From Candidatus Poseidoniales archaeon (lineage in GTDB: Archaea > Thermoplasmatota > Poseidoniia > Poseidoniales > Poseidoniaceae), in NCBI GenBank assembly GCA_003602635.1, contig QQSJ01000061.1:1-45917 (forward strand): a DNA stretch of 45,917 nt. Direction: 5' to 3'. A program made the translations under genes and the position numbers. A model generated the notes under the pieces. The model saw only the letters and a program-made list of their open reading frames with translations, had not been told where the DNA came from and ran no database searches. Numbering within the stretch: position 1 is the first letter of the stretch; each line of letters begins with the position of its first letter. This document shows positions 1 through 45,917 of this stretch, in pieces.

Positions 1-485
1 CCGCTGCTCTCCTCGGTGCCGAACACGGCGACCTGCGCGAGGGCGTAGCCGTGTGGGACGTAATTCTCGAAGATGAACTCGCCACGGCCCGGACTCACGA
101 CGTTGGTGGGCAGGGATTCCGAGCCCTGTGGCCCGTAGGAATAGTAAGGGGAGATGACGGCGATCACCGGCACCTGCTCGCCGGCCTCGGTGTTGGAGGG
201 GAGCCAGTATGAGAGGTGTACTTCGGAGGTCGGTGGGCCGGTTTCCCAAATGTCTGAGGTGTCCACCTCAATGAGGGCTTCTTGCACGGGAAGGGCCGTG
301 TGTGGCCCGTCTTCGAGGACACGGCTGTAGGAGCCGGTCCAATTCCATTCGACAAGATGGCGGTCTTCGAGGCGAAGGCGGTCGTCGTCGTCGCCGTCTC
401 CTTCGGCCGACGGAGCATCGCTCAAACACCCCGAGAGCGGCATGCAGAGGACAAGCAACGCCAGCACCGCGGCACGCCCTCGCAT
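1..485 (-). CDS. Secreted lipoprotein, S15/CocE-like hydrolase (partial)
   Basis: Only the first 161 codons are present; the gene runs off the left edge. The ATG at 485 opens a short basic N-terminus (MRGRAAV), a hydrophobic stretch and a lipobox (PLSGC), so the protein is probably exported and lipid-anchored. An acidic linker (GDGDDDD) follows. The rest resembles the start of the alpha/beta-hydrolase domain of the S15 Xaa-Pro dipeptidyl-peptidase / CocE acylase group: a VPVIAVISPYY strand, then HGYALAQVAVFGTEESSG, which matches the family pattern of a GYA strand followed by RGTxxSxG. The nucleophile GxSxG motif would lie outside the window. The lipoprotein call is firm; the hydrolase family is inferred from short motifs. 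It is divergent from the gene at 594. Confidence 0.65.
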   Translation of the reverse strand, partial: MRGRAAVLALLVLCMPLSGCLSDAPSAEGDGDDDDRLRLEDRHLVEWNWTGSYSRVLEDGPHTALPVQEALIEVDTSDIWETGPPTSEVHLSYWLPSNTEAGEQVPVIAVISPYYSYGPQGSESLPTNVVSPGRGEFIFENYVPHGYALAQVAVFGTEESS

Positions 486-593
486 GAAGGGGCCTCGAGG
501 TTGCCCTTCATCACGCTGACGCCCTCCCCTGAACGCGTGCAAGGGCGCCCGTCAGACGGGAAACGTCAAGCCAGACCCGTTCGACCACGGACC

Positions 594-1181
594 ATGGGCG
601 CTGGTCCTGCCGAGGCCGGAAAGAAGTGGTTCATGCGCCAGTATTGGCGCTTGCAGCAATCGCAGAGCCTCATTTCGATGGGGTTCTGGTGCGTCACGCT
701 GACCCTGTTGATTTGGCCCTACGTGTCCTGGCGTTTCAACGCGGACACGCAATGGGCGGGCATCCCTGCCACCTACGTTGGCTTGGCGTCGATCGCCATG
801 ATGGTGTTGCTCACCGTGCTGCTCGTCGGTTACATCTACGACCAATTCCTCTCGTTGTGGAAGGAACATCAGAACGTCATCATCGAGCGGAACCCCTTCG
901 CGACCTACCTTTTGACGCCACGCGATGCCGTCATCATTGGGCAACTGTCGGCGCTGATGAAGACCATGCATCCTGATGACGAGCGCATTCAGGCCCAAGC
1001 CGAGTGGATGGAACGATGGCTGGCCTCCATGCCGGAACTGGAAGTGTTTGAGCGAATGGTGACCGAGCTTGACGAGCGCCTCGGCACACCGGTCCCCGAA
1101 TTCACCTTCCTGCCCGACGGCGCGGTCGAAGCTGCGCGGCAGTCCGCTGCTGCTCGGCGCAACGGTGACGAGGGGGCATGA
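594..1181 (+). CDS. Two-helix membrane protein, unknown function
   Basis: This 195-residue protein has two hydrophobic helices, about residues 32-50 (ISMGFWCVTLTLLIWPYV) and 62-85 (IPATYVGLASIAMMVLLTVL), followed by a soluble alpha-helical C-terminal domain of about 105 residues with FATYLLTPRDAVIIGQLSAL and charged helices. I do not recognise the family. ATG 594 is chosen because the preceding in-frame sequence has no membrane or domain character; ATG 633 is an alternative. Its stop is one base from the start of the HAD phosphatase gene (TGACATG), so the two genes are probably co-transcribed and translationally coupled. Confidence 0.7.
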   Translation: MGAGPAEAGKKWFMRQYWRLQQSQSLISMGFWCVTLTLLIWPYVSWRFNADTQWAGIPATYVGLASIAMMVLLTVLLVGYIYDQFLSLWKEHQNVIIERNPFATYLLTPRDAVIIGQLSALMKTMHPDDERIQAQAEWMERWLASMPELEVFERMVTELDERLGTPVPEFTFLPDGAVEAARQSAAARRNGDEGA

Positions 1182-1182
1182 C

Positions 1183-1731
1183 ATGGACTGGCCAAGCGAT
1201 TGGTGCCGCCCATCGCCTGAGGTGATCACCCGCTTGGCGGGACTCGAGATGTTGCTCCTCGATGTCGACGGCGTCCTGACCGACGGTACCGTCCTTCGAG
1301 GCGCGGACGGTTCGGAAGCGCGCCGCTTCTCGGTCATCGACGGTCATGGCCTCGGCATGCTTCGTGACGACGGCATGACCATCGGCGTGGTCAGCCGCGA
1401 GGCGTCCGAAATCACCCGCGGGCGAATGGAGAAGCTGCAGATGCCAGAAATTCACGTCGGAGCCTCGGACAAGGCCTTGGTCGTCGCAGACATTCGGGCG
1501 AGGCACAATCTTGGCCCTGGAACCATCGCGTTCGTCGGCGACGACATACCGGATCTGGCAGCCTTCGCAGAAGCCGATTTCTGCATCGCGCCAGCCAACG
1601 CACATCCGGCGGTGAAGGCAGCGGCGGACGTGGTGCTGTGCCGCCGTGGTGGCCATGAGGCCGTCCGTGAATTGGCTGAACTCATTCGTGCAGCGAAGGG
1701 CCTCGGGCCGATGGCTCACCTGTTGTCGTGA
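1183..1731 (+). CDS. KdsC-like HAD phosphatase (nonulosonate 9-phosphate or KDO-8-phosphate type)
   Basis: The 182-residue length is that of the KdsC branch of the HAD superfamily, which has no large cap domain and works as a tetramer. HAD motif I is LLLDVDGVLTDG (nucleophile D27, acid/base D29) and the motif III/IV region holds GDDIPDL near residues 119-125, typical of KdsC. KdsC removes phosphate from KDO-8-phosphate; relatives act on sialic acid 9-phosphate. With neuA and neuB adjacent, a role in dephosphorylating a nonulosonic acid phosphate is a reasonable inference. The start ATG 1183 is preceded by GAGGGGG six bases upstream. It converges with neuA, the two stop codons directly abutting at 1731/1732. 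Confidence 0.85.
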   Translation: MDWPSDWCRPSPEVITRLAGLEMLLLDVDGVLTDGTVLRGADGSEARRFSVIDGHGLGMLRDDGMTIGVVSREASEITRGRMEKLQMPEIHVGASDKALVVADIRARHNLGPGTIAFVGDDIPDLAAFAEADFCIAPANAHPAVKAAADVVLCRRGGHEAVRELAELIRAAKGLGPMAHLLS

Positions 1732-2418
1732 TCAGGCTGGAGCGAGGCCGCGCTCGGCCACCACGTGTTCCAAGCGAGCCCAATCGTTCTCTGTGTCGAT
1801 TTCCCAAGCCTGCCATGGCCGCATGACGTAGGCGCCGGTCCGTCCTCCAAGCCTGCAGGCGGCGTTGCCCCATACCTCGCGGGTGGCGATGTAGAAGGCA
1901 CCGTTTTCCGCCACCCGGTCAGGAATGTCCTGGCGGCGGGGGCGATGTTGTGGATCATAGTTGAGCGGAGTGGCCGTGCCGTCCGTCCCAATCGACCATT
2001 GGAACACGTGATTTTCAACCACCGACAAGAGGCTGTCCAGACCTTCTTTGCTCATCTGCGTCAACGCCGCGTCGAGATCACTGGGCATGGTCAGCGGCGA
2101 CGTGGCCTGCATCAGCACCACGGTGCTGGCCTTCTGGCCTACGGGGTGGTGGGAAAGAACGTCGATCACCACCGGCTCTGTTCCCGCTTCGTCCGTGGCG
2201 AGGGCTTCGGGACGACGGTGGATTTGAGCCCCGCAGGATTCGGCTACGGCCAAGATCTCGTCGTCTTCGCTTGAGAGGACAACGTGGTCAATGCCATCTG
2301 CCGCCAAAGCTGCACGAATCGTCCACGCGATGAGCGGGTGCCCTGCGAAAGAGCGGATGTTCTTGCGCGGGATGCCTTTGGACCCGCCGCGAGCGCAAAT
2401 GATGGCCACGACGGACAC
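1732..2418 (-). CDS. neuA: CMP-N-acylneuraminate (nonulosonate) cytidylyltransferase
   Basis: This enzyme activates a nonulosonic acid (sialic, legionaminic or pseudaminic type) with CTP to the CMP-sugar used by glycosyltransferases. The N-terminal nucleotide-binding signature ICARGGSKGIPRKNIR is intact, followed by HPLIAWTIRAAL and later LMQATSPL, all typical of NeuA/PseF. GTG 2418 is the preferred start (MSVVAIICARGG): GAGGG lies exactly six bases before it, with its TGA being the neuB stop. TTG 2424 is the alternative. At about 228 residues it is the length of the stand-alone synthetase domain, without the extra C-terminal esterase of some bacterial forms. It follows neuB in the same operon. 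Confidence 0.9.
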   Translation of the reverse strand: MSVVAIICARGGSKGIPRKNIRSFAGHPLIAWTIRAALAADGIDHVVLSSEDDEILAVAESCGAQIHRRPEALATDEAGTEPVVIDVLSHHPVGQKASTVVLMQATSPLTMPSDLDAALTQMSKEGLDSLLSVVENHVFQWSIGTDGTATPLNYDPQHRPRRQDIPDRVAENGAFYIATREVWGNAACRLGGRTGAYVMRPWQAWEIDTENDWARLEHVVAERGLAPA

Positions 2419-2424
2419 GGTCAA

Positions 2425-2430
2425 CCCTCA
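2425..2430 (-). promoter_or_regulatory. Ribosome binding site TGAGGG embedded in neuB stop, before neuA
   Basis: The neuB stop TGA is followed by GGG and then six bases (TTGACC) to the GTG start of neuA. It is one of several junctions in this window with the same TGA-GGN-N6-start geometry and supports GTG 2418 as the start. Confidence 0.6.
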
Positions 2431-3303
2431 CTGAACGCGTCGGAGTTTGGCGCGCATCGGGACTTCTTCGTCGTAGACGCGCTTGACGCCGTCGCCGAGG
2501 GCCACTTCGAACGCTCTGACGTCGCGCACGAGTTTCTGCAGGCCTGGCACTTCCAAACTGGCCGCGTGATCGCTGCCGCGCATCGCCCGGTCAAGCGTGA
2601 AGTGACGCTCCAGAACCTTCGCGCCCATCGCCACAGCGGCGATGTCGATGGCGATGCCTTGGTGATGGCCAGAGAACCCGAGGATGAAGTCCGGGTACCG
2701 CTCTTGGAGGGTGGCCATGTACGCGAGGTTGAGTTGTTCGAACTTCGCAGGATACGTCGAAGTGCAGTGGAACATCACCTTTGGCTGCGCAGAGGAGCGA
2801 AGCCATTCCGCGCAGGTGTGGATTTCTTCTTCCGTGCTCATTCCAGTGGACATCATCATCGGGACGTCAGCAGCAAGCATGGCCTGGACGGTTTCCTGAT
2901 CGGTGATGCTGGCGCTGGCGATCTTGAACATCGGAATGCCCGCTTCAGCCATCTGACCCGCGCTGACGGGGTCCCATGCCGATACGAAGTACGCCACACC
3001 GCGGCTGGCGGCGTGGGCCATGAGCTCCATGTGTTGCTCGACCGAGAGTTCGAGGGCGTCACGATGAGCCCCGTACGTGTCAGCAAATGCGTTCGGCGAA
3101 GCGTAGGGTCGGTCGTACTGTTCTGGCGTGAGCAGCGTCCTGGTGTGGCGCTTTTGGCTCTTGATGGCGTTGACGCCGGCTTCAGCAGCCGTGTCGATCA
3201 GCCGCTTGGCGATCTCCATTTCGCCCTGGTGGTTTTGGCCGATTTCGGCGATGATGTAGGTCTGCCCTGCGGTGACGGCTTCGGCGATGTCGCTGATGGC
3301 CAT
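2428..3303 (-). CDS. neuB: N-acetylneuraminate (nonulosonate) synthase lacking SAF domain
   Basis: NeuB condenses phosphoenolpyruvate with a six-carbon amino sugar to make a nine-carbon nonulosonic acid. The TIM-barrel signatures are present: YIIAEIGQNHQGEMEIAKRL, KIASASITD, STGMSTEEEI, MFHCTSTYPAKFEQLNL, and the metal/substrate region LERHFTLDRAMRGSDHAASL. ATG 3303 gives the usual short lead before AEIGxNH; ATG 3333 would add ten residues. The protein stops after VPMRAKLRRV at about 291 residues, where family members continue for about 50 residues with the SAF (antifreeze-like) domain that closes over the active site of the partner subunit. It lies between the glycosyltransferase-like gene and neuA in one operon. 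Confidence 0.88.
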   Translation of the reverse strand: MAISDIAEAVTAGQTYIIAEIGQNHQGEMEIAKRLIDTAAEAGVNAIKSQKRHTRTLLTPEQYDRPYASPNAFADTYGAHRDALELSVEQHMELMAHAASRGVAYFVSAWDPVSAGQMAEAGIPMFKIASASITDQETVQAMLAADVPMMMSTGMSTEEEIHTCAEWLRSSAQPKVMFHCTSTYPAKFEQLNLAYMATLQERYPDFILGFSGHHQGIAIDIAAVAMGAKVLERHFTLDRAMRGSDHAASLEVPGLQKLVRDVRAFEVALGDGVKRVYDEEVPMRAKLRRVQ

Positions 3304-3351
3304 GCTTCCGGGCACCGGACATGAGGTTATCATCCTGTGGACCGATGTGCT

Positions 3352-4533
3352 TCATTCTGCGTCGGTCCATGCTTCAGGCGCACCACCTTCGGCCAGCCAA
3401 CGCGCCAAAGAGGCCACTCGGACCCCATTCTTCCCATCGGCGCGGTGCCCCAACCGGGCAAATGCACGGTCACACGCCGCCTCTGTGGGGCGAAGGCCCT
3501 CGTCGAGGATGGCCATCAAATCCCCCGGTGAAAAGACGGCATCGCCCAACACGTCAAGCAACGCTTCCACCTCAGCGGCAGGAGCTGCACCGTCCTCCGG
3601 GCGGATGCTGTTGACAAAGGGCGTGCGGAACGCCAGCGCTGGGATGACGACCGAGGTGGCTGGAGACAGCACCACCTTCGCATGGCGTAGCAAGGGCAAG
3701 TAGAGGTCCTGGTCCAACGTCGTGATCACGCCGTCGGGCATCGAAATGGCCGTCCCTTGGCTCACTTCAACCGGATGTGGTTTGTGGACGAAGGCCAGGT
3801 CAGAGCGGTCTCCAAATCGGGCCAAGGCCTCTTGGAAAAGGGCGTCTGCAGGGCCCTTGACCGGCAAGCGGTGAGAGCCGAGCATCAGCACAATGCCCCG
3901 GTCCGCGTCGAGGCCAAGACGAGCGTGAACGTCGATTGAACTGGCGGCGTCCAACCCGTCCAGCGAGGGTGAACCCGTGATGATTTGTCCCTTGGCGGGT
4001 GCGCCGACGCCGACGTTGATGTCCCGGCAGACCTCGGACCACACCGCATTGGCGGTGCACCCCATCATGCTCCCCCTGTAGTCCAGCCATGGCCATGTGA
4101 GGGTGGGTGAACCGTGGTCGATGGAAAGGACCGGTATCTCCTCGCGCTGGGCCCAAGGGACGACGCTGTGCTTTGTCCATCCTTGGTTTGGAGTCACCAC
4201 AATGATCACGTCGGGGCGCCATGGGAGGCGCCCGCGGGCAGGTGGGAAAGGCACCGTCCAAGCGACGTCGTTCGAATCCATCTCTCCGCCGTCCGCGTCC
4301 TCCCACGACCATTCTGAGCCGCGGTACGTGTTTCGAGCCCACCTCAATCGGGCCCACAGGAAACCGTTGACCATGCGGCCGAGCTTGGTTCGCGCTTCGT
4401 AGGCGTGGGGGCCCGGGGTCGTGCGACCGATGATCATCAGCGCGTCGTCACCGCCCTGCGCAAGGGCCTCCAGAACCGTCGCCACGTGCTGGCGGTTGGT
4501 CGGAGCTTCACCGGCCACCACGAGCGCTCGCAT
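3352..4533 (-). CDS. GT-B-like glycosyltransferase of the glycan locus
   Basis: The 393-residue protein looks like a two-domain GT-B sugar enzyme: an N-terminal MRALVVAGEAP strand and, in the C-terminal half, GIVLMLGSHRLPVKGP, then FVHKPHPVE and VVLSPATSVVIPALAFRTPFV. The KPHP motif and late SPATSVVIPAL loop resemble capsule-type glycosyl/glycerophosphotransferases and UDP-GlcNAc 2-epimerase-like folds. The exact donor cannot be read from sequence. No signal peptide or membrane helix is evident. ATG 4533 is chosen because the domain begins there and GGGGAGG lies just upstream. It is the first gene of the minus-strand operon with neuB and neuA, so a role in making or transferring the nonulosonate-containing glycan is inferred; a NeuC-like epimerase is the main alternative. 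Confidence 0.6.
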   Translation of the reverse strand: MRALVVAGEAPTNRQHVATVLEALAQGGDDALMIIGRTTPGPHAYEARTKLGRMVNGFLWARLRWARNTYRGSEWSWEDADGGEMDSNDVAWTVPFPPARGRLPWRPDVIIVVTPNQGWTKHSVVPWAQREEIPVLSIDHGSPTLTWPWLDYRGSMMGCTANAVWSEVCRDINVGVGAPAKGQIITGSPSLDGLDAASSIDVHARLGLDADRGIVLMLGSHRLPVKGPADALFQEALARFGDRSDLAFVHKPHPVEVSQGTAISMPDGVITTLDQDLYLPLLRHAKVVLSPATSVVIPALAFRTPFVNSIRPEDGAAPAAEVEALLDVLGDAVFSPGDLMAILDEGLRPTEAACDRAFARLGHRADGKNGVRVASLARWLAEGGAPEAWTDAE

Positions 4534-4562
4534 GACCTCCCCGTCCACACGACGGCCTTCCT

Positions 4563-4570
4563 GCTTATAG
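4563..4570. promoter_or_regulatory. Candidate shared TATA element between divergent glycan genes
   Basis: The 80-bp region between the divergent starts 4533 and 4614 has one AT-rich core, GCTTATAGC. Read on the minus strand (GCTATAAGC) it lies about 34 nt before ATG 4533, leaving a short leader with the GGGGAGG site; on the plus strand it lies about 47 nt before ATG 4614. A bidirectional promoter is possible. Confidence 0.4.
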
Positions 4571-4613
4571 CGACCCAAGCCTTGATGAACGCCTCCAGAA
4601 GGTCTTGCGCTGC

Positions 4614-5468
4614 ATGTCGGGTCGTTTTGCAGGCCTGCGGGAAACCTACCGCCGGGACGGGTTCGTCGTCGTGCGGGGTTTGCTCGACGTGGAGGAGGCG
4701 ATGGACCTCCGCCGTCGCCTTGTGGAGCATTCTGGCGTGACGGACGCTGATTTCGATGACGTCGAAAACGGGGTGCCCCGAAAATGGACCTCGCCGGGCG
4801 GGGTGGCCAAAACCCCAGAATTCCAACATCTGCTCTTCGATGAACGGCTGATCGAATTGGCCCGCGAGGTGCTCGGCCCCGAGGCGGTGTACCTGCACCA
4901 CAACGACTTGCATGCAGGGTATTCCTCACCAGGGTGGCACCGCGACAACGTCCACCGCACGTTCAGCAAGGGGGACGATTGGGACGAGGAAAAGGCCCCC
5001 TACCGATGCGCGCGCATCGCTCTTTACCTCCAGACGCATGCAGAATCCGGATTCAAATTCGGATTGATTCCTCGCTCCCATCGACGGGAATCGCGCTTGG
5101 TTCAGTGGGAACGGGGAGCGCCGCGTTTCTCGACCGTACGCCGCTTGGTGATGGGACAAGGGTTGGCCTTTGCACGGGCCCGATGGATCGCCACAGAACC
5201 CGGTGACGTGGTCATCTTCGACCACCGCGTCTTGCATTGTGGGGGTCGAACGCGTGGGCCGAAGTACTCCATCTACCTTGGAGCGGGCGTGCAAAACGAA
5301 CACTTCGACCGCCATTGGTCCTACTACCGTGACCTGCGGACTGACCTCGACTATCCAGAGGTCCCGGAGGCGTTGCAGGCACGTTTGCTCGACGAAGGGT
5401 TGTGGCCTTCAGAAGAGGTCCCCGCGCTCGGCCATGTCGACCACGCCTTCCTGCCGCCTGCGGCGTGA
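4614..5468 (+). CDS. Phytanoyl-CoA dioxygenase (PhyH) family Fe(II)/2-oxoglutarate oxygenase
   Basis: This 284-residue soluble protein has the iron-binding triad of the family: WHRDN (H109, D111) and the distal histidine in GDVVIFDHRVLHCGG (H208), followed by basic residues suited to 2-oxoglutarate. The opening YRRDGFVVVRGLLDVEEA is the typical PhyH N-terminus. Such enzymes hydroxylate lipids, amino acids or small metabolites, and some occur in glycan or lipid modification clusters. The substrate is unknown. Placed between glycan genes and 60 bp before a glycosyltransferase on the same strand, it may tailor a surface sugar or lipid carrier (inference). ATG 4614 is chosen over an upstream TTG at 4605. 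Confidence 0.85.
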   Translation: MSGRFAGLRETYRRDGFVVVRGLLDVEEAMDLRRRLVEHSGVTDADFDDVENGVPRKWTSPGGVAKTPEFQHLLFDERLIELAREVLGPEAVYLHHNDLHAGYSSPGWHRDNVHRTFSKGDDWDEEKAPYRCARIALYLQTHAESGFKFGLIPRSHRRESRLVQWERGAPRFSTVRRLVMGQGLAFARARWIATEPGDVVIFDHRVLHCGGRTRGPKYSIYLGAGVQNEHFDRHWSYYRDLRTDLDYPEVPEALQARLLDEGLWPSEEVPALGHVDHAFLPPAA

Positions 5469-5528
5469 TGGGGGTTTGGCCGCCTCAGGGCCCACCACGC
5501 TCAAAGGGGTCGGAGCGAAGGCAGGGGC

Positions 5529-6764
5529 GTGAGCACCCGCCGCCTCTTCGCCGCAGTGCGTGACCTCGATCCACCAGGAGGTGGTGCGGAGCGTTCCTTG
5601 GCGGCCCTCCTGAATGGGATTGCGGTCCCCGGGCCAACGCTCGAAACCGCACCGCTGTTTGTGCCAATGTCGCCCGCTGCGGATGCTCCAACGCATCCTG
5701 CGTGGACGGTCCGCGCCTTCGCAAGCCACGATCGAGGCGACCCTATTGGTTTGCTCGAGCCTGAAGTGGACTTCACCACCACAGATCTCCCCATCGAAGG
5801 ATTCTGGTCGAAGGTGGCCTGGGGTCTACGGGAACGAAAGGGCGAGCGCCGAAGGAGAAAGTGGGCTCATGACCGGCACATCGGCCGGCGAAGCCCTCAG
5901 TTCGCCGCTCGTGTCGGCTCGTGGTTGGACCGGCAGGAGCACGCCGGCGGCATCGGATTGACCCAGCTTGAATGGGCGCCTGGAGCTGCACAAGCCTTCA
6001 CCGCCCGGGGCATGCCCTACGTCATGTTTGTTCGGGACGACACGGTGTTCCGCCTCGAAGAACGGTTTCGACCCGTGATGGAAGGGGCCGCTCTGGTGTG
6101 CGCAGCTGGAGAAGGCTTGCTCACCGACATTCGGTCCAGGTTTGCCATTCAACACGGCCACAGCGTGCCGCTGCCCATCGATTTCGGTGGACGCTTTGGC
6201 AGCATGGACGACGTGACCGCCCTGCGGTCGGCCGAGCAAGCGAAGCGCCCGGATGGAGCACCGCCCACGATCGGCATCATGGTGGTCACACCAGAGAAGG
6301 GGTTGCGGATGTATCAGCGCCTGCTGCCAAAATTGCTTGAGCGCTGGCCAGAGGCGGAAGTCCACATTGCAGGAGGGAGCGTGTACCCACAGGAGCTCGC
6401 ACATCATCCGAATGCGCGTGTGGTGGGACACGTGGACGCTGCGACCTTCTTCGCCGGAATCGACCTTCATCTCATCCTCTTCGAGACGACCGGATCATGG
6501 GGCCGGGTCATTGGCGAGGCGGGGTTGTTTGGGGTGCCAAGCGTGACCTCAGACGTGGGTTCGCAGAAGGAGGCCTTGGGCGAGGGGGGCCTTTTGGTCG
6601 ACGACGGCCATGATGCTGATGCTGTCATCGACGCCCTGCAAGCCGTGTACGCCGACCGTGAGCGCTACGGTGCCCTGGCCCGTGAGCACACCCGGATGGT
6701 GGACCATCGGCGTTCTGTGGCGGCCTTCCGCAGCGGGCTTGAGGCCCTGTTTGAAGGCCGTTGA
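5529..6764 (+). CDS. Glycosyltransferase family 1/4 (GT-B)
   Basis: The 411-residue protein begins with GTG (MSTRRLFAAVRDLDPPGGGAERSL), the usual GT4 acceptor-domain start with the GGAE loop. The C-terminal donor domain holds TIGIMVVTPEKGLRMY, AEVHIAGG, ARVVGHVDA and the late WGRVIGEAGLFGVPSVTSDVG, whose GEAGLFGVP matches the E-x7-E-like region (EAxxxGxP) of retaining GT4 enzymes. It is soluble or peripheral, working on the cytoplasmic face on a lipid-linked acceptor. It follows the PhyH gene and closes the plus-strand half of the glycan locus. Donor and acceptor are not identifiable. Confidence 0.85.
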   Translation: MSTRRLFAAVRDLDPPGGGAERSLAALLNGIAVPGPTLETAPLFVPMSPAADAPTHPAWTVRAFASHDRGDPIGLLEPEVDFTTTDLPIEGFWSKVAWGLRERKGERRRRKWAHDRHIGRRSPQFAARVGSWLDRQEHAGGIGLTQLEWAPGAAQAFTARGMPYVMFVRDDTVFRLEERFRPVMEGAALVCAAGEGLLTDIRSRFAIQHGHSVPLPIDFGGRFGSMDDVTALRSAEQAKRPDGAPPTIGIMVVTPEKGLRMYQRLLPKLLERWPEAEVHIAGGSVYPQELAHHPNARVVGHVDAATFFAGIDLHLILFETTGSWGRVIGEAGLFGVPSVTSDVGSQKEALGEGGLLVDDGHDADAVIDALQAVYADRERYGALAREHTRMVDHRRSVAAFRSGLEALFEGR

Positions 6765-6803
6765 GCCGGAACCCTTGAGGGGGCCCGGCACGGCACCCCA
6801 ACC

Positions 6804-7607
6804 ATGGAGCCGGCGGAGGTTTGGGGTGAGCGATGGGCCGCCATGAACGCGCCCATCGCACGTCAATACATGACGGCGGCCACGCGTTCGCAAAGCCTGG
6901 TCTGCTTGGCTGCGGACCGAACCAAGATGAGCGATCTGCTGGCTTTGGTTCGCAGCGTTGGCCCTTCCCTGGCCGCCCTGAAAACCCACGTGGACGTCGT
7001 TGAAGATTGGACGAAGGAGGGGTGGGCCGAGGTTCGCGCGGCGGCCGACGAAGTCGACCTTTTGCTCTTCGAAGACCGGAAATTCGCGGACATCGGTGGC
7101 ATCACTCAGAAACAAATGCACGGCCTCTACGGCGTCGCTGAGTGGGCCGATCTGGTGACGGCGCACCTGATTTCTGGACCTGACATTGTGGACGGGTGCA
7201 TGGCCGCGTGGGCAGACGTTGGGCGTGACGGAGGGGTCCTTCTGTTGGCGCAAATGTCCAGCCGGGGCAACCTGCTTGCAGGACCATATTCGGATGCTGT
7301 GGTCGCCCACGGGCGCGGGCATGATGGTGTGGTGGGCTTCATCGGAAACGGAAGCCGACCCGAGGAACTTCGTGACTTACGCGGCCGTGTGGGTGAAGGC
7401 CGCATGATCTGGACGCCTGGCGTCAACCTCGCGGTTGGGGACGGAGCCATGGGCCAACGGTATGGACATCCACGAGAAGCGGTGTTGGCCGGTTCGGACG
7501 CCATCATCGTCGGTTCTGGCATCCACAAAGCAGAGGACCCAGTCGCGGCGGCCAAGGCGTATGCAGAAGCATCATGGCAGGCCCTCCTCGAACGGAGCGG
7601 AGCCTGA
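6804..7607 (+). CDS. pyrF: Orotidine 5'-phosphate decarboxylase, eukaryotic type
   Basis: It catalyses the last step of UMP synthesis, decarboxylating OMP. The catalytic array is plain: LKTHVD (K60, D64) and FEDRKFADIG (D91, K93, D96). The remainder also follows the yeast URA3 pattern rather than the short archaeal form: AEWADLVTAH, QMSSRGNL, VVGFIGNG, TPGV, QRYGHPREAV and SDAIIVGSGI. The length of 267 residues also equals the eukaryotic monofunctional enzyme, against about 210-230 for typical archaeal PyrF. The stop overlaps the start of the next gene (TGATG), so they are coupled. Confidence is high for function; the eukaryotic-type assignment rests on motif reading. Confidence 0.93.
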   Translation: MEPAEVWGERWAAMNAPIARQYMTAATRSQSLVCLAADRTKMSDLLALVRSVGPSLAALKTHVDVVEDWTKEGWAEVRAAADEVDLLLFEDRKFADIGGITQKQMHGLYGVAEWADLVTAHLISGPDIVDGCMAAWADVGRDGGVLLLAQMSSRGNLLAGPYSDAVVAHGRGHDGVVGFIGNGSRPEELRDLRGRVGEGRMIWTPGVNLAVGDGAMGQRYGHPREAVLAGSDAIIVGSGIHKAEDPVAAAKAYAEASWQALLERSGA

Positions 7608-7846
7608 TGGACGCCGTCGACCTCGTCGGGTGGATCCTTGCGGCCATCTCGATTGCAGCTCTTGTGTGGATGGTGCGGTCGGCCGCGCTTCGCGACCAGG
7701 CCCTCGATGACCGAATTGCGGCCGGTGATCTGTCGCTGTTTGACGAAGGCAACCTCGACATCGAAGAGGTCGTTCGTGCTCCAGCCGGCTCAACGGTTCA
7801 ACCCGGTCGCTTGATGGAGCTTGGTCCACAGCCACCGTTCAGATGA
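7607..7846 (+). CDS. Small single-helix membrane protein, unknown
   Basis: This 79-residue protein has an N-terminal membrane helix at about residues 5-25 (DLVGWILAAISIAALVWMV) and a short acidic, hydrophilic tail. Its ATG shares a base with the pyrF stop (TGATG), which supports translation as the second gene of that operon. The family is not recognised. Its 3' end overlaps by eight bases the end of the convergent receiver/EF-hand gene. Confidence 0.65.
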   Translation: MDAVDLVGWILAAISIAALVWMVRSAALRDQALDDRIAAGDLSLFDEGNLDIEEVVRAPAGSTVQPGRLMELGPQPPFR

Positions 7847-8735
7847 CCAAAAGACCGGTTTGGTAGGCGTATCCAGCGCCACCTACCGCTGCAAGAACGA
7901 GCATCAGGAAGAAGCGGAGGCCCCACCTTCGACGCTTCTTCGGTGGCGAGGCCGCGCCGTTGATGATTTGCCTGAACTCATCAAACGATACCTTCGAATC
8001 TCCATCGGTGTCGCCAAGGTGGAGCATCTTCCTCACCTTCTCGTCCGTCACCTCCCCACTGTCCAAGCTCATCTTGTTGAGCGCAAACCTCAGTTCCTCG
8101 AGTTCAATGTAGCCCGACTTGTCCCTGTCGATCTCCGAGAAGACCACGCGCAGCTCGTCATCAGCAAATTCGGGCTCGGGCCCCTTCGCCTTTCCACCCT
8201 TTGCGAGCGGAATCAATTCCGCATCCTCGGCCACCGCGGGCAAGGGCGGTAACGGAAGATCAGGGAGCGGAAGGTCGGGGAGTGGTAGGTCCAGAGGGGG
8301 TGGCGTCCGGTCTGGGTAGAGCTCTTCGAGGTCTTCCAGCCCCGGTGCTGCGGGCACGGGTCCCTCAACGGCCGACCAAATGGCGTCAAGTGCACTGCGC
8401 GTCACCGGCTTCTCCAGCACCGCCACGGCACCGGCGCTGAAGCCTGCGTCCTTGGCGAGCGAAAGCATGCGGCGAGGCGCGACGAAGATGATGCGTTCGT
8501 CTCCCCCGTGCTCGCGCATTTCCAGCGCGGCGAGGTGGCCGTCCAGGGACGGAAGATCCAGAGCGAGCACGACCAATTCTGGGTCGAGGCGGATGTATTC
8601 GTCCACCGCCTCGTCGCCGTCTTCGCACACGTTGACGTCGAAACCGCGGCCTTGCAGCAGTTCTGTCATCCGCAGCACGTTCATCGGATTTGAGTCGACC
8701 AGCAGGACGGTCGGGGCGACGTCCGAGGCGGTCAT
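7839..8735 (-). CDS. Degenerate receiver domain + two EF-hands + C-terminal membrane anchor
   Basis: Domains in order: a response-regulator receiver fold (residues 8-125, starting PTVLLVDSNP and ending with the conserved lysine in VLEKP, K109); a proline-rich linker with tandem LPLPD units (about 148-166); two canonical EF-hand loops (203-214, DRDKSGYIELEE; 242-253, DTDGDSKVSFDE); a basic KKRRR stop; and one membrane helix (272-295). The phosphoacceptor aspartate position, four residues before the conserved proline, is alanine (A58), the second acidic pocket residue is serine, and the usual Thr/Ser is A86, so phosphorylation is unlikely. Both EF loops have all metal ligands. It may be a membrane-tethered calcium-responsive scaffold (inference). 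It follows the DUF1844 gene by 49 bp. Confidence 0.8.
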   Translation of the reverse strand: MTASDVAPTVLLVDSNPMNVLRMTELLQGRGFDVNVCEDGDEAVDEYIRLDPELVVLALDLPSLDGHLAALEMREHGGDERIIFVAPRRMLSLAKDAGFSAGAVAVLEKPVTRSALDAIWSAVEGPVPAAPGLEDLEELYPDRTPPPLDLPLPDLPLPDLPLPPLPAVAEDAELIPLAKGGKAKGPEPEFADDELRVVFSEIDRDKSGYIELEELRFALNKMSLDSGEVTDEKVRKMLHLGDTDGDSKVSFDEFRQIINGAASPPKKRRRWGLRFFLMLVLAAVGGAGYAYQTGLLVI

Positions 8736-8784
8736 GTCTCCAACCCACCGCGTGGCCCGCCATGAAGGATGCGCCGGTTCGGCC

Positions 8785-9138
8785 TCAGAGGGACTCGCTC
8801 GGGCCGTCCCTTGGGGAAGCGAAGGTCTGCTTCACGGTCTCAGCGTCCCGCTCCTCTTCCTCGAGTTGGCGTTGGCGGGCCGGGGCTTTGACGAACTGCA
8901 GCCTCAATTCAGACAGCAAGCCGTCGAGCAACGCATGCGATTTCGCGTCCAAATTCCCTTTCGTTGTGGTTTGCAAGGCTCCGATCAAATCGATGGCTTC
9001 CTTCGCCTCGGGGAGGTTGAATCGGAAGCCGCCCTCGGGATGGGGAAGGTGCCCAAGGTTCAGGAGCGCGGTGCGCTGAAGCATGTGAATCAGTTGAAAC
9101 AGCCGTTCAGTGGACTCGTTGGGAAACGTGGCGTCCAT
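8785..9138 (-). CDS. DUF1844 family protein
   Basis: This 117-residue soluble helical protein carries the DUF1844 pattern: an N-terminal helix (RLFQLIHMLQRTALLNLGHLP), then LPEAKEAIDLIGALQ, TKGNLDAKSHALLDGLLSELRLQFV and a charged tail. The family is best known from bacteria and has no established function. ATG 9138 is preferred because the ftsY stop gives TGA-GGG followed by six bases to this ATG; ATG 9144 is the alternative. It is the gene directly after ftsY, so it is co-expressed with the protein-targeting machinery. Confidence 0.8.
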   Translation of the reverse strand: MDATFPNESTERLFQLIHMLQRTALLNLGHLPHPEGGFRFNLPEAKEAIDLIGALQTTTKGNLDAKSHALLDGLLSELRLQFVKAPARQRQLEEEERDAETVKQTFASPRDGPSESL

Positions 9139-9144
9139 CGGCAT

Positions 9145-9150
9145 CCCTCA
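9145..9150 (-). promoter_or_regulatory. Ribosome binding site TGAGGG at ftsY stop, before DUF1844 gene
   Basis: TGA of ftsY plus GGG, then six bases (ATGCCG) and ATG 9138: the same stop-to-start geometry as at neuA, ftsY and the binding lipoprotein gene. It decides between the two candidate ATGs. Confidence 0.55.
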
Positions 9151-10485
9151 TTCGAAAATTTCCTCGATCAGCCAATCCGGATCGAAGGGTGTGAGGTCTT
9201 CGTATCCTTGGCCCATGCCTGCGAACACAATCGGGCGTCCGGTGGCGAAGGCGATCGACAAGCCTGCGCCGCCTTTGGCGTCGGTATCGAGTTTGGTCAA
9301 GACGGCCCCGTCAAATTGGAGCATGGACTGGAACATTCGAGCCTGTTCAACCGCGTCGTTGCCCGCCAAACTGTCGCCGACAAAGAGGGTCAGGTGAGGA
9401 TTTGCAACGCGCCTTACCTTGGCGAGTTCGTTCATCAGGTTCGTCTTGTTCTGCATCCTTCCTGCCGTGTCCACCAAGACCACGTCGATGCCTTTGGCCT
9501 TGGCCGAGGCGATGGCGTCGCGTGCGATGGCCGCGCTGTCTCCGCCGCGTTGGCTTGAGATGCAGCGAACGCCGAGGTTCTCGCAATGCTGTTCCAATTG
9601 CTGGATGGCTCCCGCGCGAAAGGTGTCTCCTGCTGCAGCGATGACCGTATGGCCCTGTGCCATCAGCCGATGGGCGAGTTTCGCCGTGGTGGTGGTCTTG
9701 CCCGTGCCGTTGACGCCGACGAGCATGATGACCACGGGGGCGTCGCCGGCCTCGAGGGCTTTCGCGACGGTGGCGTCAAAATCCCAGTATCCTGCTTCGA
9801 GGAGCGAACGGAGCGCACGCTTCAGGCTGGCCTCAAGCACTTTCGCCAAATCCGCACCACGGCGGAGACGTGCGCCGATCAGTTGGTTGCGCAAGGCGTC
9901 GACCACGCCGGTGACGGCGTCCGATGACACGTCCGATTCCAACAGGGCCCATTCGAGTTCTTCGAGCAGGTCGTCCAAGGCCTTGCTTGATTTGATGACG
10001 CGCCCGCCTTCGCTGACCACGCCACCTCCGAGATCGATTCGGATGTCGTCGCCCGATTCGGTGGTCATGTTGGCCTCAACGCTTGATCCGCGAGGTGCTT
10101 GGGCCACCTCCACCAGCTGCCTTCCAGTCGTGGACCGCATCATGCGGAGTTCGACCTTGGGCGCGGCGGGGGCTCGTCGCTTGGGTTTGGGAGCTGGAGT
10201 GGGTTGCGCGACCGGTTCCTCTTCTGGAAGCTCCCAATCGTCCTCCGGGGCCTCCCAATCGTCCTCGGGAGCCTCCCAATCGTCGTCTTCTGGATCGTCC
10301 CAATCCTCCTCGGTTGACGAGGGTGGGGTCGCCGAAGGGGTTTGAGCGGGTTGTGCCTGCGCTTCCTCGCGGGCGCGGAGGGCCGCCTGCGCTTCGTCCG
10401 ATCCGTCCTCGGCCAACATGCCTTCTGCATCGGATGCATCGACCGTTTCCTTGACGCGGCGGCGGAAGCGGTTGAACAGCCCCAT
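9148..10485 (-). CDS. ftsY: Signal recognition particle receptor FtsY
   Basis: FtsY is the GTPase that docks SRP-ribosome complexes at the membrane. The NG domain is complete: P-loop GVNGTGKTTTTAKLA (about residues 254-268), DTFRAGAIQQLEQH, DTAGRMQNK, and TKLDTDAKGGA near the C-terminus, ending with the usual membrane-interacting tail. The N-terminus starts with a basic amphipathic segment (MGLFNRFRRRVKETV) followed by an acidic A domain containing tandem DDWEAPE units (about residues 59-86). At 445 residues it is longer than most archaeal FtsY because of this region. It follows pfdA by nine bases with the start preceded by GAGGTGA. Confidence 0.97.
   Translation of the reverse strand: MGLFNRFRRRVKETVDASDAEGMLAEDGSDEAQAALRAREEAQAQPAQTPSATPPSSTEEDWDDPEDDDWEAPEDDWEAPEDDWELPEEEPVAQPTPAPKPKRRAPAAPKVELRMMRSTTGRQLVEVAQAPRGSSVEANMTTESGDDIRIDLGGGVVSEGGRVIKSSKALDDLLEELEWALLESDVSSDAVTGVVDALRNQLIGARLRRGADLAKVLEASLKRALRSLLEAGYWDFDATVAKALEAGDAPVVIMLVGVNGTGKTTTTAKLAHRLMAQGHTVIAAAGDTFRAGAIQQLEQHCENLGVRCISSQRGGDSAAIARDAIASAKAKGIDVVLVDTAGRMQNKTNLMNELAKVRRVANPHLTLFVGDSLAGNDAVEQARMFQSMLQFDGAVLTKLDTDAKGGAGLSIAFATGRPIVFAGMGQGYEDLTPFDPDWLIEEIFE
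10229..10310 (-). repeat. Short tandem repeat coding acidic DDWEAPE units in FtsY
   Basis: The segment encodes four imperfect copies of an acidic W-E-x-P unit in the FtsY A domain; the nucleotide repeat (GGCCTCCCAATCGTCCTC on the plus strand) is close to perfect in the middle copies, suggesting recent copy-number change. Confidence 0.75.
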
Positions 10486-10491
10486 GATGTC

Positions 10492-10497
10492 ACCTCA
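10492..10497 (-). promoter_or_regulatory. Ribosome binding site TGAGGT at pfdA stop, before ftsY
   Basis: The pfdA stop TGA runs into GGTGA, a good complement of the archaeal 16S rRNA tail, with six bases from TGAGGT to ATG 10485. Confidence 0.65.
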
Positions 10498-11055
10498 GTC
10501 GTCCAACGTCAACTCAGAGCCGAAGCGCCTTCGGCGAGGGGCAGGGGCCCGCTTTGCTTCAGACTCGGGTTCTGGTTCGTCTGGGCTGGTCGTTTCAGCG
10601 GGGGCGGGCTCGGCCTTCGCGTCGCTTTCGATTTTCTCGGCCATGGCGTTGAAGGCGATCGCATGTTGTGCAACCTCCTCCTCCAATTCGCTCATGCGGG
10701 CTTCAAGATCGTTCACGATGCTTTCGAGGTCCTTCTGGCGCTGCTGAGTGACCTCCAATGCACCGGTCCAGGTGCGCTCACCGTACACGCCGCTGCCGAG
10801 ATCAACGATGGAGCGCCCTTCGGCGTCAGAGGGTGCGAGTGGGAGGCTGACGCCGGCCCCGATGCCCACGTGGCCGCTGGCGGTTCCTGCGGTAGCGGAC
10901 TCAAGCAGCGAGGTCAACACCGCTGCGGTTCGGCGGTGGTCTTCGACGACTTCAAGCACGCCTTGCTTGCGGCGATCGAGTTCCTCCAAGCGTTGCCTGC
11001 TGCGCTCAACAATGCGGGCCAGCCGCTGCAATTCAGCACGTGGTTCGGAGGACAC
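10495..11055 (-). CDS. pfdA: Prefoldin subunit alpha
   Basis: Prefoldin is the hexameric co-chaperone that holds unfolded proteins for the thermosome. The 186-residue product has the alpha-class pattern: an N-terminal coiled coil (ELQRLARIVERSRQRLEELDRR), a central beta-hairpin region with GIGAGVSLPL and YGERTW, and a second coiled coil (EVTQQRQKDLESIVNDLEARMSELEEEV). An additional acidic/proline-rich C-terminal tail of about 45 residues is unusual for archaeal prefoldins of about 140-150 residues. The start is GTG 11055. Gene order eL20-pfdA-ftsY is the classical archaeal arrangement and supports the call. Confidence 0.88.
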   Translation of the reverse strand: MSSEPRAELQRLARIVERSRQRLEELDRRKQGVLEVVEDHRRTAAVLTSLLESATAGTASGHVGIGAGVSLPLAPSDAEGRSIVDLGSGVYGERTWTGALEVTQQRQKDLESIVNDLEARMSELEEEVAQHAIAFNAMAEKIESDAKAEPAPAETTSPDEPEPESEAKRAPAPRRRRFGSELTLDD

Positions 11056-11097
11056 CGACCTTTCCGGGTCGGCCGCCCTTGATGAATGCCGCGACGG

Positions 11098-11367
11098 TCA
11101 TTCTTCTTCCGTAGGTGCGACCGGGCCGCCTGCGGCAGCGATGGCCTCGCGGAAGTGGTGGAGCACGCTGGGCTCTTGGGAGGTGCGGGGATCGATCTCC
11201 GCAACAGAATCCAGGTGGATGGAGCGGCGGGTGACGTTGTGGCGGGATCCCATGATGGAGTACACGCGGTGCTCCGCATCGCCCGCATCAGCGGCGGGGA
11301 GGTCCATCGAGAACGCTTGACGTTGCTGGCCGAAAGGCGCGGTGCCCTTGACGCGGAAGGCCTTCAT
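11098..11367 (-). CDS. rpl18a: Ribosomal protein eL20 (L18a/LX)
   Basis: The 89-residue product matches archaeal LX: MKAFRVKGTAPFGQQRQAFSMDL, then HRVYSIMGSRHNVTRRSIHLDSVAEI, where the YSxxGSRHxxxRRxI core is diagnostic. It is a large-subunit protein of archaea and eukaryotes. An acidic C-terminal tail (VAPTEEE) is a local extension. The start is ATG 11367; a TATA-like TTTAAG box centred 27 nt upstream indicates a leaderless mRNA. It heads the minus-strand cluster with pfdA and ftsY. Confidence 0.9.
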   Translation of the reverse strand: MKAFRVKGTAPFGQQRQAFSMDLPAADAGDAEHRVYSIMGSRHNVTRRSIHLDSVAEIDPRTSQEPSVLHHFREAIAAAGGPVAPTEEE

Positions 11368-11390
11368 GAGGCCCGCGACCGGCCGTTCCG

Positions 11391-11398
11391 TCTTAAAC
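11391..11398 (-). promoter_or_regulatory. TATA box for the eL20-pfdA-ftsY operon (leaderless)
   Basis: GTTTAAGA on the minus strand is centred about 27 nt before ATG 11367 in otherwise GC-rich DNA. At archaeal TATA-to-start-site spacing this places transcription initiation on the start codon itself. Confidence 0.6.
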
Positions 11399-11452
11399 GC
11401 GGCGGCGTGGCATCGCCGGGGGGCTGATAGAGGCAGAGCGTGTGCTGAAGGC

Positions 11453-14374
11453 GTGCGCGCCGCTCTGATGATCGTCCTGCTCCTCGGCGCAGGGCTTGGT
11501 CCAATGGCTGCGCCCGCCCATGAATCGGGGCTGGTCGTGCTCGAAGTCGAGGAAGGCGTGTGGACCCAAGCCACATGGACGGCCTTGACGGAAGACGGGT
11601 GGTCTCTCCTCCGACTGGCCACATGGACGGAAGCCGTCGTTTGGCACGATGGGGCGAGAGCCCCGCCGGAGGGATTCCTCATGCGCGCCGTGCCGGTGCC
11701 TGACGTCGATGCCTTGGTGGTGGATCAGCCGGTCAGGCTGGTGTTTGAACCTCGTCTGCCCGCTGAGGCGGTCGAACGGTTGGTCGCGGCCGGTGGCCCA
11801 ACGACCGTGGAACCGAACATGCGTGGCGTTCAAACCGTCATGGTGCCCTTTCACCCCACCCAACAACACTGGCCTGGCCTGCAACAAATCGAACCCGTCC
11901 TCCACACCGAGTCCCGGAACGACCGAGGCGCTGGCTTGCTACAATCCGGATCACAAAGCGACTTCCCATTGTGGGCGCTTGGTTTCAACGGAAGCGGCGT
12001 GGTGCTGGCCACCGCCGACAGCGGACTGGACATGGATCACGCTTGTTTCCGACAGGGAACGGACGTGATTGGAACACCGGGGCCTGACCACAGAAAGGTG
12101 GTCTTGCTCAACACCACCCTCGATGACGGGGACACACCCGGTCACAGCGATTACCGCCATGGGACCCACACCGCCGGCACGCTCGGATGTGAGCCAGTGG
12201 ACTGGAACCGTTCCAACGCGCCCGGCGAAGGGGTTTCGTTGGCGCATGGTGCTCGCCTCGTCGTCGCCGACATCGTTGATGCCAGTGGGTGGTCTCCGCC
12301 TTCGTTCGACGCCCTGTTGTCGGAAGCTGCGCTGCAGGGAGCCGTCATTCACGCCCACTCATGGGGCGATGACACAACGGAATACACGGCCAGGAGTGAG
12401 GCGCTTGATCGGTGGTCGTTGGAACACCCTTGGACCCTGGCGTTCATTGCACCGGGCAACGGTGGACAGGTGCTTGAGCCTGCCAATGCCCTCAACGCGG
12501 TGGCGGTTGGAGCCACGACGGTGGGCACCCCTGACGAGCGGTGGGTCGGTTCGCCTGAAGGTCCGACGGTGTTTGGCACCGATGGCATTGGTCTCCTTGT
12601 GCCCGGAGCGCACATCGTCTCCGCGAAAGCCGACGGAGATCCGAACAGCATGAACGGGGATTGGCGGGGTTCCAGCGGCACGAGCATGGCGACGCCCATG
12701 GCGGCCGCTGCGGCCGGTGTGCTGCAACAGATGATCGAGGACGGCGTGCTGCACGGCGGCTCGCCCAGTGAAGCGACCCTCAACCTCACCGCACACGCCC
12801 CGATGTGGGCGAGCCCGGACCCTTCTGGCCTGGCTTGGGCGTCCGATGGATGGACGCCGTCGGGCCCCATGCTGCGCGCAGCCTTGTCGCTAAGCGCCGA
12901 ACCGCTTCCCCCGGAACACGCCAACGGAGGAGCGGGGCCGGGAGGATTGAGCAACGCTCACGACGGATGGGGTCAACCACGGCTGGAGCGGTTGCTCGCG
13001 CCCACCCAGATCGATGGAGCGTGGGATTTGACGCCGCATGTGTTCCTTCACGACGCGTACCGGCTTCATGCCGGAACGCCACAAAGCCTGCTTGGCGAAC
13101 GTCTGAACCTCACTGGGAACACCGATCGTCTCGGTGAAGCCCCATGGAACGGTTCCGGGGCCGTGGGGCCTTTCCTCGCCGAAGGGGACCGTTACCAACG
13201 GACGTTTGACCTCCGACCGGGAGAGGACCTCGACGTGCGGTTGGCCTACCCTTCGCTGGGCGGTCAAGCCGTGGATGACCTCGTGCTCTACGTTCACTTG
13301 GACGACGGTCATACAGCGGCGTCGGGGATTGATTTCGGAGGGGCTTCCGTGTTGAGTGACGACGTCCCATCGCCTGAACGGTCAAACGAAACGCTGCGTG
13401 GAATCCACATCAACTCGGACGATCTTGGCAACGCCACGTCGGCGACGGTGGAGGTTGTCGCTCGCCACGTGGTGCCAGGAAACAGCCCGGGTGCTTTGGG
13501 TGCAGACGGGGATCGCATCGGTTTCGCACTGGCCGTCATGGGGGTGGAACGGGCGCCGCCGGGGCCACAAGACCTCGATGAAGACGGTGTCCTTGACCCA
13601 CTTGACGCGTGTGCGTCAGAACCCGCAGGGGCCGTCGATCTCGACGGCGACGGATGCCCTGACGACCGTGACATGGACGGCATCGACGACGTGGATGATG
13701 CGTGCCCGGACGAAGATGCTCGCCCGGCGGACGGCAACGCCGACGGATGCCTCGACGATTCTGATGCGGACGGCGTCGCCGATCACCTGGATGCTTGCCC
13801 GGCCACCACGGCTGACCCTGCATGGCCCACGAGGGCCGATGGATGCAGGCCCGCGGATGTTGTGCCCGTGGTGGAAGCATCGTTCCCCCAACCCAATCTT
13901 GCTCCTGACCAAGCGTTGGAAGTGGTGGTGATGGTGCGTGACGCCGACGGTGACGGGGGCGAACTTCTCGCCTCGTTGGTCGTTGACGGCGTGCCCCTCC
14001 CGGGCAGCCACATGCACGCCAACGGCACAGGACACCACATCCTCGTCTGGAACGCGACGGTATGGGCCGTGCCTTGGGTCGAGAACGGTTCGCTGGTGGA
14101 CGTGATCTTGACCTTCGAAACGTCGAACGCATCGCCGGAAGCGACGCTTGAGGTGGCCATGCCTGTGGGGGGCGTGCGTACCGTCGTCCTCCACCCTCCG
14201 CCTTCTGCCCCAAGCGAGGATATGTCGCCGTCCTTCCGACCGGCTCTCTTGGCTGGGCTGCTTTTGCTGCTTCTTGTGGCGTTGATTCGGTGGCGTGAGC
14301 CGCCTGAACGGGACCCTGCGGGACCACGCGACCCCTTTGTCACCTCGTCGAGGCCTCGAAAATCAGAAGAGTGA
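11453..14374 (+). CDS. Secreted, membrane-anchored subtilase (S8) with thrombospondin type 3 repeats
   Basis: GTG 11453 opens a signal peptide (MRAALMIVLLLGAGLGPMAAPA); ATG 11468 is an alternative. The S8 catalytic triad is complete: D189 (ATADSGLDMDH), H236 (HGTHTAGT) and S411 (GTSMATP). The segment before residue 170 resembles a prodomain or beta-rich spacer. A jelly-roll-like C-terminal region follows, then Ca-binding thrombospondin type 3 repeats at about residues 706-800 with several DxDxDGxxD loops, another beta domain, and a final membrane helix (LLAGLLLLLLVALI) with a short basic cytoplasmic tail. It is probably a cell-surface endopeptidase for protein scavenging or surface-protein processing. 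It is divergent from eL20. Confidence 0.92.
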   Translation: MRAALMIVLLLGAGLGPMAAPAHESGLVVLEVEEGVWTQATWTALTEDGWSLLRLATWTEAVVWHDGARAPPEGFLMRAVPVPDVDALVVDQPVRLVFEPRLPAEAVERLVAAGGPTTVEPNMRGVQTVMVPFHPTQQHWPGLQQIEPVLHTESRNDRGAGLLQSGSQSDFPLWALGFNGSGVVLATADSGLDMDHACFRQGTDVIGTPGPDHRKVVLLNTTLDDGDTPGHSDYRHGTHTAGTLGCEPVDWNRSNAPGEGVSLAHGARLVVADIVDASGWSPPSFDALLSEAALQGAVIHAHSWGDDTTEYTARSEALDRWSLEHPWTLAFIAPGNGGQVLEPANALNAVAVGATTVGTPDERWVGSPEGPTVFGTDGIGLLVPGAHIVSAKADGDPNSMNGDWRGSSGTSMATPMAAAAAGVLQQMIEDGVLHGGSPSEATLNLTAHAPMWASPDPSGLAWASDGWTPSGPMLRAALSLSAEPLPPEHANGGAGPGGLSNAHDGWGQPRLERLLAPTQIDGAWDLTPHVFLHDAYRLHAGTPQSLLGERLNLTGNTDRLGEAPWNGSGAVGPFLAEGDRYQRTFDLRPGEDLDVRLAYPSLGGQAVDDLVLYVHLDDGHTAASGIDFGGASVLSDDVPSPERSNETLRGIHINSDDLGNATSATVEVVARHVVPGNSPGALGADGDRIGFALAVMGVERAPPGPQDLDEDGVLDPLDACASEPAGAVDLDGDGCPDDRDMDGIDDVDDACPDEDARPADGNADGCLDDSDADGVADHLDACPATTADPAWPTRADGCRPADVVPVVEASFPQPNLAPDQALEVVVMVRDADGDGGELLASLVVDGVPLPGSHMHANGTGHHILVWNATVWAVPWVENGSLVDVILTFETSNASPEATLEVAMPVGGVRTVVLHPPPSAPSEDMSPSFRPALLAGLLLLLLVALIRWREPPERDPAGPRDPFVTSSRPRKSEE

Positions 14375-14443
14375 GTCCACCTTTGTCAGGGTGAACCTTG
14401 AAGTCCGGACGCGCAGTCGAGGAACCATAGGACGCTGGATACA

Positions 14444-15448
14444 ATGAGCGAACGACTGTACATCGGCATTGACCTCGGCACGTACCAATCGACCATCGCA
14501 TCGAGCTCCGGCACCATCCACACTGTGGAAACCGTCGTCGGCCGACCCAAGGACCCGGTGGCCCGAAACATGCTCAAGCGTGACGTGCTTTTTGGCGCTG
14601 ATGCGCTCAAGCACAAGATGTCCTGCGACCTGTACCGGCCGATGGCCAAGGGCGTGACGCAAGACGATGAAGCCAACCTGGCGGCCGCGAAGGCCTTCAT
14701 GGGCCACCTCATCGAAACGATGGACCCCGAAGAGTACGACGAAGTCGTTGGCGTGGTGTGCTCGCCCTCCCACGTTTCCTTCACGGACAAGTCCAACCTT
14801 GTCGCCACCCTCCGTGGCCAAGTGAACGCCATCATGGTCGTGAGCGAACCCTTCGCCACCGCCTACGGAATCGGTGAATTCCACGGCACCATCGTCGTGG
14901 ACATTGGTGCAGGCACCACCGACATCGCTCGCCTCTACGGGACCTTCCCCAACGACGACGACCAGATCAGCATCGCCGAAGCCGGCGACTGGCTCGACCT
15001 CCACCTCATGGAACTGATTCGCAAGAAGTTCACCGGCGCTCAAGTCACGAAGGACATGGTTCGCCGCTGGAAGGAAGAGTCGTCGTACGTGGGCGGCGAA
15101 GCCCGTGAAGTCCTCGTCTCCCTCTCCGTCGAAGGCAAGCAACAGCGTGTCGACATCGGCGACCTCATCGGTGAAGCATGCGAAGCGCTTGTGCCCCTCC
15201 TCGGAAACGGCATCAAGAAGACGGTCGCTGGCGCCGACCCGGAATACCAGGAAACGTTCCGCCAGAACATCATCCTCTCTGGTGGCGGCTCCCTCATCGA
15301 GGGCATCGCTGACCGCTTGGCTGCGGAGATCGCCGACATCGGAAACGTCGCTGTTCGCTGCGTCGAAGAGCCGATTGACAAGGTCGCCGTTGGCGCTGTG
15401 GCGCTCGCGCAGGACATGCCCGAAGACATGTTCACCTCCATCGAGTGA
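14444..15448 (+). CDS. MreB/MamK-like actin-family ATPase
   Basis: The 334-residue protein has the actin/Hsp70 nucleotide-binding motifs: phosphate-1 YIGIDLGTYQST (D10), phosphate-2 VVDIGAGTTDIA (about residues 149-160) and adenosine motif LSGGGSLIEGI (about 279-289). Between them VVGRPKDPVARNML, a VLFGADALKHK segment and YRPMAKGV closely follow the layout I know from MamK, the filament protein of magnetosome chains, more than MreB or archaeal crenactin. There is no membrane segment. A filament-forming role is inferred. It is followed 62 bp later on the same strand by a long coiled-coil protein, a probable partner. Alternatives are a plasmid-segregation-type actin or a non-polymerising Hsp70-like ATPase. 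Confidence 0.85.
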   Translation: MSERLYIGIDLGTYQSTIASSSGTIHTVETVVGRPKDPVARNMLKRDVLFGADALKHKMSCDLYRPMAKGVTQDDEANLAAAKAFMGHLIETMDPEEYDEVVGVVCSPSHVSFTDKSNLVATLRGQVNAIMVVSEPFATAYGIGEFHGTIVVDIGAGTTDIARLYGTFPNDDDQISIAEAGDWLDLHLMELIRKKFTGAQVTKDMVRRWKEESSYVGGEAREVLVSLSVEGKQQRVDIGDLIGEACEALVPLLGNGIKKTVAGADPEYQETFRQNIILSGGGSLIEGIADRLAAEIADIGNVAVRCVEEPIDKVAVGAVALAQDMPEDMFTSIE

Positions 15449-15510
15449 CGGCGCCGCCGTTTTGCTCGGACAACGCAGGCCCTCAGGGGCTCGATTGAAG
15501 GAAGGTTCAA

Positions 15511-16788
15511 GTGCGGTTCGACGGGCTTCACGCTCACATGTCGTCCAGCGAAGCCGTTTCGACTCGTGGGACCCCAAGTGCTCGTGAGGAGCGTGCTGCC
15601 CTCGAAGGCATGCTCCGTGGGTATCCCGTGGAGCAATTGGTCGAGGAGGTCATGACCGCCTGGGAGGAACTTGCGGAACGAAACGACGAGGTCGTTGAAG
15701 CCAAGCAGCGCCTTCGGGTCATGGAACTTGATTTGGCAGAGCGGGCCGACGAGGTGGCTCCTGAAGTCAAGCGACTGAAGGAAGTCGAACAAGTCGCCAG
15801 CGAAGCGCAGGCCCGCATCGTCCACCTGGAGCGTTTGCTTGAGGACGCGAGAGAGGAAGCGGCCATGCATGCGGCCTCCGCCTCGGCCGAGGAACGAGCA
15901 AGGCTCACCGCTGAAGTGGAACGGCTTGGCGCCTTGTGCGAGGACCAAGACGAAGTCATCGGTGAAATGGAAGAGCGGGTGGAACGGATGGTCGTCGCAC
16001 TGGAGCGGGCGGCTGACGCGGGCTTGACCTCGGTCACCGCAGACGAAGTTCGACGTTTGAAGCAACTCAACGAAGAAGCGCAAAGCGCCCTGGCCGGCGA
16101 ACAAGCCAGCGTTCGCAGCCTCGAAGAGGAACGGCAGCGCCTTCGTGACATCGCCGACCGGCTCCGTGGATTGATCGACGTCCGAGACCAACGGCTCGCC
16201 GAACTCGAGGATCAGGTCGAGCGCGTCATGAGTGGCCCCAAGTCCATCTCAGCTGAACACGATTACCTCGTTGAGCAAATCGAGGACCTCAAGCGCCGTC
16301 TCCTCGAACGAAACCGCGAGTACGAATCGCTCCGACGCCGTGAGCGGCGCCTCCACAACGACGTGTTTGAGCGCGACGAGCGGTTGCAGCAGATGACGCT
16401 CACCATGACCGACCTCGAAGCGGCCTTGCAGGACCGTACCGCAGAACTGCGGGACCTCGAAACGCGCGCCAGCGACGCAGAAGACGAAGTGGCACGCCAG
16501 CGACGTGGTGAGCGCACCCGTGAAGTCGTGGGCAAGGCCTTCTCCGACACGCTCGGACTCGTTCGAGGTCACGATCAGCGTGAAGCCGCGCGTGCTGCGT
16601 ATGCTGACGCTCCAGACGTTGAGCGGCGCATCAGCAGCCCGACCGTCGAAGACATGCAGGACCTCGCTCAGGGCGGCCAACTCGATCTTGACGTGGACGT
16701 CGAAGCCGTTCCCGTCGGTGAAGCGCTTGACGAGGATCGTCCTCCCGCCCCCGGCGGCAAAGGCGACCCTGTGGTTTACGACGAGTGA
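15511..16788 (+). CDS. Long coiled-coil protein, probable partner of the actin-like ATPase
   Basis: The 425-residue protein is almost entirely alpha-helical coiled coil from about residue 35 to 345, rich in E, R, L and A with heptad spacing (for example VIGEMEERVERMVVALERA and YLVEQIEDLKRRLLERNRE). A disordered acidic C-terminal tail follows. There is no signal peptide or membrane helix, so it is cytoplasmic. GTG 15511 is chosen because GGAAGG lies five bases upstream; ATG 15538 is the alternative. It resembles intermediate-filament-like or SMC-like scaffold proteins only in general composition. Its position right behind the actin gene suggests an adaptor, bundler or anchoring factor. The last 13 bases overlap the convergent GGGP synthase gene. 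Confidence 0.75.
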   Translation: MRFDGLHAHMSSSEAVSTRGTPSAREERAALEGMLRGYPVEQLVEEVMTAWEELAERNDEVVEAKQRLRVMELDLAERADEVAPEVKRLKEVEQVASEAQARIVHLERLLEDAREEAAMHAASASAEERARLTAEVERLGALCEDQDEVIGEMEERVERMVVALERAADAGLTSVTADEVRRLKQLNEEAQSALAGEQASVRSLEEERQRLRDIADRLRGLIDVRDQRLAELEDQVERVMSGPKSISAEHDYLVEQIEDLKRRLLERNREYESLRRRERRLHNDVFERDERLQQMTLTMTDLEAALQDRTAELRDLETRASDAEDEVARQRRGERTREVVGKAFSDTLGLVRGHDQREAARAAYADAPDVERRISSPTVEDMQDLAQGGQLDLDVDVEAVPVGEALDEDRPPAPGGKGDPVVYDE

Positions 16789-17594
16789 GCGGTCAGTCCG
16801 CTCAGCACATCGTCCAGTGCGTGGATCAATTCCGTCGTGTCCGCCGTCTCTTCGATCAACGTCCCGGTCACGACCCAGTCTGCTCCCGCGGCAACGGCCG
16901 TAGCGGCCGCGGCACCGTCGCGCAGTCCGCCACCGACCATCAAGGTCAGTCCGTCCACGTCACGTGCAGCGCGAATGAGCTCGGGGCTGACGGGAGCATC
17001 GGCCCCCGAGCCAGCCTCCAGATAGAGCAACTGGAATCCATACATGGAGGCCGTCAAGGCATTGGCTTTGACGCGGTCCGCGTCGCCGGCCTCCACGAGG
17101 TCCGCTTGGCCGACGCGGCCCACTTCGCCTCCCGGGGCCATCACGAGGTAGCCGGTCGGGACGGTGTCGATTCCAAACGCGGCGATGTGGGGGGCTCCGC
17201 GGACTTGTTCTGTGATGAGGAATCGAGGGTCTGTGCTGTTCATGAGCATCATGAACAGGATGCCGTCGGCGGCCGGTGAAAGGGCGTGAGCGCCTCCGGG
17301 AAAGAGGACGACCGGAACGCGCCACGTGTCTTCGTTCCCCTCGGGATTTTGCGAGGCGGCCATGGCCGCAAGGTCGAGGGCGTCCTGAATGGCGGTGCAC
17401 GTGGCGTGCACAACCTCGTTTGGCGTGTCGGTCGAACCACCCACAAGGATGAGTTGTGTGCCGCGTTCGACGGCAACAAGGGCCCTTCGTGCAGCGATTT
17501 CGACGTCCTGCTTGCCTGGGTCGATCAACAGGGCGTGGCGGGGCCCGACCTTTGCCGTCACGTGAGCCAACACATCGCCGTGCTCTGAACGCAT
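16776..17594 (-). CDS. Geranylgeranylglyceryl phosphate synthase (PcrB/GGGPS family)
   Basis: This enzyme makes the first ether bond of archaeal membrane lipids, joining sn-glycerol-1-phosphate to geranylgeranyl diphosphate. Motifs: ALLIDPGKQ near residue 25, LILVGGSTDT, PVVLFPGGAHALS with ILFMMLMNS, YLEAGSGA, MVGGGLRDGAAA and ADWVVTGTLIE, the last three forming the phosphate-binding sites of the TIM barrel. ATG 17594 gives 272 residues, typical of the group II family. It is a strong archaeal marker for the contig. It is divergent from the ABC exporter and overlaps the coiled-coil gene tail to tail. Confidence 0.93.
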   Translation of the reverse strand: MRSEHGDVLAHVTAKVGPRHALLIDPGKQDVEIAARRALVAVERGTQLILVGGSTDTPNEVVHATCTAIQDALDLAAMAASQNPEGNEDTWRVPVVLFPGGAHALSPAADGILFMMLMNSTDPRFLITEQVRGAPHIAAFGIDTVPTGYLVMAPGGEVGRVGQADLVEAGDADRVKANALTASMYGFQLLYLEAGSGADAPVSPELIRAARDVDGLTLMVGGGLRDGAAAATAVAAGADWVVTGTLIEETADTTELIHALDDVLSGLTAHSS

Positions 17595-17662
17595 CTCGAC
17601 CGGTTGAACCACGGGACAGAGGACGATAGCCGTTGCCGACGCAACCACCACGATGAAACCCA

Positions 17663-19450
17663 ATGGCGCGAGCGGCCACCATGGAAGAACGAGGGCCGCT
17701 GCGGCGCCTCATGGGCCACGTCGCCCACCGCGCCGCCACCATTCGTTTGGCCGTGCTGTGTTCCATCCTCAACAAAATCTGGGACCTTGCACCGCCTTTG
17801 CTCATCGGTGTGGCCGTTGACGTGGTGGTCACGCAGGAAGACTCGTTGTTGGCGTCGTTTGGCGTGGTCGATCCATGGCATCAACTCCTGTTGCTCGCGG
17901 CCGTGACCGTGGCCATTTGGGCCCTGGAATCGATCTTCGAGTACTGGTACGGCGTCCTTTGGCGGAACCTCGCCCAAAGCGTCCAGCACGACGTACGCAT
18001 GGCGACCTTCGAACGCGTGCTGGGGCATGCGCCCTCGTGGTTCGATGAGCGGCGCAAGGGCGACCTGTTGGCGGTGCTCAACGACGACGTCAACCAGCTC
18101 GAACGCTTCCTCGACAAAGGCGCCAACGATCTGCTGCAAGTCGGCACCACCGTGATCGTGGTGGGTGCCATTTTCTTCGCCATCACGTGGGAAGTGGCGT
18201 TGCTGGCTTTCATGCCGGTGCCGCTCATCCTGTGGGGTTCCTTCCGTTACCAACGCGCGTTGGAGCCAAAATACCTCAGCGTTCGGGATGCAGCTGGTGA
18301 CCTGAACGCGCTGCTTGAGAACGACATCGGCGGCATGGCCACCATCCAGTCCTTCACCGCTGAATCCCTTGAAGCCACTCGGCTTACAGAACTCAGTGAG
18401 GCGTATCGGGCGCGGAACCGCGAAGCCATTCGCTTGTCGGCCGGCTTCGTGCCGCTGATTCGCATGGCGATCCTCGTCGGATTCACGGGCACGTTGCTGC
18501 TTGGAGGATGGTTCACGCTGGAGGGCACGCTTGAGGTCGGGGCCTACTCCGTCCTTGTGTTCATGACGCAGCGGCTCCTTTGGCCGTTGACGCGTCTGGG
18601 TGAAACCTTTGATCTGTACCAGCGCGCCATGGCTTCAACGGCGCGAATCTTGGACCTCATTGAGGCCCCTGACAGTTTGGTGGACGGTGAGGTCGACCCT
18701 CCGATGGAGGAAGCCGTGGCTTCGTCGCTGCGCTTGGAGAACGTCACCTTTGCACACCCGGGTCGGGAAACCGTCCTGGACGGAGTTGACGTGGAAATCG
18801 GTGCTCAAACCACCGTTGGCATCGTGGGGTCGACCGGGTCCGGCAAAACCACCCTCATCCGGTTGCTGATGCGGTTCATTGACCCGACCGAAGGCGCCGT
18901 CACGTGGTGTGGTCACGACCTTCGTTCATGGTCCACTGAATCGCTTCGTTCCAAAATGGCCCTCGTCGATCAGCACGTCACCCTCTTCCCGACGAGCGTG
19001 ATGGAGAACATCCGCTACGGCCGACCGGGGGCAAGCGACGACGACGTGGAGGCGGCGGCCAAAGCAGCAGAGGCTGATGCATTCATCCGATCTTTCCCCG
19101 ACGGCTACGCCACCATGGTTGGCGAAGGGGGGCACCGTTTGTCCGGTGGGCAACGGCAACGGCTGGCCCTGGCACGCGCGGTGTTGAAGGACGCCCCCGT
19201 GCTCATCCTTGACGAAGCCACCTCGGCGGTGGACAACGAAACCGAGGCTGCCATCCAGCGTTCCTTGCGCCGTGTTGCAGAAGGCCGGACCACGGTCATC
19301 ATCGCGCACCGCTTGTCGACGGTGCGCCATGCCGACAGGATCCTCGTCCTCGACGGCGGGGCGGTGGCTGAAGCCGGGTCGCACGAGGAATTGCTGGCCG
19401 AGGAAGGCCTCTATCACCGGCTCTGGTCGGTGCAAACCGGTTTGCGGTGA
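17663..19450 (+). CDS. ABC exporter, fused membrane and ATPase domains (MsbA/MDR type)
   Basis: The 595-residue half-transporter has an N-terminal six-helix type IV exporter domain (about residues 20-320) and a C-terminal ATPase: Walker [16 protein letters not shown]-loop [10 protein letters not shown], signature [14 protein letters not shown], Walker [13 protein letters not shown] and H-loop [10 protein letters not shown]. It should act as a homodimer, or as a heterodimer with a gene elsewhere, exporting a lipid, drug or peptide. The substrate cannot be deduced. ATG 17663 is used; ATG 17681 is possible. It is divergent from the GGGP synthase gene, which might hint at lipid export, but this is only context. 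Confidence 0.93.
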
Positions 19451-19456
19451 ATCGGA

Positions 19457-20470
19457 TCAGGCCTTCGAAAGGGCGGATTCCAGCGACCAGGGTCGAAACC
19501 GTTCGGGCCAGAGGGCGGCCAAAGGCCACCACATCAGCGTGCAGAGCAGCACAAGGAGGGTCGAAACCGTCACGCTCGGTGCATCGACCGAGCGGTGCAG
19601 GACCCACAGGAGTGGCGTGTGCGCAACGTACACCGTGAGGCTGAAGCGTCCAAGGTCGGGCAACGACGGTGCTCGGGCCAGCCATGTGCCGATGGCCCAC
19701 AACAGCAACACGCCGGTGCTTGCGGCGATCAGGAATGACCCGTTGGCGGGGAAGAAGGTGAGCAGGGCTTGACCGTCTGGACTGGTTGGCGCGGCCCAGG
19801 GGACGTTGTTCTGGGAGGCCCGGACAAGTTGGATGACACAGAAGAGGAGTCCTGCTGCCGCCGCCACCGCGCCCGGGCGGTACAGGCGTGAGCCATGAAC
19901 ACGAAGCATGACGCCCAACCACGCAAGGGCGCACCACGGCACCAACGGATAGAGGCCGGTCAGGAGCAGGTGGGAGGCGAACCCTTCGAAGCCGTTCACC
20001 GTCACGCGGCCGTCCCACGAGGACGGTCCTTGGAGCGCAGGTGAAAGCATGACGGTCAAGGGGGCCAACAACGCCACCGCCCGGGTGCACCGCTGCACGT
20101 GTTGGCTGGGATGCGTCCACGGCACGAGGGCCAAGAGCGCGAACAGGGAAAGCACACCTGGTGTGAACGGACCGTAGAGGTGTGGTGCACTGAGGTTGAC
20201 CACCAGTTGTGCACACAGAAGCAAGCCAGCCCTCCGAAACCTCGAGGTCCATGCCCGATGCTTTCCTGCGGATCCCCAACCGGCCAGCACCACAAAGAGA
20301 GGGGCTGCTAGGCCGCCCAAACCCGCCACAAGGTAGCCGATCGCCGTGGTCTGACCAAGGGACGGCGGGGGGACGGTCGCGGCCACGTGGACCATGACCA
20401 TCAGCAACACCGCAAGGCCTCGAAGCGCGTCGATGTCATCGCGGCGTGCGGTGACGGAATCCGTCGGCAG
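19457..20470 (-). CDS. Polytopic membrane acyltransferase-like protein with probable CTG start
   Basis: About nine to ten membrane helices cover the 337 residues. The N-terminus RRDDIDALRGLAVLLMVMVH matches the first helix of the DUF1624/DUF418/heparan-N-acetyltransferase-like families, which acylate extracytoplasmic sugars. That motif lies upstream of the first GTG (20410). Between it and the in-frame purQ stop there is no ATG, GTG or TTG, only CTG at 20470, placed exactly nine bases after the TGA as GGT plus six bases. This is the junction geometry seen at neuA, ftsY and others, so CTG is taken as the start. The family call is moderate. A surface-sugar modification role is inferred. Confidence 0.72.
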   Translation of the reverse strand: MPTDSVTARRDDIDALRGLAVLLMVMVHVAATVPPPSLGQTTAIGYLVAGLGGLAAPLFVVLAGWGSAGKHRAWTSRFRRAGLLLCAQLVVNLSAPHLYGPFTPGVLSLFALLALVPWTHPSQHVQRCTRAVALLAPLTVMLSPALQGPSSWDGRVTVNGFEGFASHLLLTGLYPLVPWCALAWLGVMLRVHGSRLYRPGAVAAAAGLLFCVIQLVRASQNNVPWAAPTSPDGQALLTFFPANGSFLIAASTGVLLLWAIGTWLARAPSLPDLGRFSLTVYVAHTPLLWVLHRSVDAPSVTVSTLLVLLCTLMWWPLAALWPERFRPWSLESALSKA

Positions 20471-20476
20471 AGCACC

Positions 20477-20482
20477 ACCTCA
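20477..20482 (-). promoter_or_regulatory. TGAGGT site at purQ stop, deciding a CTG start
   Basis: The purQ stop TGA is followed by GGT, six bases (GGTGCT) and CTG. The spacing is identical to four other junctions here that use ATG or GTG, which supports initiation at CTG 20470. Confidence 0.45.
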
Positions 20483-21355
20483 GCTGGAGCGGTTTCGGAC
20501 GTGTTCAACGGCGTTGCGGAACATCTGCAGCCCCTCGCCTTCCCATTCGCCGAGGCTTCGCTCGTCCACCGGCACGCTGGCTTCCGCCTCAGGTGCCGTG
20601 TAGCGGGTGTGATCCGGATGGAGCCATTTCGCGTAAATCGCCTCTGGATGAGGCATCAGGCCGAAGACCAGCCCGGTGGCATCGCACACGCCTGCGATGT
20701 TGCGCGCGGAACCGTTTGGCGACGTGGGGTAGGGCAGGCGTTCGTCGGTCCGCCCCTCGCCTTTCGGCGTGGCGGGGTCGACGTACCGGACGACGAGTTG
20801 GTGTGCGGCGTCCATTTCGTCCAGCACGCTCTCGTCTTCGACGACGAATCGGCCCTCTCCGTGGCGCACCGGGCAATCGATGCGGGTCAGGCCTTGCGTC
20901 CACACGCACGCGCTTTCGGGATCAAATTCGAGCGTCACCCACCGGTCTTCGTAACGGCCGCTTTCGTTCATGGCGAGGGAGGCGCGTTGTTCGAAGTCGG
21001 GGGTCGTATCGCCGCCCGCGGGTGGACCCGGGAGCAGGCCCGTCTTGACCAGGACTTGGAAGCCGTTGCAGATGCCGATGACGGGCCCTCCGTTCGCCAC
21101 AAAGTCACGAAGAGGGTCACGAAGGGCGAACCGGAGTCGGTTGCCGAGCAATCGACCGCTTCCAAGATGGTCGCCAAAGGAAAAGCCACCAGGAATGGCG
21201 AGGATGTCGTAGGAGGACAACAGGTCCGGCGATTCGATGAGTCGGTTGACGTGCAAGCGGTCGGCTTCTGCTCCAACGAGCCGGAACACGGCGGCCGTTT
21301 CATGGTCGCAATTGATGCCAAACCCGAACAAGACCGCGACGCGGACGGTCTTCAT
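20480..21355 (-). CDS. purQ: Phosphoribosylformylglycinamidine synthase, glutamine amidotransferase subunit
   Basis: PurQ hydrolyses glutamine and feeds ammonia to PurL in step four of purine synthesis. The class I amidotransferase triad is visible: the nucleophile cysteine in VIGICNGFQVL and the His/Glu pair in GLMPHPEA. The start VAVLFGFGINCDHET and LAIPGGFSFGDHLGSGRLL are typical. At 291 residues it is longer than the roughly 225-residue subunit of Bacillus-type PurLQS, resembling the longer form. ATG 21355 overlaps the purL stop (TGATG), so translation is coupled. Confidence 0.95.
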   Translation of the reverse strand: MKTVRVAVLFGFGINCDHETAAVFRLVGAEADRLHVNRLIESPDLLSSYDILAIPGGFSFGDHLGSGRLLGNRLRFALRDPLRDFVANGGPVIGICNGFQVLVKTGLLPGPPAGGDTTPDFEQRASLAMNESGRYEDRWVTLEFDPESACVWTQGLTRIDCPVRHGEGRFVVEDESVLDEMDAAHQLVVRYVDPATPKGEGRTDERLPYPTSPNGSARNIAGVCDATGLVFGLMPHPEAIYAKWLHPDHTRYTAPEAEASVPVDERSLGEWEGEGLQMFRNAVEHVRNRSS

Positions 21356-24300
21356 CAGCGCTCACCTCCCACAGGGAGGGCCAAAGGAGCCTTCCAAGCC
21401 TCGACCATGTCGTCAACGGCGACGTCGATGAGTGCATCGAACCCGTCTTCAACGACAAGCCGGTCGCCCTTGACCACGAGGCCGATGAGGGTCAATCCGT
21501 GCTCCTCAAGGGCGTTGCACACCTCCGCTTCGTGCATCGCTTCCACACCGATCACGATGCGTCCAAGCGATTCGCCCCAAAGTTGCCCGAAGGTGTCTGC
21601 GCCGTCAAGCCCGAGGCCGTCGAGGTCGATCATGGCGCCGCGGCGGCCACCAATGCACATCTCGGCCAGCGCGACACCAAGGCCGCCTTCCGAGCAGTCG
21701 TGGGCCGTGCGGATGCGCCCGGCGGCGATCTCGCCCGACAAGGCTGCGTAGGCTTCCCGTTGCGCTTCGGGGTCGTCCATGGCTGGAACCGTTCCTCCAA
21801 TGCCTTCCGCCTCGCCGCTTTCGGTCAACATGCTCGCGACTTCCGAAGCTCCGAGTTCCTGACGGCAGCGGCCGAAGAGGTAGAGGCGCTCACCGGCGCG
21901 CTTGAGGTCGGAGGTCGCCGTCATTCGCACGTCGGGATGGTCTCCGAAGAGGGAGAACAGCATCGTCGGGGGGATGGAAATCTTGTCTGCGCCGGTGCCG
22001 TAATCGTTCTTCATCGAGTCTTTTCCTGACACGCAGGGGACGCGGTAGGCGCGGCACATGCGTTCCAGTTCTCGGTTGGCACGAACGAGTTGCGCGAGTT
22101 TGAACCGCCCGTCGGGGGTTTTCTCCGACACGATGGGGTCGGGCCAGCAGAAGTTGTCAAGGCCGGCCATTCGGTCCACGTCCACGCCGACGCACACGGC
22201 GTTTCGAACCGCCTCGTCAACGGCCGCGACGACCATGGCTCCTGCGTCGATGTCTGCATACCGCGGAACGATGCCGTTGCTGACCACAAGGCCACGGCTG
22301 GATCCGTGCACTGGAGCAATGACGGCCGCATCGGCGGGGCCGTCTCGCTCAACGCCGACGAAGGGTTTGACCGCGGTTTGAGCGATCACTTCGTGGTCGT
22401 ATTGGCGCACCCAATCCTCCTTGCTGGCCACGTTTGGTCGACCGAGAAGTCGGAGCAAGAGGGCGGTGTGGTCCACGTGTTGAGGGGGGACAAAGGCGGG
22501 ATGGGTCGGCGGAGACCAGACGCTCTCAAGGCGAAGCTGGGGTACGCCGTCGTGGAGGAATTCCAACGGCAGCAGGGCCACCACGTCCTCGCCATGGCGC
22601 ACCAAGAAGCGCCCGTCGTCGGTGAAAGTCGCCACCACCGTGGCTTCGACTTCGTGAACGGCAGCCATGGCCTCGAAGGCTTCTGCATGCTCGGGATGCA
22701 CGGCGACCGTCATCCGTTCCTGCGATTCTGAAACGAGGATTTCCCACGCTGAGAGGCCCACCTGCTTGAGGGGCGCGGCCGCGAGGTCGATTTCCACGCC
22801 ACCGGTTTGTTCCGCCATCTCGCCGATGGACGAGGAAATGCCGCCAGCGCCGTTGTCGGTGATGCTTGCGATGAGGCCCGCATCGCGTGCCTCAAGGATC
22901 ATGTCAAGCATTTTCTTTTGCGTGATTGGGTCGCCGATTTGCACGGCGCTCGAAGGCGAGTCTTCGGTCAATTCCAGGGACGAGAAGGTCGCGCCGTGGA
23001 TGCCGTCGGCCCCGATGCGCCCGCCAACCATGTAGACCAAGTCGCCGGGTTCCGCGGTCTTGGCGTGGCCGGGCCGGCCGTCTGGCAGCGTTGCAGGCAT
23101 CAGGCCGACGGTCCCGCAGTACACCAGCGGTTTGCCGATGTAACGGTCGTCGAAGACGATGGCTCCGTTGACGGTGGGGATGCCCGATTCGTTGCCGCCC
23201 ACGCGAACGCCAGCGTGAACCCCGCGGAGGACGCGGCTGGGGTGGAAGAGGTTGGACGGCAGGTCGCCCTCCCAATTTGGTGGTCCGAAACAGAACACGT
23301 CGGTGTTGGCGATCGGGCGGGCGCCAAGGCCGGTGCCCAGAATGTCTCGGTTCACGCCTACGATGCCGGTCATTGCACCGCCGTACGGGTCGAGGGCCGA
23401 CGGGGAATTGTGGGTTTCCGCCTTCATGCAGACGCTCCATTCATCGTCCCAAGCGATGACCCCCGAATTGTCGTGGAACACCGAAAGCAGCCATGGCATC
23501 TCCTCCTGCATGTCGAGGGTGGGCCTCATGATGTGGGTCTTGAACAGCGAGTCAATCTCCACATCTTCCCCGGTCTCCTCGTCGCGGTGATGGATGTGTG
23601 CGGCGAAGATCTTGTGCTTGCAGTGCTCACTCCACGTTTGCGCCAAACATTCCAATTCCACGTCTGTCGGAGCGTGTGGAGGCAGCCCGAGGGCGGTGCG
23701 TGACGCCTGCACGGCGGGGTCCCTGTAGTGGTCTCGAATGGTTTGCATCTCCTCCAGGTTGAGGGCGAGCAAGCCGTCCTCGGAAAGCCGGATGAGGGTT
23801 TCATCGTCGACTTCGAGGTCGACGGTCGCCGGCGGTTGTGCTTCCACGGCCGGGCGTTCCGGGTACCCGAGGAGGTTCCACCCGTCGGGGCCCGGCCCTG
23901 TTTGGATCAAGGCTCGCTCAATGAGCGGATTGTGGAGCGATGCTGCGATGGCGTGGCCGTCCGCATCGGCAGGAAGGCCGTAGAAGGCGAAGGTCAGGTC
24001 GGTGGACACGCCCGCCCCCTCGACCCTGGCTTCGGGGAAGAGCGTACGCAATCCGTCAAGCGCGGCGCTTCCTGCGTTGTCCGTTACACCGGGCTTGAAG
24101 CCAATCGTGATCACAAGGTCAGGGGCGTCGGGAAACTGGGTGGAGTCGCCCAACCATGCCGAGCCCAGCAGGCCCGTTTCGATGATCGGATCCACGAACA
24201 GGTCGTCGACGCGTTCGCCGAGCGTGGCGGCGTCCATCGGGCTGCGGACCACAAATCCGCAAATGGAGCGCACCCGAGCCACGTTGAGGTTCAAGTCTTG

Positions 24301-24387
24301 CAAGAGGCGCGCCTTGACCACGTTGCCGCGCACGTCAACGGCTTGGCCATCGAGCCTCGGGGTCACCTCCACGCGGACGTCGTGCAT
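21355..24387 (-). CDS. purL: PurS-PurL fusion, phosphoribosylformylglycinamidine synthase
   Basis: PurL converts FGAR to FGAM with ATP and ammonia. The first 170 or so residues look like two PurS-type domains in tandem (MHDVRVEVTPRLDGQAVDV; then LVITIGFKPGVTDNAGSAAL), normally a separate 80-residue protein. The catalytic part follows: LAQTWSEHCKHKIF, MKAETHNSPSALDPYGGA, GGNESGIPTVNG, ITDNGAGGISSS, CVSGKDSMKNDY and AHDCSEGGLGVALAEM. The total of 1010 residues is intermediate between the roughly 740-residue PurL of the three-subunit system and the roughly 1300-residue single-chain enzyme; PurQ remains separate. ATG 24387 is preferred over an upstream in-frame start at 24405. Confidence 0.94.
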   Translation of the reverse strand: MHDVRVEVTPRLDGQAVDVRGNVVKARLLQDLNLNVARVRSICGFVVRSPMDAATLGERVDDLFVDPIIETGLLGSAWLGDSTQFPDAPDLVITIGFKPGVTDNAGSAALDGLRTLFPEARVEGAGVSTDLTFAFYGLPADADGHAIAASLHNPLIERALIQTGPGPDGWNLLGYPERPAVEAQPPATVDLEVDDETLIRLSEDGLLALNLEEMQTIRDHYRDPAVQASRTALGLPPHAPTDVELECLAQTWSEHCKHKIFAAHIHHRDEETGEDVEIDSLFKTHIMRPTLDMQEEMPWLLSVFHDNSGVIAWDDEWSVCMKAETHNSPSALDPYGGAMTGIVGVNRDILGTGLGARPIANTDVFCFGPPNWEGDLPSNLFHPSRVLRGVHAGVRVGGNESGIPTVNGAIVFDDRYIGKPLVYCGTVGLMPATLPDGRPGHAKTAEPGDLVYMVGGRIGADGIHGATFSSLELTEDSPSSAVQIGDPITQKKMLDMILEARDAGLIASITDNGAGGISSSIGEMAEQTGGVEIDLAAAPLKQVGLSAWEILVSESQERMTVAVHPEHAEAFEAMAAVHEVEATVVATFTDDGRFLVRHGEDVVALLPLEFLHDGVPQLRLESVWSPPTHPAFVPPQHVDHTALLLRLLGRPNVASKEDWVRQYDHEVIAQTAVKPFVGVERDGPADAAVIAPVHGSSRGLVVSNGIVPRYADIDAGAMVVAAVDEAVRNAVCVGVDVDRMAGLDNFCWPDPIVSEKTPDGRFKLAQLVRANRELERMCRAYRVPCVSGKDSMKNDYGTGADKISIPPTMLFSLFGDHPDVRMTATSDLKRAGERLYLFGRCRQELGASEVASMLTESGEAEGIGGTVPAMDDPEAQREAYAALSGEIAAGRIRTAHDCSEGGLGVALAEMCIGGRRGAMIDLDGLGLDGADTFGQLWGESLGRIVIGVEAMHEAEVCNALEEHGLTLIGLVVKGDRLVVEDGFDALIDVAVDDMVEAWKAPLALPVGGER

Positions 24388-24505
24388 GATGTTCCCTCGG
24401 TGCAATCCTCAGGCGCTGAGCACGCTCCTTGAACACTTTGACCGGGGGCGTGACCCGGCTGGCCCGCGACAGGCGTTCAAAGATGGAGGAGAGGTGCCGT
24501 GAATC

Positions 24506-24772
24506 ATGCATCCAAAGCGTCCCGAAGACGGTGGTATCGTTTGCCCGCATTGCCTCCACGTCATGACCGGTCGGGAAGCCGAGCCTCGCGGAAAACGAGA
24601 GGTGGTCCCTGAGCACACCACCGATTGGCCGCGGTGGACCTTGGCCAGCATCCGAAACCCCACAGACCCGCTCAACAAAGGTGCGGATGCCATCAAACAA
24701 GTCTGGTGTGGTGCATGCGAAGGTTTGCTGTACACCGCCTTTGTTCCGTGGCAACCAAAGCGAACGCACTGA
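24506..24772 (+). CDS. Small zinc-ribbon protein, unknown
   Basis: The 88-residue soluble protein has CPHC near the N-terminus and CGAC near the C-terminus, a four-cysteine zinc ribbon split by about 55 residues. No other domain is recognisable. ATG 24506 is preceded by a strong purine-rich site (GGAGGAGAGGTG) nine bases upstream. It converges with the ZIP transporter gene, whose stop lies directly next to it. Its position near metal-transport genes may be chance. Confidence 0.6.
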   Translation: MHPKRPEDGGIVCPHCLHVMTGREAEPRGKREVVPEHTTDWPRWTLASIRNPTDPLNKGADAIKQVWCGACEGLLYTAFVPWQPKRTH

Positions 24773-25846
24773 TCAATGGGCGTGGCCGATGCCCAACACC
24801 TCGGCCACCAGAAGGAGCACGACCATGCCGCCGACGCCAGCCAGCACCAACAGCAAGTCGGTGGAGCCGGTTTCGGAATCATGAACGTCAGGAAGGGTGT
24901 CCAATGCAGCGACGCTAAGCAAGGTCCCTCCAGCAAAGAGCATGGCCAGACCAATCCATCCGCTGGGAAGGCCAGAAAGCAGGAAGTAGGCCAAGACGAT
25001 CATCAGAGGTGTTGATGCTGCAAAAATACCGACGTCCATGAACACTTTCCGCTCGTCGGTATGGTCGTTGAGACTGAACACGCCCAAGGTGAAGGCCTCG
25101 GGGAACTTGTGGATGACCACGGCGAACACAATCAGCAAACCGGCCGCCAAATCTCCGGTCGCTGTCGCAGCACCGATGGCCAGTCCGTCCGTGGCCGCGT
25201 GAATCGTAATTCCGATCACGGCAGACCTGTTCGAACCTGTTCCGTGTGCATGGCCGTGGCCGTGATGCGCATGTCCCGGACCGAAGGTCTGGAAGAGGAG
25301 CATGGACAAGAATCCGAGCGCGAGCGCGCCGCCCATCACCACGGCGCTCAATTCGTTGTCCTCGTCATCGTGGTGATGGTGATCAACGTCGTCCAACAAC
25401 ATACGAATGTCGTTGATCGCCGTGGTCGCGTTCACGCGTCCGCCGTCGTATTGGGCGATGATGTGTTTGAGGCGGTCCTCGAAGGTGGCCTCTTCACCGT
25501 GCTCATGGTCGCTGTGGTCCCCGTGGCCATCCCCGTGGACGACGGAACGTATCTCGCTCATCGCCGTTCCTGACGTGATGGCTCCGTCGTTGTATTCGAG
25601 CATGACCAACGCCACTGGGCCGGCGAGGTCATCTCCGCTTCCGTGGGCATGTCCGCCGCTTGCGGTGTGGAAGCCTTCGGGGATGACGACAAGCAAGGCT
25701 GAAGCGAGCAACAGGCCGGCCGCTACCGCAGTCGCGGCACGGAGGCGGGGTTGGTGACTGGCCAGGTTCAGCGAACTTGGAAGGAGTGCGCCGAGAAGGC
25801 CGACAATGAGCGTGAGCACTGCAAACAGCAGCGCCACGCCAAACAT
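24773..25846 (-). CDS. ZIP family metal (zinc) transporter with His-rich loops
   Basis: It has about eight membrane helices with the ZIP metal-binding pair: HAATDGLAIGAATATGD (helix 4) and HKFPEAFTLGV (helix 5). Two extra-long hydrophilic loops are rich in His and Asp (GDGHGDHSDHEHGEE, VDHHHHDDEDNE, HAHHGHGHAHG) and should bind metal. The loop contains a duplicated segment, DGAITSGTAMSEIR and GGRVNATTAINDIR, each followed by a His-rich run. ATG 25846 is the likely start. It probably imports zinc or another divalent ion. A 25-bp palindrome overlaps the promoter and a NikR-like regulator is divergently encoded. Confidence 0.9.
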   Translation of the reverse strand: MFGVALLFAVLTLIVGLLGALLPSSLNLASHQPRLRAATAVAAGLLLASALLVVIPEGFHTASGGHAHGSGDDLAGPVALVMLEYNDGAITSGTAMSEIRSVVHGDGHGDHSDHEHGEEATFEDRLKHIIAQYDGGRVNATTAINDIRMLLDDVDHHHHDDEDNELSAVVMGGALALGFLSMLLFQTFGPGHAHHGHGHAHGTGSNRSAVIGITIHAATDGLAIGAATATGDLAAGLLIVFAVVIHKFPEAFTLGVFSLNDHTDERKVFMDVGIFAASTPLMIVLAYFLLSGLPSGWIGLAMLFAGGTLLSVAALDTLPDVHDSETGSTDLLLVLAGVGGMVVLLLVAEVLGIGHAH

Positions 25847-25865
25847 GATGCGTGCGCTGTAATTA

Positions 25866-25890
25866 TGTTTAAGTGAGTTATTATTAAACA
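25866..25890. promoter_or_regulatory. 25-bp palindrome, candidate metalloregulator operator
   Basis: TGTTTAA at 25866-25872 and TTAAACA at 25884-25890 form a perfect 7-bp inverted repeat with an 11-base spacer. It lies in a strikingly AT-rich stretch 20-44 nt before the ZIP transporter ATG, where the promoter should be. The divergent neighbour is a ribbon-helix-helix regulator, a class that binds such dyads. Confidence 0.6.
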
Positions 25891-25999
25891 ACGGCGCTTC
25901 AACGGCCGCCGCATGTTGCTCATCTAATCAGGAGCAACGTTCGTGGCGCTTCTATGCGCCGGTTTTGCTTCTCGGTTCTTCGCTGTTCGGACATTCGCC

Positions 26000-26006
26000 T
26001 ATTAAT
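26000..26006 (+). promoter_or_regulatory. TATA box of the NikR-like gene (leaderless)
   Basis: TATTAAT centred 24 nt before ATG 26027 in GC-rich sequence. The distance fits transcription starting on or next to the start codon. Confidence 0.6.
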
Positions 26007-26026
26007 CAGAACCGTTACGGCCCGTT

Positions 26027-26446
26027 ATGGCGAGGGTCCTCTCCTTCAGCGTCGACGACGATTTGGACATGGAAGGATTGGTCCTGAAAGCGGGCTACAG
26101 GAACCGTAGTCGCTTCTTGAGGGACGCCGCCACGCACTACGCTGAGGTTTTGTCGAGCGGGGATCTTGTTGATCGCCCGGCAGAAGAATCGGTGGAGGGG
26201 ACGCTTGTGTTGTATTACCAGCACACCGTCGCGGAAAAGCTCCCTGATTTCCGACACCACACGAACATCAGCCTCATCTCCTCCACGCACGCCTGCATGA
26301 CGGACAGCCATACCTGTGTGGACACGCTCCATTTGTCTGGGGAGGTTGGCACCATTCGTGATGCTGTGGAAGGGCTGCGCCGCCTGGAGGGCGTGGACCG
26401 TGTGGCCTTCGTGACCGCGCCCGCCCGCGAGGACGGGTGTTGCTGA
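26027..26446 (+). CDS. NikR-like ribbon-helix-helix metalloregulator
   Basis: The N-terminal ribbon-helix-helix domain (RVLSFSVDDDLDMEGLVLKA, then GYRNRSRFLRDA) binds DNA; the C-terminal ACT-like metal-sensing domain runs from about residue 55. Compared with E. coli NikR, where H87, H89 and C95 bind nickel, the corresponding stretch here is STHACMTDSHTCVD: H88 is kept, the second His is C90, C97 aligns with C95 with one inserted residue, and the protein ends in CC. The altered ligands suggest a metal other than nickel, such as zinc. Divergent placement next to the ZIP transporter and its palindrome suggests it controls that gene and possibly itself. Confidence 0.82.
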   Translation: MARVLSFSVDDDLDMEGLVLKAGYRNRSRFLRDAATHYAEVLSSGDLVDRPAEESVEGTLVLYYQHTVAEKLPDFRHHTNISLISSTHACMTDSHTCVDTLHLSGEVGTIRDAVEGLRRLEGVDRVAFVTAPAREDGCC

Positions 26447-26520
26447 ACCCTCCTCTCGGCGCTTTCGGGCGCCCTTGGACTCGGCCCGGGGCGTATTGCA
26501 CGGCCGTTGGCGGGGCGCGC

Positions 26521-29500
26521 TCAAAACTCTGGGAAATATTTCCGCGTATAGGCCAGGGCGTCTTCTTCGCTGTAGCCTTGTTCGATCAAGTCCGCATGGT
26601 ACGCGAGAGCCTCGGGGTCATGCACAGAAGCATGGTCCAGCGAATCGGGGGATGCATCGACGTTCGCTTCAACGGCGGAGGCCGTCCCGGTCTCATGGTC
26701 GTCCTCACGCTCCTTGGCCTGTTGGGCGGCCACACGCAACGTCAGCATGAGTGAGCCGACCCCCAACAGCACCATCGCTCCGACGATGAGTACGAATGAG
26801 AACGCGTCCCCTGACGTGCCTTTGGCTGAATCATCGAGGCCGTCTTCCTCCTCATCGTCCAAGACGGGTGGCGCGAACGAGTAGGTCCCATCGTGAAGCA
26901 CCGTAGCGGGCCCTGATGGATGGGACGCAGTCATGCTCCATGTCACGTTCCAGGCCACCGAGGAACGGTGGGCTTCGTTGTACTTGATGAAGGCAGGATT
27001 GGCTTCCCAGATGGTCCACTCCATTCCAGGTTGGACGGTGATGGCCCATCCGTCCTCGGTGCCGTCAACGGCGGTCTGCCAGGTCAACGTCACGGGCCGG
27101 AACCCGTTGTTGATGATCTGGCACATGATCACGTCCGTGGCGTTTCCGTCTGGGACGGCGTCCAAACAACTTCCTCCCAAGCCGAGGCTCTGGAGTTCGG
27201 TCAAGTCGAGCAGGGTGACGTTGGTCAAGCAGCCTGAATCGTTCGTATGGCAAAGGGTGACCGAAAGGTTGGCTTCCATCGCACCGGCCATGAGAACGTC
27301 GTTGGCGACGGTCAGGAGGTCGAACGTCTCGTTGCCCTGTCCTTCGGCCACCTCGGCTTCGTGGAAGAGCGTCCCGTTCAGGGCGATCGACAAGAAGGCG
27401 GTGGGCTGATCGGTCTGGAAGTCCCATCCGACCGACACTTCCGTTGGGGTTGTACGGGTGGCCAGAAGGCGTCCAAAGACGCCAACGGGTTCCGCGACGA
27501 GGAAGTCGGCCTCCACCGGTAGGGCCGAGTTCCCTACCTCGTCAAGCACCTCGAGTCGAACGCGGTGCATCCCCTCAACCAACGCGCTCGCCGAGAGGAT
27601 CAGTTCGAGGTTCGTCGCCGGACCCATTCCGGTGCCTTTCGAATCGATTTCGCCGCCGTTTGGTCCAAACACCGTGATCGAGGCGATGGCGTGCTCATCG
27701 GGGCTCAGGGACCACGAGCCTGTGACCGTCACGTCTTCGCCAAGCAGCGCGGCAGGGGGGGTTGAGATGGAGAGGTCGGCCGGGGCCGTTCTGTCCACCA
27801 ATTGAAGGGTGGCGTCATGGCCGGGGCCGAGTCCGTCGTCGTCGGATGCTCCCGCACCGGTGGATTCTGAGAGGTGGACCTCGATCGTCCAAGCACCAAG
27901 GCCTTCGCGGCCCGGGGCCCACGCGGCAAGGTAGGCGCCCTCGGCCGAGTCCCACGGCGCATCCAGCGTGGTGGTCACGCCTTCACGGACGAGATCCATC
28001 GATGCGGTGAGGTCGCTGCGGTTTCCTGCATCGGTCACGCGGAACGTGAAATTCGGGGCATCGCCCTCCCAAGTTCCGGCAAGTTCGGCCCCTTCGAGCA
28101 ACGCGGTGCCCTCGTCCGCAGACACCTGGAGGGTGGCCACTTCGGGCATGCGATCCAGCACTGGGAAGGTGTACGCCGAGGGCGTGGACATGGCGTTGCC
28201 GCGCTCGTCGGTCATCCGGACGCTGACGCTCATGGTGCCGGGCGTGTCACGGTGGTCGGCCGTGTCGATGGAGGCCATCCAACCTCCAATGCCAGCGTTC
28301 CAAGACGTTTCGACGCGATCGGCTTCCGCACCGACGTTCGTTCCGAACCACAGATCGACCGTGGCCGTGGTTTCGTCAATGAGGTCCTCGACGACGATGA
28401 CGGTGCGTTCTCCAAGGCGAACGTCCGGTTCGTCGACGCCCCCGTAACGGTGAATGACACGATCGAGCCGCGGGGGTTCGTTGTCGAGCCACGACAAGGA
28501 AGGGTCGGAGAGAGAGATCTGCACGCCCGTGTCTGTCCCTTGCCCGGTGGCGTAGAGCACGTCATGGGATGACGACAAACCGCAGGTGGTGCTGAGGTAC
28601 ACGCTGCCGCACGTTTGGACGATGCTCGCGTTGGTTGCTGCAGCGAGGGAGAGTGGGGTTTCCATGGACCATGGAACGGCCACGTGCTCAACCGTCAAGC
28701 CAAGGTCACTCAGCGCCGTGTTGGACGAGAGGCTGAGGGTCACGTCGAGCCAAGCGCGCCCATCGCTTGCCGTGCGAGGCGTGGCGGTGGTCAACATCGA
28801 GCCAAGGTGCGCTTGCGACAGCACGAGGTCCCCGCCAGGGTTCACGTCGGTGTCGGCGTCGAACAGAGGTCCGAAGGTTGGGTGGCTCACCGTAAGATCC
28901 GCGTCCGTCAGTGTCCAACCGAGCCACAGGTGCCCGTCGTCGGCAGGCGTTGCATCGGCAGGGAGGCTGAACTCAAGCGTTGCATTGGTGATGTCCAAAC
29001 TTGCTGAAGAAGACGAGAGGCTCATGTCGGTTGGCGCTGAGATGGGTTGGTTGTCGACGGAGAGTGAAAGCCCGTCCACCGTTGTCCATCGGCCCCAATC
29101 AAAGGTCACGTCGACAACGGACGGAGAGGCCGTGCCGTTTCGGGTCATGGCGTACGCCATCTGAACGAAAGTGGCACGGCCCAAGGAGGCGTTTTGAACG
29201 GGCGCTGTGGTCCATGCAGACCACGATGGAGCTGACGTTCCCGGCGCTGACATGGAGGTCCGGACGAGGACGTCCAGCGTGCTGTTGGCCGGAACCGTGG
29301 TGCTGTGGTTCATCCAAAGCGGCCCACGGGCTTCTGGGAACGCGATGGCGTCGCCGATGAACGCCCCGCTCGGAGCTTGGAAGGAGCCCGTGGCATATCC
29401 TGACCATGTGCCGGCGGTCACGGTTCCAGCGGACCCAACGTCGCCGTCGAATCCGTCCACTCCCGTGCCGTACTTCAGGCCCTTCAAGCCGCCGCCGCCT

Positions 29501-30627
29501 GCGGTGGCGCTGATCAAACCAAGAGAGGTGCTGCCACCAGAAGTGGTCCGTGTTTGGACGTACCCGCCACCGCCGCCACCGCCGCCGTCGCCGCCGTCGT
29601 ACATGCCGAATCCTATGCCGCTTTGCTGCCCGTCTTCGCCGTCACCACCGGCACCGCCGTTGGCTGAAATGACGCCGGTCGAGCCGACGGAGAGGGTGTT
29701 GACCTGCACGTCAATGCTCCCGCCTGAACCGCCGCCGCCACCTGAACCGCCTGCGCCCGTGCCACCGTTCGGTGAAACACCTGCATCGCCACCTGCGCCG
29801 TTGGCGAGCAGGGAGCCGTTGACCACGAGGGACCCTGCGCGGATGGTGAGAAGGCCCCCTCCATGTCCGCCGTATGCATCGCCGTAGTTGCTGCTGCCGA
29901 ACACGTCGCCGCCGGGGCTTCCCATTTCTGTGCCGTTCCCGTACGTCGTGCCGCCTGTGCCCCCGTTCGTTCCTCCGCCAGCGCCACCGGCGCCGTTGTG
30001 GCCGCCACCGCCGCCGCCGTCGCTTCGACCGTTGGACGGGGTGGTGACCGAAGAGCCCGCGCCCGAACCGGAGCTTGCCGCCCCCTCGACCGAGATTGAC
30101 GTGCCTGTTTCAAGGATGATTTCACGTGCGTAGATGGTGAGGTTGGTGCCCGTGACAGTGCCGCACACACCGCTGTTGCAGATCAGGTGGAGCGTGTCAA
30201 AGGATTTCGTTCCGGTCCATTGAACGGCGGTAGAGACCTGTTGGCTTGTGTTTCCTGCTTCTGGAGGACCTCCCAGCGTGCTGGTCAAGACCAGTCCAGA
30301 TGGGGTGATGCTCGTGTTGGTGGGTGTCCCGGTGATGGTCCCTGAGGTGAAACTGTAACTCGCTTGTTCAGCGAGGGCGGCGGGGGTCAGCGTCAGATTG
30401 ACCGTACCAGAGGTCATTTCCGCTCCGGGGACCGTGTCGAAACGAACCGACCCTCCGCAACCTGCACAGAGCACGTCGTCGTGCTGAGTGCTGCCGTCCT
30501 GGAAGGAGGTTTCTGTGGCCGTCCATGAGGTTGCAGGAGCGCGTGGGGCCTCCTCCAGGAGGCTTGGGGCCACCGGAAGAACAAGGGCCGTGAACATGAG
30601 CAAGACCAACGCCACTGCGGCTCTCAT
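26521..30627 (-). CDS. Giant glycine-rich cell-surface protein with C-terminal anchor
   Basis: ATG 30627 starts a signal peptide (MRAAVALVLLMFTALVLPVAPS). Of 1368 residues, about 184-396 form a glycine-rich region with runs such as GGGGGGHNGAGGAGGG and intercalated short beta strands (GGSIDVQVNTLSV), suggesting a beta-helical or PGRS-like fold. The middle is a series of beta-sandwich-like (Ig/FN3-type) segments with many N-x-S/T sites. Near residue 1280 is a membrane helix (FVLIVGAMVLLGVGSLMLTL), then about 70 cytoplasmic residues ending in a charged motif (LIEQGYSEEDALAYTRKYF). It is probably an adhesin or surface-layer component; function unknown. It follows uvrA on the same strand after 81 bp. 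Confidence 0.82.
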   Translation of the reverse strand: MRAAVALVLLMFTALVLPVAPSLLEEAPRAPATSWTATETSFQDGSTQHDDVLCAGCGGSVRFDTVPGAEMTSGTVNLTLTPAALAEQASYSFTSGTITGTPTNTSITPSGLVLTSTLGGPPEAGNTSQQVSTAVQWTGTKSFDTLHLICNSGVCGTVTGTNLTIYAREIILETGTSISVEGAASSGSGAGSSVTTPSNGRSDGGGGGGHNGAGGAGGGTNGGTGGTTYGNGTEMGSPGGDVFGSSNYGDAYGGHGGGLLTIRAGSLVVNGSLLANGAGGDAGVSPNGGTGAGGSGGGGGSGGSIDVQVNTLSVGSTGVISANGGAGGDGEDGQQSGIGFGMYDGGDGGGGGGGGYVQTRTTSGGSTSLGLISATAGGGGLKGLKYGTGVDGFDGDVGSAGTVTAGTWSGYATGSFQAPSGAFIGDAIAFPEARGPLWMNHSTTVPANSTLDVLVRTSMSAPGTSAPSWSAWTTAPVQNASLGRATFVQMAYAMTRNGTASPSVVDVTFDWGRWTTVDGLSLSVDNQPISAPTDMSLSSSSASLDITNATLEFSLPADATPADDGHLWLGWTLTDADLTVSHPTFGPLFDADTDVNPGGDLVLSQAHLGSMLTTATPRTASDGRAWLDVTLSLSSNTALSDLGLTVEHVAVPWSMETPLSLAAATNASIVQTCGSVYLSTTCGLSSSHDVLYATGQGTDTGVQISLSDPSLSWLDNEPPRLDRVIHRYGGVDEPDVRLGERTVIVVEDLIDETTATVDLWFGTNVGAEADRVETSWNAGIGGWMASIDTADHRDTPGTMSVSVRMTDERGNAMSTPSAYTFPVLDRMPEVATLQVSADEGTALLEGAELAGTWEGDAPNFTFRVTDAGNRSDLTASMDLVREGVTTTLDAPWDSAEGAYLAAWAPGREGLGAWTIEVHLSESTGAGASDDDGLGPGHDATLQLVDRTAPADLSISTPPAALLGEDVTVTGSWSLSPDEHAIASITVFGPNGGEIDSKGTGMGPATNLELILSASALVEGMHRVRLEVLDEVGNSALPVEADFLVAEPVGVFGRLLATRTTPTEVSVGWDFQTDQPTAFLSIALNGTLFHEAEVAEGQGNETFDLLTVANDVLMAGAMEANLSVTLCHTNDSGCLTNVTLLDLTELQSLGLGGSCLDAVPDGNATDVIMCQIINNGFRPVTLTWQTAVDGTEDGWAITVQPGMEWTIWEANPAFIKYNEAHRSSVAWNVTWSMTASHPSGPATVLHDGTYSFAPPVLDDEEEDGLDDSAKGTSGDAFSFVLIVGAMVLLGVGSLMLTLRVAAQQAKEREDDHETGTASAVEANVDASPDSLDHASVHDPEALAYHADLIEQGYSEEDALAYTRKYFPEF

Positions 30628-30708
30628 GGCCGGCCGTCGAAGGCTTCGGTTTTCACAAACGTGGTGATTTTGTTTCACAGGCGGGTGATGCTGCACTGGC
30701 CGGCCCAC

Positions 30709-33651
30709 TCAGGAAAGGAGGCCTGCAAGGAAGCGCCCGGTGTAACTGGATTCGTTCGCAGCGATGTCTTCTGGTGTGCCCGTGGCGACCACGGTACCTC
30801 CCCTTCCGCCGCCTTCTGGTCCGAGATCGATGACGTGGTCGGCGCACTTTACCACGTCGAGATGGTGTTCGATGACGACCACGGTGTGGCCTTTCCCACG
30901 CAGTTCGAGCAGGACGTCCACGAGTTTTTGCACGTCGCTGAAGGACAGCCCGGTGGTCGGCTCATCGAGGATGTACACCGTGTGACGGTTGGGCGGGCGA
31001 CGCAGTTCGCTGGCCAACTTCACCCGCTGGGCTTCACCGCCAGAAAGCGTGGTCGCGGGTTGGCCAAGCCGGATGTAATCCAGTCCGACCGCGGAAAGCG
31101 TGGACAAGGTGCGGTGAATTTTCCTGTGGTTGGCGAAAAACTCCACGGCCTCCCCAACGGGCATTTGGAGGACGTCATGGATGGTCTTCCCCTTCCACGT
31201 CACTTCGAGGCACTCGCGGGTGTACCGCTTGCCTTCGCAGTTGTCGCAGGTGATCCAGACGTCTGGGAGGAAGTTCATCTCGAGCTTGATCGAGCCGCCG
31301 CCCTTGCACGCTTCGCACCGTCCGCCCTTCACGTTGAAGGAGAAGGTGCCGGGCGTGTAGCCTCGTTCCTTGGACAGCGTGGTCTTGGAAAAGAGGCTGC
31401 GGATTTCATCGAAGACCTTGGTGTAGGTCGCGGGGTTGGAGCGCGGGGTTCGCCCAATCGGTGACTGGTCGATGATGATCGCCTTGTCCACCTTTTCGAT
31501 GCCGTCGATGCTCTTGTGCTTCCCCGGAGCAGCGTCCGCGTTGTGCAGGTGGCGCTGAAGCGCGGGGGCGAGGATGCCAGAAATCAGCGAGGATTTCCCC
31601 GAGCCGGAAACGCCCGTTACGGTGGTGAGCAAACCCAGAGGGAGGTCAACGTCGATGCTCTGCAGGTTGTTGTGGGCTGCGCCTTTGATGCGCAAACGGT
31701 GGCCCCGCTTTGCCTTCGTGCGCTTTTCAGGCACTTCGATGCGCCGCCGCCCGGCCAGGTAATCGCCGGTGATCGACCCCTCCGTGGCCATGACCTCTTC
31801 CGGAGGCCCGTTGGCCACGATGGCTCCTCCTTCGAGGCCCGCGCCGGGGCCGAGGTCGCACAACCAATCGGCCTGCCGCAACGTGTCCTCGTCGTGTTCG
31901 ACCACCACGAGGGTGTTGCCAAGATCAGAAAGTTCGCGTAGGGTTTCCAACAATCGCTCGTTGTCACGCTGATGGAGCCCAATGGACGGCTCGTCAAGCA
32001 CGTACATCACGCCCGTCAAGCGAGAGCCGATTTGGGTGGCCAAACGGATGCGTTGGCTCTCGCCACCAGACAAGGTGTTCGCGCGGCGGTCCAGCGTCAG
32101 GTAATCCAAACCGACGCTGTCGAGGAAGCTTAGCCGTGATTCGATTTCCTTGAGGATCTCGCGTCCGATGAACAGGCTGCGTTCGTCAAGCGTTTCTGCG
32201 CTGTCCGCCCAGGCTTCTGGTGGGCCGGCCTCCGCGTCAGGCCACCAGGCGCGGACCAGCGCCAAGGCCTCGTGAACGGCGGCCATCGAAATTTCCGGCA
32301 ACCGAAGGCCGCCGACGGTCACGCTGCGCGCGGCGGGGTTGAGTTTCTCGCCATGGCACGTGGGGCAGGGAAGGTCCGTCATGCAGGCGATGAGGCGCGC
32401 GCGCGTGCGCTCGGACGTCGTCTCGGTGTAGGTTTTCTCAAGGCGGGCGATGATCCCCTCCCAAGGGCGGTTCATCTGGTAGACCGACCCGTTGTCGGAT
32501 TCGAAATGGAAGTGGATGACCGTGGAACCGGACCCGTGCAAGAGGATGTCCCTGTGGTCCTCGTCCAAGAGATCGAAGGGCGTTCGTGTGGGGATGCCGT
32601 AGTGTTCGGCGACCTGAATCATCAGGCGTTTGTACCACGCAGGAGACATCGACTGACGCCAAGGAAGCACCGCCCCCTGTTCGATGGTCAGGGTTCCGTC
32701 CACCACGAGGTCTTCGCTGAAGCGGCGTTGAACGCCAATACCTTGGCAATCCGGGCATGCGCCAAGCGGCGAGTTGAACGAAAACACGCGGGGGGAAAGT
32801 TCGGGCATGAAGGCCCCGTGATCCGGGCACGCGAAGTCCTCGGACCATGCGATGGTCTCGCCTGCCGCGGTCAAACGCGCCCGGCTGCCCTCGCTCAATT
32901 CTACGTCCTCGTCCGGCGCCTCGAGGCTCTCGACATGGACGGTGCCCGAGCCCAAGCGAAGGGCCTGTTCGATGGCTTCCGTGAGGCGTTGGCGTCGTTC
33001 CCGTGTGCAGCGGAAGCGGTCCACCCGCGCATCGACGTCATGGCGGTAGGCCTTGTCGAGGGTTGGGGGTTGTTCGAAATCGGCCTCATGGCCGTTCACG
33101 CGCCCCGCCAGCAACCCCTGCTCGACCAGTTGGCGGAACAGGTCTGCATGCGTTCCTTTTCTCGCCCGGATGATGGGGCTCCACACGGCCACAGCGTGTC
33201 CTTCGAGTTGCCAAAGAACGTCGTCCACGATCTCCTGAACGGTGCGTCGAGCAACCTCTCGACCGCACACCGGACAGTGGGGTTTGCCGACGCGCGCCCA
33301 GAGAAGTCGAAGATAATCCTGGATTTCCGTGACCGTCGCCACGGTCGATCGAGGGTTGTGTGACCCTTGCTTCTGGTCGATGGAAATGGCCGGAGAGAGG
33401 CCTTCAATCCCGTCACAATCGGCTTTCTTCATCTGGCCGATGAACTGACGAGCGTAGGATGAGAGGGACTCGACGTAACGCCGTTGCCCTTCCGCATAGA
33501 GGGTGTCGAACGCGAGGGAGGACTTCCCGGAACCCGAGACGCCGCTCACCACCACGAAGCAGCCTCGTGGCAGCCGGACGTCGACGTCTTGCAGGTTGTG
33601 GGTCCGCGCACCGCGGACCTCAATCCATCCTGCATCGCCGGGTTTCGACAT
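30709..33651 (-). CDS. uvrA: UvrABC excinuclease subunit A
   Basis: UvrA finds bulky DNA lesions and loads UvrB. The 980-residue protein has both ABC ATPase modules: Walker [16 protein letters not shown] at the start and [15 protein letters not shown] in the second half, two signature motifs ([14 protein letters not shown] and [14 protein letters not shown]) and Walker B sequences [13 protein letters not shown] and ILDEPTTGL. Zinc fingers [28 protein letters not shown] and CEACKGGG with CDNCEG are present, as is the [13 protein letters not shown] switch. It is a bacterial-type repair gene present in some archaea by transfer. It is downstream of the RluA gene. Confidence 0.97.
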
Positions 33652-33701
33652 GGGCCTCAGGCGAGGTTCCGGTCAACGGTTCTTGAATCCCTGCCTGCTG
33701 T

Positions 33702-34580
33702 TCAGGAGACGAAGGGCACGGGTGCTTCGAAGCGAACTGGCTCCTCGGATTCGGGGTGGAGGAACTCCAACGCGTGGGCGTGCAGGGCAACGCGGCCAAG
33801 CGGATCGGCGCTCGCTCCGTGCAGATGGTCGCCAACGATTGGGCAGCCCAATTTCCGCAACGCCATTCTGATTTGGTGGCGGCGGCCGGTCTCGATGAGC
33901 AGTTCCACGTCGGCCACAAGCCCGTCCTCGTCGAGGACGCGGTAGTGGGTGATGGCCTCCCGCGCTCCTCGATAGCCGGCCTTCATTTCCCGCACGTTGA
34001 GATGGCTGTCTTCCACGAGGTGGGCCACGACGGTCCCTTGGTTGGGTTCTGGACACCCCTCGGTCAACGCGCGATAAATGCGGTGAACGTCGCGGTCGGC
34101 GAACTGCCGTTGGAGGTCGTCTTTGTGGCGGGCGTGACGTGCGAAAACCATCACCCCTGAGGTCTCTCGGTCCAGGCGATGCACGACGTGAACCCACGCC
34201 CGCTCCCCGTGGTGAGCGCGTACATGGGCGACGCAGCGGCTGTGGAGCGTGTCGTCCTCAAGTTTGTTCGTCGCCACGGAGAGCAATCCTGCGGGTTTGT
34301 TCACCACCAGGATCGCTTCGTCCTCAAACAGCACGTCCAACTTCGGGCCCTTGGGCCGTTTTTGGGGCGCAGGATGCTGTTCTGTCGCGACGGTGCGCGC
34401 CACGACCTCCACGCGCTGTCCTGCAGAAAGCACGGTTTTTGCAGCATGCACCGAGTCGCCGTCCACCTGCACACGGCCTTGCGTGAGCATCCGACGAAGG
34501 GTGCCCGTGGAACTGTCTGGATGGATGCGCCGCAAGGCGTCGAGAAGGGTCTCGCCTTCCTCGGCCTGCGTCTCCTGCAT
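33702..34580 (-). CDS. RluA-family pseudouridine synthase with S4 domain
   Basis: It isomerises uridine to pseudouridine in rRNA or tRNA. An N-terminal S4 RNA-binding domain (about residues 10-62: LLDALRRIHPDSSTGTLRRM, GRVQVDGDSV) precedes the catalytic domain with LVVNKPAGLLS and the signature HRLDRETSGVMVFA (catalytic D137), then IYRAL and IETGRRHQIRMAL with LGCPIVGDHLHG. Its 292 residues are typical of RluC/RluD enzymes; the exact target uridine cannot be told. It is upstream of uvrA with a 50-bp gap. Confidence 0.92.
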   Translation of the reverse strand: MQETQAEEGETLLDALRRIHPDSSTGTLRRMLTQGRVQVDGDSVHAAKTVLSAGQRVEVVARTVATEQHPAPQKRPKGPKLDVLFEDEAILVVNKPAGLLSVATNKLEDDTLHSRCVAHVRAHHGERAWVHVVHRLDRETSGVMVFARHARHKDDLQRQFADRDVHRIYRALTEGCPEPNQGTVVAHLVEDSHLNVREMKAGYRGAREAITHYRVLDEDGLVADVELLIETGRRHQIRMALRKLGCPIVGDHLHGASADPLGRVALHAHALEFLHPESEEPVRFEAPVPFVS

Positions 34581-34858
34581 GCTCGTCCATCGGGGCCTGA
34601 GGGATGAGGCATCCGGTGCAATTCGGTGTGCGCTGTTTCACTTAACGTTGAAATATTCTCGCCGAAGAGTGCTTTCGTCCGCCTGGACAGGAGATGAAAC
34701 ATGGCCGTCGAATCCGCAGAACACCACCAAACCCTGGTGGGCTCGGGTCACGGCCAGTGGCATCGTCGTCGCTTCAATTGACGTCGATGCGTCGCCCATG
34801 TCGGGCGACACCCACAGAAGGTCAAGCCACCCAATGGGTGCCGTGGCCTTCGTTTCAG
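34581..34858. other. Intergenic region upstream of the RluA gene and tRNA-Arg
   Basis: No gene is supported here. It contains an AT-rich patch near 34639-34660 (TTAACGTTGAAATATTC) that may serve as a promoter element for the minus-strand RluA gene with a leader of several tens of bases. No clear box A precedes the tRNA. Confidence 0.4.
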
Positions 34859-34933
34859 GGGGGCATGGTGTAACGGAGAGCACAACAGGCTGCGAAGCTG
34901 TAGATCCGGGTTCGATTCCCGGTGCCCCTTCCA
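34859..34933 (+). tRNA. tRNA-Arg(GCG)
   Basis: A full cloverleaf can be folded: acceptor GGGGGCA with TGCCCCT (six Watson-Crick pairs plus G1-U72), U8, D stem GTGT/GCAC with A14, G18G19 and A20 in the loop, anticodon stem-loop ACAGG-CTGCGAA-GCTGT with U33 and anticodon GCG, a four-base variable loop, and T arm CCGGG-TTCGATT-CCCGG. The CCA end appears to be encoded. A20 is an arginine identity base. Two oddities are a G31-G39 mismatch closing the anticodon loop and U73 as discriminator. Confidence 0.8.
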
Positions 34934-34958
34934 CTCACGACCACATGGAGGGAAGACC

Positions 34959-35615
34959 TTGACAGACAACGATGCATGGGACGGCGTAAATTGGGACTTG
35001 GATTTCGAGTCCTTCGAATGGATGGTTCACCTGGCCGCGTGCTTCAACCGCCACCTTCCAGCCAACGCGTCTTGGACGGTGTGGCCAGACTGGTCCGCCG
35101 ACATGCCTGGCTTCGTGGTCGACGAACATCGCCCTGGGTGGCTCTCAGCCTGCCACTTTGTTCACACGCACCCAAGGATTTCAGTCAAGGGAAATTCGAT
35201 CACCGTCATCGATTCGCGTGGCACGGCAAGGGTGTTGGAGGACGTGGACGTCAGTTCGAGGTGGTGGCACGTGGATGTGTGTTCAGAATGGAACGTCCCG
35301 CTTGAGGTGGTGGCTGCGCTCGACGCACGCCATGGCCACTCGCCGTCTCACAGGTTCGTCCCGGGGCAGATGGAGCAGGTTTGTTTGGGGGTCGACGACG
35401 ATGCGCTCTCGTATGGCCTCGGTCTTGCCGTGGTGCTTCAGACGATGCTCGACGAGGTGGCGTTGTTTGACAAAGCCACGGATTTTCACGCCGCAAGGTG
35501 CCGCTTCTGCCGCGAAACAACGTACAGGCAAGGCCTCAGAGGCCAGGGGTTCGAACCCGGAAAGGAAGTGGTGTTCACCTGCGGGTCCTGCACGCGTGAA
35601 CCGTTGACGAATTGA
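34959..35615 (+). CDS. Unknown soluble protein with C-terminal zinc ribbon
   Basis: TTG 34959 is the start, supported by GGAGGG exactly six bases upstream. The 218-residue protein is acidic and tryptophan-rich in its N-terminal half (DGVNWDLDFESFEWMVHLAA, WTVWPDWSADMPGF) and ends with a zinc ribbon, CRFC and CGSC about 32 residues apart. No membrane segment or signal peptide is seen and I do not recognise a family. It begins 25 bases after the tRNA and may be expressed from the same region. Confidence 0.65.
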   Translation: MTDNDAWDGVNWDLDFESFEWMVHLAACFNRHLPANASWTVWPDWSADMPGFVVDEHRPGWLSACHFVHTHPRISVKGNSITVIDSRGTARVLEDVDVSSRWWHVDVCSEWNVPLEVVAALDARHGHSPSHRFVPGQMEQVCLGVDDDALSYGLGLAVVLQTMLDEVALFDKATDFHAARCRFCRETTYRQGLRGQGFEPGKEVVFTCGSCTREPLTN

Positions 35616-36935
35616 TCAGACTTCGACGAAACCTGTCGCCACGGCGAACACCATCAGCACAAACAGGGCTCCCCCGGTGACCGCGTGTGCGGTCAGGTGG
35701 AGGAGGATGCGCGCGCCCCGTTCGTCGGTGGCCGTGAACGGCCAGAGTTTCTCGGCTTCCTCCCGACCACCTCGTAACCCGACCAAGGGCCGCAAGTACG
35801 CCGTACGACGGAACAAGATGAAGCACGCCAACACACCTGCCACCACGAAGGGTGTGCCAAGGGCCGTTGACGTCCACCAACTCATGCCAAGGATGCCTGC
35901 CACCGCCATCCATGGAAAGGTGATGTGGAAGTGCATGATGTAGGTCGGATACACCGCCTCGTTCAACCACGACAAGGCGCGGCTTTTCCGGTTCAGCAGC
36001 CGCGCTCCCCATGCGAAGATCAGGAGGCACCACATCCACGCATGGAAGGTTTGCAGGACCGTCCCGCCCGTGGTCAGAAGGGAGAAGGGGTCCCGCCCCC
36101 ACATCGCCCAGCCGCCTTCCATCAGCCCTCCTGGGCCGTCGTGTTTGATGGAAAACCAAAGCACGCTCAGTGGGAGGGTGGTGGCCAACAGCCACCAGCG
36201 CAGGGCTTCGATGCGCTCAAACCACGCAGCGCCTGTCTGGATGGCCAAGTAACCGAACAACGTGAACAAGAAGTAGTGAGGGAACTCCCACCACATGCCG
36301 ACCTCGCCGTAATGCCAAGGCTTGGTGAGCACCGCAGAAGCGGCAAGGATGAGGGCGGGCACGATGATGAGAGCAAGCCCTCGTCCGGCGTCGACGGTCC
36401 AACGCGCCGCACGCACCGGTCCTGATTCTGGGTTGCTTCGGACGTACGCGAACAATGGCGCGAGCATCACCGAGTACAGGAGCAGGTTTCGAAGAAACCA
36501 CAGGTGCGCATACGGCATGGCGTCCACGCCAGGGAACGGTACGAGCATGAGCCACAGCGTCTCGATGGGCGCGATCAGTCCACCGAGCAAGACGTACGTG
36601 GCGAACAACAGCGGGACGCCAAGGCGGATGAGGCGTTCGTTGAGGAAGGTCTTGAGATCCCTTCTGCGAAAGGCGAAGGCCGTGCCCATCCCAGAAATGA
36701 GAAACAGTGCGGCTAACCGCCATTGGTGCATCACGTCCACCACAAAGGCCACGCCAACGGGCGCCTCGCCGTCAGGGAACAGCCAGAAGGTGAACACGCC
36801 AAGGTGGAACCAAATCAGCAGCCCAAACAGAATGACGCGCAGCCAGTCCAGATCGTGCCTCCGGGTTGGCGTTCCCGCCGAGGGAGCGGGATGTGGCAAC
36901 ACAGACAAGGTGTTGCTGGGCAGCGTTGGCTGCAT
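35616..36935 (-). CDS. Membrane acyltransferase (acyltransferase-3 / OafA-like)
   Basis: About ten membrane helices in 439 residues. The family signature is the first helix with the active-site histidine: RRHDLDWLRVILFGLLIWFH, followed by a second-helix RLAALFLISGMGTAF and an R-rich loop (RRRDLKTFLNERLIRLGVP). Members transfer acyl groups to sugars or lipids at the outer face; MdoC-like proteins are the closest layout. ATG 36935 is preferred to an upstream TTG (36977). It follows moeA by 58 bp on the same strand, though the functions look unrelated. Confidence 0.85.
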   Translation of the reverse strand: MQPTLPSNTLSVLPHPAPSAGTPTRRHDLDWLRVILFGLLIWFHLGVFTFWLFPDGEAPVGVAFVVDVMHQWRLAALFLISGMGTAFAFRRRDLKTFLNERLIRLGVPLLFATYVLLGGLIAPIETLWLMLVPFPGVDAMPYAHLWFLRNLLLYSVMLAPLFAYVRSNPESGPVRAARWTVDAGRGLALIIVPALILAASAVLTKPWHYGEVGMWWEFPHYFLFTLFGYLAIQTGAAWFERIEALRWWLLATTLPLSVLWFSIKHDGPGGLMEGGWAMWGRDPFSLLTTGGTVLQTFHAWMWCLLIFAWGARLLNRKSRALSWLNEAVYPTYIMHFHITFPWMAVAGILGMSWWTSTALGTPFVVAGVLACFILFRRTAYLRPLVGLRGGREEAEKLWPFTATDERGARILLHLTAHAVTGGALFVLMVFAVATGFVEV

Positions 36936-36993
36936 GGCCGCGTGCTGGCTCGGAGAGATATCAAGCAATGGGGACAACGGTGCCTTTCCGTGC

Positions 36994-38205
36994 TCAGAGC
37001 AAGAGCACGTCGATGGTTTCGCCCGCTTCGCCTGAAGCCCCGGGTGGGAGCAGGGTCAGCGCATCGGCGCTGGCCAAGCTTTCGAGGTTGCCTGAGCCTT
37101 GATGGCGAGGTTGTCGAGCGACCATTTCGCCGTCCTCAAGGGTCACCGTCACGCGTCTCAGTGTCAAGCAATCCTTCGTGCTCTTGACCGGGTCGAGAAG
37201 GCGTGCGCGAACGGTGGTCTCACGAGGGCCTTGTGCACCGGTCCACGCCCGAATGGCATCGGCCACGAGCAAACGGAACACAACGTGACTGCTGACAGGA
37301 TTCCCGGGGAGGCCGAAGAGAGGTGTGCCCTTCCACAAACCGAAGAGCGGGGGCGAGCCGGGTCGAATCTTGACCCGCCAGTACCGGAGGTCGCCTTCCT
37401 CTTCCATCAGACGACGAACAAGATCCCACTCGCCCATGGAAACGCCGCCGGAAGTGACGATCATGTCGGAGGCGTTCGCGGCGGCATCGAGGGCTGCACG
37501 CAGCCCGTCCAACGTGTCCTCAACCGCGGGATGATGGTGCGCTTCGTGTCCCATGCCGCGCACCAAACCCACCAACCCATGCGAATTCGATTCGTACACC
37601 TCGCCGTGGCGCAAGGGTTCGCCCGCGGGTCTTAGCTCATCGCCGGTGGGAATGATCGCCACGTTGAGCCGCTGGACGACCGGCACCTCTGGATGACCCA
37701 TGGTGGCGCACAAACCGACCTTGGCGGGCGTCAGGTGGGCGCCGGCCACCAGTCCCACGGCGCCCTTGCGGAGGTTTTCGCCTTGCTTTCGCACGAATCC
37801 CGTTCGTGCCGCTGCGGTGAGCGTCACGTTCCCATCGCCGACCTCGCAACGTTCGATGGGGAGAATGGCGTCGGCGCCCGGGGGCATTGGTGCGCCAGTC
37901 ATGATCCGCACCGCGTGGCCGGGTTGAAGCGGGGGCAGATCGTCGTGAGCGGCCGCCGCCACCGTGCTCTGAATGGGAAGTGTGGTGGGAACGGTTGGAA
38001 CGTCCGCTTCTCGCATGGCAAAGCCGTCCATGGCCGAATTGTCGAACGGGGGGTCGTCCACGCGCGATTGAAGGGATTCGGCAAGAACCCGGCCGTGTGC
38101 TTCGCTGAGTGGAACGTTCACCGTGGCGGGGCCGGGGAGCGCCTTGAGGGCGTTCGCTGCAATCCTGCGGGCCTCATCCACCTCGATGAAGTACGGGACG
38201 TCCAT
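36994..38205 (-). CDS. moeA: Molybdopterin molybdotransferase
   Basis: MoeA inserts molybdate or tungstate into adenylylated molybdopterin. The 403-residue protein has VDDPPFDNSAMDGFA near the N-terminus, RIMTGAPMPPGADAI, NVAIIPTGDEL, then IVTSGGVSMGEWD and GLPGNPVSSHVVF, covering the four MoeA domains. It lies 53 bp from the divergent tungstate/molybdate transporter fusion, so uptake and insertion of the metal are encoded side by side. Confidence 0.96.
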   Translation of the reverse strand: MDVPYFIEVDEARRIAANALKALPGPATVNVPLSEAHGRVLAESLQSRVDDPPFDNSAMDGFAMREADVPTVPTTLPIQSTVAAAAHDDLPPLQPGHAVRIMTGAPMPPGADAILPIERCEVGDGNVTLTAAARTGFVRKQGENLRKGAVGLVAGAHLTPAKVGLCATMGHPEVPVVQRLNVAIIPTGDELRPAGEPLRHGEVYESNSHGLVGLVRGMGHEAHHHPAVEDTLDGLRAALDAAANASDMIVTSGGVSMGEWDLVRRLMEEEGDLRYWRVKIRPGSPPLFGLWKGTPLFGLPGNPVSSHVVFRLLVADAIRAWTGAQGPRETTVRARLLDPVKSTKDCLTLRRVTVTLEDGEMVARQPRHQGSGNLESLASADALTLLPPGASGEAGETIDVLLL

Positions 38206-38258
38206 GCCTCAAGGGAGACTCGGCCGCGCTTGAGGATGGTGGTGCGTCCGCCGTCATC

Positions 38259-39599
38259 ATGATGGCGGGGGTGGTGCAGGGGGCCTTGGGGGCAGCCATG
38301 GCATCCATTGTGGCGACGACGCTGCTCACGAGCGGTTCTGCGACCTTGCTCGCATCGCTCATCGGCATCCCCCTCGGGGCGCGCTGCGCCCGGCGTGGTG
38401 GTTTGAACGGTTTGCGGGTGGTGGTGCGCACCTTGTACGGCCTGCCGCCCGTCGTGGTCGGGGTCCTGGTCTACCTCATGCTGTCCAACCAAGGACCGCT
38501 CGCCTCGCTGGATCTGCTCTTCACCGTTCCAGCGATGGTGTTGGCGCAGACGTTGTTGGTGTTGCCCCTCGTGTGGGGTGGGACGTGGTCAGCGTTTGAC
38601 GCGATCACACGCGATCACCGCGAGGCCCTCGATTTGCTTGGCCTCGACGCACGGCGAAGGCTTCGCATCGAAGTAGGTCTGGTCTGGCGCGGGGTGTTGA
38701 ACGGAGTCGCATTGGGCTTCGGACGAGCCATTGCTGAGGTCGGTTCTGTCCTCATGGTCGGCGGCAACATCGCGGGACAAACGCGGGTGCTGACGACCAG
38801 CATTGTGCTGGAAACCAGCCGCGGCGACCTTGGTGCGGCGGTGGCTCAAGGTGGCCTGCTCTTGTTGTTGGCGCTGGCGGCGATGTTCCTTGTCGAAGGT
38901 GCGCTGAAGGTTCGCCCAAAACGCCGTTCACCGCTTTCACATCATGAGGAGGGCCTCGAGGCTGTATCAACGGCGTACGACGAACATCGGTGGCCGCGCA
39001 TCGGCGTCGTTCGTGACGGGACCACCGTGCTCGACGTGGAGGACGTTGTCGTTCGCGGAGGCGAGGTGGTGGTGATCATGGGCGCTTCGGGCGCGGGAAA
39101 ATCAACGCTGTTGCGCGCCGTCGCAGGTCTGCTTCCCGACGTTGACGGCGTTCCTGTGCCCCGAGGCCAGGGGGGAGTTGGTCGTGTGGCTCAACACCCT
39201 GTGATGCTCACCGCCCATGCCACGGCCGAGGTAGAATTGGTTCAATCTGGCCGCACCGGTTTGCTGGCTGCGCTCGAATTGGAAGGCGTGGCCACCCGGC
39301 CCGCAGCGGTCTTGTCTGGGGGGGAGCGGCAACGGGTCAGCCTTGCACGTGCGTTGGCGCTCAAGCCCTCGGTGCTTGTCTTGGATGAATTCACCTCGGG
39401 GCTGGACTTGGCGACGACCTTGGCGGTGGAAGCCGTGGTGCGGCGAGCTGCGGACGCAGGCGCCGCCGTGGTGTTGGCCACGCATGACCTTGCTCAAGCC
39501 CGGCGAATGGGTGACCGTCGTATGCTGCTCGCGGCAGGCCGGACCGTCGAAGAGGGCAGTGCAACGGCGGCCCTGATGCTTGGAGAGCCTCAGGGCTGA
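38259..39599 (+). CDS. Fused tungstate/molybdate ABC permease-ATPase (TupB-TupC type)
   Basis: Residues 1-225 are a TupB-type permease with about five helices and the cytoplasmic coupling motif FGRAIAEVGSVLMVGGNIAG; the following TRVLTTSIVLETSRGD is typical of TupB/WtpB. From about residue 245 the chain continues as an ABC ATPase: Walker A GASGAGKSTLLR (about 277), signature LSGGERQRVSLARA, Walker B VLVLDEFTSGLD and H-loop ATHD. In most organisms these are two genes. The permease-ATPase junction is a short linker without start or stop signals. The binding-protein gene is convergent and overlaps the 3' end by ten bases. Confidence 0.9.
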   Translation: MMAGVVQGALGAAMASIVATTLLTSGSATLLASLIGIPLGARCARRGGLNGLRVVVRTLYGLPPVVVGVLVYLMLSNQGPLASLDLLFTVPAMVLAQTLLVLPLVWGGTWSAFDAITRDHREALDLLGLDARRRLRIEVGLVWRGVLNGVALGFGRAIAEVGSVLMVGGNIAGQTRVLTTSIVLETSRGDLGAAVAQGGLLLLLALAAMFLVEGALKVRPKRRSPLSHHEEGLEAVSTAYDEHRWPRIGVVRDGTTVLDVEDVVVRGGEVVVIMGASGAGKSTLLRAVAGLLPDVDGVPVPRGQGGVGRVAQHPVMLTAHATAEVELVQSGRTGLLAALELEGVATRPAAVLSGGERQRVSLARALALKPSVLVLDEFTSGLDLATTLAVEAVVRRAADAGAAVVLATHDLAQARRMGDRRMLLAAGRTVEEGSATAALMLGEPQG

Positions 39600-40396
39600 C
39601 CTGGCGTGAACATCGGCTCACCGGACACGGTGTGTGCTTCGATCAACGCCGTGGCGTCGTCCAGAAGGAAGGATCGGAGCGCTTCGGCCGCGGCCCCGTG
39701 TGGCCCCTCGAGCGGGATGATGCTGTACGGATTCAGGAGGACGGTGTCGTTGTACCGTTGCAGCTCAAGGTCGACCGTGTCCGAACGAAACAAGGCCGTT
39801 CCGAGGTCGCTGAGGGTCACGCACCGCTTTTCATCGGCCATCGTGATGGCCGCCCCCATTCCTTGGCCGATGGAAAGGTACCAGTCGCCGTCGGGGTGGA
39901 CGCCGGAACGGTCCTCAACGACCTCGCCGCGGCCCGCATCGGCCCATGCCTGCCAGAGCGTTTGCTCCTTCATGTGCGTCCCGGACGCGTCGCCACGGGA
40001 CACGAAGCAGCGTTCGTCTTCGACCACGGCGTCCAGCACGTCAAACAGGCTGCCGTTCATTGGTTCGGGCGTCAGGAGCACGAAGGTGTTCCACGCGAAC
40101 ACCGTTCGAGTCGTGCCGTGACCTTCCTCGAGGAAGTCGGCTTCGGCCTCGGGTGCATGGACGATGAGCACGTCGGCGTCGCCGCTTCGCCCAAGGTTGA
40201 GGGCGGCGCCGGTTCCGACGGCGACCACGTCAACCTCGTGCCCTGTGGCGTTGGTAAACGCCGGGAGGAGCACGTCCAGCAAGCCTGAGTCTCGCATTGA
40301 CGTGGTGGTCGCGAGGATCATCCGGTCGTCGTCGGGCGTGACGCAGCCTGGTGAGGCCATGAGCAAACAGAGCAACACGGCGAGCAGGGCTCGCAT
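39590..40396 (-). CDS. tupA: Tungstate/molybdate-binding lipoprotein (TupA type)
   Basis: The 268-residue protein begins with a signal peptide and lipobox (LLMASPGC), then the TupA opening ILATTTSMRDSGLLDVLLPAF, VAVGTGAALNLGRSGDADVLIVHAP and later SRGDASGTHMKE, the oxyanion-binding loops. It captures the oxyanion outside the cell for the adjacent fused transporter. The assignment to tungstate rather than molybdate follows the family and is not proven. ATG 40396 is preceded by TGA-GGG and six bases from the upstream gene's stop. Confidence 0.9.
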   Translation of the reverse strand: MRALLAVLLCLLMASPGCVTPDDDRMILATTTSMRDSGLLDVLLPAFTNATGHEVDVVAVGTGAALNLGRSGDADVLIVHAPEAEADFLEEGHGTTRTVFAWNTFVLLTPEPMNGSLFDVLDAVVEDERCFVSRGDASGTHMKEQTLWQAWADAGRGEVVEDRSGVHPDGDWYLSIGQGMGAAITMADEKRCVTLSDLGTALFRSDTVDLELQRYNDTVLLNPYSIIPLEGPHGAAAEALRSFLLDDATALIEAHTVSGEPMFTPGQP

Positions 40397-40402
40397 GGCG
40401 GG

Positions 40403-40408
40403 CCCTCA
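40403..40408 (-). promoter_or_regulatory. TGAGGG site at upstream stop, before the binding lipoprotein gene
   Basis: The stop TGA of the zinc-binding protein gene, GGG, six bases (CCCGCC) and ATG 40396. It is the same geometry as at neuA, the DUF1844 gene and ftsY. Confidence 0.55.
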
Positions 40409-40696
40409 GCTGAAATCCATCGTGTGGCCGCACGACTCGTAATCGCACGTGATGGTGTAGCGCGTTTTCCTTGGCTTTCGCGCCTTCATCATGATCCCGC
40501 ACATTTCACACTGCACGGTGATGAATTCGGGCTCGGCCTCCTTGGGGGCGTCGCCAAGGGTCCGACCGACGTCGGTGGACCAGCCGAGGCTGTCCTTGTA
40601 GGAATCCGCGGTGACGTCCATCTTCTTCTGCTTGAGCGTCAAACGCATCTTGCGTCGTCGTCGCCCTTTCTTCTTCGCAGGAGGCTTGGCTGCCAT
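40406..40696 (-). CDS. Small basic zinc-binding protein, unknown
   Basis: The 96-residue protein starts with a very basic segment (MAAKPPAKKKGRRRRKMRLTLKQKK) and ends with a zinc-binding pattern, CEMCG and CDYESCGH. This composition suggests nucleic acid or ribosome binding, but no family is recognised. It lies first in a probable operon with the TupA-type gene, which starts nine bases after its stop. Confidence 0.65.
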   Translation of the reverse strand: MAAKPPAKKKGRRRRKMRLTLKQKKMDVTADSYKDSLGWSTDVGRTLGDAPKEAEPEFITVQCEMCGIMMKARKPRKTRYTITCDYESCGHTMDFS

Positions 40697-40783
40697 GGTG
40701 GTTTACCCTCGTGCGGTTGACTTCAATGATTCGCACACCGGAGCCTGCGTCGCATTCATGAGCAGGGGGGGCAAGGGGGGGTC

Positions 40784-41851
40784 ATGCGCCGCGCGCTTCC
40801 GATGGGGGTGCTCCTCATGCTGTTGCTGGCGCCTGCAGCGTCTGCGTGCGAAACGGAGGTTGCGCGCCTCATCGACGGGGAAGCCCCGTCGCCTGAAGGC
40901 CTCAGTCCAGCGAAGGATGCGGCCATTCGCGAAGCCACCACCATCGCAGAGTTTGGTCAAGAGACCGCCCGATGGATGCTGTGGCGCGTGTTGATGGGCG
41001 AGGAATTCACCGAAGCGGAAATCGCTGAAGAGATCGATCGCGCCATGATTCGAAACGGTTCGAACCCCATTTGGCCAAGCTTCGAAACCATCGTGGCCAG
41101 CGGTCCAAACGGCGCCATTCCACACGGTGATCCAGAACACCATGGCGCCGGTCCGCGCATTGTGCAACCGGGCGATGTGGTGGTGGTCGATCTTGGAGCG
41201 CGGGTCCAGGATTGGGTCAGCGACGTGACGCGTTCCTACGTCGTTGGAGGCACAGACAACGAGACCATCATCAAAGCCTACATGGCCGTGTATGACGCTC
41301 AGAACCTGACCTTTCCCTTGATTGAATCTGGAACGCCGGCATGGGTGTTGGACGACGTGGCGCGGACGCACATCGAAGAGCAAGGGTTTGGTGAATACTT
41401 CATTCACAGCCTCGGGCATGGTTTCGGCGTCTGTGTGCACGAGCCGCCGTTGCTTTCCAGTGGGTTCGACGAACCGTTGTTTGGTTTGAATTTCAACAAC
41501 GAACCCTTGTCCCCGATCGACGCCATCACCATCGAGCCTGGCATCTACATCGAAGACTGGTTTGGCATCAGAATCGAGGACGATTACCTCGTGGATGTGG
41601 ACGGTCATGAGCCGCTGACCGAAGACTTGCCGCGCGATCTCGAGTGGTTCATGATCATGGAAGACGACTATCCGGCCTTGCCTCAACACAAAGCGGGCAT
41701 GGACCAAGATGAGGGTGGCGACGGTGTGCTCGAGGCCGTCCCGTTGCCCTTTGGCATCGTGGAAACGTTGGCGATCGCTTGCGTTGTGGCCGTGTTGGTT
41801 CCACGCCGCGCAGAACCGGAACTGGAAGACGACGTTAACGGGACCCGTTGA
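40784..41851 (+). CDS. Secreted M24 metallopeptidase (Xaa-Pro aminopeptidase-like) with C-terminal helix
   Basis: A signal peptide (MRRALPMGVLLMLLLAPAASA) precedes a pita-bread fold peptidase. The five metal ligands of M24 are present: D136 (VVVDLGA), D147 (WVSDVTRSY), H212 (SLGHGFG), E251 (ITIEPGIY) and E265 (IRIEDDY). There is no N-terminal creatinase domain, so the enzyme is of the short form. A hydrophobic C-terminal segment (PFGIVETLAIACVVAVLV) followed by basic residues anchors it to the membrane. It probably trims external peptides ending in or containing proline. It is divergent from the gene at 40696 and overlaps the small minus-strand membrane protein gene at its 3' end. Confidence 0.88.
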   Translation: MRRALPMGVLLMLLLAPAASACETEVARLIDGEAPSPEGLSPAKDAAIREATTIAEFGQETARWMLWRVLMGEEFTEAEIAEEIDRAMIRNGSNPIWPSFETIVASGPNGAIPHGDPEHHGAGPRIVQPGDVVVVDLGARVQDWVSDVTRSYVVGGTDNETIIKAYMAVYDAQNLTFPLIESGTPAWVLDDVARTHIEEQGFGEYFIHSLGHGFGVCVHEPPLLSSGFDEPLFGLNFNNEPLSPIDAITIEPGIYIEDWFGIRIEDDYLVDVDGHEPLTEDLPRDLEWFMIMEDDYPALPQHKAGMDQDEGGDGVLEAVPLPFGIVETLAIACVVAVLVPRRAEPELEDDVNGTR

Positions 41852-42080
41852 CGAAGACCAGGTTCACAATGGACTGGAACACGAGGAACCAAAGCACACC
41901 AACGACGGTGATGTACCCTAAAGACGGGTCTTCGCCTCCTAGGGCATAGGAATAGACGATGATGGCGGCGGCGAGGCCGACCACAAAGAACACCCGGTAC
42001 GCGACCGTTGCGAGGATGCTCCCTCGGGTGGAAAGCTCCTTCCAGCCGTTGAAACCGAACCATTTCTGGACGAAGCCCAT
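41835..42080 (-). CDS. Small two-helix membrane protein, unknown
   Basis: The 81-residue protein from ATG 42080 has a short amphipathic N-terminus (MGFVQKWFGFNGWKELSTRG) and two membrane helices (VAYRVFFVVGLAAAIIVYSY and YITVVGVLWFLVFQSIVNLV). The family is not recognised. Its last 17 bases overlap the end of the convergent M24 peptidase gene, which lowers confidence slightly, but the two-helix pattern is convincing. Confidence 0.6.
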   Translation of the reverse strand: MGFVQKWFGFNGWKELSTRGSILATVAYRVFFVVGLAAAIIVYSYALGGEDPSLGYITVVGVLWFLVFQSIVNLVFVNGSR

Positions 42081-42232
42081 GATGGGTTGACGGTCTTTGC
42101 CTACTTGATGGCGCCCCCCACAAGACGTTCGGAACCCGGGATTACGCGAGCGTTGCATCGCCCTCGGCCATCGAGAATGGCCATCTTGCTCCGAGAACAA
42201 CGTTTGAATCCGTATCGTACGTGGTACCAAGC

Positions 42233-43243
42233 ATGGGTGAGCGCCCCACGCCGTTTGCCCCACACCTGCTGGGATTGATCAATCCGGGATTGGTCGTTGC
42301 AGGCAACCTTGTCGGCGGGCCAGCGGCCGCCATGGGGGCGGTATGGATGTTGGGCGTTGGTCCAATCTTGGATCGCGTGCTCGGTTCTCGTCCTCGCACG
42401 CAAGGACGGCCGACCTCTGGTCGGCCGTTTCGTTCGTTGCTCTACGTCCACACGGCACTGCACGTATGCGCCATTGTCGCCTTGGTGCGGCTCGCGTTCC
42501 TCGGCGAAGCCCCCCAGTGGATTGTGGCGGCGGCCGTGTCCACCGGCATTTGTTCGGGCGTGAGTGGGGTCATCGTTGCGCATGAACTCGGTCACACGCG
42601 GCCCAAATCCATCTCAGCACGCTTGGCCCGACTGAACATGCTGCTGGTGCTGTACGGGCATTTCACCGAAGAGCACAACGTGACCCATCACAAGCATGTC
42701 GCGACCGGGGCCGACCCTGCGTCGGCCGAACAGGGCGAGTCGGTGTGGGGCTTTGTCGCCAGAACCGTTCCAAGACAGCTCCGGGACGCGTACGCGCTGC
42801 ACGCCAAACGTGGGGCGCACGGCTGGCGAAACCGGGTGGTCCGAATCCTGCTGCTTGAGGTCGCGGTCGTCGTTGCCTTGGCGGTCGTGAGCGTCCCTGC
42901 GGGCCTGGCCTTCATCGGTCAAGCAGCGGTAGCGGTCTTCCTTCTGGAATACATCAACTACGTGCAGCATTACGGCCTTCGGCGAGCAGAGGGAGAACGG
43001 CAGAACAAGATGCACAGTTGGCAATCTGAACGGCGGTGGTCGTGTTGGACCCTGTTCAACCTCAGCCTGCATCCAGCCCACCACCTGAAAGCAAGCGAGG
43101 GATGGTGGGATTTGCAGCCCTACGATGGGGCTCCAAACATGATCAGCGGCTACTACGGCTGCTTTTGGCCGGCGTTGGTCTCGCCGTTGTGGAAACGGTG
43201 GATGAAGGCGGAGTTGGCGACGCATGGGCGGCCCAGCGCTTGA
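42233..43243 (+). CDS. AlkB-like membrane di-iron hydroxylase/desaturase
   Basis: This 336-residue integral membrane protein carries the histidine clusters of the alkane 1-monooxygenase/xylene monooxygenase branch of the fatty-acid desaturase superfamily: HELGH (H117, H121), HFTEEHNVTHHKHVAT (H143, H148, H152, H153, H155), the AlkB hallmark LEYINYVQHYGLRR (H246) and LHPAHHL (H280, H283, H284). The phrase VATGADPASAEQGES also matches the AlkB pattern. It would hydroxylate or desaturate a hydrocarbon chain using oxygen and an electron donor; no rubredoxin gene is visible here. The substrate could be an alkane, fatty acid or isoprenoid chain. ATG 42233 is chosen over GTG 42221. Confidence 0.88.
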   Translation: MGERPTPFAPHLLGLINPGLVVAGNLVGGPAAAMGAVWMLGVGPILDRVLGSRPRTQGRPTSGRPFRSLLYVHTALHVCAIVALVRLAFLGEAPQWIVAAAVSTGICSGVSGVIVAHELGHTRPKSISARLARLNMLLVLYGHFTEEHNVTHHKHVATGADPASAEQGESVWGFVARTVPRQLRDAYALHAKRGAHGWRNRVVRILLLEVAVVVALAVVSVPAGLAFIGQAAVAVFLLEYINYVQHYGLRRAEGERQNKMHSWQSERRWSCWTLFNLSLHPAHHLKASEGWWDLQPYDGAPNMISGYYGCFWPALVSPLWKRWMKAELATHGRPSA

Positions 43244-43285
43244 CCCGTCCAACTTCGTGGTTCACTCCGAACGTTTGGAGATGCG

Positions 43286-43293
43286 GATAAGTA
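43286..43293 (+). promoter_or_regulatory. TATA-like box before the 43316 gene (leaderless)
   Basis: GATAAGTA is centred about 26 nt before ATG 43316, with no ribosome binding site between, fitting leaderless initiation. Confidence 0.5.
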
Positions 43294-43315
43294 CTGCATC
43301 GGTCAAATCAAACCA

Positions 43316-44920
43316 ATGTCGGAATCCGGTGTCGAATTCCTTGACGAAATCGGCCTCGTGCTCAACGTGTTCGTGCTGCTCTTCGTCATCCTCTTTCACG
43401 TGGTTCCTTTTCAGACCAGGCAACACATTCTGGCTTGGACCGAGGCAAAGGTGCGATCCTTTCGTGGAAAGATCGGGGCCAGATCTGGTGAAGATGTTGC
43501 TTTGGACGAGCCGAAAAAGCGGCAGAAGAAGCCGGCTCCCATGTCGTGGGAACGGCGCGTCGGTGCATGGTTGATCATCTGGCTGCTCGCCTATTTCATC
43601 CACCTTCAGATGAGCCTCTACGAGTCGATGGCGTGGCTCAGGTACGATTGGGACGGTTCGGCCGTTTCCAGCGCCATCTTTCGAATGGAAAGCATCGCTT
43701 CGTGGTTCAATTTCATGATCATCTGCACGCTGCTGATGCTGCTTATTCCCATCCCCATCCTCCGCCGGATCTGGATGATTCCGTTGTTTGCCGTGTTGGC
43801 CATCGTGACGCGGATGGTCGATTCGTGGGGGATTGAAAACGGATGGAACCTCAACCTCGCCATCCTGTTCGTCTTGATGGTCGCCATGACGAACATCATC
43901 ATGTCGTTGCGCACGATGTTCTTCCTCCCTGAGCGTTCAGACAGGTCCCCAGAAGCGTTGGCGCTGCGACGAAGTGGGTACTTCGCCTTGGGGGCGACGG
44001 TCATTTTGAGCGATTTCATGGTCTTCCTTGTCCCGGGATTCTTGAGCGGGGAGTCGTCCACCTGGTGGTATGGGAATTTCATGAATTGGACGGTGGTCTT
44101 TCACGGCCATGGAGGCTTGTTGACCACGCATGTGCTCACGAGCGTCATCATGGGAACCTTCTCCCTGTTCATGCTTGGGTTGGCCGTTGGCGGAATCTAC
44201 CATTTGGTGAGGGTGGTGCAAAAGAAGCGGGACTTTGGCGTCGTTGGAATTTTTTCCGTGTATTACCTCTTCATGTGGGCCCTGATTCTCATCCGTTTCA
44301 CGGCGAACGTGACCGATTTCGCGCCCTTCTTGAACATGTCCGGGCGGCCGATGGAAGCGGGCGTGTATTGGGACGGAGCCTATGTGGTCACGGAGGAACA
44401 GGTCTCGCGCGCCGTGCTCATCGACGCCTTAACGCGGGGGTTCACCGAACATCTCGTTTACCCGATCATCGCCTTGTTGCACGCGGTCAAATTTGGTCTG
44501 ATTCGCATTGAGACGGATTTGGAAAAGAAAGCGTTGCGGGGATTGGCCCTCGTGTTGCTTCTGGCCATGGCGGCGGTGTTCACCGAAGTGCTCCAAGAAG
44601 TGTTGAGCATGTTGGACCTGTACAACAACGACATCATCTTCGCCATCATCTGCGGCGCGGTCTTGGCCACGGGTTGGGAACGTCTGCTCATCGAGGCCAT
44701 GATGCCTGAGAAAGAGACGTTGACCATCACGTGGAAATTCCCAGGCAACGAGACGGTGTTGGTGTGGACGGTCAACCTGATCGTCGGTGGAGCCTTCCTC
44801 TTGCAGGTCGTGATCGGGATCTTCAGCCCCATGTCATGGGGTGCCGTGATGGGGGTGTTCGCCGCCAGCGTGGCGGTGATTGCGTTGGCCCGTGAACTGC
44901 CAAGGAGGGTGTTTTCATGA
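43316..44920 (+). CDS. Large polytopic membrane protein, unknown
   Basis: The 534-residue protein has about eleven to twelve predicted membrane helices, the first at residues 10-30 (IGLVLNVFVLLFVILFHVV), then a basic cytoplasmic loop of about 50 residues, and helices spread to the C-terminus. Polar and aromatic residues occur within helices (for example VVFHGHGGLLTTHVLTS, with three histidines). I do not recognise the family. Its stop overlaps the ATG of the repeat protein gene (ATGA), so the two are translationally coupled and likely act together at the cell envelope. Confidence 0.75.
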   Translation: MSESGVEFLDEIGLVLNVFVLLFVILFHVVPFQTRQHILAWTEAKVRSFRGKIGARSGEDVALDEPKKRQKKPAPMSWERRVGAWLIIWLLAYFIHLQMSLYESMAWLRYDWDGSAVSSAIFRMESIASWFNFMIICTLLMLLIPIPILRRIWMIPLFAVLAIVTRMVDSWGIENGWNLNLAILFVLMVAMTNIIMSLRTMFFLPERSDRSPEALALRRSGYFALGATVILSDFMVFLVPGFLSGESSTWWYGNFMNWTVVFHGHGGLLTTHVLTSVIMGTFSLFMLGLAVGGIYHLVRVVQKKRDFGVVGIFSVYYLFMWALILIRFTANVTDFAPFLNMSGRPMEAGVYWDGAYVVTEEQVSRAVLIDALTRGFTEHLVYPIIALLHAVKFGLIRIETDLEKKALRGLALVLLLAMAAVFTEVLQEVLSMLDLYNNDIIFAIICGAVLATGWERLLIEAMMPEKETLTITWKFPGNETVLVWTVNLIVGGAFLLQVVIGIFSPMSWGAVMGVFAASVAVIALARELPRRVFS

Positions 44921-45917
44921 GCGAAGAAGGCTTTGTTGAGGGGGTTGAACAACCCGCTGAGGCCGAGAAAGAAGTGGAAGCACCGATCCGCCGTGCCGTC
45001 AAACGACGTGTTCCGAAGCGCCGTGGAAAGGATGGAAAGGCACGTCGTCCCAAACGTCGCCGAAAGAAGAAGCCGGCCCTTCGAGAAATCGAGGAGCTGC
45101 CTTCGTTGACGTACCTGATCGGAGGCGAACAAGCACGCTGGTTGATTCCAGCGGCGTTTGCGGCCATGCTGCTGTTGTCTGCATGGGGCGGCATCATCGA
45201 CTGGCGGCGAGAATACACCGACGTGCCCGAGGGGTTCGATGGAACGCCAAAGGAATACCACAATTGTATCGTGGTCCACAACCTGTACGGTGATCGAAAT
45301 TCGACCTCACACGACCCGTCGCATCCAGACAACATCGCGTGCTCTGAAAAGCACGGCGAGGACCCGAATTACTCCGAACTTGAATACCAAGCTTGGCTGG
45401 ATGAATTCCTGGCCAGTGTGGCCGTGGACACGGGCAACCATTCGGGTTACGTATGGACCGAGGGGGGCATCGCCACGATGGCGTACCTTGGCAGCACCAT
45501 GGGTTCGAACATGAGCGTCTACTACGACCCCGCGCCGGGCGACGAATTCAACGCCACGCACCTCGCCATTTGGAATTCCGCGACCACCGCTTTTGGTGGA
45601 GGGAACGACTCCTTCGCAGACTTGCTTCCCGGTGGAGCCAGTGCCATGTCCATGTACATCGGCGCGGGTGGAATCGTCGAAGACAAGCCGACCGGGTACA
45701 TGTGGACCGAGGTGGGCATTGGGACGATGACGTACCTGTGGGCGTTGAACGGTGCCAACATGAGCATGTACGGGGATCCAGAACCTGGTGACGTGTTTAC
45801 CGAAGCTCATCTTGGCATCTGGAACGGTGCTACGGTTGCCTTCGGCGGTGGAAACGACTCCATGGAGGATCTGCTGCCCGGCGGCGGTACGGCGTTGGCG
45901 CTCTATGTCGGAGCCAC
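44917..45917 (+). CDS. Membrane-anchored tandem-repeat surface protein (partial)
   Basis: The gene runs off the right edge. ATG 44917 overlaps the previous stop and has AAGGAGGG upstream. A very basic cytoplasmic N-terminus (residues 22-55, many K/R) precedes one membrane helix (about 75-95, LIPAAFAAMLLLSAWGGII), so the rest is outside the cell. From residue 177 begins a repeat of 83 residues, each with GYxWTExGIxTMxYL, GxNMSxYxDPxPGD, HLxIWN, AFGGGNDS and DLLPGG. The repeat family is not recognised. Confidence 0.75.
   Translation, partial: MSEEGFVEGVEQPAEAEKEVEAPIRRAVKRRVPKRRGKDGKARRPKRRRKKKPALREIEELPSLTYLIGGEQARWLIPAAFAAMLLLSAWGGIIDWRREYTDVPEGFDGTPKEYHNCIVVHNLYGDRNSTSHDPSHPDNIACSEKHGEDPNYSELEYQAWLDEFLASVAVDTGNHSGYVWTEGGIATMAYLGSTMGSNMSVYYDPAPGDEFNATHLAIWNSATTAFGGGNDSFADLLPGGASAMSMYIGAGGIVEDKPTGYMWTEVGIGTMTYLWALNGANMSMYGDPEPGDVFTEAHLGIWNGATVAFGGGNDSMEDLLPGGGTALALYVGA
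45445..45917 (+). repeat. 249-bp tandem coding repeat, two units seen
   Basis: Unit 1 is 45445-45693 and unit 2 starts at 45694 and is cut by the window end. The units are in frame (83 codons) and about two thirds identical at protein level, so the array probably continues to the right. Confidence 0.8.

Follow-up and report, generated by a model that had tools for sequence, protein, structure and literature searches.

Which metal is sensed by a NikR-like protein whose gene lies divergent to that of a zinc transporter, and through which DNA element might it act? This question is raised by a locus in the window, i.e., the whole 45,917-nucleotide stretch analysed here, which comes from a genome of the Poseidoniales (Marine Group II), the most abundant archaea of the surface ocean. 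An earlier note, made from the sequence alone, had proposed that a derivative of NikR adapted to a different metal, probably zinc, controls its own importer through a palindromic operator. Zinc transporters of Marine Group II have been described as adapting these archaea to surface water poor in zinc, in passages that name no regulator (PMC6461757). In 2009, archaea were reported to be without Zur, and only a small DtxR-like group was predicted to control zinc uptake (PMC2770081); because known archaeal zinc-uptake regulators are so few, the protein described here would fill a gap. NikR itself has been described as the sole metal-regulated ribbon-helix-helix protein (PMC7055735), and no earlier report of a NikR-type zinc sensor was found in the open-access literature searched. 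The features of the locus are the following:

24773–25846, minus strand: ZIP-family zinc transporter gene, the putative target (Pfam Zip, 7.9e-27; ATG at 25846; His-rich loops)
25861–25886, no strand: degenerate order-wide operator AATTA-N16-TATTA at the ZIP TATA region (half-sites 25861–25865 and 25882–25886), from alignment with the sites of 58 relatives
25866–25890, no strand: perfect dyad TGTTTAA-N11-TTAAACA, TGTTTAAGTGAGTTATTATTAAACA, not conserved as such in relatives
25867–25872, minus strand: presumed TATA-like element (TTAAAC) of a leaderless ZIP promoter, between the half-sites and at the same distance from the start codon as TTAWATA of relatives
26000–26006, plus strand: probable TATA element of the regulator promoter (TATTAAT), 20–26 bp before the ATG, conserved in the genus
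26027–26446, plus strand: NikR-like regulator gene, with an N-terminal ribbon-helix-helix and a NikR_C metal domain (Pfam NikR_C, 1.8e-10; PDB matches to NikR)

A 180-bp intergenic region separates the two divergent genes. For the ZIP gene, the ATG at 25846 was favoured over an upstream TTG (25891), because the TATA-like element then lies approximately 21–26 bp upstream, as in relatives. Downstream of the regulator, positions 26521–30708 encode a predicted secreted, Gly-rich repeat surface protein of 1395 amino acids with a C-terminal membrane helix.

A NikR-family regulator with altered metal ligands

The assignment of the divergent gene to the NikR family, made in the earlier note, was borne out by the NikR_C domain, which scored 41.3 bits against a curated Pfam cut-off of 22. 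The ribbon-helix-helix domain was weakly detected in the window protein (RHH_1, E = 0.095) and exceeded the cut-off in one orthologue. In the AlphaFold model (pLDDT 83), the architecture and fold were NikR-like: all top structure matches were NikR proteins, the closest being those of P. horikoshii (TM about 0.7) and H. pylori. No match to the FUR domain, the mark of Zur, was found in a Pfam scan of the regulator. The scores remained far below all NCBIfam cut-offs for nickel-type NikR, with 38 bits versus 105 for PRK04460 and 22.7 versus 175 for TIGR02793.

In E. coli NikR, nickel is bound by H87, H89 and C95 from one subunit and by H76 from another (PMC7055735). The corresponding region reads H88-A-C90-x6-C97 in the window protein versus H87-V-H89-x5-C95 in E. 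coli NikR, and therefore the earlier note was correct in describing a His-to-Cys replacement at the second His and one residue inserted before the ligand Cys. The relevant codons are:

26255–26257, plus strand: H77, corresponding to nickel ligand H76 and retained by 51 of 63 orthologues
26288–26296, plus strand: H88 (equivalent of H87, invariant) and C90 (in place of H89; position 90 is Cys in 44, Ser in 17 and Thr in 2 of 63)
26315–26317, plus strand: C97, equivalent of C95, displaced by the inserted residue and present in 61 of 63
26438–26443, plus strand: C-terminal Cys138-Cys139, invariant in 63 of 63 Poseidoniales sequences and absent from the other NikRs compared

Nickel ligands retained in close orthologues would have told against the proposal of the earlier note; the H-H-H-C set is present in none of the 63, as His never occurs at position 90 and the Cys spacing is altered, and H95 is found in 60 of the 63 distinct sequences. 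The invariant C-terminal Cys pair had been overlooked. The composition of the metal site varies, since some members of the family are without C90 or H77, and a Ser-90 branch without H77 carries an inserted HSCHSC stretch, as if its metal site had been rebuilt. An order-wide profile gave 170–242 bits within Poseidoniales and at most 72 outside, and therefore the subfamily is sharply bounded and confined to the order. The Pfam NikR_C matches in Poseidoniales correspond to this subfamily, usually with one per genome.

Partner genes and a shared operator

In 61 of 62 distinct orthologues, the divergent neighbour of the regulator gene encodes either a ZIP protein (24) or a ZnuA-type zinc lipoprotein (37), the latter followed by genes for an ABC ATPase (ZnuC) and an ABC-3 permease (ZnuB). 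The partner type has switched at least four times on the tree, and zinc is indicated because it is all that these unrelated importers, alternating behind one regulator, have in common. The best NCBIfam names for the ABC genes were the zinc importers AztC, AztA and AztB, all below the equivalog cut-offs, and the best PDB match of the ZnuA-type protein was the zinc lipoprotein AdcA. These lipoproteins carry His/Asp-rich inserts, and their third metal ligand is a His within HNAYSY, which we take to be a mark of zinc-type binding proteins. Repeats of His/Asp-rich and EF-hand-like inserts extend some of them (e.g., L048:5493-8933) to 600–1150 residues. A protein search for ZnuA in seven members of the window's genus returned no match, yet a motif search and PF01297 revealed the gene in G008 and part of one in the assembly that contains the window. 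Presence of the regulator was not associated with presence of ZIP alone (p = 0.25): ZIP genes are present in 15 genomes where no regulator was detected, and a second ZIP paralogue also exists.

With regard to the DNA element, the perfect 7-bp inverted repeat with an 11-bp spacer described in the earlier note is indeed present near the ZIP promoter, and this is the sole match to TGTTTAA-N11-TTAAACA when up to two mismatches are allowed across the 1.7 Mb assembly. Dinucleotide shuffling of the 180-bp intergenic region created a perfect 7-bp inverted repeat of one kind or another, with a spacer of up to 25, 22% of the time, so that the dyad by itself proves little. The expectation that it would recur near orthologous transporters failed, as the exact dyad varies within the genus (TGCTTAA/TTAAACA, CGCTTAA/TTAAGAA and CGCTTAT/TTAAGCA) and is lost in L006. 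The sequences of relatives, together with the shuffle frequency, ruled it out as a conserved operator; the conserved element is instead the overlapping TAWTA-N16-TAWTA. Compatible with zinc control, yet doubtful, is the idea that TGTTTAA-N11-TTAAACA is the operator of this genus, its half-site geometry having shifted alongside a two-residue deletion in the DNA-binding domain. Helix 1 of the regulator does have such a gap in the window's genus, and three relatives show partial symmetry (TTAA/TTAA in L004, CTTAA/TTAAG in L003 and GCTTA/TAAGC in L005). Against this stand the loss in L006, the chance frequency in shuffles and the flavoprotein promoters within this genus, which retain TAATA-N16-TATTA and therefore indicate that specificity did not shift.

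The alignment of 58 distinct sites yielded the consensus TAWTA-N2-TATWTAA-N6-YTAWTAATT, in which two TAWTA pentamers, 16 bp apart, flank the importer gene's TATA box. The variable W positions of the two pentamers tended toward complementarity (p = 0.04, uncorrected for relatedness). Outside the window's genus, the intergenic region has a constant length of about 62 bp (mostly with ZIP) or 87–89 bp (mostly with ZnuA). A pattern search of 89 genomes with up to two mismatches gave 87 matches, versus 15 for the reversed control, or approximately one operator per Poseidoniales genome. The matches lie before zinc importer genes, i.e., ZIP or znuABC adjoining the regulator and znuA elsewhere, and before a gene for a YpdA/CzcO-like flavoprotein. 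Since the pattern was defined from sites adjoining the regulator, the independent evidence comes from sites elsewhere. Such sites precede znuA genes that do not adjoin the regulator in G099, G100, G102, G104 and G043, and also in G008 of the window's genus, and they precede the flavoprotein gene in the assembly of the window (G000:C46:45930) as well as in nine others. Among the flavoprotein promoters, 13 of 14 scored above 19 with the position weight matrix (PWM), and the 14th retains both pentamers with a changed TATA core. A site with at most one mismatch was present in 55 of 63 genomes with the regulator versus 4 of 26 without it (p = 1.3e-10, uncorrected for relatedness; G116 was scored as regulator-positive via an ORF in L115). 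ZIP loci without the operator were seen in the regulator-free genomes G042, G065, G067, G069, G075, G080, G081 and G106.

In the window itself, the ZIP site had a PWM score of −2.3, whereas the training sites averaged 39.7. Within this genus, TAATAAGAATTTAASAGATTCTATTA is retained at the flavoprotein promoter (22–33 bits), and the copy in the window genome is a clean site. Regulation of ZIP in this genus is likely, though supported by less evidence than in the remaining order. Comparative genomics lends strong support to the core idea of the earlier note, a NikR derivative for another metal, probably zinc, in control of a zinc importer: the partners are zinc importers in 60+ genomes, ZIP and ZnuABC were exchanged repeatedly, znuA forms a regulon in trans, and every orthologue has altered ligands. 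The part that concerns regulation of ZIP in the window's genus leans on a degenerate site. The flavoprotein encoded in the window genome (L121:1844-3016, contig C46) has 3d1c as its closest PDB entry, and the operator lies 14 bp from its start; its C-terminus carries the invariant SCCG[QK]ECL[TS]C.

Beyond the order, the best-scoring Thermoplasmatota matches include NikR variants in which H-S-D-F-D..C-C-E replaces H-x-H..C, and which adjoin znuA-znuC-znuB genes in L146, L148, L149, L150, L154 and L162. On the tree, these variants and the Poseidoniales proteins fall opposite the nickel-type NikRs (99/99, with few columns and long branches). Two upstream regions of znuA were readable: one contains, 49 bp upstream of the start, TAATA-N16-TAATA (seen in 0 of 2000 shuffles) and the other a pair spaced by 15 bp. 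In L149 (1020-2360), a gene recognised by eye as that of a probable cation-diffusion facilitator lies behind znuABC and the NikR variant, an arrangement which suggests that importer, sensor and exporter are clustered together. One non-Poseidoniales genome with a NikR-like gene after znuB carries a second such gene (L146:6142-6546), which is oriented divergently to znuA and has the ligand region GYTHSHTGSKLCND.

Zinc and the alternative readings

Taken from these comparisons, it appears highly probable that the regulator is a zinc-responsive co-repressor of NikR fold which governs zinc uptake through a regulon of ZIP or ZnuABC and the flavoprotein. The sequence comparisons show the family, the ligand changes, the partner genes, and the common operator with its place on the promoter; we infer zinc as the ligand, repression that depends on the metal, and the identity and geometry of the coordinating residues. 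When zinc is sufficient, it would occupy a Cys/His site formed by H88, C97 and neighbours (either H77 or C90, and perhaps also the C-terminal Cys pair). With its two ribbon-helix-helix pairs seated on TAWTA-N16-TAWTA, the zinc-bound tetramer would then cover the target's TATA box and block TBP. Under zinc scarcity, the regulator would be released, and ZIP or ZnuABC and the CzcO/YpdA-like flavoprotein would be expressed. Points against the zinc reading are the low score of the ZIP operator in the window, the members without C90 or H77, the regulator-free genomes that carry ZIP and a Fur-family gene in the window genome. ABC importers of the ZnuABC class can also transport Mn or Fe.

That the regulator has remained a nickel sensor, with ZIP and the ABC importer supplying nickel to Ni-SOD and the ligand changes being tolerated, deserves attention, since Ni-SOD is used by many Marine Group II archaea (PMC10783094) and is encoded in most Poseidoniales genomes; family membership and the possible promiscuity of ZIP proteins point the same way. 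We nevertheless consider it very unlikely: the regulator is present in 17 genomes without Ni-SOD and absent from 14 with it (46 of 63 versus 14 of 26 genomes, no clear association, p = 0.09), the partner ZnuA is of the zinc type, no orthologue has the H-H-H-C set, and no nickel transporter was seen among the neighbours examined or the operator matches. Sensing of another metal (Mn, Fe, Co or Cu), or of the thiol redox state via the C-terminal Cys pair, is unlikely too, as the alternation of ZIP and zinc-type ZnuABC targets indicates zinc and a Cys-rich site suits zinc as well; the invariant CC tail of the regulator and the Cys-rich tail of the co-regulated flavoprotein, a relative of the YpdA disulfide reductase, would fit a redox circuit. 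Finally, a Fur/Zur homologue might govern zinc uptake, leaving to the NikR-like protein only the flavoprotein or itself. The single Fur-family gene of the window assembly and the weak ZIP operator of its genus lend themselves to this, which is very unlikely given that Fur-family genes occur in just 11 of the 89 Poseidoniales genomes and in 0 of 3 other genus members searched, and that the NikR-like operator lies at znuA and ZIP promoters elsewhere.

Going beyond Poseidoniales, we think it probable that a zinc-sensing NikR-fold branch spans Thermoplasmatota, with a rebuilt Cys/His site (including the C-terminal Cys pair in Poseidoniales). In abundant marine archaea it would be the chief repressor of zinc uptake, and it would be the first non-nickel metal-responsive ribbon-helix-helix regulator. 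Candidates for the regulator, the operator and the regulon of Marine Group II zinc uptake are thereby provided, and the change from HHHC to HHCC, or to H..CC plus the CC tail, offers a natural series for testing how a fold changes its metal specificity.

Comparison with known systems

Like NikR of E. coli, H. pylori and P. horikoshii, the Poseidoniales regulator combines a ribbon-helix-helix with the NikR_C fold, keeps the equivalents of H76 and H87 in most members, and has a metal importer as target. The half-sites described for NikR, GTATGA-N16-TCATAC and TRTTA-N15-TAWTA (PMC7055735, PMC5385501), are pentamers or hexamers about 15–16 bp apart, as in TAWTA-N16-TAWTA, and the TAWTA half-sites match the H. 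pylori NikR pentamers, TRTTA and TAWTA, spaced by 15 nt (PMC5385501). Unlike NikR, the Poseidoniales protein has Cys in place of H89, an insertion before C95, an invariant C-terminal CC, zinc importers as targets and, according to the alignment, a hydrophobic residue at the position of the DNA-contacting Arg of the β-strand. The bacterial zinc-uptake repressors Zur (Fur family) and AdcR share the regulon logic (znuABC, ZIP-type importer), whereas their fold is unrelated. ZntR, the predicted DtxR-like regulator of Methanosarcina znuABC (PMC2770081), would likewise control an archaeal znuABC but belongs to another protein family. The NikR variant of the ZnuABC operons in other Thermoplasmatota shares the NikR_C family, the zinc operon, altered ligands and the side of the tree; it differs in its HxD plus CC-E motif, in having no C-terminal CC, and in being the last gene of the operon rather than divergent.
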